Below are positions 1 through 64,000 of a stretch of 64,000 nt of DNA, piece by piece (the stretch's first letter is position 1; the number at the start of each line of letters is the position of its first letter). A program made the translations under genes and the position numbers. Below the pieces are notes generated by a model. It worked only from the letters and a program-made list of their open reading frames with translations, had not been told where the DNA came from and made no database searches. The stretch covers positions 2,914,001-2,978,000 of the forward strand of contig NVQB01000001.1 in assembly GCA_002319075.1 (NCBI GenBank), in the 5' to 3' direction. This DNA is from Sphingobacteriaceae bacterium (lineage in GTDB: Bacteria; Bacteroidota; Bacteroidia; B-17B0; Aurantibacillaceae).

Positions 1-112
1 AAAAACCGAATAGCCCGTTACTTCGGGAGACATTAACGATCCGTGGAACGTGGGCACAAGATGCGTACGCTAGCCCGATAATACAAAATAATAACAAAGC
101 TGTTTTTTTCAT
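1..112 (-). CDS. Secreted protein, N-terminal fragment (truncated by window edge)
   Basis: The reverse strand opens with ATG at 112-110 and stays open for 37 codons to the window edge. The first residues read MKKTALLLFCIIGLAYASC, a positively charged start followed by a hydrophobic core and small residues, so this is a signal peptide; the Cys after ALAYAS-like residues leaves a lipoprotein possible but no strict lipobox is seen. The next visible residues (AHVPRIVNVSRSNG) suggest the start of an extracellular domain, but too little is visible to name it. It diverges from the response regulator at 306 across a 193-bp intergenic region. Confidence 0.6.
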   Translation of the reverse strand, partial: MKKTALLLFCIIGLAYASCAHVPRIVNVSRSNGLFGF

Positions 113-247
113 AAGTGTTTGTTTTAATTATACATATTTCTTTAAATTTATATGTAGACAAATTTTGCGCAATAAGCTCTACAGGCACAAAATTAATTTA
201 TAAGGAACAAATGTCAACTACCTGATAGGGTAATTTTATATAATTCA

Positions 248-278
248 TTTGAAATGATGCAACAAAATTTTATATTTA
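248..278 (+). promoter_or_regulatory. Bacteroidota-type promoter of the response regulator at 306
   Basis: A -33 TTTG at 248-251 is followed after 19 bp by TATATTTA at 271-278, one mismatch from the Bacteroidota -7 consensus TAnnTTTG. The inferred start point near 285 would leave a leader of about 20 nt before the ATG at 306. Pattern match only. Confidence 0.5.
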
Positions 279-305
279 TGTATTATAAAATGATACACTT
301 TTTAT

Positions 306-977
306 ATGTCCAGTAGCCCATCATCTGCAATAAAAATTATGCTCGCTGATGACCATGAAAAATTCAGGAGGAGTATGATAGAGGAACTCAGCCAACAAAG
401 CGATCGTTTTAATTTTATTGGAGAAGCTTCACATGGCCTTGAACTATTAAGTCTCATGGAAAAAAATATTCCCGATGTAGTTCTTCTCGACCTGGAAATG
501 CCTGTGCTCGATGGTTATAAAACAATGGGCCTTATAAAAGAAAGATTTCCTACAGTAAGAACAATCATTTTAAGTTCGCACTATAATGAATTTTATATAG
601 CCAGGCTTATCATTTCAGGAGCTTCAGGCTATTTATCGAAACTGGCATCTATCGAAGATATTCTTAAAACGCTAAGGAGAGTATATGAAGACGGATTTTA
701 TATTAGCGAAAAAATTTCGAGGATAATTTTTATGACCTTGCTGGACTCGAAAAAGCTCGCATACAGTGCGTCAGAAAAAATTTTAAAAGACCGCGAGGTA
801 GAAGTCCTGAGAGAAATTTGCAATGGAAAAACCTACAAGGAGGCCGCAGGAAAATTGAATTTAAGTACTGATACAATTAAATTTTATATAAAAAATATTT
901 ATAAAAAAACGCAAACCAATTCAATTGCGGCGCTTGTAAAGTATGCAGTAAAGACAGGTATAACCAATGTTTATTAA
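306..977 (+). CDS. NarL/FixJ-family response regulator (REC-LuxR HTH), orphan
   Basis: The 223-residue protein has an N-terminal receiver domain (about residues 9-125) with the acidic pair D15-D16, phospho-acceptor D62 in LLDLEMP, switch Ser90/Ser91 and the conserved Lys112. A LuxR-type helix-turn-helix follows at about 158-220 (LKDREVEVLREI...). Such proteins bind DNA as dimers after phosphorylation. No histidine kinase is encoded nearby, so its partner is unknown. It is transcribed away from a gene for a secreted protein at 1-112, a plausible but unproven target. A paralogue with the same layout lies at 11483. It ends 50 bp before the convergent priA gene. Confidence 0.9.
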   Translation: MSSSPSSAIKIMLADDHEKFRRSMIEELSQQSDRFNFIGEASHGLELLSLMEKNIPDVVLLDLEMPVLDGYKTMGLIKERFPTVRTIILSSHYNEFYIARLIISGASGYLSKLASIEDILKTLRRVYEDGFYISEKISRIIFMTLLDSKKLAYSASEKILKDREVEVLREICNGKTYKEAAGKLNLSTDTIKFYIKNIYKKTQTNSIAALVKYAVKTGITNVY

Positions 978-1027
978 CATTCATGGCCTTATTTTATTAA
1001 ACTTTGCCCCGTGCCAAAACAAAATAC

Positions 1028-3556
1028 CTAAACCGGATCTACATCAATAGAAACCCTATACCGCCAGTTCTTGTAGTTATTCTGAAGATCATTCAATGCG
1101 TTATAAATAGTTTGGCGAATAGAAATCGCAGCTTGTTGCCGCGATGTTTTTATAAGAATGTGTTTGTGGTACTGGTTTTTAATTTTCGAAATCAAAGGAA
1201 ACTCCGGACCTAAAAGCTGATCTCCAAAAGCCGGACGTAACAAGGCGAATAGCTCGTTAGATAAATGATTGACTTCATTCACATCTTTTGAAATCAGGGT
1301 CACTTCAAATAATCGGGTATAGGGCGGATAATTGAATTGTTTTCTTTCCGCTAAGGTCTCCTCAAAAAAAGAATGAATTCTGTTTTCTGTAATGTACTTA
1401 ATAACATGATGTTCAACTTGAGTAGTTTGGATAAACACTTTTCCTTTTTCGTTGTTTCTTCCCGCACGTCCTTTTACTTGCGTTAAAAGTTGAAAAGCTT
1501 TTTCGAAAGAACGAAAATCGGGAAAATTTAAAATAGAGTCGGCATTTAAAACACCAACCACAGAAACGTTATTAAAGTCTAAGCCTTTAGTCACCATCTG
1601 AGTTCCAATCAGAATATCAATGTTGCCACCTTCAAAATCGTCAATCAATTGTTTGTAAGCGTATTTACTCCGGGTACTATCCAGATCCATACGTGCAATC
1701 TTCGCGCTCGGGAAAAGGATTTCGATATCTTCCTCAATCTTCTCCGTGCCCATACCTTTGTAGTGTAACTGATTGCTTCCGCAGGCGGAACAGGTTTTTG
1801 GAGGCGTAACGGAATAACCACAATAATGACAGGTTAGTTTCTGACTGTGTTTATGATAGATAAGCGAAACATCACATTGCACGCAGTGCGGTACGTGTCC
1901 GCATTGTTTACATTCAGTATAAGGAGCAAAGCCTCTTCGGTTTTGAAATAAAATGATTTGTTGTTTTTTTGCAAGAGCTGCCTCAATAGCCTCAAACAAA
2001 GGAGGTGTCAGGCTCGCCTTCATTTGATTAGTGGTTGTGTAATGGTTTACATCACACACTTCAATGTTGGTTCCACCACCCGAAACGAATTGATTATCCA
2101 ATTTTACCAATTCATATTTACCCTGCTGGGCATTAAAAAAACTTTCCACAGAAGGCGTAGCGCTTCCTAACAGTACGTGCGCTTTGTGAAGCGTAGCCAG
2201 GTATAAGGCTGCATCTCTTGCCTGGTAACGGGGAGCGGGGTCGTATTGTTTAAAAGAATTATCGTGTTCTTCATCTACAATGATCAGCCCTAAATTTGAA
2301 TAAGGCAGAAACAGAGAAGATCTTGCTCCTAAAATTATTTTGTATTCTTTAGAGATCTTTTGCACCCCATCTGGTAAATTGGATCCGGGATTTTTATTTT
2401 GTTTTCCCGATAAAACCGTATTCCAGATTTCTACACGCTCGTTTTCGCTGAAGCGGGAGTGGTATACACCAACAATTTCTCCAAACACGGCACGCAAGCG
2501 GGTGATAAGCTGTGTAGTTAAAGCTATTTCAGGAATTAGAAAAAGTACGGTTTGATTTTTTTCTAAAGCGTCTTTAACCAATTGAATATAAATTTCTGTC
2601 TTACCGCTTCCTGTTACGCCGTGCAACAATACGGTTTTATTTTTTTCAAAAGCAGCTTGTGTTTCTTCGTAAGCTTTATGTTGAGCCGCACTTAAACGCT
2701 TGTCAGTGTTGTTTCCTTTTTCAAATAAAAGTCGTCCAACTTCAAATTCCTGTTCCAGTAATATGTTTTTTTTGACCAAAGCGGCAATCGCACTGGTTTC
2801 TGCTTTTTTGCTTAAATCTGATTTTTTGACCCAGCCATTTAAACTGTTACCGCCACTTTTTTGTAGCATCAGAAAGCCCATCAATGCTTCGGCTTGTTTA
2901 AACGCTTTTTTTTCGAGGCCGTTTAAAGTTTCATGAAGTTTAGATTCAGCTTTGTATTCTTCACTGAGTCTTAAAAAAGACTGAAGCTTTGGTTTGTATT
3001 TATCCTTAACATCTTCATAAACAACAACCGCATTTTTTTTAAGCAGGTTATTTATAATAGGTTGTACAGATTTTATTTCGAGTATTTCTGAAAGATTCTC
3101 GAAACTTAAATTTGGAGTGGCATGCAGAGCATCAATAACTTTATGTTCGCGTTCTGTGAAAAAACGGTGCTCGGTTTCTTCGAAGTTAAATTCAGGATTT
3201 AATTGTATATGAGAAGTGCTGCTTAGTTTTAATCCTGATGGCAATGCGGCATTCATCACATCACCTGGGTTGGCACAATAATAAAAGGCAATCCAGTCCC
3301 AAAAAGTCAGCTGTAACTCCGTCACTACAGGTTCATCGTCAAGAATCCCTTCTACATATTTTGCCGAGTAGTCTTTAGGAGCAGTCTCATGAATTTTATA
3401 AATGATGCCTGTGTAGATTTTTGTTTTGCCAAACTGAACAAGAACACGCTTGCCTGTTTTTAGCTGCTCATTTAATTCAACGGGAACGCGGTAAGTGTAT
3501 TTGTTTGGCACACTTAGTGGAACGATAACGTCTACAAAATATGTAGGACCTTGCAT
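1028..3556 (-). CDS. priA: Primosomal protein N' (replication restart helicase PriA)
   Basis: PriA is a 3'-to-5' superfamily 2 helicase that recognises stalled forks and starts reassembly of the replisome. The 842-residue product has an N-terminal DNA-binding domain, Walker A GVTGSGKTE at 313-321, DEEH box at 428-431, and eight cysteines (549, 552, 558, 561, 576, 579, 589, 592) forming the two zinc sites typical of PriA, followed by helicase motifs including the TQMVTKGLDF segment. Its ATG overlaps the stop codon of the upstream ZIP transporter by one base (TAATG), so it is the last gene of a three-gene operon read right to left with the methyltransferase and transporter. Length and motif order are normal. 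Confidence 0.97.
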   Translation of the reverse strand: MQGPTYFVDVIVPLSVPNKYTYRVPVELNEQLKTGKRVLVQFGKTKIYTGIIYKIHETAPKDYSAKYVEGILDDEPVVTELQLTFWDWIAFYYCANPGDVMNAALPSGLKLSSTSHIQLNPEFNFEETEHRFFTEREHKVIDALHATPNLSFENLSEILEIKSVQPIINNLLKKNAVVVYEDVKDKYKPKLQSFLRLSEEYKAESKLHETLNGLEKKAFKQAEALMGFLMLQKSGGNSLNGWVKKSDLSKKAETSAIAALVKKNILLEQEFEVGRLLFEKGNNTDKRLSAAQHKAYEETQAAFEKNKTVLLHGVTGSGKTEIYIQLVKDALEKNQTVLFLIPEIALTTQLITRLRAVFGEIVGVYHSRFSENERVEIWNTVLSGKQNKNPGSNLPDGVQKISKEYKIILGARSSLFLPYSNLGLIIVDEEHDNSFKQYDPAPRYQARDAALYLATLHKAHVLLGSATPSVESFFNAQQGKYELVKLDNQFVSGGGTNIEVCDVNHYTTTNQMKASLTPPLFEAIEAALAKKQQIILFQNRRGFAPYTECKQCGHVPHCVQCDVSLIYHKHSQKLTCHYCGYSVTPPKTCSACGSNQLHYKGMGTEKIEEDIEILFPSAKIARMDLDSTRSKYAYKQLIDDFEGGNIDILIGTQMVTKGLDFNNVSVVGVLNADSILNFPDFRSFEKAFQLLTQVKGRAGRNNEKGKVFIQTTQVEHHVIKYITENRIHSFFEETLAERKQFNYPPYTRLFEVTLISKDVNEVNHLSNELFALLRPAFGDQLLGPEFPLISKIKNQYHKHILIKTSRQQAAISIRQTIYNALNDLQNNYKNWRYRVSIDVDPV

Positions 3557-4284
3557 TAACTAATGAAATATGCTAAAATAATTCCACAGGCCATCACTAT
3601 CACTTTTTTAATATTGTAACGGTGTTGATCGCTTGTTTCAAATAAAATGGCTGTCGAAATATGAAGGAAGATCCCGATAACTAAAGCAAATGCAGCCTGA
3701 CTATACAGCTCATAATTTTGAAGTCCGAAGGATTGTAAAACGTAACTGCTTATAAAACCAATAGGTGTCATAATAGAAAATAAGCCTAATAGCAGCCAGT
3801 TTTTTCCGGTGCCCTGGTGTTCTTTTAAAAGAGATACAAAAGCTATAGTGATAGGCAAATTATGAATGGCAAGTCCAAGAACAAGTTGGTAGTTGACGTA
3901 AGAATTTTCCGGAGAGTTAGGATCATAAATAGGCAATCCTTCTAAAAAGGAGTGAAGTAAAAGTCCGATAATAATACCGTAGGGTAAATGTTTGGTGCAA
4001 GTGTGACTGTGAAGGTGAACATGGCCATGCTCTATACCGGTGCTGAAGGTATCAATCAACAATTGAAGTACAAATCCTAAAACAATAAATAAGCCGACAA
4101 ATTTAGGATTTGAATTTTCAAAAGCTTCGGGCAGCATATGCATGATAGCGATCGCAAAAAGATAGGCTGCGCTAAAGGCAAGAATTAAGCGCAAACGTTT
4201 TTGATCAATTGAAATATTAAAAGCCACAATTCCTGTGATCAGAATCGGAGCTACTAAAAATACAATGGCTAATAATGGATTCAT
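3556..4284 (-). CDS. ZIP-family divalent metal transporter
   Basis: The 242-residue protein is highly hydrophobic with about eight predicted membrane helices. A His-rich loop (HGHVHLHSH) at the middle and the conserved helix motifs LLLHSFLEGLP and LAIHNLPIT, which hold the His/Glu metal ligands of the ZIP family, identify it as an inner-membrane importer of zinc or a related divalent metal. The direction and metal are inferred from the family. It overlaps its upstream and downstream neighbours by one base on each side (stop/start TAATG), so all three genes are probably translationally coupled. A metal importer next to PriA, a zinc protein, may be coincidence. Confidence 0.88.
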   Translation of the reverse strand: MNPLLAIVFLVAPILITGIVAFNISIDQKRLRLILAFSAAYLFAIAIMHMLPEAFENSNPKFVGLFIVLGFVLQLLIDTFSTGIEHGHVHLHSHTCTKHLPYGIIIGLLLHSFLEGLPIYDPNSPENSYVNYQLVLGLAIHNLPITIAFVSLLKEHQGTGKNWLLLGLFSIMTPIGFISSYVLQSFGLQNYELYSQAAFALVIGIFLHISTAILFETSDQHRYNIKKVIVMACGIILAYFIS

Positions 4285-5015
4285 TATTTTTTAAAAATTA
4301 AAATAAGACGTTCTGAGTTTTTCTCGTCAAAGGGCTCCAATTGGTAGTTGCCAAAACAATTCTTTAGAGTCAATCCTGCCTGTTTTGCAAAGTCTTCAAA
4401 GTCGCTCTTGTGAAGCAGAGACACATACTCTTCAAAGTAATATTTTTTTCCTTTGTCACTAAATTCTATGCGTTTGATAATGATGTTATGAATGACTTTC
4501 TTTTTTATTTCAAAAGTAATATCTCCTCTTTGTTCGGTATATACCGTTTTAAAGGAACTCATAATTTTATTCGAATTAAAAAAGTCAATAACGAAAACAC
4601 CTTCTTTTTTCAAAGCAAGTTCTACGTTTTTAAATACAGAGTAGTTATCGTTGAAATCTTTAAAGTAACCTATGCTGGTAAACAGATTAAAAACCGCATT
4701 AAAATAATTCACTTTAAACGGCTGACGCATATCATGAACAAAAAACTCGAGACGTGAATTTATGCATTGTGAAGCTTCGGTAATACTGTTTACAGAAAGA
4801 TCTGTACCGATTACATGGAAGCCTTTGTTATTGAGTGCAATGGAGTGCCTGCCTTTTCCACAAGCCAGGTCCCAGATAGCAGAGTCTGAATCTAATTTCA
4901 AATGACCGCAAAGATTGTCAATGAAAAAATTGGCTTCCTTATAATTGCGGTTGTTATAAAGTAAATGGTAGTAAGGAGAATTAAACCAATCAACATACCA
5001 TTCTGCATTTTCCAT
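4284..5015 (-). CDS. Class I SAM-dependent methyltransferase
   Basis: The 243-residue soluble protein has the methyltransferase motif I DLACGKGRHSIAL near residues 49-61, an acidic residue ending strand 2 (GTDLS), and a following D/N-x-F-type region (VFNLFTSIGYF). This is the Methyltransf_11/25 Rossmann fold that moves a methyl group from S-adenosylmethionine. The substrate cannot be read from the sequence. It is the first gene of the operon with the ZIP transporter and priA. Its start at 5015 is followed upstream by a repeat-like intergenic stretch. Confidence 0.85.
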   Translation of the reverse strand: MENAEWYVDWFNSPYYHLLYNNRNYKEANFFIDNLCGHLKLDSDSAIWDLACGKGRHSIALNNKGFHVIGTDLSVNSITEASQCINSRLEFFVHDMRQPFKVNYFNAVFNLFTSIGYFKDFNDNYSVFKNVELALKKEGVFVIDFFNSNKIMSSFKTVYTEQRGDITFEIKKKVIHNIIIKRIEFSDKGKKYYFEEYVSLLHKSDFEDFAKQAGLTLKNCFGNYQLEPFDEKNSERLILIFKK

Positions 5016-5045
5016 GCGCGAATTTACTAAAACTCAGAGAATAGT

Positions 5046-5075
5046 GCCACAGATTGCACTGATTTCACAGATTTT
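5046..5075. repeat. Short quasi-periodic intergenic repeat (CACAGATT-type)
   Basis: Between the methyltransferase and the PorE-like gene the sequence contains three units, ACAGATT / ACTGATT / ACAGATT, spaced 9 bp apart. It resembles in design the 9-10 bp periodic repeats at 16759-16848, 45385-45413 and 60111-60282. Function unknown. Confidence 0.45.
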
Positions 5076-5154
5076 ATATCCAGTATAAGTTTAATTAAGC
5101 TTGATAAGTTCGCAAGGGGTTACCGTTCAAAGAATACGGCTCGCAGGGCAGTCA

Positions 5155-7824
5155 TTACTTGGCACGGGCCTTAACATACTGATGCTTCTCATATTTTTTA
5201 CGCCCCACTTTCCAGTCACCACGGTATTTTGGCCCTCCTACCGTTGAGGTTCTTGCAAACTTGTATTTTGTTTTGTCAATACCTTTAGCTTCAAGCGAAC
5301 TGCGAATAAGGTTTTCAAGGTTTTTACCTCGTATGGAAGCCAATCCGGCATTACCGCCTTTTGCACGACAAGGCACACGCGATGCACTTGATCTTAATGT
5401 AATTACCACAATTGGTTTTTTGGTGGTTAGGTCAACAATATTGTCAATAAAATTTATCCAGGTCTGATCGTTTTCATTAATCACTTTGCGACCATACTTG
5501 TAGTAAAATTCATAATCCGTAGCAGGAAGAACTTTTACAGTTTCAGAGGTGTGTGAGATAGCAGTTCTGGTGGCTACTGAAGTTGCTGTGTTTGTGGCCA
5601 CTGAATCTTCAAAAGCAACGTAAAGAGTTTTAGAAATTGTTTTTCCGTCAGAGATAGCCCCGGTTGAGAAAGTTTCTACTTCGGAAATAAATCCATCTTT
5701 ATATGCAACTACAAAATATTTGGTTTTTGGAGTTAACTCAATGCCTTTAGCAATGCCTTTAGCATCTGTTACAGTTTCGTATTTTACACCGTCGGCATCT
5801 GTAAGAGTGATGTTTGCATTAGGCGCTGGTTTTTTGCTTTTAGGATGTTTTACAGCAAGTTCGAGAAGTAATTCTTTAGAGGTAAATTTTTCAGCCTTGC
5901 CATCAAGGTAAATTACCTGGCTAATGACCTTTGCCGACTTTGTCCCCACAGTGCTAATCTCAACGGTTGCCGATTTTTTGCTTTCTGCTTCTGCAAATAC
6001 TATGTAAGTCTTTTCAGGTTGTAAAGCTATTCCATCATATTTTCCTTCCGCGTTTGCATCGAATAATTGTGTACCGGCCCCCTGTTCAACGAGAGTGATT
6101 TTAGCGGCAGGAATGGGTTTTTTGCTCCGGCTATCTTTAAGAATAATGGTATTTAAAGTGATTGCTTTTGAGCTTACTTTTATTTTCCCCACTAACCTTA
6201 CAGGCTCCAGAGCTACTTCACGTTTTATCTCCTGGTAAGAAACATCATTGGTTACAAAAACATCTTCATTATAAAACTCCTCCGCATTATCGGTTTGATA
6301 AGAAAAATTATATTCTCTGCCTGGAGGCAGAATTGTAGAAAATGTCCCATTTACAAGTTTCGGACGGTAAGTTCCAATAATCTCATTGCTCTGTTTGTCT
6401 GTTACAATAATCTGAATATTGTCTGGCAATGTTTCTCCTTCAGCGGGAATGATCTGCCCTTTAAATAATGCAAGGAAAGTTTCTTTCGATTCTGCAATGG
6501 AAATCCTGTAAATATCATTGTCGCCATATCCGCCCGCTTTTGCAGAAGAAAAGTAGCCGCGCTTCCCATCAGGGGAAGTCACATAAAAAATATCATCTTC
6601 CGTTGTATTAATCGGATATCCGATATTGGTAACATTTGTAAATTTATTATCTTCATTATTTAAAGTGGCAAACATAATATCGTAACCGCCAATAGATTTT
6701 GGGCCATTGGATGCAAAGAAAAAAGTCTGGCCATCAGGATGAATAAAACCACCATCTTCATCATATTCTGTATTGATGATTGGGCCCATGTTTAAAGCTT
6801 TACTCCATTTTAAATTGGGAAGTTTTATACAGCGGTAAATGTCCTTACCACCATATCCTCCGGGCCTTTCAGAAGAAAAGAAAAGAACGTTTCCGTCTGC
6901 GCTCAAACAAGCATGCGACTCCATGTAAATAGTATTTACATTAGATCCGAATTCTTTTAAAGGACTCCAGTCTTTACCATCAAAAGTGGTATAATAAATA
7001 TTCCCATCACCTTCCGGATTTTTACTAGTCTTGGCTTCATTGCGGTAAACAATAAGTGTTTGTCCGTCGGGAGTTAAGTTAATAGAAGCCTCGTGACCTA
7101 TTGTGTTTACATTTTGACTCAAGGGCACAGGCTTGCTCCAGTTACCCTTATCATCCATATACGCAATTACAATGTCCTCAAAATAACTTCCATTTTCAGT
7201 TTTTAAACCACCGGTGGTTGTCGGACGTTTTGTGGTATAAATAATGGTTCTTTCATCTGCGCTCAATACTGCGCTATATTCCGGGAACGGACCATTGATG
7301 CTGTCTCCAAGATTTGCTATCTGAACATTAAGAGGTTGGGCCGCCACATCTTTCGCAAGTTTTGTAGTAGTAACGCCCTTCTCCAGCATCTTTAAATATT
7401 CTTTATCCTTCGGATCAACGAACGTTTTAAATTTTTCGTAGCTGGCAAGAGCTTCATCAAACTTATAATTGATGTGCAACGCTTCTCCATAATAGAAAAG
7501 TGCCAGGGGAGGAGCTGCCTTTTCAGACGCGTCATCCGTTTTATAATTCGGGGAAATGTTTTTAACAGCTGCAGCTAAATAGGGTTCTGCCTTTGTTTTA
7601 AAAAGAGGATTTTGCAAATAACAAACGCCCACCATATAATTGATATTAGAAGAGCTGGAATCTAACTGGTACGCCAGTTCAAAATTCGTTTGTGCTTTGT
7701 CGGCATCCCCTTCTAATAACTGATACGATCCTTCTAAAAAATAGTCTTTATAAGTGCCTGGTTTAGTCTGGGAAGACAGGGAAAAACTGAGGGCAATGAA
7801 AATAAGACTATAAATAATTTTCAT
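5155..7824 (-). CDS. TPR / PD40 beta-propeller / OmpA-like envelope protein (PorE-type)
   Basis: I set the start at ATG 7824, ten codons inside the longest frame, because the protein then begins with a clean signal peptide (MKIIYSLIFIALSFSLSSQ). Domains in order: TPR-like helices (about 20-150), a PD40/WD40-type propeller with repeated units such as LSADGNVLFFSSERPGGYGGKDIY, two carboxypeptidase-regulatory-like beta domains (about 560-740), and a C-terminal segment recalling an OmpA peptidoglycan-binding fold (ASIRGKNLENLI). This is the architecture of PorE, the outer-membrane-associated T9SS component, but Bacteroidota have many paralogues, so a T9SS role is inference. The C-terminus is basic and unlike canonical OmpA motifs. 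Monocistronic by position. Confidence 0.75.
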   Translation of the reverse strand: MKIIYSLIFIALSFSLSSQTKPGTYKDYFLEGSYQLLEGDADKAQTNFELAYQLDSSSSNINYMVGVCYLQNPLFKTKAEPYLAAAVKNISPNYKTDDASEKAAPPLALFYYGEALHINYKFDEALASYEKFKTFVDPKDKEYLKMLEKGVTTTKLAKDVAAQPLNVQIANLGDSINGPFPEYSAVLSADERTIIYTTKRPTTTGGLKTENGSYFEDIVIAYMDDKGNWSKPVPLSQNVNTIGHEASINLTPDGQTLIVYRNEAKTSKNPEGDGNIYYTTFDGKDWSPLKEFGSNVNTIYMESHACLSADGNVLFFSSERPGGYGGKDIYRCIKLPNLKWSKALNMGPIINTEYDEDGGFIHPDGQTFFFASNGPKSIGGYDIMFATLNNEDNKFTNVTNIGYPINTTEDDIFYVTSPDGKRGYFSSAKAGGYGDNDIYRISIAESKETFLALFKGQIIPAEGETLPDNIQIIVTDKQSNEIIGTYRPKLVNGTFSTILPPGREYNFSYQTDNAEEFYNEDVFVTNDVSYQEIKREVALEPVRLVGKIKVSSKAITLNTIILKDSRSKKPIPAAKITLVEQGAGTQLFDANAEGKYDGIALQPEKTYIVFAEAESKKSATVEISTVGTKSAKVISQVIYLDGKAEKFTSKELLLELAVKHPKSKKPAPNANITLTDADGVKYETVTDAKGIAKGIELTPKTKYFVVAYKDGFISEVETFSTGAISDGKTISKTLYVAFEDSVATNTATSVATRTAISHTSETVKVLPATDYEFYYKYGRKVINENDQTWINFIDNIVDLTTKKPIVVITLRSSASRVPCRAKGGNAGLASIRGKNLENLIRSSLEAKGIDKTKYKFARTSTVGGPKYRGDWKVGRKKYEKHQYVKARAK

Positions 7825-8175
7825 ATGTTGTTGTTTAAGTATTTTAATTGTCATGTGCTATAGCCTGTTTAGTTGAGTGCTACCTGCTAAGGTAAAACAA
7901 GGCTATGTCAAGTTTTGATTAGTTTTTAGTAAATGGTAAGTGCTTATTCTTGTTAGTCAGGCTATTAGAGCGTTAAACCATTGATCTTAGCAAATATAAA
8001 ATTTTATGCTACAAAACAAAATGGCCTTCTCAGAAAGTACTTTACAATGTTATGAACATTATAATTAGGTGTTTTAAGTCGTTCTGTATGCAGTATAATG
8101 GCGCTATTGCTTGTAACTGGCGGGAATTCACAGTTAGCGTTTAAATTTTTATCTTTGCGCCCATTAATTTTTGAA
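7825..8175. other. Divergent intergenic region between PorE-like gene and prfC
   Basis: No gene is seen in these 351 bp. The stretch holds the control regions of two divergent genes. An imperfect inverted repeat, TAGCCTGTTT (7861-7870) and AAACAAGGCTA (7895-7905), could form a hairpin in the leader of the leftward gene. A -7 box for prfC lies at 8150-8157. Nothing else is recognised. Confidence 0.5.
8150..8157 (+). promoter_or_regulatory. Probable -7 box of prfC
   Basis: TATCTTTG matches the Bacteroidota -7 consensus TAnnTTTG exactly and lies 18 bp before the chosen ATG at 8176, implying a very short leader. No convincing -33 TTTG is seen at the usual distance. Its position also argues against starts upstream of 8176. 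Confidence 0.5.
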
Positions 8176-9756
8176 ATGACATTTACTGAAGAAATAAAAA
8201 GACGCAGAACTTTCGCGATCATTGCTCACCCCGATGCTGGAAAAACAACTTTAACGGAAAAGTTATTGCTTTTTGGTGGAGCTATTCAAACTGCCGGCGC
8301 AGTAAAATCAAATAAGATTAAAAAGTCAACTACTTCCGATTTTATGGAGATTGAGAAACAACGTGGTATCTCAGTTTCAACTTCGGTAATGGCTTTTGAT
8401 TACAAAGATTATAAAGTAAATATTCTCGATACACCTGGTCACGAAGATTTTGCTGAGGATACCTATCGTACACTTAGCGCCGTAGATAGTGTTATCATGG
8501 TAATTGATTGTGTTAAAGGTGTTGAACCCCAAACGCGCAAATTACTGGAAGTATGCCGCATGCGTAACACTCCCGTAATTGTTTTTATTAATAAAATGGA
8601 CCGTGAAGGACAAAATCCTTTCGACCTTCTCGATGAAATAGAAAAAGAATTAAAAATAAAGGTGCGGCCTCTTACCTGGCCAATAGGCATTGGTAAGTCT
8701 TTTAAAGGCGTTTATAATTTAACGGAACATTCTCTCAATCTCTTTGAAGGAGAAAGTAAAACCACCCTGGGCGAAGTTCTCACCATCAAAGACATTAATG
8801 ATCCTCTTATTGATAAACGCATTACACCTGATTTCGCAGCCCAGTTACGTGAAGATGTGGATTTAATTGATGGTGTTTACGACGAATTAAACGTGCAAAA
8901 ATATTTGGATGGCCAAATTAGTCCGGTGTTTTTTGGAAGCGCTGTAAACAATTTCGGTATTCACGAATTGTTGGACTGCTTTGTAGAGATTGCGCCATTT
9001 CCTAAGGATAGGGAAACAGATGCCGGTATAGTGCATCCCGACGATGCAAAATTCAGTGGATTTATTTTTAAGATACACGCGAACTTAGATCCAAAACACC
9101 GCGACCGTATTGCCTTTCTACGTATTTGTTCCGGCAAATTTGAACGCAATAAATACTATTATAATGTGCGTGAGAAAAAGGATTTACGTTTCAGTAATCC
9201 AACCGCTTTTATGGCCCAACAAAAATCTGTTATTGATGAGGCTTTTCCGGGCGACGTAATTGGTTTGTACGACGCAGGTAATTTTAAAATCGGCGATTCA
9301 CTTACTGAAGGAGCAAGTTTTCAGTTTAAAGGAATTCCGAGTTTTTCGCCGGAATTATTCCGTTATGTAACAAACATGGATCCTATGAAAACCAAACAAC
9401 TTCAAAAAGGTCTTGAGCAATTAACCGATGAGGGAGTTGCACAATTATTCACTAAAAAAGTGGACGGGAGAAAAGTTATTGGAACTGTGGGAGCTCTGCA
9501 ATTCGAGGTTATTCAACACCGTTTAAAATCCGAATATAATGCCAGCGCAAGTTTCGATCAGATCAATTTGTATAAAGCACTTTGGATCAGCAGCGATGAT
9601 AAGAAAAAACTAGATGCTTTTATGCAGGATCGTAATGCGCACATCGCGTATGATAAAGAGGATCGTCCTGTCTTTTTAGCGGAGAGTCCCTGGTTATTAC
9701 AAATGGCTCAGGAGAAATTTCCGGATATCAAATTTCACTTAAAGAGTGAGTTTTAA
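8176..9756 (+). CDS. prfC: Peptide chain release factor 3
   Basis: RF-3 is the translational GTPase that releases RF-1/RF-2 from the ribosome after termination. The product has the G1 loop AHPDAGKT at 17-24, G3 DTPGHEDF and G4 NKMD, a switch I region with the RF-3 hallmark QRGISVS, then domains II and III; total 526 residues, the usual size. The frame is open further upstream to 8098, but ATG 8176 ([13 protein letters not shown]) matches the family N-terminus and follows a -7 box. A strong hairpin terminator follows at 9782, so the gene appears monocistronic. Confidence 0.96.
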
Positions 9757-9781
9757 ATTACAGCTAAAACCCAATAAAAAG

Positions 9782-9817
9782 TAAACCCCGGAAGTTTTAT
9801 CCCGGGGTTTATTTTTT
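9782..9817 (+). terminator. Intrinsic terminator after prfC
   Basis: A perfect 10-bp stem, TAAACCCCGG (9782-9791) with CCGGGGTTTA (9802-9811), a 10-nt loop and a run of six T directly after it. Confidence 0.9.
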
Positions 9818-9927
9818 GACTTCATTATTTTTACGTCCTTAATGACCCTGCGTAAATAAACGTAATCATTAGGCCCATACTTGCAGTCAGTCTTTGAAGA
9901 ACTTTCTTAGGACGGATAGCTGCATGA

Positions 9928-11118
9928 TTATTTATTAGCAACAACCATTCTTTTAGAATCAACAATTTTATTGTCGGCAATAATAGAATAAATATAAATT
10001 CCAGCTGCCAGTTTTTCGGAAGTAATGGTAAGTGAAGATGTTTCTCTATCTGTGATTGGAAAAGTAGTAATCTGTTTGCCTGAGAGATCGTATACGATAA
10101 GGCTTGCTGTTTTCACCTGCTTTGGTAAAACATAGTTAACTACGGTTTCGCCATTAAACGGATTAGGTTCATTTTGTGACATGTTAAATCCGCCGGCGGC
10201 ATTTATTTCGTTTAATCCCGTTGTATTCGCCATTTTCTGGGTAAGATCGTTAATCATTTCCCTTTGTTCGGCAATTTGCTTTTGTTGCTCCTGAACTGCC
10301 GATATCAAAACGGGAATGAGGCTTACATAATTAATAGTCTTAAATGTTTTACCACTTGCTATCACAGTTCCGTCTTCCGACCTTTCAGGCATAGCAGTCT
10401 CCTTTACAAGATCAGGAAATACCTCTTCCAGTTCTTGCGCAATTAAGCCCATTTGCTGAACGCGCGGAAGACTTAGCCCTTTAAAATCCTGGTATTTATA
10501 AACGTATGTACTTGGTTTTAACGACATAATTTTATCGAGAGCATTTTGTAAGGGTTTAATATCATTTTTAAGTTGTCTGTCAGATGGATAAAAGTTTGTG
10601 GTACTATACACGTCTCCTACAAAAAAGCCACCCCAGTTTGGACCTGCGCCGCCCGAACCTCCTGTGCTCCAGTCATCGCCGTAAACTCCGGTACATATGC
10701 CCGCTGAGTTAGCACCTGTAATAGGATTTAATTTTCCGTAGCATCCAATAGTTACACCGCCACTTCCAAAGGCATTGCCTGCGGTGAAAGCGCCTCCAAA
10801 ATTGTTGGACCCGTTAAAGCCCTCATCTCTTACTCCAATAAGGTAATTTGCCATTCCATTAGGATCTTCAGCCCTACCGGTTAAAGTAATGTAGTCATTA
10901 CCGCTCTGAGATGCCGTAAGTATAAAATAGCCACAGGTTGTATCGCTGGTTTCTATTACGTGAAAGGGATGCGACGGGAGCCAACTTGCCGGACCTCCGA
11001 AATTAATACCAACTCTGTCTTTAACGGTTGTTAGTTTGTTTACTGCAGGTGTAGTCCATTGCGCACTGGCAATAACAGTGAGTGCTAGAAAGCACATTAA
11101 AATTAATTTTGTTTTCAT
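9928..11118 (-). CDS. T9SS-sorted protein with S74 intramolecular chaperone domain
   Basis: The start is placed at ATG 11118, giving a signal peptide MKTKLILMCFLALTVIASAQ; the longer frame adds 17 residues before it. The N-terminal half is Gly-rich and tail-fibre-like. Around the middle, SDRQLKNDIKPL and MGLIAQELEEVFP mark the peptidase S74 / endosialidase chaperone domain, which trimerises beta-helical fibres and then cuts itself off. A short coiled coil (EQQKQIAEQREMINDL) follows, and the last 80 residues (NEPNPFNGET... to KRMVVANK) form a type A T9SS sorting domain. The protein is probably exported to the cell surface. An S74 domain placed before the sorting tail raises the question of whether self-cleavage occurs. 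Confidence 0.85.
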   Translation of the reverse strand: MKTKLILMCFLALTVIASAQWTTPAVNKLTTVKDRVGINFGGPASWLPSHPFHVIETSDTTCGYFILTASQSGNDYITLTGRAEDPNGMANYLIGVRDEGFNGSNNFGGAFTAGNAFGSGGVTIGCYGKLNPITGANSAGICTGVYGDDWSTGGSGGAGPNWGGFFVGDVYSTTNFYPSDRQLKNDIKPLQNALDKIMSLKPSTYVYKYQDFKGLSLPRVQQMGLIAQELEEVFPDLVKETAMPERSEDGTVIASGKTFKTINYVSLIPVLISAVQEQQKQIAEQREMINDLTQKMANTTGLNEINAAGGFNMSQNEPNPFNGETVVNYVLPKQVKTASLIVYDLSGKQITTFPITDRETSSLTITSEKLAAGIYIYSIIADNKIVDSKRMVVANK

Positions 11119-11225
11119 AATCGTTAGGGTTTTAGGTTTGTTATTTTTTTGAATTATACTTAAAGTCATATTAGGGTGATAAGCCCTGGCGCGTATCTGT
11201 CATTTTTTTTGTTACGTTTCGGGAA

Positions 11226-11233
11226 CAAATATA
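11226..11233 (-). promoter_or_regulatory. Probable -7 box of the S74 surface protein gene
   Basis: Read leftwards the sequence is TATATTTG, an exact match to TAnnTTTG. It predicts a leader of about 100 nt before the ATG at 11118. The -33 element is poor (TTTC about 23 bp upstream). Confidence 0.45.
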
Positions 11234-11414
11234 GAGCGGCTTTTAACGGAATTATTGAAACCTAATCATTCGGTAGGCTACAACAGACTTGGCAACCAGC
11301 AAGTAAACCCCACCATCGGGTAAGTAAGAAAACCCTACTATTTAGTCAGGTTTATATATTGGTCAGGCTATTAATCGACTTAGTGCTTTTTTCAGGAGGG
11401 TTTATCTAATTTAA

Positions 11415-11445
11415 CTTGATACGCGTCATCAAACCGATACCTTTA
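11415..11445 (+). promoter_or_regulatory. Probable promoter of the response regulator at 11483
   Basis: CTTG at 11415-11418 and TACCTTTA at 11438-11445 are separated by 19 bp, the same spacing as in the promoter of the paralogue at 306. One mismatch in each box. Confidence 0.4.
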
Positions 11446-11482
11446 GTCTGGAAGTACGTATAAATATTATTTTCTACTACTT

Positions 11483-12115
11483 ATGTCAAAGAAAATCAAA
11501 ATAATTATCGCGGATAACAACTCTTTAATGAGACGCTCGCTCACGGCCTTTTTGTCGGACTATGAAGAGTTTGATGTAATAGGTGAATGCGCAAACGGGC
11601 GGGAATTACTCGATATGCTCAAGCGAATAGAAACAGATATTGTTTTACTTGATTTGGAAATGCCTGTGATGAGTGGATTTGAAGCGCTCAAAATTATGCA
11701 GGTTCGGTTCAGAAGTGTTAAAGCTGTAGTTTTATCCATGCATAATGATCTTCGGAGAATTCGCGAATGCTTGTCAGTGGGTGTTTGTGGCTATCTTTCA
11801 AAAGATTGTGTTCCGGAGCAACTTATCCAGACGCTCATAAACGTTCAATTGAAAGGCTTTTACATAGAGGACGATATTTATAAAAATCTCTTGCAGAATT
11901 TCGCGAATGACTCTCTTGACAAGCAAAAACTCAGTCGCAGGGAAAATGAAATTCTGAAAGAACTTCATGATGGCAAAACGGAAAAGGAAATTGCGGGACT
12001 ACTTAATATTTCAAGGGGTACAGTACATTTTCATCGGATGAATATTTACAACAAAACAAATACTCATAATTTGGCCGAACTCCTTAAATACATTCATCAC
12101 AATAATTTGATCTAA
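11483..12115 (+). CDS. NarL/FixJ-family response regulator with altered acidic pair, orphan
   Basis: The 210-residue protein has a receiver domain with phospho-acceptor D57 (LLDLEMP), switch Ser85 and Lys107, and a C-terminal LuxR helix-turn-helix (about 147-210, LSRRENEILKEL...). The usual Asp-Asp pair that binds magnesium reads Asp11-Asn12, so phosphorylation may be weakened or not needed; this is inference. It is clearly related to the regulator at 306. No kinase gene lies nearby, and like its paralogue it diverges from a gene for a secreted surface protein. Confidence 0.88.
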   Translation: MSKKIKIIIADNNSLMRRSLTAFLSDYEEFDVIGECANGRELLDMLKRIETDIVLLDLEMPVMSGFEALKIMQVRFRSVKAVVLSMHNDLRRIRECLSVGVCGYLSKDCVPEQLIQTLINVQLKGFYIEDDIYKNLLQNFANDSLDKQKLSRRENEILKELHDGKTEKEIAGLLNISRGTVHFHRMNIYNKTNTHNLAELLKYIHHNNLI

Positions 12116-12209
12116 CTCTGGCTCCCAAACCTAAAATATCAACTCGGGGCCGGTTTGCAGGAGGTTAATAGCACACTAGGCTTAAAATATCCAAAAACCC
12201 ACATTTTCA

Positions 12210-12241
12210 TTTGAATATATACCTTTTTTGTGGTATGTTTG
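12210..12241 (+). promoter_or_regulatory. Promoter of the suf operon
   Basis: TTTG at 12210-12213 and TATGTTTG at 12234-12241 are separated by 20 bp: both boxes match the Bacteroidota consensus exactly. The start point is predicted a few bases downstream, inside the inverted repeat at 12247-12267. Confidence 0.75.
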
Positions 12242-12246
12242 TACTC

Positions 12247-12267
12247 TAATTAGATTTAGTCTAATTA
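12247..12267. promoter_or_regulatory. Inverted-repeat operator candidate over the suf start point
   Basis: TAATTAGA (12247-12254) and TCTAATTA (12260-12267) are perfect 8-bp inverted arms around a 5-bp spacer. The site begins 5 bp after the -7 box, so a bound dimer would block initiation. Suf/isc operons are commonly controlled by Rrf2-family Fe-S sensors (IscR, SufR), but no such gene is present in this window, and the site could serve another dimeric regulator. Confidence 0.55.
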
Positions 12268-12302
12268 ACTTTATTCTATAATTCATTTAAAAACAAATAG
12301 TT

Positions 12303-12629
12303 ATGATAACTGTAAGTGAAAATGCAAAGAATCATGCCATAGATCTAATTCAAAGAGAAAATCATCCTGAGAATACTTTTATTCGCGTGGGTGTTGATGG
12401 TGGTGGTTGTTCTGGTTTGTCCTATAAATTAGAGTTCGATCACAATTTAAAAGAAGGCGATCAGATGTTTGAAGACAAGGGAATTAAAATAGTGGTAGAC
12501 AGAAAAAGCTTTTTATACCTCGTTGGAACTGAACTTGAATATACAGGTGGATTAAACGGAAAGGGTTTTGTATTTAATAATCCTAACGCGAGCCGCACTT
12601 GTGGTTGCGGGGAAAGCTTCTCTGTATAG
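12303..12629 (+). CDS. sufA: A-type Fe-S cluster carrier (SufA/IscA/HesB)
   Basis: A-type carriers take new [2Fe-2S] or [4Fe-4S] clusters from the scaffold and pass them to apo-proteins. The 108-residue product has the three ligand cysteines in the family positions: Cys36 in GGGCSGL, and Cys100 and Cys102 in the C-terminal CGCGESF. The family length is about 105-120 residues, so it is complete. As first gene of the suf operon it sits directly after the promoter and operator candidate. The symbol is assigned by context; the sequence alone does not separate SufA from IscA or ErpA. Confidence 0.93.
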   Translation: MITVSENAKNHAIDLIQRENHPENTFIRVGVDGGGCSGLSYKLEFDHNLKEGDQMFEDKGIKIVVDRKSFLYLVGTELEYTGGLNGKGFVFNNPNASRTCGCGESFSV

Positions 12630-12721
12630 GCATATGTTGGCAGTAGGCAGAGTTTAGTCTGCAGAGACTGGACCCCACTGCTTAAACTATCGACTACAAA
12701 TATCAACTATTGACTTAAAAA

Positions 12722-14182
12722 ATGGCAGAACAAAACGAAGTTCTAGAAGAACATATAAATAGCGAATACAAATACGGTTTTACAACGGATGTAGAGACCG
12801 ATACCTTTGCACCTGGGTTAAACGAAGACGTAGTAAGAGCTTTAAGTAAGAAAAAGAATGAACCGGAATGGCTATTGGATTTTCGTTTAAAGGCTTACCG
12901 TTATTGGTTAACTATGAAGGCTCCCGATAACTGGGCGCATTTGCATTATCCGAAAATCGACTTCAACGATATTATCTATTATTCCGCTCCAAAACAAACG
13001 GCTCTTTTAAAGAGTCTGGATGAAGTGGATCCTGAACTTTTAAAAACCTTTGAAAAATTAGGTATTTCATTAGAAGAACAAAAACGTTTAAGTGGAGTAG
13101 AATCGAACATTGCAGTAGACGCAGTGTTTGACAGTGTTTCAGTGAAAACAACTTTCCGTGAAACGCTTTCTGAGAAAGGAATTATTTTTTGCTCGTTTAG
13201 TGAGGCTGTTCAGGAATTTCCTGACCTGATTAAAAAATACATGGGAATGGTTGTTCCTTATACGGACAATTATTACGCAGCTTTAAATTCTGCAGTATTC
13301 AGCGATGGGTCGTTTTGTTATATTCCAAAAGGCGTTCGTTGTCCGATGGAATTATCCACTTACTTCCGTATCAACGCAAAAGGTACCGGTCAGTTTGAAA
13401 GAACTTTAATTGTTGCCGATGAAGCAAGTTACGTTTCTTATCTCGAAGGTTGCACAGCTCCTGTTCGTGATGAGAATCAATTACACGCTGCAATCGTTGA
13501 AATCATTGCACATAAAGATGCTGAAGTAAAATACAGTACCGTTCAAAACTGGTACCCGGGCGATAAAGATGGTAAAGGTGGTATTTTTAATTTCGTTACC
13601 AAACGTGGTATTTGTCTGGAAGATAATTCTAAAATCAGCTGGACGCAGGTGGAGACAGGTTCTGCCATTACCTGGAAATACCCTTCTGTGATTTTAAAAG
13701 GGAATAATAGCACTGGTGAATTTTATTCTGTGGCTGTGACAAACAATAAACAAGAAGCCGATACCGGCACTAAAATGATCCACATTGGTAAAAATACGCG
13801 TAGTACAATTATTTCAAAAGGAATCAGCGCGGGCTTTAGTAACAACAGCTATCGCGGATTAGTTCAGGTGCGCAAAGGCGCAACCAATGCAAGGAATTTT
13901 TCGCAGTGCGATAGCTTGTTAATGGGCGATAAATGCGGAGCACATACTTTTCCCTATATTGAAATAAAAGATAAAACAGCAACTGTTGAGCACGAGGCTA
14001 CAACCAGCAAAATTGGTGAAGATCAATTGTTCTATTGCAAACAACGGGGCATCGATATGGAAAAAGCAATTGCCTTAATTGTAAATGGCTATTGTAAGGA
14101 AGTTTTAAATAAATTGCCGATGGAGTTTGCCGTGGAAGCTCAAAAGCTACTGGCGGTGAGTTTGGAGGGAAGTGTCGGGTAA
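12722..14182 (+). CDS. sufB: Fe-S cluster assembly scaffold subunit SufB
   Basis: SufB is the scaffold subunit of the SufBC2D complex on which clusters are built. The 486 residues align with the family throughout: an N-terminal helical region ([16 protein letters not shown]), the beta-helix core, the segment [16 protein letters not shown] with the cysteine that is conserved in the core, and the C-terminal segment [16 protein letters not shown]. It starts 92 bp after sufA. That gap contains simple intergenic filler (12685-12716 holds ACTATCGACTAC- and CAACTATTGACTT-like units) and no clear promoter. Six bases separate its stop from the next gene, which is not a suf gene. Confidence 0.97.
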
Positions 14183-14188
14183 ATTCAA

Positions 14189-15937
14189 ATGTCAGAACTT
14201 TTCCTGAAATATAAATTCTCAAACTATTCGATTTTTTGCACGGTATTTTTAGCGATTGCAATCAGCTGGATATTTAAATGGAATTATTCGGATGAGGTGC
14301 CTGATTTTATGGGTGGCGATGCGAAAGATTATTATTCAGGCCTGGTTTCTACTTTTATAACCCACGATCTTACAAATCAAACTGGAAATGATTGGTTTTT
14401 ATTAAGGACCGAAAGTGGAACTATCAATGTTCATTCGATTGGTGTATCCGTTTTACTCTTGCCGTTTTTTGCGTTAGCCTGCTTGTTTGCTTTTCTTTTT
14501 AATTTTCCTGTTGATGGTTTTAGTCTTCCTTTTCAGTTTTCAGTAGCCTCTGCTGCTTTATTTTACGTGGTTATCGGATTAATCTATCTCAAAAAATTAT
14601 TTCAACTGCATACTATTGGCGATAAAACAAGCGCTTTAATACTTCTCCTTTTATTTTTTGGAACGAACCTGTTGCATTACACAGTATCTGAGGCAGGCAT
14701 GTCACACATTTACTCCTTTAGCCTAATATCTGTTTTTCTTTACCACAGCTCTAAATTTGTTTTGCGTAGAGAAAATAAAAATCTGATTTCAACGTTTGCG
14801 ATTCTTGGTCTAATAACCCTGGTTAGACCAAATAATGTTTTGATCTTATTTTCTGTTTTTATCTGGTTTAGAAGTCTGAATGAGTGCAAAGTATTTTTTA
14901 AAGATCTTTTCAGAAACAAAATTTTTTACAAAGCCCTTGCTCTTTCTCTGTTTATAGTGTTACTGCAAAGTGTGGTTTGGTTTATTCAAAGCAAAACCTT
15001 ATTCCATAATACCTATAAGGCAGATGGATTCTACTGGTCAAATCCTCAGCTCTTAAAAATGCTTTTTGGCTTTGATGGGGGGTTCTTTATTTATACGCCT
15101 TTGTGTTTAATTTTTGTTTTGGGCCTTGGAGTGTTATTTAAGGAAAATAAATTTTCATTCCTGGCGTCGGTATTTTTTATTTTAGGGTTATTGTATTTTT
15201 TCGCAAGCTATTGGGCTTATACCTATTTTGACGGACTTGGCATTCGCGTGTTAGTAGATTATTATGCTTTGTTTTCTTTTCTCGGAGCAAAGCTTTTTGC
15301 GAATCTTTTAGGCAAAGCTGTTTTGTATAATTCTCTTGTATTTGTGGCTGGACTTTTTGTTTTCGTAAATCTTATTTATACTTACCAGGCCAATCGCGGC
15401 ATTATGCTTCGTGCAGGCATGACATACGCAAAATGGAAATATATTTTCATGAGAACAGCTCCCGAATATCAAAACGTTTTGGGTGGAAGTAATGAACTCT
15501 TGCCATATTCATCAACCAAACAAGGTGTGGTTTTAAAAAAAGAAATTAAATTAGATCAGCCTTTTGATTACTCTCAAAAAGATTACGGACTATCAATAAA
15601 TTTTGATTCGATCGGATTCCAGTCCAACCGCGTGCATGTAAAAATTTCATGCAGACGAACGGAACTGGAAACAAACAGTAGCTACGATGCCCTTGTAGTG
15701 CTTGCTCTGGAAGATGGCACAACACATCAAAATAAATCCCTCAATTCATTTCGATTAAATGAGGCGCCTTCTACAGAGTGTTGCGGTACAAGGGAATATG
15801 ACTACACAGCCAATATAAGCGCGGACTTTAAACCAAATGATAAGTTTTCGATTTATTTATGGAACAAAAAAGTTAAAGCATTTTTAGTAGATAAATTTTC
15901 GGTACAAGTTTACAATTACGGATTTCAAATAAATTAA
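14189..15937 (+). CDS. Polytopic membrane protein of unknown function (possible GT-C-type transferase)
   Basis: This 582-residue protein has a long hydrophobic region (about residues 10-410) with roughly ten or more membrane helices and a soluble C-terminal domain of about 150 residues. The first extracytoplasmic loop begins soon after helix 1 and contains an acidic, Tyr-rich motif GDAKDYYSG near residues 43-51. GT-C glycosyltransferases such as ArnT/PMT relatives have an acidic catalytic site in that loop, so a role in sugar transfer from a lipid carrier is possible, but I do not recognise the family with confidence. The gene lies 6 bp after sufB and 42 bp before sufC in the same direction, so it should be co-transcribed with Fe-S assembly. 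It has no visible iron or Cys ligand motif. Confidence 0.7.
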   Translation: MSELFLKYKFSNYSIFCTVFLAIAISWIFKWNYSDEVPDFMGGDAKDYYSGLVSTFITHDLTNQTGNDWFLLRTESGTINVHSIGVSVLLLPFFALACLFAFLFNFPVDGFSLPFQFSVASAALFYVVIGLIYLKKLFQLHTIGDKTSALILLLLFFGTNLLHYTVSEAGMSHIYSFSLISVFLYHSSKFVLRRENKNLISTFAILGLITLVRPNNVLILFSVFIWFRSLNECKVFFKDLFRNKIFYKALALSLFIVLLQSVVWFIQSKTLFHNTYKADGFYWSNPQLLKMLFGFDGGFFIYTPLCLIFVLGLGVLFKENKFSFLASVFFILGLLYFFASYWAYTYFDGLGIRVLVDYYALFSFLGAKLFANLLGKAVLYNSLVFVAGLFVFVNLIYTYQANRGIMLRAGMTYAKWKYIFMRTAPEYQNVLGGSNELLPYSSTKQGVVLKKEIKLDQPFDYSQKDYGLSINFDSIGFQSNRVHVKISCRRTELETNSSYDALVVLALEDGTTHQNKSLNSFRLNEAPSTECCGTREYDYTANISADFKPNDKFSIYLWNKKVKAFLVDKFSVQVYNYGFQIN

Positions 15938-15979
15938 GCTCGAACCTATCGGGACACACATAGTTAAAAATAAAATAAG

Positions 15980-16741
15980 ATGATCACAATTAAAAACCTC
16001 CATGCATCTGTTGATGGAAAAGAAATTTTAAAAGGAATAAATCTAGAAGTTAAGGCGGGAGAAGTACACGCTATCATGGGCCCCAACGGTTCGGGTAAGT
16101 CTACTCTATCAAGCGTTTTGGCAGGACGTGAAGATTATGAAGTAACAGAAGGAGAAGTAACTTTTCATGGAAAAGATCTTTTAGATATGCCTGCTGAAGA
16201 CCGTGCGCGTGAAGGACTGTTCCTTGCTTTCCAGTATCCAATTGAAATTCCGGGAGTAAGTAATATCAACTTTTTAAAAACCGCTATCAACGAAATTCGC
16301 GCTTATAAAGGTCAGGAAGCTATTCCGGCAAAAGACTTTCTTGCACTGGTAAAAGAAAAGCAAAAGCTTGTAGAGCTTGATGGTAAACTTGCAAATCGCA
16401 GTGTAAATGAAGGTTTTAGCGGTGGTGAAAAAAAGAGGAATGAGATTTTCCAAATGGCTATGTTAGAACCAACACTTGCGATCTTAGATGAAACCGATAG
16501 CGGACTGGATATCGACGCTTTAAAGATCGTTGCGGGTGGCGTAAATACTTTAAAAAATGAGAACAGGGCGTTTATCGTCATCACCCACTACCAAAGACTC
16601 TTAGATTATATTGTTCCTGATTTTGTACATATTTTATACAACGGTAAAATTGTAAAATCTGGCGGCAAAGAATTAGCTCTTGAGCTTGAAGCAAAGGGAT
16701 ACGACGAAATTAAAAAACAATTCGAGAAGGAATCTGTTTAA
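15980..16741 (+). CDS. sufC: Fe-S cluster assembly ATPase SufC
   Basis: SufC is the ABC-type ATPase of the SufBC2D scaffold. The 253-residue product has Walker A GPNGSGKST at 34-42, the Q-loop, signature FSGGEKKRNE with the SufC-typical charged residues after SGGE, Walker B LAILDETDSGLD and the switch His in VITHYQR. It has no membrane segments. Its order after sufB and before sufD is standard, apart from the membrane protein gene between sufB and sufC. Confidence 0.97.
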   Translation: MITIKNLHASVDGKEILKGINLEVKAGEVHAIMGPNGSGKSTLSSVLAGREDYEVTEGEVTFHGKDLLDMPAEDRAREGLFLAFQYPIEIPGVSNINFLKTAINEIRAYKGQEAIPAKDFLALVKEKQKLVELDGKLANRSVNEGFSGGEKKRNEIFQMAMLEPTLAILDETDSGLDIDALKIVAGGVNTLKNENRAFIVITHYQRLLDYIVPDFVHILYNGKIVKSGGKELALELEAKGYDEIKKQFEKESV

Positions 16742-16758
16742 GAAGGAGACGCCAATCG

Positions 16759-16848
16759 CACTAATTTGCACGAATTAAGTGTGTAAGTGGTCCCAATGAA
16801 GTTAGAAGAGAGTAAATAAAACCTTAGTGCTAATTCGTGTAATTAGTG
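16759..16848. repeat. Inverted pair of CACGAATTA-type repeats between sufC and sufD
   Basis: The left arm at 16759-16777 (CACTAATTTGCACGAATTA) pairs with the right arm at 16831-16848 (TAATTCGTGTAATTAGTG) as 8 + 9 base pairs with a 2x1 internal mismatch and a 53-nt loop. The transcript of the suf operon could fold here. No T-run follows, so it is not an ordinary terminator. A third, degenerate copy lies at 30592-30614. Confidence 0.6.
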
Positions 16849-16865
16849 TTAGATAGCATAAAAAA

Positions 16866-18140
16866 ATGATCGCAGAAAAATCACATACAGCTCAGGATAT
16901 CATCGAAAAGATTTCGTCTACAGCTGCAAAAGTCGGATTTATTCAGGATGACACGCTTACCAAAGCATTGATGTATCTTGAAAATACTGGCATACCAAAT
17001 AACAAGCACGAAGATTACAAGTACTGTAATATGGATGCCATTCTTAAAAAAGAATTTAAGAATGTAGAACAAAAATTTATTAGTCTTGCGGATCTTAAAC
17101 CTTATAAGTTAGAAGATACTGTAACTTTAGTAGTGTTAAACGGAACTTATTCAGAAAGTTTAAGCGACAAGATAATTCTGAATGGTTTGCACATTACTGC
17201 ACTATCTAATTTGGATGCAGAGTCTAAAAAACTAATTGCTTCAGAAGCAAAAGTAGAAAGTGACGCATTCATTGCTCTTAATACAGTTTTTAGTTCTAAC
17301 GGATTTCATTTGAAAGTAGAGAAAAATGCTGCTATCCAAATTCCGATTCACATTTTATACATTTCAGGTGCTGATTCAGAGGCGATTGTTAACACCCGTA
17401 ATTTAATTCAGCTGGAGGAAAGTTCAGAGCTTACCATTATTGAAGAACAGATTGTTTTCGGTAAAGGAAAGATTTTCAGTAATTATTTGAGTGAAAAATT
17501 TGTTGCAGAGAACGCAAAATTAAATTGTGCCTTGTTTCAAAACGAAGGTCCCCAAGGATTTTCAGTAAACACAAACCAGGTTAAAGTAGCGCGTTCTGGT
17601 TATTACGACAATACAACTATCACTTTAAGCGGTCAAGTCGTAAGAAATAATCATAACGTTATTTTGGCGGGAGAAAATTCGGAAGCTCATCTAAATGGAT
17701 TATTTTCTTCGAAGGGAAATCAGCTAATAGACAATCATACACTAATGGATCACCAGGTGCCGCATTGCGAAAGCAACGAACTTTACAAAGGCGTTATCAA
17801 CGATAAAAGTACCGGCGTTTTTAATGGTAAAATTTTTGTAAGAAAAGACGCGCAAAAAACAAATGCTTACCAGAGCAGTAAAAACATTTTGTTGAGTGAC
17901 GATGCAACTATCAATACAAAACCGCAATTAGAAATTTATGCCGACGATGTAAAATGTTCGCACGGAACTTCGACCGGTAAGATCGATGAAAGCGCTATGT
18001 TTTACTTAAATGCCCGTGGTATTGGAAAAGACAGCGCCAGAAAATTATTATTGAGCTCTTTTGCTTTGGAAGTGATTAATAAGATTGAGGTGGATAGTTT
18101 AAGAGAAAAAGTAACACAACTTTTTGAGAACGAAATTTAA
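16866..18140 (+). CDS. sufD: Fe-S cluster assembly protein SufD
   Basis: SufD is the second beta-helix subunit of SufBC2D and is needed for iron entry. The 424-residue product has the family N-terminal segment (EDYKYCNMDAIL), the right-handed beta-helix repeats, and the conserved C-terminal block DDVKCSHGTSTGKIDESAMFYLNARGI, with the His used in cluster formation in CSHG. The start is ATG 16866. The 124-bp gap to sufC, with a large inverted repeat, is unusually long for this operon. Two bases separate it from sufS. Confidence 0.96.
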   Translation: MIAEKSHTAQDIIEKISSTAAKVGFIQDDTLTKALMYLENTGIPNNKHEDYKYCNMDAILKKEFKNVEQKFISLADLKPYKLEDTVTLVVLNGTYSESLSDKIILNGLHITALSNLDAESKKLIASEAKVESDAFIALNTVFSSNGFHLKVEKNAAIQIPIHILYISGADSEAIVNTRNLIQLEESSELTIIEEQIVFGKGKIFSNYLSEKFVAENAKLNCALFQNEGPQGFSVNTNQVKVARSGYYDNTTITLSGQVVRNNHNVILAGENSEAHLNGLFSSKGNQLIDNHTLMDHQVPHCESNELYKGVINDKSTGVFNGKIFVRKDAQKTNAYQSSKNILLSDDATINTKPQLEIYADDVKCSHGTSTGKIDESAMFYLNARGIGKDSARKLLLSSFALEVINKIEVDSLREKVTQLFENEI

Positions 18141-18142
18141 TT

Positions 18143-19360
18143 GTGCCAGATCTAACTAAAATACACGAACAATTTCCCATCCTGGATCAAAAAATAAATG
18201 GTTCAAAACTTATTTATTTTGACAATGGTGCAACCACGCAGAAGCCAGTTCGTGTTATTGACTGTGAAGCAAATTTTTATAGAACTACCAATGCTAATAT
18301 TCACAGGGGTGTACACACTCTAAGTCGTCTTGCAACAGATCAATTTGAAGCTGCAAGAAAAACAGTTGCAAAGCACTTTCATGTTGCCAACGATCAACAG
18401 ATTATTTTCACTGCAGGCACAACCGATGCTATAAATATTGTAGCAGAAGGGCTTTCGAAAAAATATTTACAAGAGGGCGACGAAATAATTTTGTCATCCT
18501 ACGAACATCACTCTAATATTTTGCCCTGGCAGTTGTGGGCGCAAAATAATAAAGGACTATTAAAAGTTATTCCTCTAAAGGCCAATCACAGTCTCGATTA
18601 CGAAGCTTTCGAAAAACTTATTACGCCAAAAACAAAATTAATTGCTATTGGACATGTTTCCAATACTCTTGGTGTTATTACAGATCTTGAAAGAGTAACC
18701 ACAATTGCAAAAAAACATAACCTGATTGTTTTGGTAGATGGAGCTCAGGCAGTTCCTCACATGGCAGTGGATGTCGAAAAATTAGAAGTTGATTTTTATG
18801 TTTGTAGCGCTCATAAACTATATGGTCCTACAGGTGTTGGTGTTTTATGGATGTCTGAAAAATGGCTGAAAGATCTTCCCCAAACACGTGCTGGAGGCGG
18901 CACTATTAAAACAGTTTCTTTCGATAAAACAGAATATGTTGAAGGAGCTTTGCGTTTTGAACCTGGAACTCCAAATATTGCTGGAGTGATTTCTTTTGCT
19001 GAGGCTATTAAATTTGCAGATGAAATTGGCATGCAAACCATTTTTGATCATGAACACAACTTGGTTCAACACGCGCAAAAATTGCTGTTGGAAATTCCGG
19101 AGATCGAAATTTACGGTGTAGATAACCATAAGGCCGGAGTTATTTCTTTCAATGTCACGGGGCAACATCCTTTTGATGTTGGAACCTTACTTGATAAATA
19201 CGGAATAGCAGTACGAACCGGACACCATTGCACCCAGCCGCTTATGCAGTGTTTAAATATTTTGGGAACCGTTAGAATTTCATTTGCAATTTATAATACG
19301 ATTGAAGAAGTAGATTTTTTTGTCGAGAAATTGAAAAAAGTGATACGAATGCTTTCTTAG
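18143..19360 (+). CDS. sufS: Cysteine desulfurase SufS
   Basis: SufS is the PLP enzyme that removes sulfur from cysteine and holds it as a persulfide. The 405-residue product has the PLP lysine K225 in CSAHKLYGP, the FDNGATTQKP N-terminal motif, the HHSNILPW loop and the active-site Cys363 in RTGHHCTQPL. This is the group II form that works with SufE. The start codon is GTG at 18143, two bases after sufD; a TTG overlapping it is out of frame. Length and motifs are normal. Confidence 0.97.
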   Translation: MPDLTKIHEQFPILDQKINGSKLIYFDNGATTQKPVRVIDCEANFYRTTNANIHRGVHTLSRLATDQFEAARKTVAKHFHVANDQQIIFTAGTTDAINIVAEGLSKKYLQEGDEIILSSYEHHSNILPWQLWAQNNKGLLKVIPLKANHSLDYEAFEKLITPKTKLIAIGHVSNTLGVITDLERVTTIAKKHNLIVLVDGAQAVPHMAVDVEKLEVDFYVCSAHKLYGPTGVGVLWMSEKWLKDLPQTRAGGGTIKTVSFDKTEYVEGALRFEPGTPNIAGVISFAEAIKFADEIGMQTIFDHEHNLVQHAQKLLLEIPEIEIYGVDNHKAGVISFNVTGQHPFDVGTLLDKYGIAVRTGHHCTQPLMQCLNILGTVRISFAIYNTIEEVDFFVEKLKKVIRMLS

Positions 19361-19432
19361 ATTTTTAGTTGATCAATAAATTTAACAGCCGTCATTACGA
19401 ACGTAGTCGGGAAAGACAGATAACCAAAAACA

Positions 19433-19846
19433 ATGTCCATTCAGGAAATAGAAAAAGAAATAATAGAAGAGTTTGAGTTCTTCGGAGAAGATTGGGAATC
19501 GAAATACGAACATCTGATCGATCTTGGAAAATCTTTACCTCTTATTAAATCTGAATTAAAAACAGACGACCGAATTATCCAGGGTTGTCAGAGCAGGGTT
19601 TGGTTGAACGCTGAGGTTAAGGACGATAAAATTATTTTTACGGCCGATAGTGATGCTATTATTACCAAGGGAATGGTTGCTTTAATGATTCGTGTATTAT
19701 CAGATCAAAAACCGGAAGATGTTGTAAAAGCAACTATGGGCTTTGTAGATAAAATCGGTTTGAAAGAGCATTTAAGTCCCACGCGGGCAAACGGACTTGT
19801 GAGTATGATCAACCAAATGAAAAAAGAAGCATTAAAAAGAATTTAA
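19433..19846 (+). CDS. sufE: Sulfur acceptor protein SufE
   Basis: SufE takes the persulfide sulfur from SufS and delivers it to SufB. The 137-residue product has the acceptor Cys52 in the motif IIQGCQSRVW, and the family core (LGKSLPLIKSELKT... to KEALKRI). It starts 72 bp after sufS and is followed after a single base by the DUF59 gene, so the two are probably coupled in translation. Confidence 0.96.
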   Translation: MSIQEIEKEIIEEFEFFGEDWESKYEHLIDLGKSLPLIKSELKTDDRIIQGCQSRVWLNAEVKDDKIIFTADSDAIITKGMVALMIRVLSDQKPEDVVKATMGFVDKIGLKEHLSPTRANGLVSMINQMKKEALKRI

Positions 19847-19847
19847 G

Positions 19848-20177
19848 ATGAGCGCAATTATTATAACAAAAGACACGGAGTTAATGCAGCGTGTTATCGA
19901 CGAAATTAAAACCTGCTTTGATCCGGAAATTCCCGTTGATATTTGGGAACTTGGCCTGATTTACGAATTAAACCTTGACGACGATCATAATCTCAGTATC
20001 GTTATGACACTTACATCTCCAAATTGTCCGGTAGCGGAAAGTTTGCCCGCAGAAGTAGAAAATAAATTGAAATTGGTTCCAGGGATAAAATCTGCCGCCT
20101 TAAAACTCACTTTTGAACCACCTTGGGAAAAAGATATGATGAGCGAGGTAGCCCAGTTGGAGCTTGGGTTTATGTAA
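19848..20177 (+). CDS. DUF59/MIP18-family Fe-S assembly factor (SufT/PaaD-like)
   Basis: The 109-residue protein belongs to the MIP18 (DUF59) family: FDPEIPVDIWELGLIY near the N-terminus and the strand MTLTSPNCPVAESLP with its conserved cysteine. Family members, such as SufT in Gram-positive bacteria and eukaryotic CIA2, act in late Fe-S cluster delivery. One base after sufE and at the end of the operon, it most likely matures specific targets of the SUF pathway. The last residues (ELGFM) are typical of Bacteroidota members. Confidence 0.92.
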   Translation: MSAIIITKDTELMQRVIDEIKTCFDPEIPVDIWELGLIYELNLDDDHNLSIVMTLTSPNCPVAESLPAEVENKLKLVPGIKSAALKLTFEPPWEKDMMSEVAQLELGFM

Positions 20178-20219
20178 GATTTTAAGCTTATTTAGACAAA
20201 TTCTGAATTGATTTATTTG

Positions 20220-20227
20220 TATATTTG
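20220..20227 (+). promoter_or_regulatory. Probable -7 box of clpX
   Basis: TATATTTG matches TAnnTTTG exactly, 17 bp before the ATG at 20245. No clear -33 element is seen. It supports separate transcription of clpX from the suf operon, which ends 67 bp upstream of the clpX ATG. Confidence 0.45.
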
Positions 20228-20244
20228 GTATCCCAGTAAGTAAC

Positions 20245-21489
20245 ATGGCAAAAGACACTACAATACGTTGCTCCCTTTGTGGACGTGACAAAAAGGAATC
20301 AAAAATTTTAATAGCCGGAATCAACGGGCATGTTTGCGATAATTGCGTAACACAGGCTTATGGCATTATTAAGGAAGAATCTGTTGGTGAACAAAAACAG
20401 CAGGTGCAACACGCCATCAATTTACTGAAACCAAAAATGATTAAAGAGAAGTTGGATGAGTACGTGATTGGTCAGGACGATGCAAAAAAAGTGCTGAGCG
20501 TTGCTGTTTACAATCATTTTAAACGTATAGCGCACGTTGCAAAAAATAACAAAGACGAAGTAGAGATAGATAAATCCAACCTGATTTTAGTTGGAGAAAC
20601 CGGTACTGGTAAAACATTATTAGCGAGAACAATTGCTACGATGTTGAATGTGCCTTTTTGTATTGCCGATGCAACCGTTTTAACCGAAGCCGGTTATGTG
20701 GGTGAGGACGTTGAAAGTATTTTAACACGTTTACTGCAGGCAGCAGACTATGATGTAGCTGCCGCTGAAAAAGGAATAGTATTTATTGATGAGGTGGATA
20801 AAATTGCGCGTAAAAGCGACAATCCCTCTATAACACGCGATGTAAGTGGCGAAGGGGTGCAACAGGCTCTCCTGAAATTATTAGAAGGTACTGTGGTGAA
20901 TGTTCCACCGCAAGGAGGACGTAAACATCCGGATGCAAAAATGATTGCGGTAAATACTAAAAATATTTTATTTATCTGCGGAGGTGCTTTTGATGGCATT
21001 GAAAAGAAAATCGCTAAACGTTTAAATACAACGGCAGTGGGTTATTCAGCAAGTGTTGATGAAGTTGAAATCGATAAAAGCCATTTACTCCAATATATTT
21101 CTCCGCAAGATTTAAAAGCATTTGGATTAATTCCCGAATTAATTGGACGTCTTCCTGTTCTTACATATTTAAAACCATTAGATAGAAGCGCTTTACGTCA
21201 GATCTTAACCGATCCAAAAAATGCTTTGATGAAACAATACAAACAATTGTTTAAAATGGAAGGCACCAAGTTAGAGATTGACGATGATGTTTTAAATTTA
21301 ATAGTGGATAAAGCTATTGAATTTAAATTAGGAGCCCGTGGTCTTCGCGGTATCTGTGAAGCGATCATGACAGACATTATGTATTCCTTGCCAAGTGAAG
21401 AAAAACCAGTAAAACAATTTACGGTAACTTTAGATTACGCTTTGGATAAATTGAAAAATGCGCGATTGAGCCAGTTGAAAGTGGCTTAA
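20245..21489 (+). CDS. clpX: ATP-dependent Clp protease ATP-binding subunit ClpX
   Basis: ClpX is the AAA+ hexameric unfoldase that feeds proteins to ClpP. The 414-residue product has the N-terminal zinc domain (Cys9, Cys12, Cys31, Cys34), Walker A GETGTGKT at 117-124, the substrate-gripping pore loop GYVG at 150-153, Walker B with IDE at 181-183, and an IGF-like region replaced here near [12 protein letters not shown] cannot point to a perfect IGF tripeptide, the usual ClpP-docking loop. clpP is not in this window, whereas it is often just upstream of clpX. Confidence 0.96.
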
Positions 21490-21493
21490 CCAT

Positions 21494-22180
21494 TTAAATT
21501 ATATCAGGCAAATCGTTTTTCATTTCACGCGTATATTCTCCAAAAAGTTCGTTCTGTATTAAATGAAATTCATTTTTTTCGTAAGTACGAAAAAGTGTTT
21601 TTTCTTTTAGATAATGAATTTGGTGACTAACGGTTAAAAGTGGGTCAAGTATATGAGAAGAAATGAAAACCGTTTTTCCTCTTTCATTCAGTATGCCAAT
21701 AATAACTTCGAGTATTTTGTTGGTTTCAAGGTCTAATCCGTTAAAGGGTTCGTCGAGAATATAAAGCTGTTTATCTTGCTTAATCTGGCTCTGGAGAAAT
21801 AATTTTTTCTTCATCCCCGTAGAGAAATCTTCCATAAAGCCAGCCAGTGGTAATTTAAAAAGAGCTGCAAGCTTCTCCTCGTTGTAAGTAGGATTAGTAT
21901 TGGGAAAGACACTCAGAAATTCTTTTGCGGTCAGTTTTGGATAAAAAAATACATCTGCATCTATAAAAGCAATGTCTTTCTTATAAATTTTTTTGTTATC
22001 CTTTAAAAATACACAGGAATTATCTTTTATAAAACCGGCCAGAAGATTAAAAAAAGTTGTTTTGCCAGTTCCGTTTAAGCCAACAATACCATGGGTTTTT
22101 TTACTTTCAAATGTTTTATCCAGGTCTTTTAAAATAATTTCTTCCTTGTACCTAAACAAGGGAATTTTAGCTGTTATCAT
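21494..22180 (-). CDS. ABC transporter ATP-binding protein
   Basis: A 228-residue ABC ATPase with Walker A GLNGTGKTTF, a divergent signature FSTGMKKKL, Walker B LYILDEPFNGLD and the switch-region His in ISSHIL. It is of the type that partners with a separate membrane protein in simple exporters or lantibiotic-immunity-like systems. It overlaps the membrane gene upstream by 14 bp, so the two form an operon. The substrate is unknown. It converges on clpX with only 4 bp between stop codons. Confidence 0.9.
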   Translation of the reverse strand: MITAKIPLFRYKEEIILKDLDKTFESKKTHGIVGLNGTGKTTFFNLLAGFIKDNSCVFLKDNKKIYKKDIAFIDADVFFYPKLTAKEFLSVFPNTNPTYNEEKLAALFKLPLAGFMEDFSTGMKKKLFLQSQIKQDKQLYILDEPFNGLDLETNKILEVIIGILNERGKTVFISSHILDPLLTVSHQIHYLKEKTLFRTYEKNEFHLIQNELFGEYTREMKNDLPDII

Positions 22181-23084
22181 CTATGTAAGTTGAGAGGTTC
22201 TCTAATGCTTTTTGTTTATACGACCGGGCAAGTAGCAAAGAAAGAGGTAACAAAAAAGGAATGATGGTTGATGCGAAAAGCAAAAGCGAATCAATTTGAA
22301 AACTGAGCTCCGTGTTAGGTTTGTAATTGGCATATTTTAAATAAATAAAACAAGATGCAAGTACTAAAAAACCAGTCAGAAAACATGCGTTAAACCAGGT
22401 AACGTCCGGATGTAAAATAGAATTAAAAAGTAATAAAGGAGCATTTACGATCAAGAGAATTTTATGTGAAAATAATACTTTTCGTTTAAGGAACATCTCT
22501 GCATCAAGACCTTCAGGATTTAACATCGTGAGAGGTTCAAAGAAATTATAAAAACCAAGAAGAATACTATTAAGAAGAAACAAAGCAAGAACTCCAAAAA
22601 ACTTTACCGGACTTAAAAATAATGCGATGAATAAAAGAAGAATAATCGCATAGAGGTTTTTTCTTGTACCAGCAATCCATTCAAATTGGTCGGGTGGAAG
22701 ATATCTGCTTATAAACAAGAATTTTGGTCCACTGGCCTTAAATTTCGTAAAAGGTAGTAAACTCACCAGTAAGTGGATCGCCAGAGACAGGTAAAAGTAG
22801 GAGTTCAGTAACAAAGCTACTGTAATGGGTAAAGAGAGTAAATTGTAAGTTACAAGAAAATTTTTTTCAGCATGTTTAAAGTATTTTCCGATAAAATTAA
22901 AATCTTTGCGGTTGTTATGATAATTGAACAATAAGAAAATAAAAATACCAGCTATTGAGATAGCGTATGTTAAATGGTTTTCGGAAATTTCTTTTACAAG
23001 ATAAAAAACAGCACCGGTTATTATAAATATCCAGTAGCTGAAGTCGCGTTTTAATTGCAAGTAGCGTAGCCTCAATAATTGCAC
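22167..23084 (-). CDS. Membrane protein, probable permease of the adjacent ABC transporter
   Basis: A 305-residue protein with about six to eight hydrophobic segments and a basic N-terminus (MQLLRLRYLQLKRDFSYW). I do not recognise a named family, but the 14-bp overlap with the ATPase gene and the topology indicate that it is the membrane half of a two-gene ABC exporter. No substrate-binding protein gene is near, which argues against import. Confidence 0.75.
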   Translation of the reverse strand: MQLLRLRYLQLKRDFSYWIFIITGAVFYLVKEISENHLTYAISIAGIFIFLLFNYHNNRKDFNFIGKYFKHAEKNFLVTYNLLSLPITVALLLNSYFYLSLAIHLLVSLLPFTKFKASGPKFLFISRYLPPDQFEWIAGTRKNLYAIILLLFIALFLSPVKFFGVLALFLLNSILLGFYNFFEPLTMLNPEGLDAEMFLKRKVLFSHKILLIVNAPLLLFNSILHPDVTWFNACFLTGFLVLASCFIYLKYANYKPNTELSFQIDSLLLFASTIIPFLLPLSLLLARSYKQKALENLSTYIDDNS

Positions 23085-23176
23085 GAATCAAAGGAAATAA
23101 AATAATGGATTGCAAGCCAGCAAATGATTGTTAAATGTATATTTTTCCTACATTTAATCTTCTATAATTCTTACAT

Positions 23177-24316
23177 GTGAAAAAGCTGCCGCAACTGAAA
23201 TTAAAAACTTCGTCACTTATCAAACAGGCGTTAGAATTGGTAAGCGCATCGCGTGGTCACGTGGTCCGGCAAACGAATGGGCTAATGGTATTTACTTATT
23301 TTCAATTAGGCCGTTTAATTGTAGAGCATGAGCAGCAAGGTACCAAGCGCGCTGCATATGGAAAGGAGGTTATCGTTCAAACGAGTGATAGATTAACCAG
23401 TCGATTTGGAAAAGGTTTTTCGGTAGATAATTTAGAAAACATGAGGAACTTTTATGAGGTGTTCAGATATAAGTTTACGGATAGTGTAATTTCCGAGACA
23501 GTGTCTCGGAAATCTCCTTCGATTGGAAAAGTGCGGGGAATGCCGGCAAAAATTTTAATTTCCGAGACACTGTCTCGGAAATCGTTTACCGAGATATTTC
23601 CATTGTCATGGTCGCATTATGTTCTTCTTTGTAAGATTAAAAACCAGCAAGAGCGGTCATTTTATGAAATAGAAACTATACAGGGCCATTGGAGTGTACG
23701 AGAGCTACAGAGGCAGTTTGACGGGTCGTTGTTTGAACGCTTAGCTTTAAGTAAGAATAAGAAAAAAGTTAGAGAGCTTGCAAAAAAAGGTCAGATCATC
23801 GAAAAACCTGAAGATATTTTAAAATCATCTTATGTGCTTGAATTCCTTGGCCTGGAATCTAAAAGTAGTTACACAGAAACAGATCTTGAAACGGCGATCA
23901 TCAATAAAATAGAAACTTTTCTGATTGAAATGGGTAAGGGCTTTTTGTTTCAGGGAAGGCAGATTCGTTTTTTATTTGACGGCGACGAGTTTATTGTAGA
24001 TCTTGTGTTATATAACAGGTTACTGCAATGTTTTGTTTTAGTAGACTTAAAAATCGGAAAATTAAGACATGAAGATATTGGACAAATGCAGATGTATGTG
24101 AATTACTATGATCGCTATGTTAAAACTGAAAAGGAGAAACCTACGATTGGTATTATCATCTGCAAAAACAAGAGTGATGCGGTTATAGAAATTACATTGC
24201 CAAAAAATAACAAAACAATTTTTGCCAAGGAATATAAATTATATCTTCCAAGTAAAGCAGATTTAGTAAACTTAGTAAACGAACCAACTGAATATTATAC
24301 CAATAAAACAACTTAA
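23177..24316 (+). CDS. YhcG-type PDDEXK nuclease domain protein (DUF1016) with palindromic insertions
   Basis: The 379-residue product has a DUF1016 N-terminal domain (about 10-100, ...GFSVDNLENMRNFYEVF), a variable linker (about 101-145), and a PDDEXK-type nuclease domain (about 245-365) with GDEFIVDLVLYNRLL and VLVDLKIGK, the latter giving the D...LK catalytic signature. Family members are thought to cut DNA, in some cases within restriction-modification loci, but the role is unsettled. The start is GTG 23177 because the overlapping ATG (23175) reads directly into TGA. Two 25-bp palindromes lie in frame in the linker (23489-23513, 23558-23582) and encode ISETVSRKS and ISETLSRKS. The gene stands alone, with no methylase or specificity gene nearby. 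Confidence 0.88.
   Translation: MKKLPQLKLKTSSLIKQALELVSASRGHVVRQTNGLMVFTYFQLGRLIVEHEQQGTKRAAYGKEVIVQTSDRLTSRFGKGFSVDNLENMRNFYEVFRYKFTDSVISETVSRKSPSIGKVRGMPAKILISETLSRKSFTEIFPLSWSHYVLLCKIKNQQERSFYEIETIQGHWSVRELQRQFDGSLFERLALSKNKKKVRELAKKGQIIEKPEDILKSSYVLEFLGLESKSSYTETDLETAIINKIETFLIEMGKGFLFQGRQIRFLFDGDEFIVDLVLYNRLLQCFVLVDLKIGKLRHEDIGQMQMYVNYYDRYVKTEKEKPTIGIIICKNKSDAVIEITLPKNNKTIFAKEYKLYLPSKADLVNLVNEPTEYYTNKTT
23489..23513. repeat. 25-bp palindrome in the nuclease gene, copy 1
   Basis: ATTTCCGAGACA, central G, TGTCTCGGAAAT: a perfect 12-bp inverted repeat around one base. It is in codon phase and encodes I-S-E-T-V-S-R-K. The central base is the only difference from copy 2 read on the same strand. 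Confidence 0.95.
23558..23582. repeat. 25-bp palindrome in the nuclease gene, copy 2
   Basis: ATTTCCGAGACA, central C, TGTCTCGGAAAT. Because the centre is C instead of G, this copy is exactly the reverse complement of copy 1. It starts 69 bp (23 codons) after copy 1, in the same codon phase, and encodes I-S-E-T-L-S-R-K. Confidence 0.95.
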
Positions 24317-24321
24317 ATTTT

Positions 24322-25569
24322 ATGAACTTTAAAGACTATAATTTTACTGTTACAGAGCGCTTCGTGCGTTATGCAAAAATTGATACACAATCAAATCCTG
24401 AATCTCCTACTTGCCCTAGTACAGAAAAACAGAAAGATCTTTCGCGTGTACTCATTGAAGAGTTAAAAGAGATGGGTATTAAGGACGCCGAGTTGGATGA
24501 ACATGGTTACGTTTATGCCACCATCGAAAGCAACACTGCAAAAAAAGTTCCGGTGCTTTGTTTTTGCTCGCATGTAGACACTGCGCCAGATTGCACAGGT
24601 ACAAATGTGAAGCCTGTGATTCATAAAAACTACGACGGAAAAGACATTGTACTTCCTGGTGATACGTCGCAGGTAATTAAGGTTTCAGAACATCCTGAAT
24701 TACAAAATCAAATCGGCAATGATGTTATAACCACCGATGGAACAACTCTGCTTGGTGCAGATGACAAAGCCGGGGTGGCAGAGATTATGGACGCCGCCCA
24801 CTATTTAATGACTCATCCGGAAGTAAAGCACGGGAAGATCAGAATTCTTTTTACGCCTGATGAAGAAATTGGTCGCGGAGCTGATAAAGCGAATATCAAA
24901 AAACTAGGCGCTGATTTTGGATATACCTTGGATGGCGGAACTGCAGGTTCCTTAGAGAATGAGACTTTCAGCGCGGATGGTGTGAGTATTAAAATAAAAG
25001 GTTTTTCAACGCATCCTGGATATGCAAAGGATAAAATGCAACATGCAATTAAAATTGCAGCGCAGATTATTTCGAAAATACCTAACCACAAAACACCGGA
25101 AACTACTGAGAAAAAACAACCTTTTATACATCCCACAGGTATTTCAGGTGGTCTGGAAGAAGTAGAACTAAAATTTATTATCAGGGCTTTTGATACGCCA
25201 ACCCTTTTTGAATTGGAAGAAGAGCTACGCCAAATAGCTATTGAAGTGCTTTCATACTACGATAAAAGCTCCTACGAATTCACTGTAACGCAACAATACC
25301 GAAACATGCGCGAAGTGCTTGAGAAAAATCCTGAAATAATCGACAATGCTATGGAAGCAATTAAACGTTCAGGTCTTACTCCGAAATTAGATAGTATTCG
25401 CGGAGGTACAGATGGTTCACGATTCTCTTTTATGGGATTACCCTGCGCTAATATTTTTGCGGGAGAGCATGGCATTCACAGTAAGCAAGAGTGGGTGAGT
25501 ACTCAGGATATGCAAAAAGCGGTAGAAACTATCGTAAATCTTGTAAACATATGGGAGGAAAATAGCTAA
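24322..25569 (+). CDS. pepT: Peptidase T (tripeptide aminopeptidase)
   Basis: PepT is a cytosolic di-zinc M20 aminopeptidase that removes N-terminal residues from tripeptides. The 415-residue product has the metal-ligand motifs FCSHVDTAPD, the bridging Asp in GADDKAGVAEI, the catalytic and metal Glu pair in TPDEEIGRG, and the C-terminal metal His in AGEHGIHSKQEWV. Its length is that of the family. Five bases separate it from the nuclease gene stop codon, and its own stop overlaps the following ATG by one base (TAATG). Confidence 0.96.
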   Translation: MNFKDYNFTVTERFVRYAKIDTQSNPESPTCPSTEKQKDLSRVLIEELKEMGIKDAELDEHGYVYATIESNTAKKVPVLCFCSHVDTAPDCTGTNVKPVIHKNYDGKDIVLPGDTSQVIKVSEHPELQNQIGNDVITTDGTTLLGADDKAGVAEIMDAAHYLMTHPEVKHGKIRILFTPDEEIGRGADKANIKKLGADFGYTLDGGTAGSLENETFSADGVSIKIKGFSTHPGYAKDKMQHAIKIAAQIISKIPNHKTPETTEKKQPFIHPTGISGGLEEVELKFIIRAFDTPTLFELEEELRQIAIEVLSYYDKSSYEFTVTQQYRNMREVLEKNPEIIDNAMEAIKRSGLTPKLDSIRGGTDGSRFSFMGLPCANIFAGEHGIHSKQEWVSTQDMQKAVETIVNLVNIWEENS

Positions 25570-25895
25570 TGGTAAGTGTGGAAACTTTTCGGAGTCTGGC
25601 CCTGGCCTTTGACGGGGTTGAAGAATTGCCCCACTTCGAAAAGACTTCCTTTCGTATCAAGAAGAAAATCTTTGCCACATTGGATCTTAAAAATAATCGT
25701 GGATGTTTAAAATTATCAGCAATAGATCAATCGGTTTTTTTAGCGTTCGACAGTACCATTATTTATCCTATTCCAAATAAATGGGGTAAACAGGGCTGGA
25801 CTTTTATAGAACTAAAAAAGGTTAGAAAAGATTTGTTCGCAGATATGATCGCTTGTTCCTACAAAGAAGTCAGCAACCTAAAAAAGAAGAAATAA
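25569..25895 (+). CDS. MmcQ/YjbR-family protein
   Basis: The 108-residue protein matches the MmcQ/YjbR fold (double-wing, CyaY-like): LALAFDGVEELPHFEKTSF near the N-terminus and a central ...WGKQGWTFIEL strand. It is often annotated as DNA-binding on structural grounds, but the function is not established. Its ATG overlaps the pepT stop codon by one base, so it is probably coupled to pepT. Confidence 0.88.
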   Translation: MVSVETFRSLALAFDGVEELPHFEKTSFRIKKKIFATLDLKNNRGCLKLSAIDQSVFLAFDSTIIYPIPNKWGKQGWTFIELKKVRKDLFADMIACSYKEVSNLKKKK

Positions 25896-25916
25896 TTTTC
25901 CTATTTAAAAAATTGT

Positions 25917-26834
25917 ATGCATGAGAAATCTTTGAATAACGCATTAAAGTGCGGTCTTAAAATAGTTGTCGCACTGCTCTTTTTCTCCTGTAGTAATAAA
26001 CAGGAACAAGGGAAGATGCTTAGTGGTGGTAAGGAGGCAAAACCCACAAGTTATGTAGAGGTTGGAAAGTGGATAGATACAGTAGCCACGCCTTATGTAA
26101 TAGATATAAAAAGTACAAATAAAAGACTGGTCTTTATAGGCTGTGAACATCAACAGGATAGTTCGCATCCGCAATTTGGCATCATCGAGAAGTATTACAG
26201 GGAATTGAAACCGCAAATAGCATTTAATGAAGGTGGGCAAATTCCCGAGAAAAAAGATTTTTCATCCATGAACGTGGCTATAAAAGAAGATGGTGAAACC
26301 GGGGTGAATAAATATCTTGCTAATAGGGCAGGGATACCATTACTAAATGGAGATACACCGGATAGTTTAGAATTTGCAGTTAATGTAAAGAAAAACGATC
26401 CGAATAAATTGTTTGTTTACTACGTTGTTGAACGTATGGTGATCCCCTACCGCTACGGCGCTTACGGGGAGATCCCTTTTGAGCAGTTTTATAACAAGGC
26501 AATATATAAATGGTTTAAAGATTTTCCTCTTTCCAATCAGCAGAAAAGTTTAGAAAATTTCAAAGGGTCTTATAAAAAGTATATAGGTGCTGATTTTAAA
26601 GTGAGAAACCCACCCAGTACCTATGAACAAGATAATTTTAATGTAGAATTATTTGATTATGTAAATGATTCATGTGAGTTTTGTGAAATAGGAAGGAGTT
26701 CAAAAATACTCCGCGACAGTATTTTGATTCAGAAAATTAAGACGGCCTTTAAATCGTACGATAGAATACTCGTCACCTTCGGTCACGGTCACGCTTTGGC
26801 GCTTGAGCCTCAACTCCAACAGATTTTTAAATAA
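25917..26834 (+). CDS. Lipoprotein of unknown function, TraB/TIKI-like motifs possible
   Basis: The N-terminus (MHEKSLNNALKCGLKIVVALLFFSCSNK) has a lipobox ending at Cys25, so the protein is probably lipid-anchored. The mature part holds FIGCEHQQD..HPQF followed by IAFNEGGQ, and ends with VTFGHGHALALEP. A His/Glu near the start and a GHGH near the end resemble the spaced metal-binding residues of TraB/PrgY/TIKI-type proteases, but I cannot confirm membership. It is 21 bp after the MmcQ gene and overlaps the convergent pabB gene by 8 bp. Confidence 0.65.
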   Translation: MHEKSLNNALKCGLKIVVALLFFSCSNKQEQGKMLSGGKEAKPTSYVEVGKWIDTVATPYVIDIKSTNKRLVFIGCEHQQDSSHPQFGIIEKYYRELKPQIAFNEGGQIPEKKDFSSMNVAIKEDGETGVNKYLANRAGIPLLNGDTPDSLEFAVNVKKNDPNKLFVYYVVERMVIPYRYGAYGEIPFEQFYNKAIYKWFKDFPLSNQQKSLENFKGSYKKYIGADFKVRNPPSTYEQDNFNVELFDYVNDSCEFCEIGRSSKILRDSILIQKIKTAFKSYDRILVTFGHGHALALEPQLQQIFK

Positions 26835-27894
26835 GCGTGGCATTTAAAGCCTTTAACATCGTCTGGGCTTTAAGCAAGCATTCTTCGTATTCCTTTTCCG
26901 GATCACTTAAGTAAGTTATCGCTCCGCCTACTGCTATACTCAGCCTTTTTGTTTTTTGATTGTAAAAAATGCTCCGGATAATAACAGATAGCGTGCAATC
27001 TCCTTTTTCATCTATAAAGCCCATCGCTCCTGAATAAGATTTCCTGTTAAAATCCTCATAAGTATCAATGAGGTCCATTGCCCTTTGTTTCGGAGCGCCG
27101 GTCATACTTGCCATGGGAAAGGTGGAGTCAATTATTTTTTCAAAAGAAGTGCCGTCTTTAATTTCACAGCTTACTGTACTCACCATTTGATGAACAGTTT
27201 CAAATGTTTCAATGTTGTAAAGTTTGTTTACAGTAACACTGCCTTTTTTTGCAAACATTGAAAGATCATTCCTGGCTACATCTACCGCCATTACATTTTC
27301 CGTGCGTTCTTTTATAGTGTTTTGTAATTCGTTTTTTAAAGCGAGATCTTCTTCTTTTGTTTTACCCCTTTTTATAGTTCCTTTAATAGGTTTTGTAATT
27401 AAATTATCCCCTTCTTTTTTTAAGAATAACTCAGGGCTCGCTGATATAATAAAATCATCACCTAGCTTCAGGATCTGCGAATAGGGTGCTTTGGATAATT
27501 CATTTAGTTTTAAAAATACATTCAGAGGGTCTATGTGCGCATTATCAGAATAGAATTCTATACAATAATTTATTTCATAAACATTTCCTTTTTGAATGTG
27601 TCCCTTTAGAGTTAACACATTTTTTAAATACTCTGCTTTTGAAGTCCTGCTTTTTAATTGCAAAGGAGACTCAATGTCTGTGAACTGCATGAGTGGACTA
27701 ACATCTTCACGAATCACATTAAGAACTTTGTGGAAAAGGGGTTTCAGTTTTCCAGTTGCGGGATTTTTATAGGGAAGTAAAGCATAAGAATTAATGCAGT
27801 CCTCAACAGGTTCATCTGACAGGAGAAAAAGCATTCCGGAGTCGGCGCTTTTAGTCAGTTGATACATACAATTCCGGAATCTTTGAAAATTCAT
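26827..27894 (-). CDS. pabB: Aminodeoxychorismate synthase component I
   Basis: PabB converts chorismate to 4-amino-4-deoxychorismate for p-aminobenzoate and folate. The chorismate-binding domain is complete: ISASPELFLK, the PabB signature PIKGT whose Lys is the nucleophile (anthranilate synthase has Ala there), ENVMAVDVARNDL, and FPMASMTGAPK with SGAMGFID at the C-terminal end. The start is set at ATG 27894: a -7 box at 27913-27920 overlaps the longer ATG at 27915. pabA and pabC are not adjacent. It diverges from nadD. Confidence 0.93.
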   Translation of the reverse strand: MNFQRFRNCMYQLTKSADSGMLFLLSDEPVEDCINSYALLPYKNPATGKLKPLFHKVLNVIREDVSPLMQFTDIESPLQLKSRTSKAEYLKNVLTLKGHIQKGNVYEINYCIEFYSDNAHIDPLNVFLKLNELSKAPYSQILKLGDDFIISASPELFLKKEGDNLITKPIKGTIKRGKTKEEDLALKNELQNTIKERTENVMAVDVARNDLSMFAKKGSVTVNKLYNIETFETVHQMVSTVSCEIKDGTSFEKIIDSTFPMASMTGAPKQRAMDLIDTYEDFNRKSYSGAMGFIDEKGDCTLSVIIRSIFYNQKTKRLSIAVGGAITYLSDPEKEYEECLLKAQTMLKALNATLI

Positions 27895-27912
27895 AAAAAT
27901 ATTTAATGAAAA

Positions 27913-27920
27913 CAAATTTA
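27913..27920 (-). promoter_or_regulatory. Probable -7 box of pabB
   Basis: Read leftwards the sequence is TAAATTTG, an exact TAnnTTTG match, 18 bp before ATG 27894. It overlaps the alternative upstream start, which favours the shorter protein. Confidence 0.45.
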
Positions 27921-27947
27921 AAGAGAAATTACCAGTAATTTCGGCTT

Positions 27948-28523
27948 ATGCATATTGGTTTATTTTTCGGGTCCTTTAATCCTGTACATATCGGACATAT
28001 GGCTCTCGCTAACTATATGCTCAGCTTTACAGAAATGGAAGAAGTTTGGCTGGTAGTTAGTCCGCAAAACCCTTTAAAAAATAAAAATCAGTTACTTGAT
28101 CAGAATCAGCGTTTGGTGCTTGTGAATTTGGCCATCGACGATCATCCAAAAATGAAGAGTTCCAATATTGAGTTTGGTTTAACGCAGCCCTCCTATACTA
28201 TTAATACGCTGGCACATTTAAAGGAAAAATATCCACAGCATACTTTTAGTTTAATAATGGGGCAGGACAATCTTCAATCTTTTCATAAATGGAAAAACTA
28301 TGAAGAGATTTTAAAGGGCTTTCATATATACGTTTATCCCCGTCCCGATTGCGCACGAAGTGAATTTGATGCGCATCCTCATGTTCATCTCACGGAAGCT
28401 CCAATGATGGAGATCTCGGCAACCTTTATTCGAAGCGCCTTGCAAAATAAAAAGGATATTCGGTTTTTTCTACCCGCAAAGGTTTGGGAAGAAATTGACG
28501 CAATGAATTTTTATAAGAAGTGA
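27948..28523 (+). CDS. nadD: Nicotinate-nucleotide adenylyltransferase
   Basis: NadD makes deamido-NAD from nicotinate mononucleotide and ATP. The 191-residue product has the adenylyltransferase motif GSFNPVHIGH at about 8-17, the substrate segment IMGQDNLQSFHKW and the C-terminal ISATFIR motif (SxTxxR). Length is normal. It ends one base before the stop codon of the convergent M28 peptidase gene. Confidence 0.95.
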   Translation: MHIGLFFGSFNPVHIGHMALANYMLSFTEMEEVWLVVSPQNPLKNKNQLLDQNQRLVLVNLAIDDHPKMKSSNIEFGLTQPSYTINTLAHLKEKYPQHTFSLIMGQDNLQSFHKWKNYEEILKGFHIYVYPRPDCARSEFDAHPHVHLTEAPMMEISATFIRSALQNKKDIRFFLPAKVWEEIDAMNFYKK

Positions 28524-29672
28524 TCAGAGTGTATTTGTAAATTGAGTAATCAATTTAAAAACATCCACATATTCCGTGAGTGGCAATGTTTTCTCCACGT
28601 CATAAACATCGTGATAGAACGTCACACCACCCATGGTATAAATAAAGAAACAGGGAACGCCTTTTTCCGAAAACCAATAGTGATCGCTATTTGAGGCTTT
28701 ACCGCGTTTTTTAATTTCTTTCAGAAGTTGTTGTTCGCTGTTGAGTTTAGTCAGCGTCATAAATTCTTTGCCGTAAACTGCTCCGTTTACAACCATTATC
28801 CCGTCATTACCTGTGCCCAGCAGATCAAGGTTTATGAGAAATTTTATTTTATAAATATCTATGGCTTTGCTCTCCACAAAAAATTTAGATCCCAAAAGGC
28901 CGGCTTCTTCACCTGCAAAAAACAAAAATACAGTTTTATATTTCGGTGGATGTTCTTTGTAGTAACGAATGAGATTAATCACAACACTCACCCCACTGGC
29001 ATTGTCATTAGCACCGGGAAAAAAAGTAGATTTGCCAAGACCTCCCAAATGGTCGTAATGCGCTGAAAAAACAATCATGGAATCGGAAGCAGAGGTGCCA
29101 TTTATAAAACAGCCAATGTTTTTACTTTCGAAATCTGAGATAAGTTTATTCTGAATGTCTATTTCGATTTCTTTAGGTTCTTCGTTAAATTTTTTTCGAT
29201 CTATTTCCACTTCGCAAAATGTGTCAACGTCTTTTCCTACACTATAAGTCAGCTTGTTTTTCAGCGTTACAGAAATTTTTGTCTGCTCGCCAGAATAAAT
29301 AAAATGAACAGAATCTACTTTTTGTAAAGTAAACTTCCCCTTCACTGAGCACGCGGAAGGGTCTGGTATAAAATCCTCTCCGGTTTTCAGAGGCTTGCCG
29401 TTAATACTGAGTTTACAGGCTTTTGGAAAGGTATTAACGGAGTGGTAAAAAGATTGAGTGAAATTTTTTTCGAATAAGGGGAATGTCTTTTGCTTTTTTA
29501 ATTCAGCAACAATATATTTTTCTGCAGTAGACAGACCATTGTTTAAATACCCCCGCCCATAACATTTTTTAGAGGTAAGGAATTTTATAATTTTCCTTGC
29601 GTAAACAGTATCCTGGCAGTTTGCTGATGCAGAGAAAAATAGAACTGCAGCAAGTATAAAAAGAAAACGCAT
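28524..29672 (-). CDS. Secreted M28-family zinc peptidase
   Basis: A signal peptide (MRFLFILAAVLFFSASANC) is followed by a divergent domain (about 25-195) and a C-terminal M28 metallopeptidase domain with the di-zinc ligands: FSAHYDHLGG, GANDNASGV, FAGEEAGLLG and a late His in FYHDVYD. Members are aminopeptidases in the periplasm or outside the cell. A short overlap-free gap of 18 bp separates it from the gene upstream, so the two may be co-transcribed. Specificity cannot be predicted. Confidence 0.88.
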   Translation of the reverse strand: MRFLFILAAVLFFSASANCQDTVYARKIIKFLTSKKCYGRGYLNNGLSTAEKYIVAELKKQKTFPLFEKNFTQSFYHSVNTFPKACKLSINGKPLKTGEDFIPDPSACSVKGKFTLQKVDSVHFIYSGEQTKISVTLKNKLTYSVGKDVDTFCEVEIDRKKFNEEPKEIEIDIQNKLISDFESKNIGCFINGTSASDSMIVFSAHYDHLGGLGKSTFFPGANDNASGVSVVINLIRYYKEHPPKYKTVFLFFAGEEAGLLGSKFFVESKAIDIYKIKFLINLDLLGTGNDGIMVVNGAVYGKEFMTLTKLNSEQQLLKEIKKRGKASNSDHYWFSEKGVPCFFIYTMGGVTFYHDVYDVEKTLPLTEYVDVFKLITQFTNTL

Positions 29673-29690
29673 AGGTTTTTAGCAATGATA

Positions 29691-30434
29691 TTAGTCGAAA
29701 CGTTTTTTAACCAGCGAGTAAAAGTACTTCACTACTTCTTCTTTTGGATCCCACTCATACACATTCTTTAAACTGTTCAAATATATTTCTGCTTCATTCC
29801 AGTTGTTTACACTATTGATTTGTTCAAGGGCAATATTGTATTCAGAGGAGTTTTGCCCAAATAAATCATTCATAAAACGGAATTTATCATTCAGGCCTAT
29901 TGCCAATGGAGGCTTAGGTTTGGAAGCGTCAAATGAAGTGGTTTCTGTTTTAGGAAAGGTAATTTGACCGGATTCGGTTTTTTGGGTTTCCATTTTTATA
30001 CCGCGATAGTTATCAGGGTCTATTTTAGGTGGTTCTATTTTAGACTTTTCGTTTTCTTCTTTGTTTAGTGATTCAGGGGTTTGAAGTTTAGCTTCTTTTT
30101 TTTCTTCAGCCTCGAATTTTACCGTTTCTTTAATTTGTTGAAGATCTTCAGTGGTAGCAGGTGTTTTATTCTCAGTCTCTATCGCCTTGGCAACCTCCTT
30201 TTCGCCTGTGGCGGCTGAGAGTTTCGCGTGAATATTAAAACTTGGAGAAATTTCTTTGTTCAGTTTGTTGTATTTATAAATGGCGACATTCTCCTGAATA
30301 CCCGTAAGTATTTTTTGAAATTGCTCACAGTCTGCTACCGAAGGTTGTATAGTATCGTCCACAAATAATTCCAGCGTTGGAGTCAGCTCATCTATTTGTA
30401 TCTGTATTCTTTGAAGTATTTTATCAGTAGACAT
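29691..30434 (-). CDS. Conserved hypothetical protein with acidic/lysine-rich linker
   Basis: The 247-residue protein has no signal peptide or membrane segment. An N-terminal helical part (about 1-70) and a C-terminal helical module (about 175-247, KFRFMNDLFGQNSSEYNIAL... ending LVKKRFD) flank a low-complexity linker rich in Glu, Lys, Pro and Thr. Such a C-terminal module is seen at the end of Bacteroidota proteins of unknown function. Nothing links it to the neighbouring peptidase except position. Confidence 0.7.
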   Translation of the reverse strand: MSTDKILQRIQIQIDELTPTLELFVDDTIQPSVADCEQFQKILTGIQENVAIYKYNKLNKEISPSFNIHAKLSAATGEKEVAKAIETENKTPATTEDLQQIKETVKFEAEEKKEAKLQTPESLNKEENEKSKIEPPKIDPDNYRGIKMETQKTESGQITFPKTETTSFDASKPKPPLAIGLNDKFRFMNDLFGQNSSEYNIALEQINSVNNWNEAEIYLNSLKNVYEWDPKEEVVKYFYSLVKKRFD

Positions 30435-30591
30435 AATGTGAGCACAATTTTATAAAGAATGACTAAAATAATTTGATTTTATTAGTTCTTCAGCTACATT
30501 TAAATTTTGTTTTACACGCCTTTTAAACAATTGGTTTTAAGCGAAATGTAAACCTTATTCAAGTAAGAGAGTGGTTGAAATACAAACCACT

Positions 30592-30614
30592 TGCTAATTA
30601 ACGAATTGCACTAA
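30592..30614. repeat. Degenerate CACGAATTA-type repeat upstream of murF-alr
   Basis: GCTAATT, CGAATT and GCACTAAT occur in one stretch directly before the murF-alr start and recall the units of the inverted pair at 16759-16848. The match is shorter and less regular. Confidence 0.35.
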
Positions 30615-30615
30615 T

Positions 30616-33063
30616 ATGTACACGCTCCAGCAAATAGCCGAAATAACCAACACAAAATTTTTCGGAAAGAATAATTATAGTGTTAGTCATTACCTCAACG
30701 ATAGCCGTGGACTTCATTCTGCAGAAGAAACTATTTTTATCGCTCTGAAAACCCAGCGTAACAACGGACATTTATATATTCCTGAATTAATAGAGAGCGG
30801 GCTGAAATCCTTTCTGGTGGCTGAAGGGGAATTTGATTATTCTGATTTTAAAGATTCAGATGTTTCTTTTATTGTTTCTGAAGACCCTTTACATACTATA
30901 CAAATTTTGGCCTCTTATCACCGTCAACGCTTTTCTATTCCTGTTATTGGAATAACGGGTAGTCATGGAAAAACAGTGGTAAAGGAGTGGCTTTATCAAC
31001 TTCTAAAAAATGATTTTGCAATTTGTAGGAGTCCAAAAAGCTATAATTCTCAGATTGGTGTGCCTTTAAGTGTTTTAAATTTGAATGAGACACATACGTT
31101 AGGCATTTTTGAAGCGGGTATTTCAAAAGAAGGTGAGATGGAAAGGCTAGCCTCGATTATACGTCCAACGCTTGGTGTGCTTACTTCTTTTGGCTCACCG
31201 CACGACGAAGGTTTTTTGAATCGTGAGCAAAAGATGGCGGAGAAACTAAAATTGGTTTCCTCGAGCGATAAAATTATTCTTTCAGGAATCACTAAAAATG
31301 ATGCTCCACAAAATTTAAAGATCAAAGCCCTATTTATTTCTGAGCACGCGGACGCCGATCTCAAAATAAGTTTTGAATCTGATACACTTTATTTACAAAG
31401 TTCTTCTACGAACTATAAGTTTAAAATTCCGTTTACTGATCAGGCCTCCATTCATAATATTGCGACCTGTGTGGGAGTTCTTTTAACCATGGGATTTCAA
31501 GAACAGGTTATACAATCAAGAATCAGTCTTCTGCAACCAGTAGCATTGCGTCTTGAGATAAAAAATGGAATACAGAATTCGTTGCTTATCAACGATTACT
31601 ACAATTCAGATCTTGATTCACTTAAAATTGCTCTAAATTATTTACAACAACAAAACCGTCGTCTCAAAAAAATTGTGATCGTTTCAGATATTGAACAGTC
31701 CGGCATTCCATCGTCGGCCCTATACCGCAAGCTCGCAGACCTGTTTCAACAAAATAGGATTGATCTTGTTGTAGGTATAGGAAATGAGATCTCAAATCAT
31801 AGACCACTGTTTAAAGCAAACTCTTTATTTTTTAGAGACACGCAAGAATTTGCCAGTCAGTTTTATCTGAACAGCTTTCATTTCAGTGACGCGGGAATTC
31901 TTCTTAAAGGCGCGCGCAGCTTCGGATTTGAAAACATCAGTAAACTCCTGCAATTAAAAAGTCACGATACAGTGTTCGAAATAAATTTGAATAAACTAAC
32001 GGACAATATAAATTATTACCGATCATTACTTGCTCCAAAAGTGCAGATGATGGGTATGGTAAAAGCTATGGGATATGGAAGTGGCAGTGCCGAGGTAGGC
32101 CGAACGCTCCAACACATGGGCGTAAATTACCTCGCTGTAGCCTATGCTGACGAGGGAGTGGAATTAAGAGCTTCTCATATTACACTTCCAATTATGGTTA
32201 TGAATCCTGAAGAAGATGCCTTTGAAGATATCATAAACCACCGGCTCGAGCCGGAAATTTATCACTATAAGCTTTTAAAGACTTTTGTAGCCAAGTTGGA
32301 TGCCCTGGGAATTACCGAGCCTTATCCAGTGCATCTGAAGATTGATACAGGCATGCACCGTTTAGGATTTGAAGAACATGAACTTATTGAATTGGCTGCT
32401 TTACTAAAACAAAACCCGCTCCTAAAAGTGAAATCGGTTTTTTCACACCTGGTAGGTTCTGACAATGCTGAATTAGATGGTTTTACGAAGGAACAGGTCC
32501 GGATTTTCGAAAAAGCATTTCAACTAATAGAAGAACAACTGGGATATTCGGTTATAAAACATCTTTGCAATTCCGGTGGTATAACCCGTTTTAAACAAGC
32601 GCATTACGATATGGTGCGTCTTGGAATTGGAATGTATGGAATAGGAGTTAATGCAGAAGAACAAAAACAGTTGCAAAACGTAGGAACACTTAAAACGAAG
32701 ATTAGCCAGATTAAAAAAATTAAGGCGGGCGATACTGTGGGCTACAATCGTAACGGCAAGATCAGTCAGGATACAAGTATCGCAACCATACCAATAGGTT
32801 ACGCAGATGGATTTAGCAGACAACTTGGAAATGCGAATCACGGTGTTTATGTAAACGGAATTTTTTGTAAGACTGTAGGAAATATCTGTATGGACATGTG
32901 TATGATTGATATCACCGGCATAAGTTGTAGTGAAGGGGAGGAAGTAATTATTTTCGAAAATGACAAGCAGATCGCAGCCATTGCTAAAGCAATGAATTCT
33001 ATATCCTACGAGGTACTCACAAATGTATCTGGACGAGTTAAACGCATTTATGTTCAGGAATAA
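30616..33063 (+). CDS. Bifunctional MurF ligase / alanine racemase fusion
   Basis: The 815-residue protein joins two peptidoglycan enzymes. Residues about 1-450 are UDP-MurNAc-tripeptide:D-Ala-D-Ala ligase (MurF) with the ATP loop GITGSHGKT at 112-120. Residues about 454-815 are alanine racemase (Alr) with PLP Lys483 in MVKAMGYGSG and catalytic Tyr710 in TVGYNRNGK. The racemase makes D-Ala, which after dimerisation by Ddl is the substrate of MurF, so the fusion links successive steps. This fusion is known in Bacteroidota. A terminator follows at 33084. Confidence 0.95.
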   Translation: MYTLQQIAEITNTKFFGKNNYSVSHYLNDSRGLHSAEETIFIALKTQRNNGHLYIPELIESGLKSFLVAEGEFDYSDFKDSDVSFIVSEDPLHTIQILASYHRQRFSIPVIGITGSHGKTVVKEWLYQLLKNDFAICRSPKSYNSQIGVPLSVLNLNETHTLGIFEAGISKEGEMERLASIIRPTLGVLTSFGSPHDEGFLNREQKMAEKLKLVSSSDKIILSGITKNDAPQNLKIKALFISEHADADLKISFESDTLYLQSSSTNYKFKIPFTDQASIHNIATCVGVLLTMGFQEQVIQSRISLLQPVALRLEIKNGIQNSLLINDYYNSDLDSLKIALNYLQQQNRRLKKIVIVSDIEQSGIPSSALYRKLADLFQQNRIDLVVGIGNEISNHRPLFKANSLFFRDTQEFASQFYLNSFHFSDAGILLKGARSFGFENISKLLQLKSHDTVFEINLNKLTDNINYYRSLLAPKVQMMGMVKAMGYGSGSAEVGRTLQHMGVNYLAVAYADEGVELRASHITLPIMVMNPEEDAFEDIINHRLEPEIYHYKLLKTFVAKLDALGITEPYPVHLKIDTGMHRLGFEEHELIELAALLKQNPLLKVKSVFSHLVGSDNAELDGFTKEQVRIFEKAFQLIEEQLGYSVIKHLCNSGGITRFKQAHYDMVRLGIGMYGIGVNAEEQKQLQNVGTLKTKISQIKKIKAGDTVGYNRNGKISQDTSIATIPIGYADGFSRQLGNANHGVYVNGIFCKTVGNICMDMCMIDITGISCSEGEEVIIFENDKQIAAIAKAMNSISYEVLTNVSGRVKRIYVQE

Positions 33064-33083
33064 GCCATAATTTTTGTAAATGA

Positions 33084-33114
33084 AAAAACCACCGTTCAAA
33101 GAAGGGTGGTTTTT
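33084..33114 (+). terminator. Intrinsic terminator after murF-alr
   Basis: AAAAACCACC (33084-33093) pairs with GGTGGTTTTT (33105-33114) around an 11-nt loop; the T-run is part of the 3' arm. Confidence 0.85.
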
Positions 33115-33332
33115 GCTTTGTCCAGTTCACTATTTTTAAGATAGCAAAATTGACTTATTAATATACGCCTTTCGGTTAGATTAGCGCTTATATCCTATAA
33201 CGCTTAATAATATTCAATTTCAGGACCAGATATTTTTGCCTTTAAAAATCAAGCACTTAAAAAAAACAGGCTTTAGTTTTGTGCAAATAAATACTCAATT
33301 TGTGAATAGGCTACGGGATAATCCTAAACATA

Positions 33333-34778
33333 TTAATCAACAATTAGAATCTTGCTTCTAAAATTTTTGCCCTTGGCAAAATAAACTCCTGGCTTTAGAT
33401 CGTGAATTTTAAGAGTGTAATCGTTTTCGAGTGAAAGATCCACTTCTAAAATGGTTTGTCCGAGTGCGTTTACAATTACTATATTTTCAGCTTTATTACT
33501 CCTAAGAGCGAAGCTGCCATTATTGGGATTCGGATAAATCTCGATTTTAAAAAGTTCATTTTGCTTGTCAAAGAGTGAGGTTAGTTCGCAGACTTTAACG
33601 GTGAAATGAACAGTTGTAGTATCCTCACAGCCGTTTTGATCTTTACCGCTAACAGAATAGCTGATGTTTCCTGTTGTTTGTTGACTCGCTGTTGTGATCA
33701 ACGAGCCGGTTTGCCCGCTAGACCAACTGTATGTTGTGGCGCCGGAAGCTAATAATGTAGCTTGCGAATTTTGGCAAATTACGCTAGTAGAAGCTGAGGC
33801 TGTTAATGTTGGATTGGGATAAACTGTCAGGATTTTTGTAAAGGGTGTTCCTGCGCCACCAGAATTAGAGCTTGTAAGAGAAATAGAATAAGTACCTGGC
33901 ACTGAAAAAGTAAAAACAGGATTACTTTGAGTGGAGGCTGCTGAGACAGGCCCCGATACCTGCCAACTCCAAGCGGTCGGACTATTTGATGAAAGATCCA
34001 TAGCCGCTAAAGATTTCCCCGCGCAAACACCCGAACCAGAAATCATAAAAGAAGTTTGTGGTACCGCAACGCTGTTAACATGGGAAACAGTGATATCGTC
34101 AATAATATTGTAGGCGTACACATCGCTCGTACTATTTTTATTTACAAGTGTTGTGTTAGCATCGCTATAATAATTTCCAAACGTGATATATTTATAGGCA
34201 GAATCTGCAACAAAAGTAAATGAGAAATATTTCCAGCCTGTGGTATCTAGCACTGTACTCATGTTGTAATGAGGAGTACGATTAATTCTTAAAGAATTAG
34301 ATCCGTGCCATACAGCATTGTTAGTGAACAGCACGCCTATATTATTACTCACGTAAGAGGCCGATGTTAATGAACCGGTTGTTGCATAAAACGAGATAGA
34401 ATAGGTTTGGCCTACCTGCATAGTTGTGGTTAAATTTGTACTAACGTATTCTCTAGCATCAACGTGATAACCATTATAGGTAACAAAACCGAGAACATTA
34501 TTCCCGGAATGAGGTTGCACACAAGTAATGTATCCGCAAGGAAGTTGCGCAACGCCGCTACCATTAAGGCTTAAAAGATCAGGAGAACCCCAGGTACCCT
34601 GAGTGATATAATTTCCGTTGCAATTAGACCAACCATTTGCCAGGTTCAATTGATTATACCCAGTAGGCGATGATGATGTAATCTCTAGTCCTGGATTATT
34701 GACGAGGTTTTGAGCATTGAAGCTGCAAATACTTTGGAAAGTTAATAAGGTAAAAAGTTTGATTTTAAATAAGCGCAT
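33333..34778 (-). CDS. T9SS-sorted surface protein with PKD domain
   Basis: Signal peptide (about 1-22, to SFNAQ), then a carbohydrate-binding-like beta-sandwich (about 23-225, starting NLVNNPGLEI), a PKD domain (about 235-320, with SWQVSGPVSAAS and PGTYSISLTSS), an Ig-like bacterial domain, and a type A T9SS sorting domain at the C-terminus (IYPNPNNGSFALR ... LKPGVYFAKG). It is predicted to be exported and attached to the cell surface or released. Ligand unknown. It is 65 bp from the PLP enzyme gene upstream and may share its transcript. Confidence 0.88.
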   Translation of the reverse strand: MRLFKIKLFTLLTFQSICSFNAQNLVNNPGLEITSSSPTGYNQLNLANGWSNCNGNYITQGTWGSPDLLSLNGSGVAQLPCGYITCVQPHSGNNVLGFVTYNGYHVDAREYVSTNLTTTMQVGQTYSISFYATTGSLTSASYVSNNIGVLFTNNAVWHGSNSLRINRTPHYNMSTVLDTTGWKYFSFTFVADSAYKYITFGNYYSDANTTLVNKNSTSDVYAYNIIDDITVSHVNSVAVPQTSFMISGSGVCAGKSLAAMDLSSNSPTAWSWQVSGPVSAASTQSNPVFTFSVPGTYSISLTSSNSGGAGTPFTKILTVYPNPTLTASASTSVICQNSQATLLASGATTYSWSSGQTGSLITTASQQTTGNISYSVSGKDQNGCEDTTTVHFTVKVCELTSLFDKQNELFKIEIYPNPNNGSFALRSNKAENIVIVNALGQTILEVDLSLENDYTLKIHDLKPGVYFAKGKNFRSKILIVD

Positions 34779-34843
34779 GGTTTTGGGTTTTAAATTATAA
34801 AAAGATAATAATAAAAAACAGATGTTTAAAATTACCAGGTTTA

Positions 34844-36148
34844 TTATTTTACCTGGGGAGCAACAGTTTGTGAAATGTCTTTTAAACCTTGCACGAGAAA
34901 ATCCAGATCTTCAATATTTGTGTAAACATTGGGTGTTACGCGAATGCCATTTACTTTCTCATGAATGATAGACACGGTGTGAATTTTGTAATGATCAAAT
35001 AAATTTCCTTCAATCTGCTGCGCTTGCCAGCCTTCGAAACCAACATTAGCAATAGCACAGGAGTATTGCGGTTTTAAAGAGGTTGCAATCTTTACTTTAG
35101 GTAATTTGGTGACTTTTTCTGTCCAGTAATCTTTCAGATATCTTAAACGGGCTTCTTTTCTTTTGGCACCTATAATATTATGAAAATCTATAGCTGTTCC
35201 AATAGCCATTTCTGAAGCAAACGAACGCGTTCCAAGGTTCTCAAATTTTCTAATATCATCACCGTCTGGTTCCGCGCTTGATAACAAAGCCCATATATTT
35301 TTGATTTTTGTTTTGCGTATATACATTAGCCCACTGCCAAAAGGCGCGCCAAGCCATTTATGCAAGGATGTAGCAAAATAGTCAGCGCCGGTATCTTCGA
35401 TTTTAAAATCGAAATGTGCAAAAGAATGTGCTCCATCAACTATTACTTCGCAGCCTTTTTTGTGAGCCATGTCGGCAATGGCTTTGCAAGGCACAATGTT
35501 ACCGGTCCAGTTAATGAGGTGTGTAATATGAACTATTTTTGTTTGAGAAGTAATGGCATTCTCATACAATTTGATAATAGTAGCGTCGTCTTCCGTTGGT
35601 TGAGGAATGGTAACCCAAACCAGTTTTATTTTATCTCGCTTTTCCCTTTGTTTCCATGCATTCATCATGTTGGGATAATCAAAAGTGCTTAACACAACTT
35701 CGTCCCCTTCTTTTAAATTTAATCCAAAGATAATACTGTTTAAGCCTTCCGTAGCGTTCCTGTTAATAGCAATTTCATCTGGTAAAACCTCGCAAAGATT
35801 TGCCAGCTTGTTCCGTAAACCCTCTCTTTGCTGATCGAGAATTCGCCACATGTAATACGAGGGGGCCTCGTTTGAAAGTTGATAATTGCGAATGTGTGCT
35901 TCCTGAACCACTTTAGGTTGTGGACTCACACCGCCGTTGTTCAGGTTAATTAAATTTGCCGATATGGTGTAACTTGATCTTACCCATCCCCAGAAATCTT
36001 CATTTTCGATGGATGCATCAAAGCTCTGATTTTCGAGTATTGATAAGTGCTTTTCAAGATGCGTTGAAAAATTTTTATCGAGTGTCGAAAACATTTCAAG
36101 CGCGCTGAGCGTGCCTGCAGATGTGAGTAGAAAGTTGCGTCTATTCAT
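34844..36148 (-). CDS. Tat-signal class V aminotransferase-fold PLP enzyme
   Basis: The first residues MNRRNFLLTSAG fit a twin-arginine motif, which would export the folded, cofactor-loaded enzyme to the periplasm; the hydrophobic core is short and no clear signal-peptidase site is visible. The catalytic domain is fold type I, class V: NRNATEGLNSI, DGAHSFAHFDF with the PLP-binding Asp, and the Schiff-base Lys in SLHKWLGAPFG. It resembles isopenicillin-N epimerase-like and cysteine desulfurase-like proteins, without the SufS active-site Cys loop. The reaction is unknown. Confidence 0.83.
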   Translation of the reverse strand: MNRRNFLLTSAGTLSALEMFSTLDKNFSTHLEKHLSILENQSFDASIENEDFWGWVRSSYTISANLINLNNGGVSPQPKVVQEAHIRNYQLSNEAPSYYMWRILDQQREGLRNKLANLCEVLPDEIAINRNATEGLNSIIFGLNLKEGDEVVLSTFDYPNMMNAWKQREKRDKIKLVWVTIPQPTEDDATIIKLYENAITSQTKIVHITHLINWTGNIVPCKAIADMAHKKGCEVIVDGAHSFAHFDFKIEDTGADYFATSLHKWLGAPFGSGLMYIRKTKIKNIWALLSSAEPDGDDIRKFENLGTRSFASEMAIGTAIDFHNIIGAKRKEARLRYLKDYWTEKVTKLPKVKIATSLKPQYSCAIANVGFEGWQAQQIEGNLFDHYKIHTVSIIHEKVNGIRVTPNVYTNIEDLDFLVQGLKDISQTVAPQVK

Positions 36149-36283
36149 TTTTCAGGAGATTATAATGTTTAGGAAGGAATCTAAATTTGGGAGGCATATT
36201 AAAGATAATAAAAGATACTAAGCAATTATAGAAAATTAACTAGTTCCCCAACAACTTTCTGATGAATTGTAACTTGATGTCTG

Positions 36284-37018
36284 CTAAAATCTTGATCCTA
36301 ACTGCAAGGTGATATGAGTGCCATTTATATAAAGAGAACTAGCAGAATAATCGCTCTCAAAATAATAAGGAGAAAATCCATAACGGCAATTCAATTCCAC
36401 AAAAAAACTTCCTTTCGAATTACTTAAACTGTTCTTCTGCCAGCCTATGCCAAGACTTACAAAAGAATTTATTTTATTGTAGAGTAATGCGTTCTTAAAC
36501 TTTAAGTCAGGACTGTCGTCTTTCACAAGTTGCCCATTCTGTTTTATTTTAAGTTTAGAAGGTAATAAATACCGTAAATGGTAGCCGGCTATCAGGTAGG
36601 CACTGAACAAACTGTTATCTGCACGCTTAAATAAATATTTAGCTTGCAAAGGAATATCTATCTCATGAATAAAAAGCGAGTAATTGTAAGCAAAAGATTT
36701 ATCGTAAATTTTAAGTGTATCAGGATTAAAATAGTACGATTTGAAATTAAGCCCATGAAAGAAATATTCGGCGCCGAAAAGTAGAAAAGTTCTGTAGTCT
36801 CTTCCAATTTTCTGTTCGCGTTTGTAGCCGATCACTGCGCTTATTTTTTGATTAGCGTTAATCGCATGGTTCTTATTTATTTTATATAAACCTATAGCAG
36901 GCGCAAAATAAATACGATTACCGTTCCCCGACTTCTTTCTGGAACTTTGACAAAACAAAAAGGCAGGTAAGAGAAAAAATAAAATAAATGTGAGGACCGT
37001 ATATTTTATTTTCGACAT
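36284..37018 (-). CDS. Putative outer-membrane beta-barrel protein
   Basis: A 244-residue protein with a signal peptide (about 1-24, ...LLPAFLFCQ), alternating aromatic and polar residues typical of beta strands and a C-terminal Phe (LQLGSRF), as in outer-membrane barrels. About eight strands can be drawn. No family is recognised. It ends 5 bp before the SDR start in the same direction, so it is probably co-transcribed with the SDR gene. Confidence 0.65.
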   Translation of the reverse strand: MSKIKYTVLTFILFFLLPAFLFCQSSRKKSGNGNRIYFAPAIGLYKINKNHAINANQKISAVIGYKREQKIGRDYRTFLLFGAEYFFHGLNFKSYYFNPDTLKIYDKSFAYNYSLFIHEIDIPLQAKYLFKRADNSLFSAYLIAGYHLRYLLPSKLKIKQNGQLVKDDSPDLKFKNALLYNKINSFVSLGIGWQKNSLSNSKGSFFVELNCRYGFSPYYFESDYSASSLYINGTHITLQLGSRF

Positions 37019-37023
37019 TAGAA

Positions 37024-37776
37024 TTACTTGCGGATTACATTCGTTGCACTGGCTTGCATGGTTGGCATGATGAGTATATCGTTGATGTTAACGTGTGCTG
37101 GGCGGGAAGCAATCCAGAAAATAGTTTCTGCAATATCTTCAGGTTTCAGAGGTTCCATGCCCATGTAAACTTTTTTAGCACGCTCTTCATCACCGTCAAA
37201 ACGCACCACGCTAAATTCCGTTTCTACCATACCGGGATTTACCGCGGTTACCTTTATGTTATGAGGAAGAAGATCAATACGCATGCCCTTGTTAAGCGCG
37301 TCTACAGCATGTTTTGTTGCGCAATATACGTTGCCGTTAGCATACACTTCTTTACCTGCAACAGACCCTATATTTATAATATGACCTTTTTTATTTTTGA
37401 TCATAAGATTTGAAATTGCTTTTGTTGCATACAGAAGACCCTTGATATTTGTGTCAATCATCCTTTCCCAATGTGAAAGAGATCCTTCCTGGATAGAAGA
37501 TAGTCCTGCAGCGAGGCCGGCATTGTTAACCAGTATATCAATGTTTTTGTTTTCTGCCGACAAAGCATTTATGGCGTTTTCTACTTCTTCAGAAATACGA
37601 ATATCAAAACAAAGATCTGTGACTTTTATTTTATAAGCACTTTCAAGCTCTGATTTAAATTCTGTTAAACGTTCTTGTCTTCTGCCTGTTATAATGAGGT
37701 CATACCCGTTTTTTGCAAAAATTTCTGCAGTACTTTTTCCGATTCCCGACGTTGCTCCTGTAATAAAAACTAACAT
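37024..37776 (-). CDS. Short-chain dehydrogenase/reductase (YdfG-like)
   Basis: The 250-residue cytosolic protein has the SDR cofactor motif TGATSGIG at about 6-13, a GRR after strand 2 that favours NADP(H), the structural NNAG motif, and the catalytic Ser and YxxxK (YCATK). It matches the classical SDR group that includes YdfG, which oxidises serine and 3-hydroxy acids. Substrate is inferred from that resemblance only. It is 2 bp from the permease gene stop codon, so the two are operonic. Confidence 0.9.
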   Translation of the reverse strand: MLVFITGATSGIGKSTAEIFAKNGYDLIITGRRQERLTEFKSELESAYKIKVTDLCFDIRISEEVENAINALSAENKNIDILVNNAGLAAGLSSIQEGSLSHWERMIDTNIKGLLYATKAISNLMIKNKKGHIINIGSVAGKEVYANGNVYCATKHAVDALNKGMRIDLLPHNIKVTAVNPGMVETEFSVVRFDGDEERAKKVYMGMEPLKPEDIAETIFWIASRPAHVNINDILIMPTMQASATNVIRK

Positions 37777-37778
37777 AC

Positions 37779-39503
37779 TTATGTGTTTGAAGGCTCTAAT
37801 TTACTGTGCCTGCGGCCGTAAACAAAATAAATAATTAAACCTATTATTAACCAAATTCCAAAGTACAACCAGTTCTTGTGGCCAAGCTGCGATAGCATAT
37901 AAAAACAACTCAACAAACCGAGAGAAGGAATAAGGGAAAAATTGTACTTAAACGCCATTACCGAAAAAATGCCGAAGCCTAAAAAGAAAAAATACAAAGG
38001 GATTTTTGTAAAAAAATCTTCAGCACCTGAGAACCCAAGGTAGGAATCTATGCTCTCTTTATCTTTCAGGATAAATACCAGCATAAGAAGGAATAAAACA
38101 GGAACTATGTATTTCGAATTCACATATGGGGTTTTAAATTTCGATGGCGGCGCATTCGGATCCATTCTAAGCTTAAGTACACCTCCACATACCAGGCAGA
38201 AAGCAAAAAGTGTGCCCGCTGAACAAATGTCGGTCACCATATTCATGTCCACAAAAAAAATAGGGACAGCCACTAACAAGCCGGTGATTATTGTAGAGAA
38301 TGAAGGTGTTTTATATTTAGGATGAATTTTGGAGAAAGCCGGAGGTAACAAGCCGTCTCGACTCATGCTCATCCAAATACGGGGTTGACCGAGTTGAAAG
38401 ACCAACATTACACTCGCCATAGCAATTACAGCACTGATAGCTATAACCCCGCTTAACCAGTGCAGATTTTGTATTTTTTCAAACACATAAGCTAATGGAT
38501 CGCCCACTTTTAATTCCGAATAATTTACCATGCCGGTTATAACAAGCGCAATGGCAACATAAAGCACCGTGCAGATTACTATGGAATATAAAATTCCACG
38601 CGGTAAATCTTTTTGGGGATTCCTGCATTCTTCTGCTGTGGTAGAAATGGCATCAAACCCAATATAGGCGAAAAATACAGCACTAATTCCTTTTAATAAT
38701 CCGCCAATACCGTTTGGCATAAAAGGATTCCAGTTTTTTGTGTCAACATAAAATGCACCAACAAAAATAACCACCAGCACTACAGCAATTTTTATGAGCA
38801 CCATAATGTTGCTGGCATTACGACTTTCTTTAATACCTCTGTAAACCAACATGGTTATTAAAACATTGATAAGTAAAGCGGGGAAATCGAAAACTATGGG
38901 TGTGCCGAAAAGAACCGGGGCGGTTTTAAAAGCAGTATAGCCTTCCAGCAGTCCTGCTGTATCAGGATTCGCAGCAATAGCGCTTAAAGTTTGCCCTTGA
39001 GTTAAAAGTTCAGAGGCTAGTTTAAAATTTTGTTTGGCTGTAAAATAATCCAAACATAACCAATCGCTGATATGGAGGTGAAAAACGTTATTAACGAGCG
39101 AACTAAAGTAATCACTCCAGGAAATTGCAACAGTTACATTGCCTATTGCATATTCCATAATCAGCGCCCAACCTATGATCCAGGCGAATAATTCTCCAAA
39201 GGCAACATAACTATAAGTATATGCACTTCCGCTCACGGGAATAAGAGAAGCAAATTCTGCATAAGCAAAAGCTGCAAAGCTACAGGCGAGCGCCGTAAAA
39301 ATAAAAAGGAAGATTACCCCAGGGCCGCCATCCGCACTGGCCTTTCCAATAGTTGAAAAAATTCCGGCGCCAATGATTGCAGCTATACCAAATGCGGTAA
39401 GATCTTTTACCCCAAGATGTTTTGCTAATGAGCCATGAGAATTTTCGTCTTCTTCGCGTCTTTTTAAAATAGACTCAATTGATTTTTTTCTGAAAAGGCT
39501 CAT
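37779..39503 (-). CDS. APC-family amino acid permease (cationic amino acid transporter-like)
   Basis: The 574-residue protein has about 13-14 membrane helices with the APC helix-1 motif IAAIIGAGIFSTIG and the downstream AFFAYIGFDAISTTAEE block typical of the CAT (lysine/arginine/ornithine) branch. It is an inner-membrane uptake system; the substrate is inferred from the family. It opens an operon with the SDR and barrel genes. A long loop between helices 3 and 5 is normal for this branch. Confidence 0.92.
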   Translation of the reverse strand: MSLFRKKSIESILKRREEDENSHGSLAKHLGVKDLTAFGIAAIIGAGIFSTIGKASADGGPGVIFLFIFTALACSFAAFAYAEFASLIPVSGSAYTYSYVAFGELFAWIIGWALIMEYAIGNVTVAISWSDYFSSLVNNVFHLHISDWLCLDYFTAKQNFKLASELLTQGQTLSAIAANPDTAGLLEGYTAFKTAPVLFGTPIVFDFPALLINVLITMLVYRGIKESRNASNIMVLIKIAVVLVVIFVGAFYVDTKNWNPFMPNGIGGLLKGISAVFFAYIGFDAISTTAEECRNPQKDLPRGILYSIVICTVLYVAIALVITGMVNYSELKVGDPLAYVFEKIQNLHWLSGVIAISAVIAMASVMLVFQLGQPRIWMSMSRDGLLPPAFSKIHPKYKTPSFSTIITGLLVAVPIFFVDMNMVTDICSAGTLFAFCLVCGGVLKLRMDPNAPPSKFKTPYVNSKYIVPVLFLLMLVFILKDKESIDSYLGFSGAEDFFTKIPLYFFFLGFGIFSVMAFKYNFSLIPSLGLLSCFYMLSQLGHKNWLYFGIWLIIGLIIYFVYGRRHSKLEPSNT

Positions 39504-39538
39504 ATTTTTTGATAGCTACTAAATATACAAAGTATATT

Positions 39539-39982
39539 TTATACAGGATAAGTTTCAAACGGTTTAATTTCCATGAATCGCCCGGGCTCTGCTAATGGGG
39601 TGAACCCAAATTGTGCATATAAACCATGAGCGTCTTTTGTGGCAAGCATAAAACGCCTGAATTTTGTAACTGGTTCATAATTCATAATAAACGCTATAAG
39701 TTCTTTTGAAAGTCCTTTTCCTCTGTGTTCTTCCAGAACAAATACATCAGCGAGATATCCAAAGCTTGCAAGGTCGGTAATAACCCTTGCAAAACCTATT
39801 AGTGCATACCCTTGATAAATTCCAAAACATTCACTTCCTGCAATCGTTTTTTCTACGAGCTCTATAGAAATATTTTGCGCCCAATAACTTTCTTTACTTA
39901 AATAAGTGTGTATAACGTCAATCTGCAGTTTTTTCTTGTCGTTACTAAAAAGATAAGCGCCTGATTTTTTTTCGTAAAGCAT
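39539..39982 (-). CDS. GNAT-family N-acetyltransferase
   Basis: A 147-residue single-domain GNAT protein. The acetyl-CoA binding loop reads EEHRGKGLSKELIAF, preceded by the strand YLADVFVL. The substrate is unknown. It is 12 bp downstream of the next gene and so part of a run of leftward genes. Confidence 0.9.
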   Translation of the reverse strand: MLYEKKSGAYLFSNDKKKLQIDVIHTYLSKESYWAQNISIELVEKTIAGSECFGIYQGYALIGFARVITDLASFGYLADVFVLEEHRGKGLSKELIAFIMNYEPVTKFRRFMLATKDAHGLYAQFGFTPLAEPGRFMEIKPFETYPV

Positions 39983-39993
39983 GAAAAACAGTT

Positions 39994-40854
39994 TTAAAGA
40001 TTGTTGACTACTACGAGGTATTTTGTTTTGGGATCAAAAGCAAAACGGGTTATTTTCTTAATTTGAAAAGAGGCCAGATCAAATAGTAAAACCCACTGCC
40101 CTTTGGACTCATCGTAACGCAGGAGTTTTGTTTCCTCTGATTTTACAAGCCCCCACAGAGGATGCCATACGATGTCTTCGTTGGCAGAAGGATAGCTTGC
40201 ATAACGACTCGCTTTGCGCAAAAGAAAATCATACTTATAAAAATGCACCTGCGTTGAATCTTTTAATCCATAAATAAAAGTATGACGGTTTAAAGCTTTG
40301 AACGTTCTGATAGGAGCATTTCCCAGCCATTTATCTTCATTGGTGCTCGTTACATAATATCTTAAAGAATGCGGATCTGTGAGTTTGTAATAGATAACCG
40401 TGTCTGTATTCAAAAATGTAAAATAACCGACCGAATCCATCTCTAACTTGTTGTCATCTATGCCACTCACGGTATTGATAAAATGAATGCGCTGAGCACT
40501 GTCTGCTTCCACAACTACTGAAGCTATGAAACCACCATTATCTGTAAGCGTAGGCGAATACTCACTTAGTTTGGTTTTGGTGAAGGGAAGTGTTGTTTTA
40601 TTAGTTATCTCGTAATAATAGATATCAGCTTGTTTGTCTTCTTTTATGCTCACGTAATAAATCCGCTTTCCATCTCCCGAAAAAGAAGGTTGATTATCGT
40701 AACCCTCGCGATTTGTGATGTTCAGGGGATTTTTTAAAACGGTTTGTTTTAATTTATCGGTTTCAATTTTAAAAAGCCATAGATCTGTGTTTGGTACTTG
40801 CCCACTCACCACTAACGACAAAATAAAAAATAAACCACTAAGCTTTTTGCCCAT
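39994..40854 (-). CDS. Periplasmic TolB/PD40-like propeller protein
   Basis: The 286-residue protein begins with a signal peptide (to SLVVSGQ) and then shows PD40-type units, for example QPSFSGDGKRIYYVSIKEDKQADIYYYE, which form beta-propeller blades. It is short for a full propeller (about 5-6 blades). No enzymatic motif is seen. Its first 17 bp overlap the end of the PAP2 gene. Confidence 0.68.
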   Translation of the reverse strand: MGKKLSGLFFILSLVVSGQVPNTDLWLFKIETDKLKQTVLKNPLNITNREGYDNQPSFSGDGKRIYYVSIKEDKQADIYYYEITNKTTLPFTKTKLSEYSPTLTDNGGFIASVVVEADSAQRIHFINTVSGIDDNKLEMDSVGYFTFLNTDTVIYYKLTDPHSLRYYVTSTNEDKWLGNAPIRTFKALNRHTFIYGLKDSTQVHFYKYDFLLRKASRYASYPSANEDIVWHPLWGLVKSEETKLLRYDESKGQWVLLFDLASFQIKKITRFAFDPKTKYLVVVNNL

Positions 40855-41416
40855 CGTTTTTAAAAAAATAAGAGTTCATGAATTTGTAAATCAGTATTCC
40901 GAAAAATAATCCCGCCAGCATGCCGGTAAAGACATCACTGGGATAATGCACGCCGAGATACATCCGGCTGTATGCAACAAGGGCCGGATAAAAAAATAAG
41001 AGCAGTTTATAACGTCGTTGGATCCAATTGATGAAAAAGAAAATATACGCCACCAGCCCGAAAGTGTTCGCAGAATGGCTGGAGTAAAAACCATATTCAC
41101 CACCTTTATAATCGCGCACTGAGTGAATGTCAGATTTAATTTCAAGGTTGTGACTGGGACGATACCGTTTTACACTATGCTTGATGAGGTTAGTAGAAAG
41201 ATCAGCGCAGGCAACAACAATGGCACAGCCTAAAAGAAACTCAAGCATTCTTCTTGGAGTTGATTTTCTGTAAACGGCATAAGCAACAATGGCTACCAAA
41301 AAATAAGTATGCCACGATTCACTCATGTACCACATGAATGTGTCTAACAAAGGTGTGTGAAGGGAATTTATTTTCAGCAGCAAATGCCTGTCAAGCATTT
41401 TAAGAGAATCAATCAT
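40838..41416 (-). CDS. PAP2-family membrane phosphatase
   Basis: The 192-residue protein has about six membrane helices and the three PAP2 motifs in order: KHSVKRYRP (KX6RP), YSSHSAN in place of PSGH, and SRMYLGVHYPSD (SRX5HXXXD). Members remove phosphate from lipid phosphates such as undecaprenyl diphosphate or phosphatidate. The catalytic His residues are present. It is first in a group with the propeller and GNAT genes. Confidence 0.9.
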   Translation of the reverse strand: MIDSLKMLDRHLLLKINSLHTPLLDTFMWYMSESWHTYFLVAIVAYAVYRKSTPRRMLEFLLGCAIVVACADLSTNLIKHSVKRYRPSHNLEIKSDIHSVRDYKGGEYGFYSSHSANTFGLVAYIFFFINWIQRRYKLLLFFYPALVAYSRMYLGVHYPSDVFTGMLAGLFFGILIYKFMNSYFFKNDGQKA

Positions 41417-41453
41417 GCTTAAAAATACTAAAAATAGAACCAGTAAGATACGA

Positions 41454-42128
41454 CTATTTATTAATGTGATATTCTACCAGGCGCAATGTATCTTTTAACG
41501 GAAGAAGTTTCTCTGTAACAACGAGACCAATGTCTTTAGTATAATAGCTTTTACTTATAAGGATAGGAGTGCTCTCAGGATTGCCATAGCCATAAGTACC
41601 AACTACAATAGTAGGATAGTAAGTCTTACCATCAATCACAATCGCTGTATCCTTTTTCAGAATTTTACATCCCGTACCCGCATTACCACTACCGACAAAG
41701 CTTGTACTCCTCCACTCCCTGCCCTCGACAAAATTATCATCGACTATTGCTACAAGATCGGCAAGTGGCATAGTACGGTACTTAATATGACTATGAGCGT
41801 AGCCGTTCCATATAAATATATTATTGTACTTAGGAACATATGCCGTTGTAGTTTTAGTCACGGTTCCCTGGCTGTACTCGTTAACCTTATCTTTTTCATA
41901 GCCTGCTGACGTCCTATGTGTTAGAGTGTCGCCTTGCTCATTCATATATTTCCAATACGAGCCAGGAAATGCAGGAAAATAAGAAGACGGTTTTATAGTG
42001 TCAATTTTCTGAGGAAGTTCGGGCTGCGGTTGCTGAGGGTCTGGCTGTTGAGGATTTGGTTGTTCTGCTACTTGTTTTTTAGTACAGGAAATTAAAAGAA
42101 TAAAAGCGATGCCAATGAAATACTTCAT
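41454..42128 (-). CDS. Hypothetical lipoprotein
   Basis: The start is set at ATG 42128 (MKYFIGIAFILLISCTKKQ), which gives a signal peptide with lipobox Cys15; the longer frame runs back into the MBL gene. The mature protein has a Pro/Gln-rich linker (about 20-40) and then a globular beta-rich domain without a recognised family. The lipid anchor is a strong prediction; the function is unknown. Confidence 0.7.
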   Translation of the reverse strand: MKYFIGIAFILLISCTKKQVAEQPNPQQPDPQQPQPELPQKIDTIKPSSYFPAFPGSYWKYMNEQGDTLTHRTSAGYEKDKVNEYSQGTVTKTTTAYVPKYNNIFIWNGYAHSHIKYRTMPLADLVAIVDDNFVEGREWRSTSFVGSGNAGTGCKILKKDTAIVIDGKTYYPTIVVGTYGYGNPESTPILISKSYYTKDIGLVVTEKLLPLKDTLRLVEYHINK

Positions 42129-42198
42129 AAATTTTGGGTTTAAAGTATAAATAGTATACGCTGATTTTTGGCATCGGGTTGGGTAATTGTTCAATAAA

Positions 42199-43611
42199 TT
42201 AAGAAGCAGTACTGCTACAAGCAACCGTGGCAATGTCTTTTTGCGCAGCATCAAGTTTACTGATCGCACCATAACCACCTTGTACATCCGTAAGATTTGT
42301 ATAGCCCTTCGCTTTCAGAATAGAAGCCGCAATCATACTGCGGTAACCGCCGGCGCAATGAACCATATAAGGATGTGACTTGTCTAAAGTATCAGCCCAA
42401 TCGTAAATAAAATCAAGAGGCTCGCTGACTGCATTTTTCAAATGTGTAGATTCGTATTCGCCGGGTTTACGTACGTCTAATGTTTTGTAGCCTTTTTGAT
42501 ACTGCTCTAAAAATTCAGTAGCAGGAATACTTTTGATAGTTTCCATTTTTTTGCCGGCAGTTTTCCAGGAATCAATCCCTCCTTTTAAATAGCCGATGCA
42601 ATTATCATAACCCACGCGCGACAACCGCATCACCGTTTCTTCTTCTCTGCCTTCTGGGGTTACCAATAAAATGGGAGCGTTGATATCGAGAATCACAGTT
42701 CCCACCCAGGGGGCGAACTGACCATCTAATCCAATATAAAGTGAATTCGGAATATGACCACCCGCAAATTCCTGCGGTTTTCTAACGTCCAGTACCAAAG
42801 GGCTTAAGCTCTTCATCACTGTTTCAAACTCATCTGCAGATAAAGCTTTAGATCCTTTTTCAAGGATAGCGTTATAATTTTGGTATCCGGATTTATTTAA
42901 TGCTGCATTCTTAGCGAAGTACTGAGGTGCAGGTAAAATTCCGGTTGTAAGTTCTTTAATGAATTCTTCTTTTGAAATATCCCTCAAAGCATAATTTAAT
43001 ACTTTCTGACTGCCAAGTGTATCAAAAGTTTCTTTACTCATGTTTTTACCGCAGGCCGAACCTGCACCATGAGCGGGATACACGATTACATCATCCGGAA
43101 GAGGCATAATCTTGTTTCTTAAACTATCGTAAAGCATGCCGGCAAGATCTTCTGTTGTTAAGTCAGATTTTATGGCAAGGTCAGGACGCCCCACATCACC
43201 AATAAATAAAGTGTCTCCTGTAAAAATGCAGAGTGGTTTTTTAGTTTCGTCCAGTAATAAATAAGTTGTAGATTCTAATGTGTGGCCCGGAGTATGCATC
43301 ACTTTTAGGGTGAGTTTACCTATCTTAAATTCTTCGTTATCTTTTGCAATATAACTTTTGTAATCTGTATTTGCATTCGGACCAAAAACAATGGTTGCTC
43401 CGGTTTCCTTTGCCAGATCTACGTGTCCGCTAACAAAATCAGCATGAAAATGTGTTTCAAAAATATGAGTGAGCTTATCGTTATTCTGTTTTAAAAGATC
43501 GAGGTAAGGTTTTGTTTCACGCAAAGGATCAATAATTACAGCTTCTCCGTTGTTTGAGATATAATAGGCGCCCTGAGCCAGGCAGTTCGTATAAAGTTGT
43601 TTTACGTTCAT
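42199..43611 (-). CDS. MBL-fold hydrolase with two rhodanese domains (persulfide dioxygenase type)
   Basis: The 470-residue protein has an N-terminal metallo-beta-lactamase domain (about 1-250) with the metal motif THFHADFVSGH and further ligands in HTPGHTLES and FTGDTLFIG. Two rhodanese domains follow. The first has Thr where the active-site Cys should be (LLVTPEGRE) and looks inactive; the second keeps it (HCAGGYRS). Related proteins oxidise glutathione persulfide in sulfide metabolism, so a role in sulfur handling is inferred. The gene diverges from ridA across 78 bp. Confidence 0.9.
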   Translation of the reverse strand: MNVKQLYTNCLAQGAYYISNNGEAVIIDPLRETKPYLDLLKQNNDKLTHIFETHFHADFVSGHVDLAKETGATIVFGPNANTDYKSYIAKDNEEFKIGKLTLKVMHTPGHTLESTTYLLLDETKKPLCIFTGDTLFIGDVGRPDLAIKSDLTTEDLAGMLYDSLRNKIMPLPDDVIVYPAHGAGSACGKNMSKETFDTLGSQKVLNYALRDISKEEFIKELTTGILPAPQYFAKNAALNKSGYQNYNAILEKGSKALSADEFETVMKSLSPLVLDVRKPQEFAGGHIPNSLYIGLDGQFAPWVGTVILDINAPILLVTPEGREEETVMRLSRVGYDNCIGYLKGGIDSWKTAGKKMETIKSIPATEFLEQYQKGYKTLDVRKPGEYESTHLKNAVSEPLDFIYDWADTLDKSHPYMVHCAGGYRSMIAASILKAKGYTNLTDVQGGYGAISKLDAAQKDIATVACSSTAS

Positions 43612-43669
43612 AATTCAAAATTACAATTATAATGTGGTTTGTTAAACGCTTTTATTAATAGAATATAGT

Positions 43670-43677
43670 TAAATTTG
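43670..43677 (+). promoter_or_regulatory. Probable -7 box of the RidA gene
   Basis: TAAATTTG matches TAnnTTTG exactly and lies 12 bp before ATG 43690. It overlaps the in-frame TTG at 43675 and makes that start unlikely. Confidence 0.4.
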
Positions 43678-43689
43678 CCTTTTATAAAT

Positions 43690-44112
43690 ATGGAAAATTC
43701 ATCGAAAATAGAATCGTCTAAAGCCCCGGAACCAGTGGGCTTATACCCACATGCGAGACGCGTTGGAAATTTATTATTTTTAAGTGGGGTAGGTCCGCGA
43801 GAACGTGGTTCAAAAAAAATTCCCGGTGTTGAACTAGATGAAAAAGGACAAATTGTTAGCTACGATATTGCTCAACAATGTCACAGTGTTTTTCGCAACA
43901 TCCGTTATATTCTTGAAGACGCCGGAAGCAGCTGGGATAAAATTGTGGACGTCACTGTTTTTTTGACAAACATGAAAGATGATTTTCCTATTTACAATAA
44001 GATTTGGGCAGAATATTTTAAAGAAAATCCACCCTGCCGTACAACTATCGAAATAATTAAATTGCCTACCCCGATTGCCATAGAATTAAAAGTTTTGGCA
44101 ACAGTCGAGTAG
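43690..44112 (+). CDS. RidA-family deaminase (2-aminomuconate deaminase-like)
   Basis: The start is ATG 43690; a TTG at 43675 is inside the -7 box. The 140-residue protein has the RidA core, with YPHARRVGNLLFLSGVGPRERG near the N-terminus and PCRTTIEI toward the end, where the conserved Arg binds the substrate carboxylate. RidA proteins hydrolyse reactive enamines and imines. The YPHARR..FLSGVGPR block is closest, from memory, to 2-aminomuconate deaminases of tryptophan/nitrobenzoate catabolism, but no other gene of that pathway is nearby. A 14-bp repeat covers its last codons. Confidence 0.88.
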   Translation: MENSSKIESSKAPEPVGLYPHARRVGNLLFLSGVGPRERGSKKIPGVELDEKGQIVSYDIAQQCHSVFRNIRYILEDAGSSWDKIVDVTVFLTNMKDDFPIYNKIWAEYFKENPPCRTTIEIIKLPTPIAIELKVLATVE

Positions 44113-44131
44113 ATTTAGCAACAGTCGAGTA
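44098..44131 (+). repeat. 14-bp direct repeat covering the ridA stop codon
   Basis: GCAACAGTCGAGTA occurs at 44098-44111 and again at 44118-44131, 20 bp apart. Each copy ends in a stop (TAG in the first, TAA in the second) and can be read A-T-V-E-stop, although they are in different frames. It looks like a small recent duplication. Confidence 0.7.
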
Positions 44132-44339
44132 AAAAGTTGAAATAAATAGTTTTTTCAGAAGCAATGCGATGACTCTCAAGAAGTTATATCAATTACCTAA
44201 ATCGTTTTAGTTTAGGAATAACTATCCTAAACTGCAACCTTTTGTCTTCAAGTTGGTATAACTACACGAAAAAGTCTGGAATTCTCAAAAAATTTTAACA
44301 TTTCCGTATTTTTTTATAACTTAGAACAAATATAATCAT

Positions 44340-45179
44340 ATGATAATTAAGGAAAACCAATCGATTTTAATCCCAGTTGATTTTTCCAAGCAATCTTATA
44401 TTGCTGTTAAACAAATTTATACCCTAGCTAAGTTTACAAAATCCAAACTCATTTTGATGCATGTTTCGCCAACGAGTGAAACGGATCGTAAAGATGAATT
44501 GGACAGTCTCGCGCAATCTACCCGTACAGAAAGCGGCTTAAACGTTGAAGTGTTAGGCGTGAAAGGCGAGGTTTATGAAATGACCAATAAAACAGCCACA
44601 GAACTTGACTGTTCTCTGATTGTGATGGCATTAGATGAAAATACAAAATTTAAAACAGGGCTTTTTGGAGGCGGTATTACCGCTACAAAATTTCTTGCAG
44701 CTGCACCGTGTTCTGTTATAACTATCCGTTCAACGGAAAAGCGTGAGGGCTTCAAAAATATAGTGATGCCTTTTGATCTTAGTCCTGAAAGCCGCGAAAA
44801 GGTTGGTCTTGCAGTTCAACTAGCACATTATTATAAAGCAGATATTCGTATTGTTTCCGTTTTTAAACCTAACGATGACGAATACGAAAATAAATTATTG
44901 CCTTATTTGCAACAGGTAAAAAAATTCATCAAACAAGAAGGTGTAAATTGTACGAACCGTTCTTTACCTAGTACCACGCCTGCTGAAGCTATTATCGAAT
45001 ACGCTGTTAAAAATGATTGCGACCTTATTGTTCAGATAAATCAAAAAGATGTTTCCCTTGGCGAGCGCCTGGGTGGCGGAACTATCGGTCACAGGGTTGT
45101 AGAGTTGAGCCCAATTCCTGTATTAAACGTGCAACCCATGAAACGCGAGAGCATGAGCCATTTCAGCAGTGGCATGTAA
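44340..45179 (+). CDS. Tandem universal stress protein (two UspA domains)
   Basis: The 279-residue protein has two UspA domains, about 1-138 and 148-275. Each begins with a strand and Asp (ILIPVDFS; IVMPFDLS) and ends with a Usp hydrophobic strand (APCSVITI; SPIPVLNV). The glycine-rich ATP loops are GGGITATKFLA in the first and GGGTIGHRVVE in the second. Roles in stress survival are general to the family; the inducing signal is unknown. A terminator follows at 45218. Confidence 0.92.
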   Translation: MIIKENQSILIPVDFSKQSYIAVKQIYTLAKFTKSKLILMHVSPTSETDRKDELDSLAQSTRTESGLNVEVLGVKGEVYEMTNKTATELDCSLIVMALDENTKFKTGLFGGGITATKFLAAAPCSVITIRSTEKREGFKNIVMPFDLSPESREKVGLAVQLAHYYKADIRIVSVFKPNDDEYENKLLPYLQQVKKFIKQEGVNCTNRSLPSTTPAEAIIEYAVKNDCDLIVQINQKDVSLGERLGGGTIGHRVVELSPIPVLNVQPMKRESMSHFSSGM

Positions 45180-45217
45180 AGAACAACTCACTTTTTCCTA
45201 GTAGTCATTTAATTTAC

Positions 45218-45243
45218 AACCGGATTTTATATCCGGTTTTTTT
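45218..45243 (+). terminator. Intrinsic terminator after the Usp gene
   Basis: AACCGGAT (45218-45225) pairs with ATCCGGTT (45231-45238) around a 5-nt loop and is followed by T through 45243. Confidence 0.85.
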
Positions 45244-45384
45244 ATTCCCAATGCCTTAATTTCTTAAGTTTTTTAACTTATTTCTGCCAAGGAAAATCCC
45301 GCATTTATTAGTAAATTCGCTCCTCTTTTTTCTGTGAGGTTTTTCACCAGTTGAAAAGAAAAGAAATAATAGATTAGATAATTA

Positions 45385-45413
45385 CTCTCAGTGAACTCTG
45401 TTTCTCTGTGGTA
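45385..45413. repeat. Inverted copy of the ACCAC..GAGTTCAC intergenic repeat
   Basis: Read leftwards the stretch contains ACCACAGAGA and ACAGAGTTCACTGAGAG. It is closely similar to the unit of the array after ruvC (60111-60282), which has ACCACTAAGA and ACTGAGTTCACAAGAG, but lies in the opposite orientation. It lies 23 bp before the ileS start. Confidence 0.6.
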
Positions 45414-45435
45414 AAATCTCTGAGACAAAAATAGT

Positions 45436-48400
45436 ATGAAGAAGTATCCTGAATATAAAAAGCTTGATCTCGCGCAGATCTCTGCAGATGTTTTAAAATT
45501 CTGGCAAGAAGATAAAACGTTTGACAAATCTATTTCTACCCGCGATGAAAACAAGCCCTGGGTTTTTTATGAAGGTCCGCCCAGTGCGAATGGTATGCCC
45601 GGCATACACCACGTTATGGCGCGCGCGATTAAAGATATTTTTTGCCGCTTTAAAACTTTGCAAGGTTACCAGGTAAAACGTAAAGCAGGTTGGGATACCC
45701 ATGGATTACCCATTGAACTTGGCGTTGAAAAGCATTTAGGAATTACAAAAGAAGATATCGGGAATAAAAATTCTCCGAAATATATTTCTGTTGAAGACTA
45801 CAACAAAGCTTGTCGCAAAGAAGTAATGAAATACACTGACAAGTGGGAAGAAGTAACTTCTATCATGGGCTACTGGGTAGACATGAGCGATCCATACATT
45901 ACTTACGATAACAAATACATTGAAAGTGTTTGGTGGTTATTACAGAATTTATCTAAAAAAGATCTTTTATACAAAGGGTTTACCATTCAACCTTACTCCC
46001 CTGCAGCGGGAACAGGATTAAGTTCTCATGAATTAAATCAACCCGGCTGTTACAGAGATGTGAAAGACAGGACGGCTGTGGCGCAATTTAAGGTGAGCAG
46101 CGGGCAGAAAGCAGTAGCAGCATTGCATCAACATGCAGATACAGATCTTTATTTTTTAGCATGGACAACTACACCATGGACTTTGCCTTCAAATACTGCT
46201 TTAGCAGTTGGAAAGGATATTGATTATGTTTTTGTACGTTCTTTTAATCCACTTACCGGTGCACCGCAAACTTACATTCTTGCAAAAGAACTGGTGAATA
46301 AATATTTTTCAGAGAAGCATACAGACATTCCTTTCGAGAACTATAAAGCCGGTGATAAAGAAATTCCTTTTAAAATTGTGGGACATTGCAAAGGCTCTGA
46401 CCTTGCAGGAATTGCTTATGAGCAGTTGTTGCCTTTTGTACAACCACAAGACGGAGATGCGTTTAAAGTAATTACAGGAGATTTTGTTACAACCACTGAT
46501 GGTACAGGTATAGTTCACATTGCCCCTAGTTTTGGTGCAGATGACTTTAGAGTGGCCAAACAAAATGGAATTGGCTCTTTAACATTAGTAGATAAGCGTG
46601 GTAAATTCTCACCAGAAATAAAAGATGGTATTTTTCTTTTTGGTGAAGAGTATGTGAAAGAGGCTTACCTAACGGATGACGAAAAGAAAGCAGAATTTGA
46701 AAAACAAAAACAAGTTCTCGAAGCAAATCATAAAATAAAAGAGCTTAAAGTTTATTTGAGTGTAGATGAACGCATAGTTCTGAAATTGCAGGAAGAAGGG
46801 AAATTATTTAAGAAGGATAATTACCTGCACAGTTACCCCCATTGCTGGAGAACAGATAAGCCGGTGCTATATTATCCGCTGGATTCCTGGTTCATTAAAT
46901 CAACGGCCATGAAAGACCGTATGATGGAATTGAACAAAACCATCAATTGGAAACCGGAAGCTACTGGTACAGGTCGTTTCGGTAACTGGTTAGAAAATTT
47001 GAACGACTGGAATTTATCGCGTTCACGTTTCTGGGGCATTCCGATTCCTATCTGGACAAGCGAGGATAAACTAGAACAACTCGTTATTGGAAGTGCAGAA
47101 GAATTAAAAAAAGAAATTGATAATTCTGTTTCAAAAGGATTTATGAAATCCAATCCTCTTGAGAAATTTGTTCCGGGAAATTTTAGTCCTGAAAATTACG
47201 GGACGTTTGATTTGCATAAACCTTACGCAGATACGATCGTTTTGGAAAAAAACGGGAAACAATTATTCCGCGAGCCTGATCTTATAGATGTTTGGTTTGA
47301 TAGTGGCGCTATGCCTTACGCACAGGTACATTATCCTTTTGAGAACAAGGCATTGATCGATGAGAAAAAATATTTCCCGGCAGATTTTATTGCTGAAGGA
47401 GTAGATCAAACACGCGGTTGGTTTTTTACCTTGCATGCTATTGCTACTATGAATTTTGATTCGGTAGCTTATAAAAATGTTGTTTCTAATGGACTCGTTC
47501 TTGATAAAAATGGGAACAAAATGAGCAAGCGTTTGGGCAATGCGGTTGATCCTTTTATCACCATAAACAAATACGGAGCAGATGCCACGCGTTGGTATAT
47601 GATTGCCAATGCAGCGCCATGGGACAATTTAAAGTTTGATGAAGAAGGAATTGCAGAGGTTCAAAGAAAATTATTCGGTACGCTTTACAATACTTATGGA
47701 TTTTATGCTTTGTATGCTAACGTAGATGGATTCGTGCCCGGTGAAAAAATACAAGTGCCGGTAGAAAACAGAATTGAGCTCGACAAGTGGATCATTTCTG
47801 AACTACAAACCTTGATTGAAGAAGTAACGTTACGGTATAATGAATTTGAACCGCACCGCGCTGCCCGTGCTATTGAAACTTTTGTGGACGAGCATCTAAG
47901 TAACTGGTACGTGCGTTTAAGCCGCCGTCGCTTCTGGAAGGGAGAGATGAGCCAGGATAAAATTGCAGCTTATGAAACTTTGCATACCTGTTTAAAAACA
48001 GTGGTTCAATTAATGAGTCCAATCGCCCCCTTCTTCGCAGATTGGATGCATCAGAATTTAACGCTGTCACAAGAATCAGTGCATTTAACAGACTTAGTAA
48101 CTGTTCAAAAGAATTACCAGGATAAAGCTTTGGAGGAACGCATGGAATTGGCACAAAAAATTTCTTCCATGGTTTTATCTATCCGTAAGAAAGAAAATTT
48201 AAAAGTTCGTCAGCCTTTACAAAGAATTCAGATCCCGATCTTGGATAAAGAATTTCAGAAAAAAATTGAGGCCGTTCAGGATTTGATTCTTGGCGAAGTA
48301 AATGTAAAGGAAATAGATTTTGTGGATGAAAGTAAAGCTCAGATCGTAAAAAATCTGAAACTAAACTTCAAAACACTGGGTAAAAAATGTGGTCCACACA

Positions 48401-48885
48401 TGAAAGCCGTGCAGGAGTTTGCTAAGGAAAAAGAGAACGCGAACAAAATTATTTCGGGCATTGAAAAAGAGGGTAAATACACGGTGTCATTAAAAGATGC
48501 GGAAATAGTTCTGGAATTAGAAGACGTGGAAATTATACCTGTAGATATGCCAGGGTGGAAGGTTGCTAACAGTGGATCTTTAACCGTGGCACTGGACGTA
48601 AATCTTTCGGAAGAGCTTAGAAACGAAGGATTGGCGCGGGAAGTGGTAAATCGCATCCAGAACTTAAGAAAGGATAAAGGATTTGAGGTGACTGATAAGA
48701 TTTTGGTTAAAATTCAGCAAAATTCAGATTTGGATAACGCTATTAAAAACAATTTAGGTTATATTTGTTCTGAAACTTTAACGAGTGATTTGCAGTTGGT
48801 TCAAACCATAGCCTCTAACAACGCAACGACTATTGAAGTTGACGAGTTAATTAGCACTTTAATATCAATTGAAAAATTAAATTAA
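45436..48885 (+). CDS. ileS: Isoleucyl-tRNA synthetase
   Basis: The 1149-residue class Ia synthetase charges tRNA-Ile. The HIGH-type motif is GPPSANGMPGIHHV at about 47-60, and KMSKR is near residue 695. A long editing domain (CP1) lies between (about 200-400), with TTTPWTLPSNTALAV and DGTGIVHIAPSFGADD. The anticodon-binding region (about 800-960, ...WYVRLSRRRFW) and the C-terminal extension follow. Its size is that of the eukaryote-like IleRS type found in many Bacteroidota. Only eight bases separate it from the DksA-like gene. Confidence 0.97.
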   Translation: MKKYPEYKKLDLAQISADVLKFWQEDKTFDKSISTRDENKPWVFYEGPPSANGMPGIHHVMARAIKDIFCRFKTLQGYQVKRKAGWDTHGLPIELGVEKHLGITKEDIGNKNSPKYISVEDYNKACRKEVMKYTDKWEEVTSIMGYWVDMSDPYITYDNKYIESVWWLLQNLSKKDLLYKGFTIQPYSPAAGTGLSSHELNQPGCYRDVKDRTAVAQFKVSSGQKAVAALHQHADTDLYFLAWTTTPWTLPSNTALAVGKDIDYVFVRSFNPLTGAPQTYILAKELVNKYFSEKHTDIPFENYKAGDKEIPFKIVGHCKGSDLAGIAYEQLLPFVQPQDGDAFKVITGDFVTTTDGTGIVHIAPSFGADDFRVAKQNGIGSLTLVDKRGKFSPEIKDGIFLFGEEYVKEAYLTDDEKKAEFEKQKQVLEANHKIKELKVYLSVDERIVLKLQEEGKLFKKDNYLHSYPHCWRTDKPVLYYPLDSWFIKSTAMKDRMMELNKTINWKPEATGTGRFGNWLENLNDWNLSRSRFWGIPIPIWTSEDKLEQLVIGSAEELKKEIDNSVSKGFMKSNPLEKFVPGNFSPENYGTFDLHKPYADTIVLEKNGKQLFREPDLIDVWFDSGAMPYAQVHYPFENKALIDEKKYFPADFIAEGVDQTRGWFFTLHAIATMNFDSVAYKNVVSNGLVLDKNGNKMSKRLGNAVDPFITINKYGADATRWYMIANAAPWDNLKFDEEGIAEVQRKLFGTLYNTYGFYALYANVDGFVPGEKIQVPVENRIELDKWIISELQTLIEEVTLRYNEFEPHRAARAIETFVDEHLSNWYVRLSRRRFWKGEMSQDKIAAYETLHTCLKTVVQLMSPIAPFFADWMHQNLTLSQESVHLTDLVTVQKNYQDKALEERMELAQKISSMVLSIRKKENLKVRQPLQRIQIPILDKEFQKKIEAVQDLILGEVNVKEIDFVDESKAQIVKNLKLNFKTLGKKCGPHMKAVQEFAKEKENANKIISGIEKEGKYTVSLKDAEIVLELEDVEIIPVDMPGWKVANSGSLTVALDVNLSEELRNEGLAREVVNRIQNLRKDKGFEVTDKILVKIQQNSDLDNAIKNNLGYICSETLTSDLQLVQTIASNNATTIEVDELISTLISIEKLN

Positions 48886-48893
48886 AATTAGTT

Positions 48894-50012
48894 ATGGCTA
48901 AAAAGAAAGAAACTAAAAAAGCGGACAAAAAAGCCAAACCTGCTGCAAAAAACATCGCTAGCAAACCAGCTCCAAAAAAAGGTGCACCGGTTGCTGCTAA
49001 AAAAGTAAATAAACCTGCCTCTAAATCTGCTCCATCAAAAGCAGTAAAAGCAGCCAAACCAGCTAAAACGGTTAAACCTATAGCTAAAAAAGAAGAGAAA
49101 AAAATGACGAAGCCGGTTGCTAAGACTAACAAAAAAGAAGAGACTAAGAAAGTTGCGAAACCTGAAGTGAAAACCTCGACAGCCAGCGCTGGCAAGAAGG
49201 CTGGAAAGCCTATTGAAGCAGTTGCTAAAAAAGGAAAAGACAAAAAATCTGAGAAAGTTCTTTCGAAGAAAAAAGGAAAAAAAGGCGATGACGATGAAGA
49301 AGAAGATATTCCTGCTGAAGAGGAGGAAGATGATTCTGACGTTGACGTAAAAGATGATTACGAAAAAAATGACGACGATGATGCTGCAATCGTAGAAGAC
49401 GCGGGTTTGGATGAAGCAGGCATGATCGATCTTGAAGGCGTAAGCACTCCTGATGATGATGACGATGATGAAATTCCTGAAAAACGTGGACGTGGACGCA
49501 GAAAGAAAAATGAAGGCAAGTCAAGCGGCGGAAGCATGGAAGCTTACATCCGTAACCGTCCTTTGCAAATTGACATCAATAAACCTTTAATTAAAAAAGG
49601 AAATACTCCTGCGCCAAAACCTTTTGTAAATACAGAAGATAAACGCACGCGTTATTCAGATAAAGAATTAGCAGAATTTAAAGAGCTAATTCTTGAGAAA
49701 TTAAAAGAAGCACAAATGGATTACGATTTGCTTAAACAAACTTTAAGCAATGAAGATAATCATGGTACGGATGACACATCTCCTTCTTTCAAGTTATTAG
49801 AAGACGGTAGTGATGTTATGAGCAAAGAAGAAACCGCTCAGTTAGCTTCCCGCCAGGAAAAATACATTGTGAATTTAAAAAATGCATTGATCCGTATCGA
49901 AAACAAAGCTTATGGTATTTGCAGGGTTACTGGAAAATTAATTCCGAAAGAGCGTTTACGTTCTGTGCCTCATGCTACTTTAGGTATCGATGCAAAATTA
50001 GGTCAATCCTAA
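48894..50012 (+). CDS. DksA/TraR-like protein with histone-like N-terminus and degenerate zinc finger
   Basis: Residues about 1-120 are Lys/Ala/Pro-rich repeats (AKKxxKPAAKK) like histone H1/HU C-terminal tails; about 125-200 is strongly acidic (EEDIPAEEEEDD...). The C-terminal part (about 250-372) is DksA/TraR-like, with a long coiled coil (ELAEFKELILEKLKEAQMDY) and the region that normally holds the C4 zinc finger. Here it reads YGICRVTGKLIPKERL and only one of the four cysteines remains. Such degenerate members are known in Bacteroidota. It may bind DNA through the tail and RNA polymerase through the DksA-like part. It is in one unit with ileS and terminated at 50032. Confidence 0.85.
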   Translation: MAKKKETKKADKKAKPAAKNIASKPAPKKGAPVAAKKVNKPASKSAPSKAVKAAKPAKTVKPIAKKEEKKMTKPVAKTNKKEETKKVAKPEVKTSTASAGKKAGKPIEAVAKKGKDKKSEKVLSKKKGKKGDDDEEEDIPAEEEEDDSDVDVKDDYEKNDDDDAAIVEDAGLDEAGMIDLEGVSTPDDDDDDEIPEKRGRGRRKKNEGKSSGGSMEAYIRNRPLQIDINKPLIKKGNTPAPKPFVNTEDKRTRYSDKELAEFKELILEKLKEAQMDYDLLKQTLSNEDNHGTDDTSPSFKLLEDGSDVMSKEETAQLASRQEKYIVNLKNALIRIENKAYGICRVTGKLIPKERLRSVPHATLGIDAKLGQS

Positions 50013-50031
50013 GTTGTTTGGTATTCAATTT

Positions 50032-50068
50032 AAAATTGCCTTCCTATTTTTAGGAAGGCAATTTTTTT
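50032..50068 (+). terminator. Intrinsic terminator after the DksA-like gene
   Basis: A 15-bp perfect stem, AAAATTGCCTTCCTA (50032-50046) with TAGGAAGGCAATTTT (50051-50065), a TTTT loop and T through 50068. Confidence 0.93.
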
Positions 50069-50136
50069 AATAAGCAGATTGAATGTATAATTGGATTGAC
50101 CAGGAACAAGGGATAAACAGTAAACACTGCCTTTGA

Positions 50137-50168
50137 TTGCTAAAAGTTTTTTAAAATAAGTATCTTTA
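50137..50168 (+). promoter_or_regulatory. Probable lspA promoter
   Basis: TTG at 50137-50139 and TATCTTTA at 50161-50168 are 21 bp apart; the -7 box has one mismatch to TAnnTTTG. It lies after a strong terminator, in a suitable place for a new transcript. Confidence 0.4.
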
Positions 50169-50184
50169 CAAACTTAAAAATTAA

Positions 50185-50910
50185 ATGCTCAAACATTATA
50201 AAATACCACTCATTACTGTCTTCTTAGTATTGCTGATCGATCAGTTTATTAAGATCTATATTAAGATGCACTATCCTTTGGGTGAGGTTGGCAAACTGGC
50301 TGACTGGTGCATTATACACTTTACCGAAAATCCGGGTATGGCCTTTGGTTTTGAATTTGGTGGCGAGTTTGGGAAATTAGCTTTAAGTATTTTCAGAATC
50401 CTGGCTTGTATCGGGGGCGCGTTTTATATCCGTTACATCATTAAACAGAAAGAACATCCTGGATTTATTTTTTCAGTGTCACTTATTCTTGCTGGTGCCT
50501 TAGGAAATATTTTAGACAGCGCTTTTTACGGTTTGATCTTCGACAGGGGAACGGTTTTAAATCCGGACTTCCAGGAGTATGTGCCCTACGATGGTATTGC
50601 CCAGCTTACAACTCACGGTTATGCAAAAAGTATGTATGGCTGCGTGGTGGACATGTTTTACTTCCCTATGATCGATGGACGTTTCCCGGATTGGGTTCCT
50701 GTTTGGGGCGGTGAAGACTTCCAGTTCTTTCGTCCGATTTTTAATTTTGCAGATGCTTCTATTTCTGCCGGGGTTATTATCATTATTCTTTTTCAAAAAC
50801 GTTTTTCAAAAAAAGAAGAACTGGTTCCAGTGTCGGAAACAGGTTCGGAGCCTTATAAAACGGAAACTGAAAATAATACTGCGGCAGATCTAAACACAAA
50901 TCACTCTTAA
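50185..50910 (+). CDS. lspA: Lipoprotein signal peptidase II with an enlarged loop
   Basis: LspA cuts the signal peptide from diacylglyceryl-prolipoproteins in the inner membrane. The 241-residue product has four membrane helices, the NPGMAFGF motif, GNILDS with Asp111, and the catalytic aspartates Asp156 in YGCVVDMF and Asp190 in FNFADASIS. About 45 residues separate Asp111 from Asp156, some 35 more than in Escherichia coli or Pseudomonas enzymes. A polar C-terminal tail also adds length. The gene overlaps no neighbour and is 13 bp before hemH. Confidence 0.93.
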   Translation: MLKHYKIPLITVFLVLLIDQFIKIYIKMHYPLGEVGKLADWCIIHFTENPGMAFGFEFGGEFGKLALSIFRILACIGGAFYIRYIIKQKEHPGFIFSVSLILAGALGNILDSAFYGLIFDRGTVLNPDFQEYVPYDGIAQLTTHGYAKSMYGCVVDMFYFPMIDGRFPDWVPVWGGEDFQFFRPIFNFADASISAGVIIIILFQKRFSKKEELVPVSETGSEPYKTETENNTAADLNTNHS

Positions 50911-50923
50911 GTGTTATCCTTTA

Positions 50924-51937
50924 ATGAAGAAAGCGGTTTTACTTATTAATCTTGGTACTCCCGACGCTCCCAGTGCGGGAAAAGTTGGAAAATACCTGAC
51001 GGAATTTCTAAACGACAAACGTGTTATCGATATTAACCCCGTTGGACGTTTTATCTTGGTGAATTTGATCATTGTTCCGTTCAGAAGTTTTAAATCTTCA
51101 AAACTTTACCAGGCCATCTGGACGAAAGAAGGATCACCCCTTTTATTAAACAGTATTTTACTAAAAGAAAAACTTCAGGCGAAATTGGGCAACGACTATA
51201 TTGTGGAGTTAGCCATGCGTTATCAAACACCTGGTATTAAAAGTGTGTTAGAGAAATTAAGAGCGCAACGTCCCGAGAAGATCCATGTTCTGCCTTTATA
51301 TCCGCAATACGCAAGTTCAAGCACAGGCAGTACGCTGGAGGAAGTGTTTGATAAGATAAAAGGCTGGGAAGTAATTCCGAATTTAAATATCATCAGTAAG
51401 TTTTACGATCACCCTAGATTTATTGAAGCCTTAGTAAGCCAGGCAAAAAAATACAAGATCGAAGATTACGATCATGTTTTGTTCAGTTACCATGGTTTGC
51501 CCGAAAGACAAATTCGTAAAGGTTCAGCTCATTATGGCGGAGACACCTGTCAGATGGGGGCTTGCTGCAATAGCATTACAAAAAACAACCAGTACTGTTA
51601 CCGTGCTAATTGTTTTGAAACCACACGTCAGTTGGTTAAAGCATTAAATATTCCCGCAGATAAACATACTACGGCATTTCAAAGTCGTCTCGACAACAAA
51701 TGGCTAAAACCCTTTAGCGATAAAGTGGTAGAAGAGCTCGCCAATAAAGGCGCTAAAAAAGTACTAGTATTTTCTCCAGCTTTTGTAGCCGATTGTTTGG
51801 AAACCATTTACGAAATTGGAACCGAATACCAGGAAATCTTCGAGCACCATGGCGGCGAAAAAATCACTTTGGTAGAAAGTCTGAATGCCAGCGACGAGTG
51901 GGTAGAGGCGGTTCGGGGGATGGTTACAGAAGGCTAA
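50924..51937 (+). CDS. hemH: Ferrochelatase
   Basis: HemH inserts ferrous iron into protoporphyrin IX to make heme. The 337-residue product has the N-terminal LINLGTPDAP motif, YPQYASSSTGS, the catalytic region FSYHGLPER with the metal-coordinating His, and a late Glu-rich acidic region (FVADCLETIYEIG). Length is that of the family. Thirteen bases after lspA, it is probably co-transcribed with it. Confidence 0.95.
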   Translation: MKKAVLLINLGTPDAPSAGKVGKYLTEFLNDKRVIDINPVGRFILVNLIIVPFRSFKSSKLYQAIWTKEGSPLLLNSILLKEKLQAKLGNDYIVELAMRYQTPGIKSVLEKLRAQRPEKIHVLPLYPQYASSSTGSTLEEVFDKIKGWEVIPNLNIISKFYDHPRFIEALVSQAKKYKIEDYDHVLFSYHGLPERQIRKGSAHYGGDTCQMGACCNSITKNNQYCYRANCFETTRQLVKALNIPADKHTTAFQSRLDNKWLKPFSDKVVEELANKGAKKVLVFSPAFVADCLETIYEIGTEYQEIFEHHGGEKITLVESLNASDEWVEAVRGMVTEG

Positions 51938-52012
51938 GTCTTTTTTATTTAAATTTTTTTCAGGGTTTATAGCACAAAAGGATTTTGGCACTATAATTGT
52001 CAATCTATAAAT

Positions 52013-53623
52013 ATGAGAACAACCCTTAGTCTCTTCATCCTGATCTTTTTTAGTCTGATTGCAGCTTCTCAAAACGAAACCAGACACTGGTATTTTGGAA
52101 ACAAGGCTGGACTTGATTTTACTACTAGTCCTCCGACATTGGTCAATAATAGTTCTATGCATGTTAGCGAAGGATGCAGTACTGTTTCGGATACATCCGG
52201 AAATCTTTTATTTTACACAGGCGGAGATACTATCTGGAATAAAAATCATCAAGTAATGGCTAACGGTGCCGGATTATTCGGAGACGGATCTTCATCGCAG
52301 TCTTGTATTATTGTGAAACAGCCCGGAAACGCAGGTATTTATTACGTTTTTACGGTGCAGGGCGGAGTTGGTTCTGCAGGAGTATATTATTCAGTTGTTG
52401 ACATGAGTCTTGCAGCGGGAATGGGCTCCGTGACTGTAAAAAATTCTCCGATCGCCGGACCCAGTGAAGAAAAAATAACAGCTATTAAACATTGCAATGG
52501 AAAAGACTATTGGATTGTTACTACTTTTAATAATTTCTATCAGACCTACTTCCAGGTTTTTTCTTCCTACCTCTTAAGTTCAACGGGAGTAACTACCTTA
52601 GCAGCAACTTCGATTGCCACTGTGCAGGGAGGTTTCAGGAGTGCCCCGAAAGGCTCCTTGAAAGGATCTCCTGATGGAAAGCGTTTAGGTTTAGCTACAA
52701 GTTACGCAAGTGGAAAAGCGTTTTACTTGATGGATTTTGATAACACGACCGGACAAGTTTCAAATCCTTTATCTTTAGGATATCCTGCGGGATATGGCTG
52801 TGAATTTTCTTCCGATGGAAAAAAGATCTATGCGACTTTTCCATGGGCTGCAGGTATGATTGTCCAATGGGATCTTTCAATACCTACAAGTTCCGCAGTT
52901 GTTGCATCTGAAACGGTTATAGGTACATTTAATTATATCGGTGCCATGCAATTAGCTTCCGACGGCAAAATATACCTAGCGACTAATCAGCATAGTTTAC
53001 TCGTGATAAATAATCCTAATGCCTTGGGAGCTGCCTGTAATTTAACTGTAAGCAATTTATCATTTCCTCCTGGAGGCTTACAATTAGGTCTGCCCAACTT
53101 TCCCGCCGATTATTTTTGGAACGGCTCATCGCTCGCAATTACAACTAATAATTCTTTAACACTTTGTAAAGGGCAAACAAAAACACTCACAGTTGCAGGA
53201 GCCAATAGTTATAGTTGGAATATCGGAGGTACAAGTCCCACAGTTGCTGTAAGTCCAACTATTACAACTAGTTATTCTGTTGTCGGCACAACCACTGCGG
53301 GATGCGTTTATAAAGGGTACGCTACAGTAACGGTAAACAACTGTACGGGGTTTAGTGATTTTGAAAATGGTGGTATGACGATGCGTTTATTTCCAAATCC
53401 GGCGAACGACTATTTACAACTTGAGTTTTCAAATGGAGACGAGAATAGTTTCAAAAAGTGGAGTATTTTTAATCAGCTAGGGCAACTTGTTGGCGATCAA
53501 AATATAAGTCTTACCGATCATAATAAAATAGAATTAGTAGACTTACCCGAAGGCGTTTATTCTCTTGTTCTCAAAAGCGACGATTCCAGAACCCTTAGTA
53601 AGCGATTCGTGATTTCGCGGTAA
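52013..53623 (+). CDS. T9SS-sorted beta-propeller protein
   Basis: The 536-residue protein has a signal peptide (about 1-20), an N-terminal block RHWYFGNKAGLDFTTSPP that recurs at the start of many secreted Bacteroidota propellers, several propeller-like strands (about 30-365), an Ig-like domain (about 375-445), and a type A T9SS sorting domain (RLFPNPANDYLQLEF ... LPEGVYSLVLK). Predicted cell-surface or secreted protein of unknown ligand. Just downstream is the oppC pseudogene fragment. Confidence 0.82.
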   Translation: MRTTLSLFILIFFSLIAASQNETRHWYFGNKAGLDFTTSPPTLVNNSSMHVSEGCSTVSDTSGNLLFYTGGDTIWNKNHQVMANGAGLFGDGSSSQSCIIVKQPGNAGIYYVFTVQGGVGSAGVYYSVVDMSLAAGMGSVTVKNSPIAGPSEEKITAIKHCNGKDYWIVTTFNNFYQTYFQVFSSYLLSSTGVTTLAATSIATVQGGFRSAPKGSLKGSPDGKRLGLATSYASGKAFYLMDFDNTTGQVSNPLSLGYPAGYGCEFSSDGKKIYATFPWAAGMIVQWDLSIPTSSAVVASETVIGTFNYIGAMQLASDGKIYLATNQHSLLVINNPNALGAACNLTVSNLSFPPGGLQLGLPNFPADYFWNGSSLAITTNNSLTLCKGQTKTLTVAGANSYSWNIGGTSPTVAVSPTITTSYSVVGTTTAGCVYKGYATVTVNNCTGFSDFENGGMTMRLFPNPANDYLQLEFSNGDENSFKKWSIFNQLGQLVGDQNISLTDHNKIELVDLPEGVYSLVLKSDDSRTLSKRFVISR

Positions 53624-53699
53624 GATTCTAAAAAAACCGAAAATTTATATGAAAAAATCGCAGCTAACTTTTCTAAAGTTTTTTTGAATTCAGATAAGT

Positions 53700-53905
53700 T
53701 TATCATCCGCCATACGCGAATCTAAAGCGTCGGGAAGACCATTGCCTACCATCATAAAAAAAAGTACCAAGATCATGATGGCGATGCCTGGTGTGAAAGC
53801 CAAAATAGGCTTTGTCCATTCGGATATAACCGTAATGTGCGTTGATCATTTTTCCCGAGGAAGGAACAGGAGGTTGAGCGCCGATACCCAAAAACTCAAG
53901 CCGGT
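53700..53905 (-). pseudogene. Decayed partial copy of the oppC-like 3' end
   Basis: About 206 bp match the 3' end of the gene at 56166-57419 (its bases 56179 to about 56385) on the same strand. A 31-base block is identical (53821-53851 and 56299-56329). The copy has an extra A in the run at about 53800-53805 that shifts the frame after DKAY, a lost A near 53890 and several substitutions, so only short pieces such as GIGAQPPVPSSGKM and INAHYGYIRMDKAY can be read. It retains an in-frame stop soon after ADDKLI. No 5' part is present. Confidence 0.85.
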
Positions 53906-53911
53906 TCTAAA

Positions 53912-53961
53912 TTCTTAACTAAACTTTTGGGTGACGCATTAATCGGCTAAAAGGTTAAGAA
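53912..53961. repeat. Imperfect hairpin next to the pseudogene
   Basis: TTCTTAAC (53912-53919) pairs with GTTAAGAA (53954-53961); inside, CTTTT and AAAAG extend the stem after a 4-base bulge. It may mark the edge of the duplicated segment. Confidence 0.45.
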
Positions 53962-54135
53962 TATCGGCCGTCAAGGCATACGCTTTTTTTAATGTCACAA
54001 GCAGGGATTGAGAATATTTTCTTTTTTACGAGCTGTTAACGAATGTTCCGGTCTTATGATTAGTTGATTAAAAAAAGTAAAGAACTGTTAAATAGGGATT
54101 AAAAAAAAACCGAAGCTTGGCGCCTTTCGTAGTTA

Positions 54136-54152
54136 GTTAAGTTAAACTTAAC
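54136..54152. promoter_or_regulatory. 17-bp palindrome upstream of the DUF4394 gene
   Basis: GTTAAGTT (54136-54143), A, AACTTAAC (54145-54152): perfect 8-bp arms around one base, ending 11 bp before the ATG at 54164. Placed here it could act as an operator or as an RNA hairpin that hides the start. No regulator is assigned. Confidence 0.5.
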
Positions 54153-54163
54153 GACAAAAAACT

Positions 54164-56086
54164 ATGAAAAAAATTACTCCACTGAAAAAATTTGCGGCGG
54201 TTCTCTGTCTGTTGCTTAGTGCTGCAGCTACAGAGGCACAGGTTATTTACGGAACCGTAAATAACAACCAACTAATTTCCTTTAACGCGGCCAGTCCAGC
54301 AGCGATTTCCTCATCTCTTGCTATTACAGGTATTTCGGCCGGGCAAACAATTGAAGGTCTGGATTTCAGACCCAATACCGGACAGTTGTATGCCTTTGGA
54401 TATGATAAGGCAACTACTATGTATCAACTCTACACACTTAATTTAACAACTGGTGCTGCAACTTCTCTAAATACGGCAAGTACTATAGCTTTGGGAAGCG
54501 GGCCCATAGGTTTTGATTTTAATCCAACCGTTGACCGTATTCGCGTGACCTCGGCAAATGGGGCTAACTTTCGTCTGCATCCCGTAACAGGTGCAATTGC
54601 TTTTACTGACGGGAATCTTGCTTTTGCAGCCGGGGATGTGAACGTTGGAGCTAGCCCTAAAATTGTAAGCGGTGGTTATACCAATAGCTACATTGGTGCT
54701 TCTACGACTGCCCTTTACAATTATGACAATTTATTGAATATCATTACACTTCAGAATCCACCTAATAACGGATCGCTTACTACAGTTGGTTCTACAGGAT
54801 TAACTACAAATACAGTAAATCCGTTAGTAGATATGGATATTTATTATGATAATGCTACGCTTTCGAACAAAGCTTATTTGGTGGCGAATAGTCAGGCATC
54901 TCCCTCCACTGATGAATTGTATTCGATCAACCTTACTACGGGGCAGGCTGTTTTGATTGGTGCTATTGGCGAAACAAACCCGGTAAGCAATATTGCCGTT
55001 CTTATTAATCGCACGCTGCCTAACGTTATGGGTGAGATTGCCTGGGCACTTTCAGGAACAAATTTAATTTCGTTTGATACACAAAATCCAAATTTTATTA
55101 GAAACATTTATGCGGTTACGGGAGTTACTGCAGGACAAACCCTTGTTGGCATGGATTTCAGACCTGCAACAGGAGTTTTGTATGCTTTGGGTTACAATTC
55201 TATTACTAACGAAGGGCAGCTTTATACACTCAGTTTAAGTTCGGGAGCGGCTTCTGCTGTAAATACGAGTCCGATAGCTATAACGCTTGGAAGCGTGAGT
55301 GTGGGTTTTGATTTTAATCCAACGGTAGACAAGATCCGTGTGGTTAGTAATAACGATATGAATTACCGTCTTGATCCTTTATCGGGCACAATTAGTGCAA
55401 CGGATAGCAATCTGAGTTTTGCTTCAACTGACGTCAATGCTGCAGCAAATCCCAACGCAGGGACAGTAGCCTACAGTAATAGCTTTAACACCAGCACAGC
55501 AACAGTATTATATAATTACGATGAAACGTTGAACATCTTTACAACTCAAAGTCCACCTAACAATGGCACACTCAATACCATAGGCAGTTCCGGAATTACA
55601 GTGAATTCTGTCGATCCAAGTGTAGACATGGATATTTATTATGATATTTTTAGTTCAACCAATAGGGCTTACCTGGCGGCAAATATTAACATGGAGACTA
55701 ACGATAATTTTTATTCTATAAACCTAACAAGTGGAGCCGCAAGTTTGATTGGGAGAATAGGGTTTGGCGTTCCGGTGCGGGATATAGCAGTTCATATGCC
55801 GACGCTTATTACTGGAATCTCTGATTACAAAAAAAACTCAGAAAAAAGTTTAGCGACAGTTTTCCCAAATCCACTTTCCGAGACTTCAATAATTCGAGTT
55901 TACAATAATTCAGATGTGGAAATTACTATTTTGGATGTGTCTGGCAGGGTGATATCTGTTAATCCACTAAACGGTGGAAATTCATCCGACTTAGTATGGA
56001 ATACAAGTGGTTTGGAAAAAGGAATTTATTTTGTTCGATTGACAACTCGTTCAGGCGAACAACAACTTATTAAAGTAATTAAATAA
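54164..56086 (+). CDS. T9SS-sorted protein with two DUF4394 domains
   Basis: The 640-residue protein has a signal peptide (to about residue 25, ...AATEAQ), then two tandem copies of DUF4394 at about 26-285 and 290-545. Each copy carries the same landmarks in order: ITGISAGQTIEGLDFRP or VTGVTAGQTLVGMDFRP, GFDFNPTVDRIRV or GFDFNPTVDKIRV, ALYNYDNLLN or VLYNYDETLN, PPNNG and DMDIYYD. The end (VFPNPLSETSIIRV ... GLEKGIYFVRL) is a type A T9SS sorting domain. The function of DUF4394 is unknown. A strong terminator follows. Confidence 0.88.
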   Translation: MKKITPLKKFAAVLCLLLSAAATEAQVIYGTVNNNQLISFNAASPAAISSSLAITGISAGQTIEGLDFRPNTGQLYAFGYDKATTMYQLYTLNLTTGAATSLNTASTIALGSGPIGFDFNPTVDRIRVTSANGANFRLHPVTGAIAFTDGNLAFAAGDVNVGASPKIVSGGYTNSYIGASTTALYNYDNLLNIITLQNPPNNGSLTTVGSTGLTTNTVNPLVDMDIYYDNATLSNKAYLVANSQASPSTDELYSINLTTGQAVLIGAIGETNPVSNIAVLINRTLPNVMGEIAWALSGTNLISFDTQNPNFIRNIYAVTGVTAGQTLVGMDFRPATGVLYALGYNSITNEGQLYTLSLSSGAASAVNTSPIAITLGSVSVGFDFNPTVDKIRVVSNNDMNYRLDPLSGTISATDSNLSFASTDVNAAANPNAGTVAYSNSFNTSTATVLYNYDETLNIFTTQSPPNNGTLNTIGSSGITVNSVDPSVDMDIYYDIFSSTNRAYLAANINMETNDNFYSINLTSGAASLIGRIGFGVPVRDIAVHMPTLITGISDYKKNSEKSLATVFPNPLSETSIIRVYNNSDVEITILDVSGRVISVNPLNGGNSSDLVWNTSGLEKGIYFVRLTTRSGEQQLIKVIK

Positions 56087-56101
56087 GAAAGCAACCATTA
56101 C

Positions 56102-56134
56102 AAAAGGCTGTCTCGAAAGGACAGCCTTTTTTTT
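56102..56134 (+). terminator. Intrinsic terminator after the DUF4394 gene
   Basis: AAAAGGCTGT (56102-56111) pairs perfectly with ACAGCCTTTT (56121-56130), and T continues to 56134. The weaker leftward T-run may also help end the convergent oppC gene. Confidence 0.92.
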
Positions 56135-56165
56135 GCAAATTAGATTATCCTGATATTGAATAGCG

Positions 56166-57419
56166 CTAAGCAATCGGCTTATCATCCGTCATACGCGAAT
56201 CTAAAGCATCGCGAAGACCATTGCCTACCATCATAAAAGAAAGTACCAGAGTCATAATGGCTATGCCCGGAGTAAAAGCCAAATAGGCTTTGTCCATGCG
56301 GATATAACCGTAATGTGCGTTGATCATTTCTCCCCAGGAAGGAATAGGCGGCTGAGCGCCGATACCCAAAAAACTTAAACCTGCTTCGGTTAAGATAGCG
56401 CTTGCAAAATTGCTGGCAGCCATTACAACAACGGGACCCATCACGTTTGGTAAAATGTGCCTGAAAATGATTCTGCCGTTTCTGAAGCCTAAGGCTCGTC
56501 CCGCTTCTACAAATTCTTTTTCGCGGATACTAAATATTTGTCCGCGCACAATCCGCGCTACTTCCACCCACATGGTGAGTCCAACGGCTATAAACACCTG
56601 CGTGATGCCTTTTCCAAGAACAAGAGTGATTGCTATTACTAACAGAATAGTAGGAATGCTCCAAACCACATTAATGAACCAGGAAATAACTACGTCTACA
56701 CTGCCTCTGAAATAACCTGCCAGTGAGCCCAGCAGGATACCGATAAACACGGAGATCATCACAGAGATTAATCCTACCGCTAAACTAATACGTGTTCCAA
56801 TTAATAAACGACTTAATAGATCGCGCCCTAAAAGATCGGTGCCAAGCGGATAGGTTTTGGCAATAATGTTTTTTTCTTTAACGGTGTTTTGTAATTCACT
56901 GAGACTTTTTACGATTTTTTCTTCATGATCTGTTTCATAAAAAGAGAATTCGTTTTTTAGTGAATCAAAAACAAATGGTTTTACCTTATCAATGTTATAA
57001 ACCACGTCGGCAACATTGAAGTTCGTTATAGCACCATTGTTAGGTGTGTTGCCGGTGTATTCTTCTGCAAGAATTTCATTTCCTTTAAACGTATAATTAT
57101 ATAAGGTGTAAGTGGCAAAAGGATCATTCTGTCCGAACAACATCGTACTGAACCAATTATTGTCTCTTGTTTCGCCGTTACGTTTTACCTGCAACAGTTT
57201 TACACTAAAACCAGGAGACTTTATATAGAGTTCTGGTTTTTGATCGTTGGCGTAAGGTGTTTTATCGGGAGTGATGAGGTATCCTAAAATAGAGATGATG
57301 CAGGCAATAGCAATGACAACAAGTCCGCTAACCGCCAGTTTATTGCGTTTAAAGCGTCGCCAGGTAGCAGCGCTCAGCGATTCAGATTCAAAATTTATTG
57401 TTTTCTTTTTAAACAGCAC
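56166..57419 (-). CDS. ABC transporter permease of the OppC/DppC family
   Basis: The 417-residue protein has an N-terminal OppC-N domain (RRFKRNKLAVSGLVV) and the C-terminal binding-protein-dependent transport domain with the EAA loop EAGRALGFRNGRIIFRHILPN near 310-330 and the end motif GLSFLGIGAQPPIPSWGEMI. A periplasmic insert of about 140 residues after helix 1 makes it longer than the usual 300 residues; this is common in Bacteroidota members. No partner permease, ATPase or binding protein is in the window, so the uptake system is encoded elsewhere. Its 3' end is duplicated at 53700. Confidence 0.92.
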   Translation of the reverse strand: MLFKKKTINFESESLSAATWRRFKRNKLAVSGLVVIAIACIISILGYLITPDKTPYANDQKPELYIKSPGFSVKLLQVKRNGETRDNNWFSTMLFGQNDPFATYTLYNYTFKGNEILAEEYTGNTPNNGAITNFNVADVVYNIDKVKPFVFDSLKNEFSFYETDHEEKIVKSLSELQNTVKEKNIIAKTYPLGTDLLGRDLLSRLLIGTRISLAVGLISVMISVFIGILLGSLAGYFRGSVDVVISWFINVVWSIPTILLVIAITLVLGKGITQVFIAVGLTMWVEVARIVRGQIFSIREKEFVEAGRALGFRNGRIIFRHILPNVMGPVVVMAASNFASAILTEAGLSFLGIGAQPPIPSWGEMINAHYGYIRMDKAYLAFTPGIAIMTLVLSFMMVGNGLRDALDSRMTDDKPIA

Positions 57420-57425
57420 TAATTT

Positions 57426-58535
57426 TTATTTCCACCGGGGTTTTACAAAAAGAGAACTTACTCCTACAATCACTGCGTAAACTGGATACACAAGGCTGAC
57501 CGGGAAACTCCACCACAAAACATTTTTGTTTTTTATAAAACCTGAAGCTAAAAATAACAACAAAATATCAATAAACAATTTAAAAAAGATGAACACAAAA
57601 CAAGGAAATCTGTAAGCAGGACTATTCATGCAAAAGAAACAAATTACCCAAACGAGATTAACGCTAAAAGTGATAAATGCCAGCAGGAGATTCAGTTTAT
57701 TTGAGTTCACTTTAAATTTGGAGGCCCAGCGTGTTTTCTGCAGGATCAATTCTTTGAAAGAAAAAGTAGGATAGGTATAAACAAGCGCATCTTTCGATTT
57801 GAGATAAGCAACCTGAGAGTGGTTTATTTTTTTTACATCTTCCAGAAAAAAAATATCGTCGCCGGAAGCAATATTTATGTGTGATGAGTAACCATTTGTT
57901 CTTGCAAAAATTTCTCTTGTGAAAATAAGATTGGCGCCACTACATAGAAATGCTTTATTGTAAAATGCACTACCACCTGCTATCACAGAAAGAATGTTAT
58001 TTTCGATGGCCTGCAAGGCCCAGAACAAACCACTGTTGTCAGCAATGGCTACAGGTGCAATAATCAGATCTGCTTTTGTGTTTTGGTAGAAATCGGAAAT
58101 ACTCTGTAGCCATTTTGAGGAGCGTGTAAAGGTATCTGCATCCCGTAAAACAATCAAGTCGTGTGTTGCAAATTGCATGGCATAAGTAATGCTTTGTTTT
58201 TTTCCTTTTTGCTCTGCATTGGAAATAATTTTGTAATTGATTCCTGAAGCACTTAAAATCGCTTCAGCTTGTTGAACTGTGCTGTCGCTGCTGGCGTCAT
58301 TGATCAGAATAAGTTGAACTTTGCCGTGTACGTACTCTTGTTTTAATAAGGAATTCAAACACAAAGCGATATTTTTTTCTTCATTTCGTGCACAGATAAT
58401 CAGCGTTAATGGAAGCTGTAGATTTTTAGTTTCAGGAACGAAATACGTGGTCCGTGCGAAACCCAATGCAAGCCAAAGCAAAGTTAGCGTGTAACAAAAA
58501 AGCAGAGCAAACAGGATATAAATAACCAGGCTCAT
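57426..58535 (-). CDS. Family 2 glycosyltransferase, membrane-anchored
   Basis: The 369-residue protein has an N-terminal membrane helix, a GT-A domain starting LIICARNEEKNI (about 46-57), the metal-binding motif LRDADT, and DDIFFLEDV, with QKTRWASKF in place of the (Q/R)xxRW motif of processive enzymes, and three C-terminal membrane helices. It transfers a sugar at the cytoplasmic face of the inner membrane; acceptor unknown. It overlaps the YbhN-like gene by 4 bp (ATGA), so the two are coupled. Confidence 0.88.
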   Translation of the reverse strand: MSLVIYILFALLFCYTLTLLWLALGFARTTYFVPETKNLQLPLTLIICARNEEKNIALCLNSLLKQEYVHGKVQLILINDASSDSTVQQAEAILSASGINYKIISNAEQKGKKQSITYAMQFATHDLIVLRDADTFTRSSKWLQSISDFYQNTKADLIIAPVAIADNSGLFWALQAIENNILSVIAGGSAFYNKAFLCSGANLIFTREIFARTNGYSSHINIASGDDIFFLEDVKKINHSQVAYLKSKDALVYTYPTFSFKELILQKTRWASKFKVNSNKLNLLLAFITFSVNLVWVICFFCMNSPAYRFPCFVFIFFKLFIDILLLFLASGFIKNKNVLWWSFPVSLVYPVYAVIVGVSSLFVKPRWK

Positions 58536-59503
58536 TTTTTGGTTTTAAATAATTTGAAATTAAAATTCTGACGCAGTAAAATAATATAGCCAAAAATGCT
58601 TGGTACAATTATATTCACCAACCAGATCAGTAAAGAAGACAAAGCAAGTGCAGAATTATCAATTCCGGAATCTTTAAACACTACCAGGGCTACGGCAGCT
58701 CTTATAGCGGCTTCAAGAACACTGATCATAGGAATAGTGGTAGTAATTAAAAAGTACAAAGCAATCTCCGGAAAAATAGCCATACTAATATCACGGTGAA
58801 ACAAGAAGATCAACAAAAAAAACTGCACGAAAAAAACAGAGTAACGAAGTGCCGAAAAACCAAATAATTTTAGGAGGGACGTTGGTGTGAATTTGTAGTT
58901 AAAATCTTCTACCTGACTTTGTTTGCTGATTTTCTTTGATATGAAATTTAAGAGTGTGTTTATTTTTGCGATACAAAGCACCAGTAAAAGCAAAAGAATA
59001 ATACCTATAGTACTTGTAGTATAAGTCATCCAGGCAGAGTCCGCACCAAAATGATTCAGCATTTTGATCAGGGCCACGAATCCACAAATAATAGTAATAG
59101 AAAGCTGGAACATGCCGCCCACAAAATGCAACACTGTAATCTTCGGACGGTTTTCAATTTTGAAAAAAATAATTTTCGCTAAAAATTCGGTTGCGCGTCC
59201 CGGAGCTAAATTACCCAGACAGACACCGGCGTAAACAGATTTAGTCGCGGTTTTATAACTCACCCATTGAATGGGAGCGGTAATTAATTTCCATTTGTAA
59301 GCTTCAATTCCCCAGTTAAGTGGAATAAGCAAAAGACAAGTGATAAAACAAAAAATACCAGTTGATGAAAATGCGGAAGAGTAGAGCAGATCGAGTTTTT
59401 CGGAAGTGAAATCGCTTTTTAAGCGGATATATATGATAAGAAAACTACCTACACCTATTAAAAGTTTTATAAGTAAGGAAAGTATTTTTTTTCGTGTTTG
59501 CAA
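58532..59503 (-). CDS. YbhN/UPF0104-type lysylphosphatidylglycerol synthase TM-domain protein
   Basis: A 323-residue protein with about eight membrane helices and the block ATEFLAKIIFFK, typical of the LPG_synthase_TM family (flippase domain of MprF, AglD). The lysine-adding domain is absent. The start appears to be TTG at 59503; no ATG lies near. With the coupled GT2 gene it may carry a glycolipid or help cell-envelope lipid movement, which is inference. Confidence 0.82.
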   Translation of the reverse strand: MQTRKKILSLLIKLLIGVGSFLIIYIRLKSDFTSEKLDLLYSSAFSSTGIFCFITCLLLIPLNWGIEAYKWKLITAPIQWVSYKTATKSVYAGVCLGNLAPGRATEFLAKIIFFKIENRPKITVLHFVGGMFQLSITIICGFVALIKMLNHFGADSAWMTYTTSTIGIILLLLLVLCIAKINTLLNFISKKISKQSQVEDFNYKFTPTSLLKLFGFSALRYSVFFVQFFLLIFLFHRDISMAIFPEIALYFLITTTIPMISVLEAAIRAAVALVVFKDSGIDNSALALSSLLIWLVNIIVPSIFGYIILLRQNFNFKLFKTKK

Positions 59504-59537
59504 TTAAGGCCTAAATTTACAGTTTATAGTGGAGCTC

Positions 59538-60095
59538 ATGCCTGTTAACGACAGAATTATTTTAGGAATTGACCCGGGAACCATTGTAATGGGTTACGGC
59601 TTGCTGCATATAAAAAACAATGCTTTGAGCCCGATTGCCATGGGTGTTATTAAGCTGGATAAATTTGAGGATCATGCGATTCGTTTAAAAATGATTTTTG
59701 AACGTACCGTTAGTATCATTGAAGAATACAAGCCCGATGAATTAGCGATTGAGGCTCCGTTTTTCGGAAAGAATGTGCAGTCCATGCTAAAACTCGGCCG
59801 AGCGCAGGGAGTTGCTATAGCGGCGGCACTTAGCAAAAATGTTCCTATTACGGAGTATTCTCCCAAGAAGATAAAAATGAGCATTACCGGAAACGGGAAC
59901 GCGAGTAAGGAACAGGTTGCTGCTATGTTAGCGCAAATACTGGGATTAAAAGCTGAGAGTGAGTATTTGGATGCAACGGATGCTTTGGGAGCGGCGCTTT
60001 GTCATTACTATCAGAATAAAAATGTGAGTGTTGGTGGGAAATCGTATTCTGGTTGGAAAGCTTTTTTGACGGATAATCCGAAGAGGAAGGTGTAG
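59538..60095 (+). CDS. ruvC: Crossover junction endodeoxyribonuclease RuvC
   Basis: RuvC resolves Holliday junctions together with RuvAB. The product has the RNase-H-like catalytic acids: Asp in ILGIDPGT, Glu in LAIEAPFF, and Asp-Asp in the late motif DATDALGAALCHYY. Length (about 185) and motif order are normal. I prefer ATG 59538; GTG 59529 in the same frame adds three residues. The last part of the gene is followed by a 58-bp tandem repeat array. The start region diverges from the YbhN-like gene. Confidence 0.95.
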   Translation: MPVNDRIILGIDPGTIVMGYGLLHIKNNALSPIAMGVIKLDKFEDHAIRLKMIFERTVSIIEEYKPDELAIEAPFFGKNVQSMLKLGRAQGVAIAAALSKNVPITEYSPKKIKMSITGNGNASKEQVAAMLAQILGLKAESEYLDATDALGAALCHYYQNKNVSVGGKSYSGWKAFLTDNPKRKV

Positions 60096-60110
60096 AAGTT
60101 TATAGTTTAT

Positions 60111-60282
60111 AGTTAATAGATGGTGTTTACCACTAAGACACTGAGTTCACAAGAGGCACTGAGGCTATAGTGAACAGATGATTTTTACCACTAAGACACT
60201 GAGTTCACAAGATGCACTAAGGCTGCAGTTAATAGATGAAGTTTAGCACTAAGACATGATTTTACAAAATGCACTAAGGGTA
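60111..60282. repeat. Three tandem 58-bp repeats after ruvC
   Basis: Units begin at 60111, 60169 and 60227 (58, 58 and about 56 bp). Each holds AATAGATG or AACAGATG, CCACTAAGACA (GCACTAAGACA in unit 3), and GTTCAC or TTTTAC with GCACT. Units are adjacent without spacers, and the third is more diverged. A short inverted piece (CCTTAGTGG, 60354-60362) lies near the plug gene stop. The same family occurs at 45385-45413. Just before the array lie two TTTATAG units. Confidence 0.85.
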
Positions 60283-60364
60283 TTTTTAAAGCATGAAGAT
60301 TCGAACTTAAGTCAAGTATTCAACTTTTCTAAGTTCCCCTATGCGTGTTTAATACCTTAGTGGT

Positions 60365-61690
60365 TTATTTCTTGAGAGAGTTCAACTTACGGTAACCAAT
60401 CAACTGATCGTAGTAAGTCCCGAACTTACGATGGTAGACAAGTACATAATAATCATTTTCTGTATCCCAGAAATTTCCTTCCATCACTGTCTCGTCGCCG
60501 CCTTTTTTTGTGTCGTCACTTAGCACGTACATATAATTGTAATATCCCTGTTTTAAACGGAGACGTGCTTCGTATCCAAAGCGTGTGTAATTGTAAGTCA
60601 TTTTGCTATTCTTGTTCATGCGCCAATCGGTAAGTTTGCCCATGATGTAAAAATTTCCGGAAGAAACGGGATTTGCATAAGGCACGAAAAAATCAACGTA
60701 CACGTACTCCGCTTCTGTATCCATATTTGTTAGGGCTTCACGATTTTTTATCAAAAAGTTTCCATTAAAATCGTTGTAAAACAAATAAGGCTTACGCACT
60801 CTCGATTCATCGGCATATAAAACGGCATGACTTTTATATCCGTCTTTTTCATCCCTGTAAATGTTCTGCACTTTCTCTGTTAAAAATTTTATGCTACGGA
60901 TATCAAAATAGCGAAATTCATTTCCACCATTAAATACCATAGCGTCGTTAAGAGAATACACAAATTGATTTCCATTCATAAATGAAGGCTTAATGTCTGT
61001 TACAGCATTGTCCCAGCGGTTATTCTGTGTAATAACCACCTTCATGTCTTTAAAAGGATTTGTGAGGTCGTAACCGGCTCCTGAAATAGTTAATTCTATT
61101 TGTTGTTTGCTGTATTGTTCACCCCCTCCAACAGTTTGTCTCATGTTTGCTGCAACGCCAACCTTGTCGTCATAAACTAAAAAGCGCCTGCTTAGCACAA
61201 TGTCTTTATTGTCGCCGTTCGCGTACACGTACATGATATAGTTCCCGCTTTTGGTAAACTGCGTGTTCTGTTGTGTACCCGGTAAAGGAAAAATCAGATT
61301 GTAGTGCGTGTATTTTTGCGTGGTGTTTTGCGAGAATTCGTAGTTTAATAAATTGAGATCATAAAAACCCTGCAGGTATTCGCTTACCATAAGATCGCTG
61401 GGAGTCCAATCGGCGTTACAATGCACGAAGGTAACGGTATACATTTTTTTATCTCCGTCAAGATCATCAAAAGCCAGTTCTAATTGTTCGTTGCTGTTAA
61501 ATTTAATAATGGGAGCTGTGTATTCCCAGCTGACTTCGTGAAACTGAACGGTTTTAATATTTGGTCTATAAACGTAATCGTCGTAACGCAAGACATTATC
61601 ATTCACATAATCTTCTTCCTGATCTTTATCCTGTGCAGAAAGTAGAAAAGACGAAAATAAAAGGCAGGTAAGAATGAATTTAGAAACCAT
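60365..61690 (-). CDS. DUF5103 family protein, type IX secretion 'plug' component
   Basis: The 441-residue protein has a signal peptide (about 1-20) and matches DUF5103 throughout: YDDYVYRPNIKTVQFH near 34-49, FVHCNADWTPSDLMVSEYL, and the C-terminal YYDQLIGYRKLN. DUF5103 proteins are the plug that closes the side opening of the SprA translocon of T9SS (seen in the Flavobacterium SprA complex). A homologue here fits the many T9SS-sorted proteins in the window. Other T9SS genes (porK-N, sprA) are not in the window. Confidence 0.87.
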   Translation of the reverse strand: MVSKFILTCLLFSSFLLSAQDKDQEEDYVNDNVLRYDDYVYRPNIKTVQFHEVSWEYTAPIIKFNSNEQLELAFDDLDGDKKMYTVTFVHCNADWTPSDLMVSEYLQGFYDLNLLNYEFSQNTTQKYTHYNLIFPLPGTQQNTQFTKSGNYIMYVYANGDNKDIVLSRRFLVYDDKVGVAANMRQTVGGGEQYSKQQIELTISGAGYDLTNPFKDMKVVITQNNRWDNAVTDIKPSFMNGNQFVYSLNDAMVFNGGNEFRYFDIRSIKFLTEKVQNIYRDEKDGYKSHAVLYADESRVRKPYLFYNDFNGNFLIKNREALTNMDTEAEYVYVDFFVPYANPVSSGNFYIMGKLTDWRMNKNSKMTYNYTRFGYEARLRLKQGYYNYMYVLSDDTKKGGDETVMEGNFWDTENDYYVLVYHRKFGTYYDQLIGYRKLNSLKK

Positions 61691-61835
61691 GAATTAAAAA
61701 TAAGAAATAAGCTTCAAACAAGATAAGGTTTATACTCAAAGTAAAACGTTTGAAGCTTCGTAAATATTGCTAAATCACTTAATGGTGTCAGTGTTAATTT
61801 GATTTTGCGCCGAGCCTGACAGGTTGGTTTGTAAT

Positions 61836-62456
61836 TTATTTTTTTACAGGAAACAAATGCACCTTTGACTCTTCGTTTTTAAGAAGACGCTTTATGTTTT
61901 TGCGGTGAGTAATGATTAGAAGTGCAGCAACAATGATGGAAAAAACGGTAAGAATTGGATTGGTGTTATGTAAGGCAATGTTTAAGAAAAGAGGAAACGA
62001 AACGCCGGCTACCATAGAAGATAAAGACACAATCCGGGTACTGAATAAAACCAGTAGAAATACACCCAGGGCACAAGCACAAGCTAAAGGCAGAATACAA
62101 ATAACAACCCCCAGTATAGTAGCAACTCCTTTTCCACCTCTAAATCCAGCAAAAACCGGGAAAATATGACCAATAAGCGCTGCCACACCAAGACCGAGTT
62201 GTAAATCTATAAATTCGTTACTATGGATATCGAAATCGCTGAAATAAGCCAAAGCTACGGCCAGTGTTCCTTTTAGAATATCAAGAATAAGTACGGGAAT
62301 TCCGGCTCTTTTACCTAAAACACGGAAGGTATTGGTAGCACCTGCATTACCACTTCCGAATTCGCGGACATCGATATTATAAAAAAACTTACCTATCCAA
62401 ACGGAGTTAGGAATCGACCCTAATAAATACGCTATGAAAACGAATATTGCTATCAA
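61836..62456 (-). CDS. plsY: Glycerol-3-phosphate acyltransferase PlsY
   Basis: PlsY transfers an acyl group from acyl-phosphate to glycerol 3-phosphate, the first step of phospholipid synthesis. The 206-residue product has about five membrane helices and the three family motifs: GSIPNSVWIGK, REFGSGNAGATNTFRVLG, and GHIFPVFAGFRGGKGVAT. Length is normal. The gene is separated from gdh by 116 bp that include a terminator. Confidence 0.95.
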   Translation of the reverse strand: MIAIFVFIAYLLGSIPNSVWIGKFFYNIDVREFGSGNAGATNTFRVLGKRAGIPVLILDILKGTLAVALAYFSDFDIHSNEFIDLQLGLGVAALIGHIFPVFAGFRGGKGVATILGVVICILPLACACALGVFLLVLFSTRIVSLSSMVAGVSFPLFLNIALHNTNPILTVFSIIVAALLIITHRKNIKRLLKNEESKVHLFPVKK

Positions 62457-62504
62457 TGTTTCTTGAACGTTAAATTAATATTAGCAAAACTAACAATTAT
62501 TTTA

Positions 62505-62550
62505 AACAAAAAAAGCACCTAAACTTTTTTTAATCAAAGTTTAAGTGCTT
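62505..62550 (-). terminator. Intrinsic terminator after glutamate dehydrogenase (leftward)
   Basis: On the minus strand a 15-bp stem with one G-T pair joins 62536-62550 with 62513-62527 around a short loop, followed by a T-run (the A-run 62508-62514 on the plus strand). Confidence 0.88.
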
Positions 62551-62572
62551 TATAATCAGTTTATTAACTCTT

Positions 62573-63850
62573 TTAGTAAGCGCCTTTTAATTTAACACCT
62601 TGCTCTAATTTTTGAAGAGCTGTGATATAAGCTGCAATTCTCATACTTGTTTTAAAGTGAGAAGCGTTATGCCAAACTGCTTCAAAAGCAATGTCCATTT
62701 TAATGTCATGTCTTTGATTTACTTCTTCTTCTGTCCAGTAGTACCCGGCTTTATTTTGAACCCACTCAAAATAACTTACAGTAACACCACCCGAGTTGGC
62801 AAGAATATCAGGAACACAAATAATTTTTTTCTCGTTTAAAATTGGATCAGCTTCCGGAGTTGTTGGTCCGTTAGCACCTTCCACGATTAATTTGGCTTGT
62901 ATTTTATTTGCGTTTTCTTCGGTAATTACATTTTGTAAAGCAGCAGGAACCAATACATCACATTTGCTGATCAGTAATTCGCTGTTCTTAATTTCAGTAG
63001 CACCTTTAAAACCTTTTAAATTTCTATCGTTTTTTGCAGCAAACTCAATAGCTGCATTTACGTCAATCCCTTTTTCATTGTAGAAAGAAGCGCTGTGATC
63101 ACCGATCCCAACAATTTTTACTCCTTTTTCAGCTAGCAAACGCGCAGCATGAGATCCTACATTTCCAAAACCCTGCACTACCGCAGTAACGTCCTGAGCT
63201 CTTAAACCCATTTTTTTAAGGGCAGCTAAAGTATTAACCATAACTCCACGACCTGTTGCAGCATCACGGCCTAATGAACCACCCACTGCAATTGGTTTTC
63301 CGGTAATAACACCCGGACTATCTTCTCCTGTATTTTTATTGAATTCGTCAAGAATCCATGCCATCTCACGTCCGCTTGTGCCCATATCCGGAGCCGGAAT
63401 ATCTTTGTTTACACCAAAAACGTCTTTCATAGCTACTGCATAAGCACGGCTGATACGCTCTAATTCTCCAACACTGTGTGCGCGGGGATCTAATTTAATA
63501 CCACCTTTTGCGCCACCGTAAGGTAGATTAGCAACAGCACATTTAAAACTCATCCACGCAGCTAAAGCCATAACTTCATCTGCATTAACATCCATCGCAT
63601 AACGAATACCACCTTTACTTGGACCAAGGTGAGTGCTATGCACGGTGCGGTACCCTTCGAACACCTGAATTTTTCCAGAGTCCATCATAACGGGTAAACT
63701 TACTTTAACTTGTTTACTTGGATTTTTCAAAACCAGGGCAACTTCATCGCTAAGGTTCATCAATTTAGCCGCTGCATCGAGACGAGCTAACACTGCTTCA
63801 AACATACTTTCTTCGTGTGCGTGAGGCGCTTTTACTGTTTGTGTTGACAT
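62573..63850 (-). CDS. gdhA: Glutamate dehydrogenase (Glu/Leu/Phe/Val dehydrogenase family)
   Basis: The 425-residue hexameric enzyme interconverts glutamate and 2-oxoglutarate plus ammonium. The catalytic region GGIRYAMDVNADEV..MSFKCAVANLPYGGAKGGI has the substrate-binding and catalytic Lys residues, with PAPDMGTSGREMAW after it and a Rossmann domain (VVQGFGNVGSHAA). The length is typical for the small NAD-linked type (GudB/RocG-like), but NADP use cannot be excluded. The -7 box at 63880-63887 and a terminator at 62505-62550 make it a single-gene unit. Confidence 0.93.
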   Translation of the reverse strand: MSTQTVKAPHAHEESMFEAVLARLDAAAKLMNLSDEVALVLKNPSKQVKVSLPVMMDSGKIQVFEGYRTVHSTHLGPSKGGIRYAMDVNADEVMALAAWMSFKCAVANLPYGGAKGGIKLDPRAHSVGELERISRAYAVAMKDVFGVNKDIPAPDMGTSGREMAWILDEFNKNTGEDSPGVITGKPIAVGGSLGRDAATGRGVMVNTLAALKKMGLRAQDVTAVVQGFGNVGSHAARLLAEKGVKIVGIGDHSASFYNEKGIDVNAAIEFAAKNDRNLKGFKGATEIKNSELLISKCDVLVPAALQNVITEENANKIQAKLIVEGANGPTTPEADPILNEKKIICVPDILANSGGVTVSYFEWVQNKAGYYWTEEEVNQRHDIKMDIAFEAVWHNASHFKTSMRIAAYITALQKLEQGVKLKGAY

Positions 63851-63879
63851 AGTAAATTTTAGTTTATTAACTGGGGCCC

Positions 63880-63887
63880 AAAATTAC
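63880..63887 (-). promoter_or_regulatory. Probable -7 box of glutamate dehydrogenase
   Basis: Read leftwards TAATTTTG matches TAnnTTTG exactly, 30 bp before the ATG at 63850. No clear -33 TTTG is found at 17-21 bp. Confidence 0.4.
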
Positions 63888-64000
63888 ACAAAATATATTA
63901 ATTAACCGTGTGGCCGTGGAAATTTGGGAGATTAAACCATAACTTGGCAGTAGTATTAGGCCTATTAAAAACGTTTGTTAAATTTACAACGTGTCATGAC

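Follow-up and report, generated by a model that had tools for sequence, protein, structure and literature searches.

The gene of a YhcG-type nuclease, found in the 64,000-nucleotide stretch of Sphingobacteriaceae DNA analysed here (the window), carries within its own coding region two palindromes that are very probably the cognate sites of the protein encoded by that same gene; YhcG is thus predicted, on the strength of sequence comparison, to bind its own gene. Three observations are supported by the computation: palindromes of this kind are a family-wide feature, their dyad symmetry is kept, and the encoded protein has residues from which the palindrome bases can be predicted. The best explanation overall, which we judge to fall slightly on the probable side, is that a palindrome-reading, ParB/Noc-like domain joined to a nuclease recognizes cognate sites in its own gene and so exerts autogenous control. 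A predicted, and testable, sequence-specific DNA-binding activity and a cognate site are thereby assigned to a nuclease family whose function is unsettled.

A YhcG-type gene with two internal palindromes

The window protein (Table 1) scores well above the curated Pfam cut-offs for both of its domains (DUF1016_N, 126.2 bits vs 32.8; YhcG_C, 176.8 bits vs 32.5), and the PD-(D/E)XK catalytic residues D275, D290 and K292 are all present. Its own genome of 5.65 Mb has one DUF1016_N match. Comparison by sequence with the PDB gave no credible relative (best E 0.19), and no NCBIfam family was matched at E up to 0.1. In the preliminary description two perfect odd palindromes were reported, with the central base as their sole difference, together with a shared codon phase, and both statements are exact: each palindrome begins at a codon boundary, and the encoded peptides are I105-SETVSRKS and I128-SETLSRKS. 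Their placement between the DUF1016 N-terminal domain and the nuclease domain has to be corrected, as the palindromes sit inside DUF1016_N (Pfam residues 20–188), in a loop that is modelled as disordered (residues 105–133, pLDDT <50 in the AlphaFold model). The two sequences, ATTTCCGAGACAGTGTCTCGGAAAT and ATTTCCGAGACACTGTCTCGGAAAT, are the sole matches in the window at up to three mismatches, and none was obtained in 100 dinucleotide shuffles. A whole-genome search returned two exact copies of the 21-bp core, both in the YhcG-type gene of the window, and no others in the 5.65 Mb.

Table 1. Positions in the window of the YhcG-type gene, its palindromes and the codons of the segments discussed in the text.
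Feature	Position	Strand	Evidence or remark
YhcG-type gene, 379 aa, GTG start	23177..24316	+	ORF; PF17761 E 1.3e-36, PF06250 E 3.7e-52; PADLOC PDC-S02 E 2.5e-130
Palindrome 1, 25 bp, centre G; proposed cognate site of own protein	23489..23513	no strand	ATTTCCGAGACAGTGTCTCGGAAAT
Palindrome 2, 25 bp, centre C; proposed second cognate site, 69 bp from palindrome 1	23558..23582	no strand	ATTTCCGAGACACTGTCTCGGAAAT
Codons of helix 83-96 (VDNLENMRNFYEVF); proposed recognition helix	23423..23464	+	D84, E87 and N88 covary with half-site bases -7, -8/-9 and -5/-6
Codons of site-hosting loop, residues 105-133, modelled as disordered	23489..23575	+	pLDDT <50
Codons of helix 145-152 (WSHYVLLC)	23609..23632	+	S146 covaries with bases -3, -4; V149 with -5 just short of Bonferroni
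Codons of helix 174-182	23696..23722	+	Covariation of V174 with base -3 right at Bonferroni (p 1.2e-5)
YhcG_C PD-(D/E)XK nuclease domain, residues 213-361; D275, D290, K292	23813..24259	+	Pfam

Palindromes throughout the YhcG family

Internal palindromes are common among YhcG genes. When genes were drawn by protein family, 166/314 of them, from six phyla, held an odd-centred palindrome that is perfect over arms of 8 bp or more (phylum names were taken from the titles of the seed-locus records). With a minimum of 10/12 pairs and the centre at codon position 1, a site was found in 229/314, and 85/314 have no in-gene site at this 10/12 threshold. The corresponding null, for at least 10/12 pairs in any phase, was 86 of 1040 shuffles of the first 208 genes. 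Among these 208, which come from four phyla, 114 hold a perfect odd palindrome (arms of at least 8 bp) vs 2.4% of 2080 synonymous-codon shuffles and 9/182 control ORFs; even-centred palindromes, at 6/208, stand at the shuffle level (2.3%). The counts leave out ORFs shorter than 250 aa and identical proteins (229 loci yielded 260 ORFs, of which 208 were kept, the set later growing to 314), and the sample, made up of the best-scoring matches and part of the lower-scoring ones, leans to well-scoring proteins. ORFs were recognized by a profile built from palindrome-selected loci, the loci themselves having been drawn with Pfam PF17761.

The general form of the site is ATT-N9-S-N9-AAT, and its sequence changes from gene to gene while the dyad symmetry is kept. 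Half-sites vary widely, with 333 distinct ones in 223 unique 25-mers having at least 9/12 pairs, and the many different palindrome sequences give rise to many different encoded peptides. The position of the sites is far more constant: across 292 site-bearing genes (64 of them from a palindrome-selected scan, genes lacking a site of at least 10/12 pairs being left out), 412/434 cognate sites lie between helix 83-96 and W145, and the site centre is at codon position 1 in 434/435. Each gene has one to three cognate sites, two being found in 113/292, and the median loop length rises with site number (16, 43 and 52 residues for one, two and three sites). Site spacing, with peaks at 36, 39, 48, 78 and 108, showed no clear fit by eye to a 10.5-bp helical rule.

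Repetition of a gene's own palindrome is largely confined to the gene. At a threshold of at least 18/24, 86 extra within-gene copies were counted in 228 genes vs 2.2 when foreign palindromes were used, and outside the gene, up to 1 kb on either side where the sequence allowed, there were 8 matches in the 228 genes vs 1.2; a general upstream operator was considered and, on this last count, is not the rule. A copy upstream at 11/12 or better was seen in 12/314 genes, and not all of these copies are cognate. In some genes (loci L345 and L004) the palindrome lies upstream or on both sides instead. Where a genome holds more than one YhcG gene, the core was shared in 1/47 paralogue pairs (21 genomes, compared without an identity-matched control). 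The YhcG gene itself is present in 99/247 genomes of the window's phylum, and the nuclease family in about 7–40% of sampled genomes in each of six phyla. A Type I restriction-modification neighbourhood was also looked for; HsdM/S/R-like matches, from one query set, occurred in 8/117 palindrome-selected stretches and 14/110 others, and such a neighbourhood is not general.

Recurrence of one core between genomes

The 19-bp core of the window palindromes, TCCGAGACANTGTCTCGGA, has exact matches in no fewer than 117 stretches from other genomes, which by record title belong to bacteria of many phyla and to archaea (one genome per species); by our own arithmetic about 4 matches would be expected by chance (257 Gb / 4^18). 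Among the matches listed, and with the own-genome region, present twice in the data, subtracted, 102/133 core sites lie in YhcG/DUF1016 ORFs, a further 9 at most 800 bp away from such an ORF and 22 elsewhere on the fetched stretch. Those in YhcG genes, again among the matches listed, share a single codon phase in 104/110 rows and have G or C at the centre in 108/110, a few sites being entered twice through overlapping ORFs. From 50 loci given, of which one was without sequence and two (L027 and L040) belong to the same genome, 48 other genomes were searched whole; the G/C-centred core is present in one to three copies in 46 of them, vs none in 48/48 for a reversed-pattern control. The two genomes with no G/C-centred match come from loci with an A/T centre. 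In 2.9 million viral contigs the exact 19-bp core occurs in two stretches, once in a YhcG gene and once, with centre A, with no YhcG match; phage restriction at the specificity of the window gene is therefore unlikely, a count that covers this specificity only. A Type II restriction enzyme would be expected to have a recognition site that is frequent in phage DNA, and such frequency is not seen for this core.

Protein residues that track the half-site

If each protein reads its own palindrome, the bases of the half-site are expected to track certain residues of that protein. Covariation was assessed on 145 disjoint pairs taken from the 292 proteins (their median identity is 74% with the reading region set aside), in 3972 tests. 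The strongest association was between residue 84 and base -7 (p 4e-16), followed by residue 87 with base -8 (p 6e-14; with base -9, 8e-10), residue 146 with base -3 (p 3e-11) and residue 88 with base -6 (p 2e-10; with base -5, 7e-10). Controls in which the bases of 39 codon positions elsewhere took the place of the site gave, with distant columns, a lowest p of 4e-7 and a median of minima of 2e-4. Some shared-ancestry signal remains, since the Bonferroni threshold is also passed by four residues far from the reading helices (I293 with -7, 3e-8; P211 with -9, 4e-7; G27 with -9, 1e-6; Y232 with -7, 1e-5) and by at least 4/39 of the control minima, and it falls short of the two best associations by at least five orders of magnitude.

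The same residues predict bases in proteins held out of training, when identity to every training protein was below 50%. A representative was scored only if its residue occurred in three or more training proteins, and for the reading columns 51–74 of 76 were scored. Residue 84 predicted base -7 in 61/74 representatives (baseline 33/74), residues 84 and 87 together predicted base -8 in 45/51 (baseline 22/51), residues 146 and 174 predicted base -3 in 52/57 (baseline 22/57) and residue 88 predicted base -5 in 57/71 (baseline 46); the gain for residue 175 at base -2 was small (62/73 vs 56). Of nine control columns, six did no better than baseline, two were slightly better, both for base -8 (column 281, 36/59 vs 31; column 46, 34/69 vs 31), and one, column 190, was clearly better, for base -7 (41/66 vs 28/66).

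Individual pairings make chemical sense. Among cluster-weighted counts of at least 0.5, R84 occurs only with G at -7, D84 only with C at -7 and R175 only with C at -2, and Arg88 is found mostly with C at -5; the R175 pairing, clear in the weighted counts, reached only p 1e-3 in the pair test. Given D84, E87, N88, S146 and R175, the half-site of the window gene, TCCGAGACA, matches the tables at 7 of nine core positions, namely those covered, close kin of the window protein being themselves included in the tables. Residue–base tables of this sort can be extracted from genomes without experiment because most YhcG genes carry the site.

Structural models of the two domains

The covarying residues lie on three predicted helices of the AlphaFold model, 83-96, 145-152 and 174-182. 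When the N-terminal domain was modelled alone (pLDDT 83), the 11 best rows of a structural comparison were all ParB/Noc/Spo0J proteins, with Z 6.8–8.9, and the next row stood at 5.2. Foldseek alone gave E 1.2 or worse for this domain, and a Z near 8–9 in a helical domain can reflect common architecture. DUF1016_N therefore likely resembles the ParB/Noc-like domain; the match is modest, and it speaks for resemblance, not membership. A ParB CTPase domain was not detected by Pfam in the window protein, DUF1016_N and YhcG_C being the only domains reported at E up to 0.001. The C-terminal domain is EndoMS/NucS-like (5gke, Z 11.6), and its catalytic residues are invariant in site-bearing homologues, with D275 in 281/281 and K292 in 274/274, gaps set aside. 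A PD-(D/E)XK domain was predicted in YhcG earlier; in the part of that paper available, the N-terminal domain has no confident matches and no site is named (PMC1189080).

Variation within Escherichia coli

The idea is testable in an ordinary laboratory, since E. coli K-12 has both the gene and four sites. The loop of its yhcG holds three near-perfect palindromes (11, 10 and 11 of 12 pairs), and a fourth site, which is perfect, lies 15 nt after the stop codon. Alignment with yhcG of strain MSB1_3B revealed 61/165 differences in nt 241-420, which hold the helix and the palindromes, vs 5/240 and 26/708 outside, the edges of this block having been picked after the alignment was inspected. The reading helix changes from GFSAKNLRQMRLFY in K-12 to GFSTRNLWQFKNFY in MSB1_3B, and the in-gene palindromes differ too, with the downstream site unchanged; each version of the gene is common to two further strains. 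From these alignments, it seems that one block containing helix and sites was exchanged between alleles. Agreement of the E. coli sequences with the residue–base code is partial, the sites being of mixed type. In K-12 (K84, R87), the table agrees at -7 and -8 with one in-gene site out of three and not with the other two, and the corresponding in-gene site of strains GF66.1 and S1-IND fits fully at these positions; in MSB1_3B (R84, W87), both in-gene sites fit at -8 and only one each at -7 and -9.

Proposed mechanism and alternative explanations

In the mechanism that we propose, a YhcG homodimer would sit on one 25-bp site, with helix 83-96 of each monomer reading bases -9 to -5 and helices 145-152 and 174-182 reading about -4 to -2. 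Binding at the one to three sites in its own coding region would limit expression of the nuclease, the sites acting as an autogenous operator, as a roadblock or through silencing. As the site occupies a peptide-tolerant loop wedged among the codons of the reading helices, specificity and site could travel as one cassette, and this cassette could change without loss of self-control. Autogenous control of a nuclease that could be dangerous is the likeliest use of YhcG binding and the one that we have chosen, and for it the case is evenly balanced. It is preferred because the nuclease is intact, because most exact sites lie in the protein's own gene and because paralogues mostly have different sites, and also because the keeping of control would need matched changes in helix and site. 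Autogenous repression has against it that the sites are not at the promoter, that upstream copies are rare and that the perfect site of K-12 lies after the stop codon. No binding, expression or cleavage experiments on YhcG were found in the open-licence PMC literature at the level of titles and abstracts. A broader version of the idea may be entertained tentatively, in which the nuclease is self-addressed: the gene would encode both an enzyme and its private target, the enzyme would act on its own gene by cutting, nicking or silencing, and the helix-plus-palindrome block would be exchanged between alleles. If true, such a system would refer to itself, needing neither a guide nor a separate target, and would be present in bacteria and archaea, E. 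coli K-12 included.

Three readings would take the palindromes as something other than DNA sites of the encoded protein. That they are a by-product of a conserved peptide motif in ordinary coding sequence has in its favour the recurrence of the peptide SETxSR at the same place in many homologues, and yet it is hardly credible: synonymous-codon shuffles so seldom produce such arms, different palindromes encode different peptides, the loop is modelled as disordered and some palindromes lie outside the ORF. The preliminary description had reserved the verdict of ordinary coding sequence for a motif that occurs once and is carried identically, with normal protein conservation, by all homologues; what was found is one to three cognate copies per gene. 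Its suggestion of a short mobile or replicating palindrome family, inserted in frame and shorter than the Rickettsia palindromic elements, draws on the varying length and copy number of the in-frame loops and on the 31/133 exact sites outside a YhcG ORF (among the matches listed). The idea is nonetheless abandoned as most improbable, given that dispersed copies are absent from the window's own genome, which holds only two, that 46/48 others hold one to three, that the phase of the centre is fixed and that palindrome sequences co-diversify with the host protein, tracking its DNA-reading residues. The third reading, in which the palindromes act as RNA stem-loops that regulate translation or that YhcG binds in the RNA, is very unlikely. 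Hairpins can arise from perfect inverted repeats in coding sequence, and of the first eight pairs the innermost is least often complementary (in 152/199 unique 25-mers, vs 183–194/199 for the next seven), as a hairpin loop would also give. A hairpin would, however, favour G-U, and mismatched pairs in the 199 25-mers comprise 57 G-T vs 52 A-C (p 0.70), with 68 G-U vs 87 A-C in a looser set; because G-T is not in excess over A-C, the palindromes point to double-stranded DNA sites read by a protein rather than to mRNA hairpins. The two bases flanking the centre could not pair in a hairpin and are nevertheless complementary in those 152, an argument weaker than that from mismatches as the 25-mers were chosen for at least 10/12 pairs, and the covariation involves residues on predicted DNA-reading helices. 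Of the earlier proposal that hairpins control expression of the nuclease, what survives is that the sites belong to the biology of the nuclease gene itself, with expression control as the best guess; the hairpin, showing no RNA-wobble bias, does not.

Two live rivals to autogenous control accept the sites and differ as to their use. In one, the palindromes would be where YhcG cuts or nicks its own gene, and the block would be swapped when the damage is repaired with another allele as template, leading to diversified specificity or to a suicide switch. We regard this as unlikely, while noting that catalytic D275 and K292 are present in every scorable site-bearing gene, that exact sites are concentrated in YhcG ORFs, at one to three copies per genome, and that the E. 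coli block is centred on the palindromes, as short gene-conversion tracts around a break would look. Exchange of the block is, however, equally expected from selection for a matched helix and site, and a self-cutting nuclease gene should vanish fast, yet the gene persists in some two-fifths of the genomes sampled from the window's phylum. In the other, YhcG would load at parS-like palindromes and act on replication intermediates or on DNA nearby; the site in the gene would serve for loading only. To our knowledge parS-type systems have one conserved specificity, which counts against such a role, as several YhcG specificities coexist in one genome; nor does Pfam report a CTPase domain. The likeness of the N-terminal domain to ParB/Noc/Spo0J and of the nuclease domain to EndoMS is in keeping with a chromosomal or replicative role, as is the published finding that deletion of yhcG in E. 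coli is synthetically lethal in dnaB, dnaN and parE hypomorphs (PMC2672614); taken together, we consider this role quite improbable.

Comparison with known systems

A search of the open-licence PMC literature, by title and start of abstract, returned no prior paper on palindromes or on a DNA site for the YhcG family. The window protein matches the PADLOC models PDC-S02 at E down to that given in Table 1, a label that denotes a phage-defence candidate only. The nuclease fold of YhcG is common to EndoMS/NucS and other PD-(D/E)XK nucleases, from which the N-terminal domain differs. Homing endonucleases offer a further comparison, and the sites of YhcG lie uninterrupted inside the gene. Rickettsia palindromic elements are likewise palindromic and can lie in frame in coding sequence, but are selfish elements of about 100–150 nt (PMC4316617), whereas the YhcG sites measure 25 bp, are found mostly in one gene family and co-evolve with it.

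Parallels are found in the ParB/Noc (Spo0J) proteins, which have a DNA-binding domain whose fold is probably similar to that predicted for YhcG, a palindromic site and a specificity set by few residues. Both ParB and Noc recognize palindromes, with four residues that switch the specificity of binding (PMC7383237). YhcG is unlike them in its fusion to a nuclease, in the lack of a CTPase domain according to Pfam, in its many site sequences and in the location of the sites inside its own gene, and by Foldseek alone the likeness is not significant. A parS site is reportedly present inside spo0J of B. subtilis. Intragenic operators are also familiar from lac O2 in lacZ and from the internal operator of gal, which are palindromic and bound by a dimeric HTH protein, and the YhcG sites resemble these as palindromic, operator-like sites in a coding region. 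They differ from them in that the DNA-binding protein has the site in its own gene, family-wide and among the codons of its reading helices, and that the protein carries a nuclease. We know of no family in which most genes carry, among the codons of the reading helix, a site that is read by their own product. The components are of known kinds, namely a ParB-like fold, a PD-(D/E)XK nuclease and intragenic operators, and the genetic design that joins them is unusual: with the site wedged among the codons of the reading helices, specificity and target would be inherited and exchanged together.

The palindrome downstream of Escherichia coli yhcG

In E. coli K-12 a perfect 25-bp palindrome lies just beyond the yhcG gene, which encodes a protein of the DUF1016_N and PD-(D/E)XK nuclease family. 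When six yhcG alleles of the species were compared, the sites within the gene were found to vary, whilst the downstream palindrome was constant in all six, with the exception of its central base. The gene itself can be lost within E. coli, as it is disrupted in four of the E. coli records examined (L500, L502, L503 and L504), where it is either incomplete next to a transposase gene or frameshifted.

Occurrence of the palindrome outside YhcG genes

Matches to the palindrome pattern also occur in other settings. Among the matches listed in the search of one genome per species, those of seven loci lie outside YhcG open reading frames (ORFs), with a phage-type integrase on one side and Gp49/DUF891 on the other, a setting established by Pfam search for L006 and assigned from similar ORFs for the other six. 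In Methanomicrobium, two copies of the same palindrome are found about 5 kb apart, one of them about 385 nt upstream of an HsdM-HsdS-HsdR-like operon (gene names assigned from inspection of the ORFs); the YhcG matches of this genome sit on other contigs, and the two palindromes are possibly a target in trans or a relic. A further pair, spaced by 102 bp within repeated sequence, is located upstream of the gene for a large SNF2/Helicase_C protein, and the YhcG gene bearing the identical palindrome is on a separate contig (L040) of that genome. Four same-pattern matches resemble bidirectional terminators by eye; three of these have A or T at the centre, in contrast to the sites within YhcG genes, most of which have G or C.

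Location of palindromes (positions are within each stretch)
Stretch	Position	Setting
L397 (E. coli K-12)	6971-6995	15 nt 3' of yhcG stop codon
L006	6596	integrase-Gp49/DUF891
L056		integrase-Gp49/DUF891
L063		integrase-Gp49/DUF891
L085		integrase-Gp49/DUF891
L089		integrase-Gp49/DUF891
L102		integrase-Gp49/DUF891
L113		integrase-Gp49/DUF891
L362 (Methanomicrobium)	about 9302; about 4252	Hsd-like operon
L385 (= L027)	1257; 1359	SNF2/Helicase_C gene
L103	2825	terminator-like
L065	2116	terminator-like
L050	1053	terminator-like
L086	3432	terminator-like
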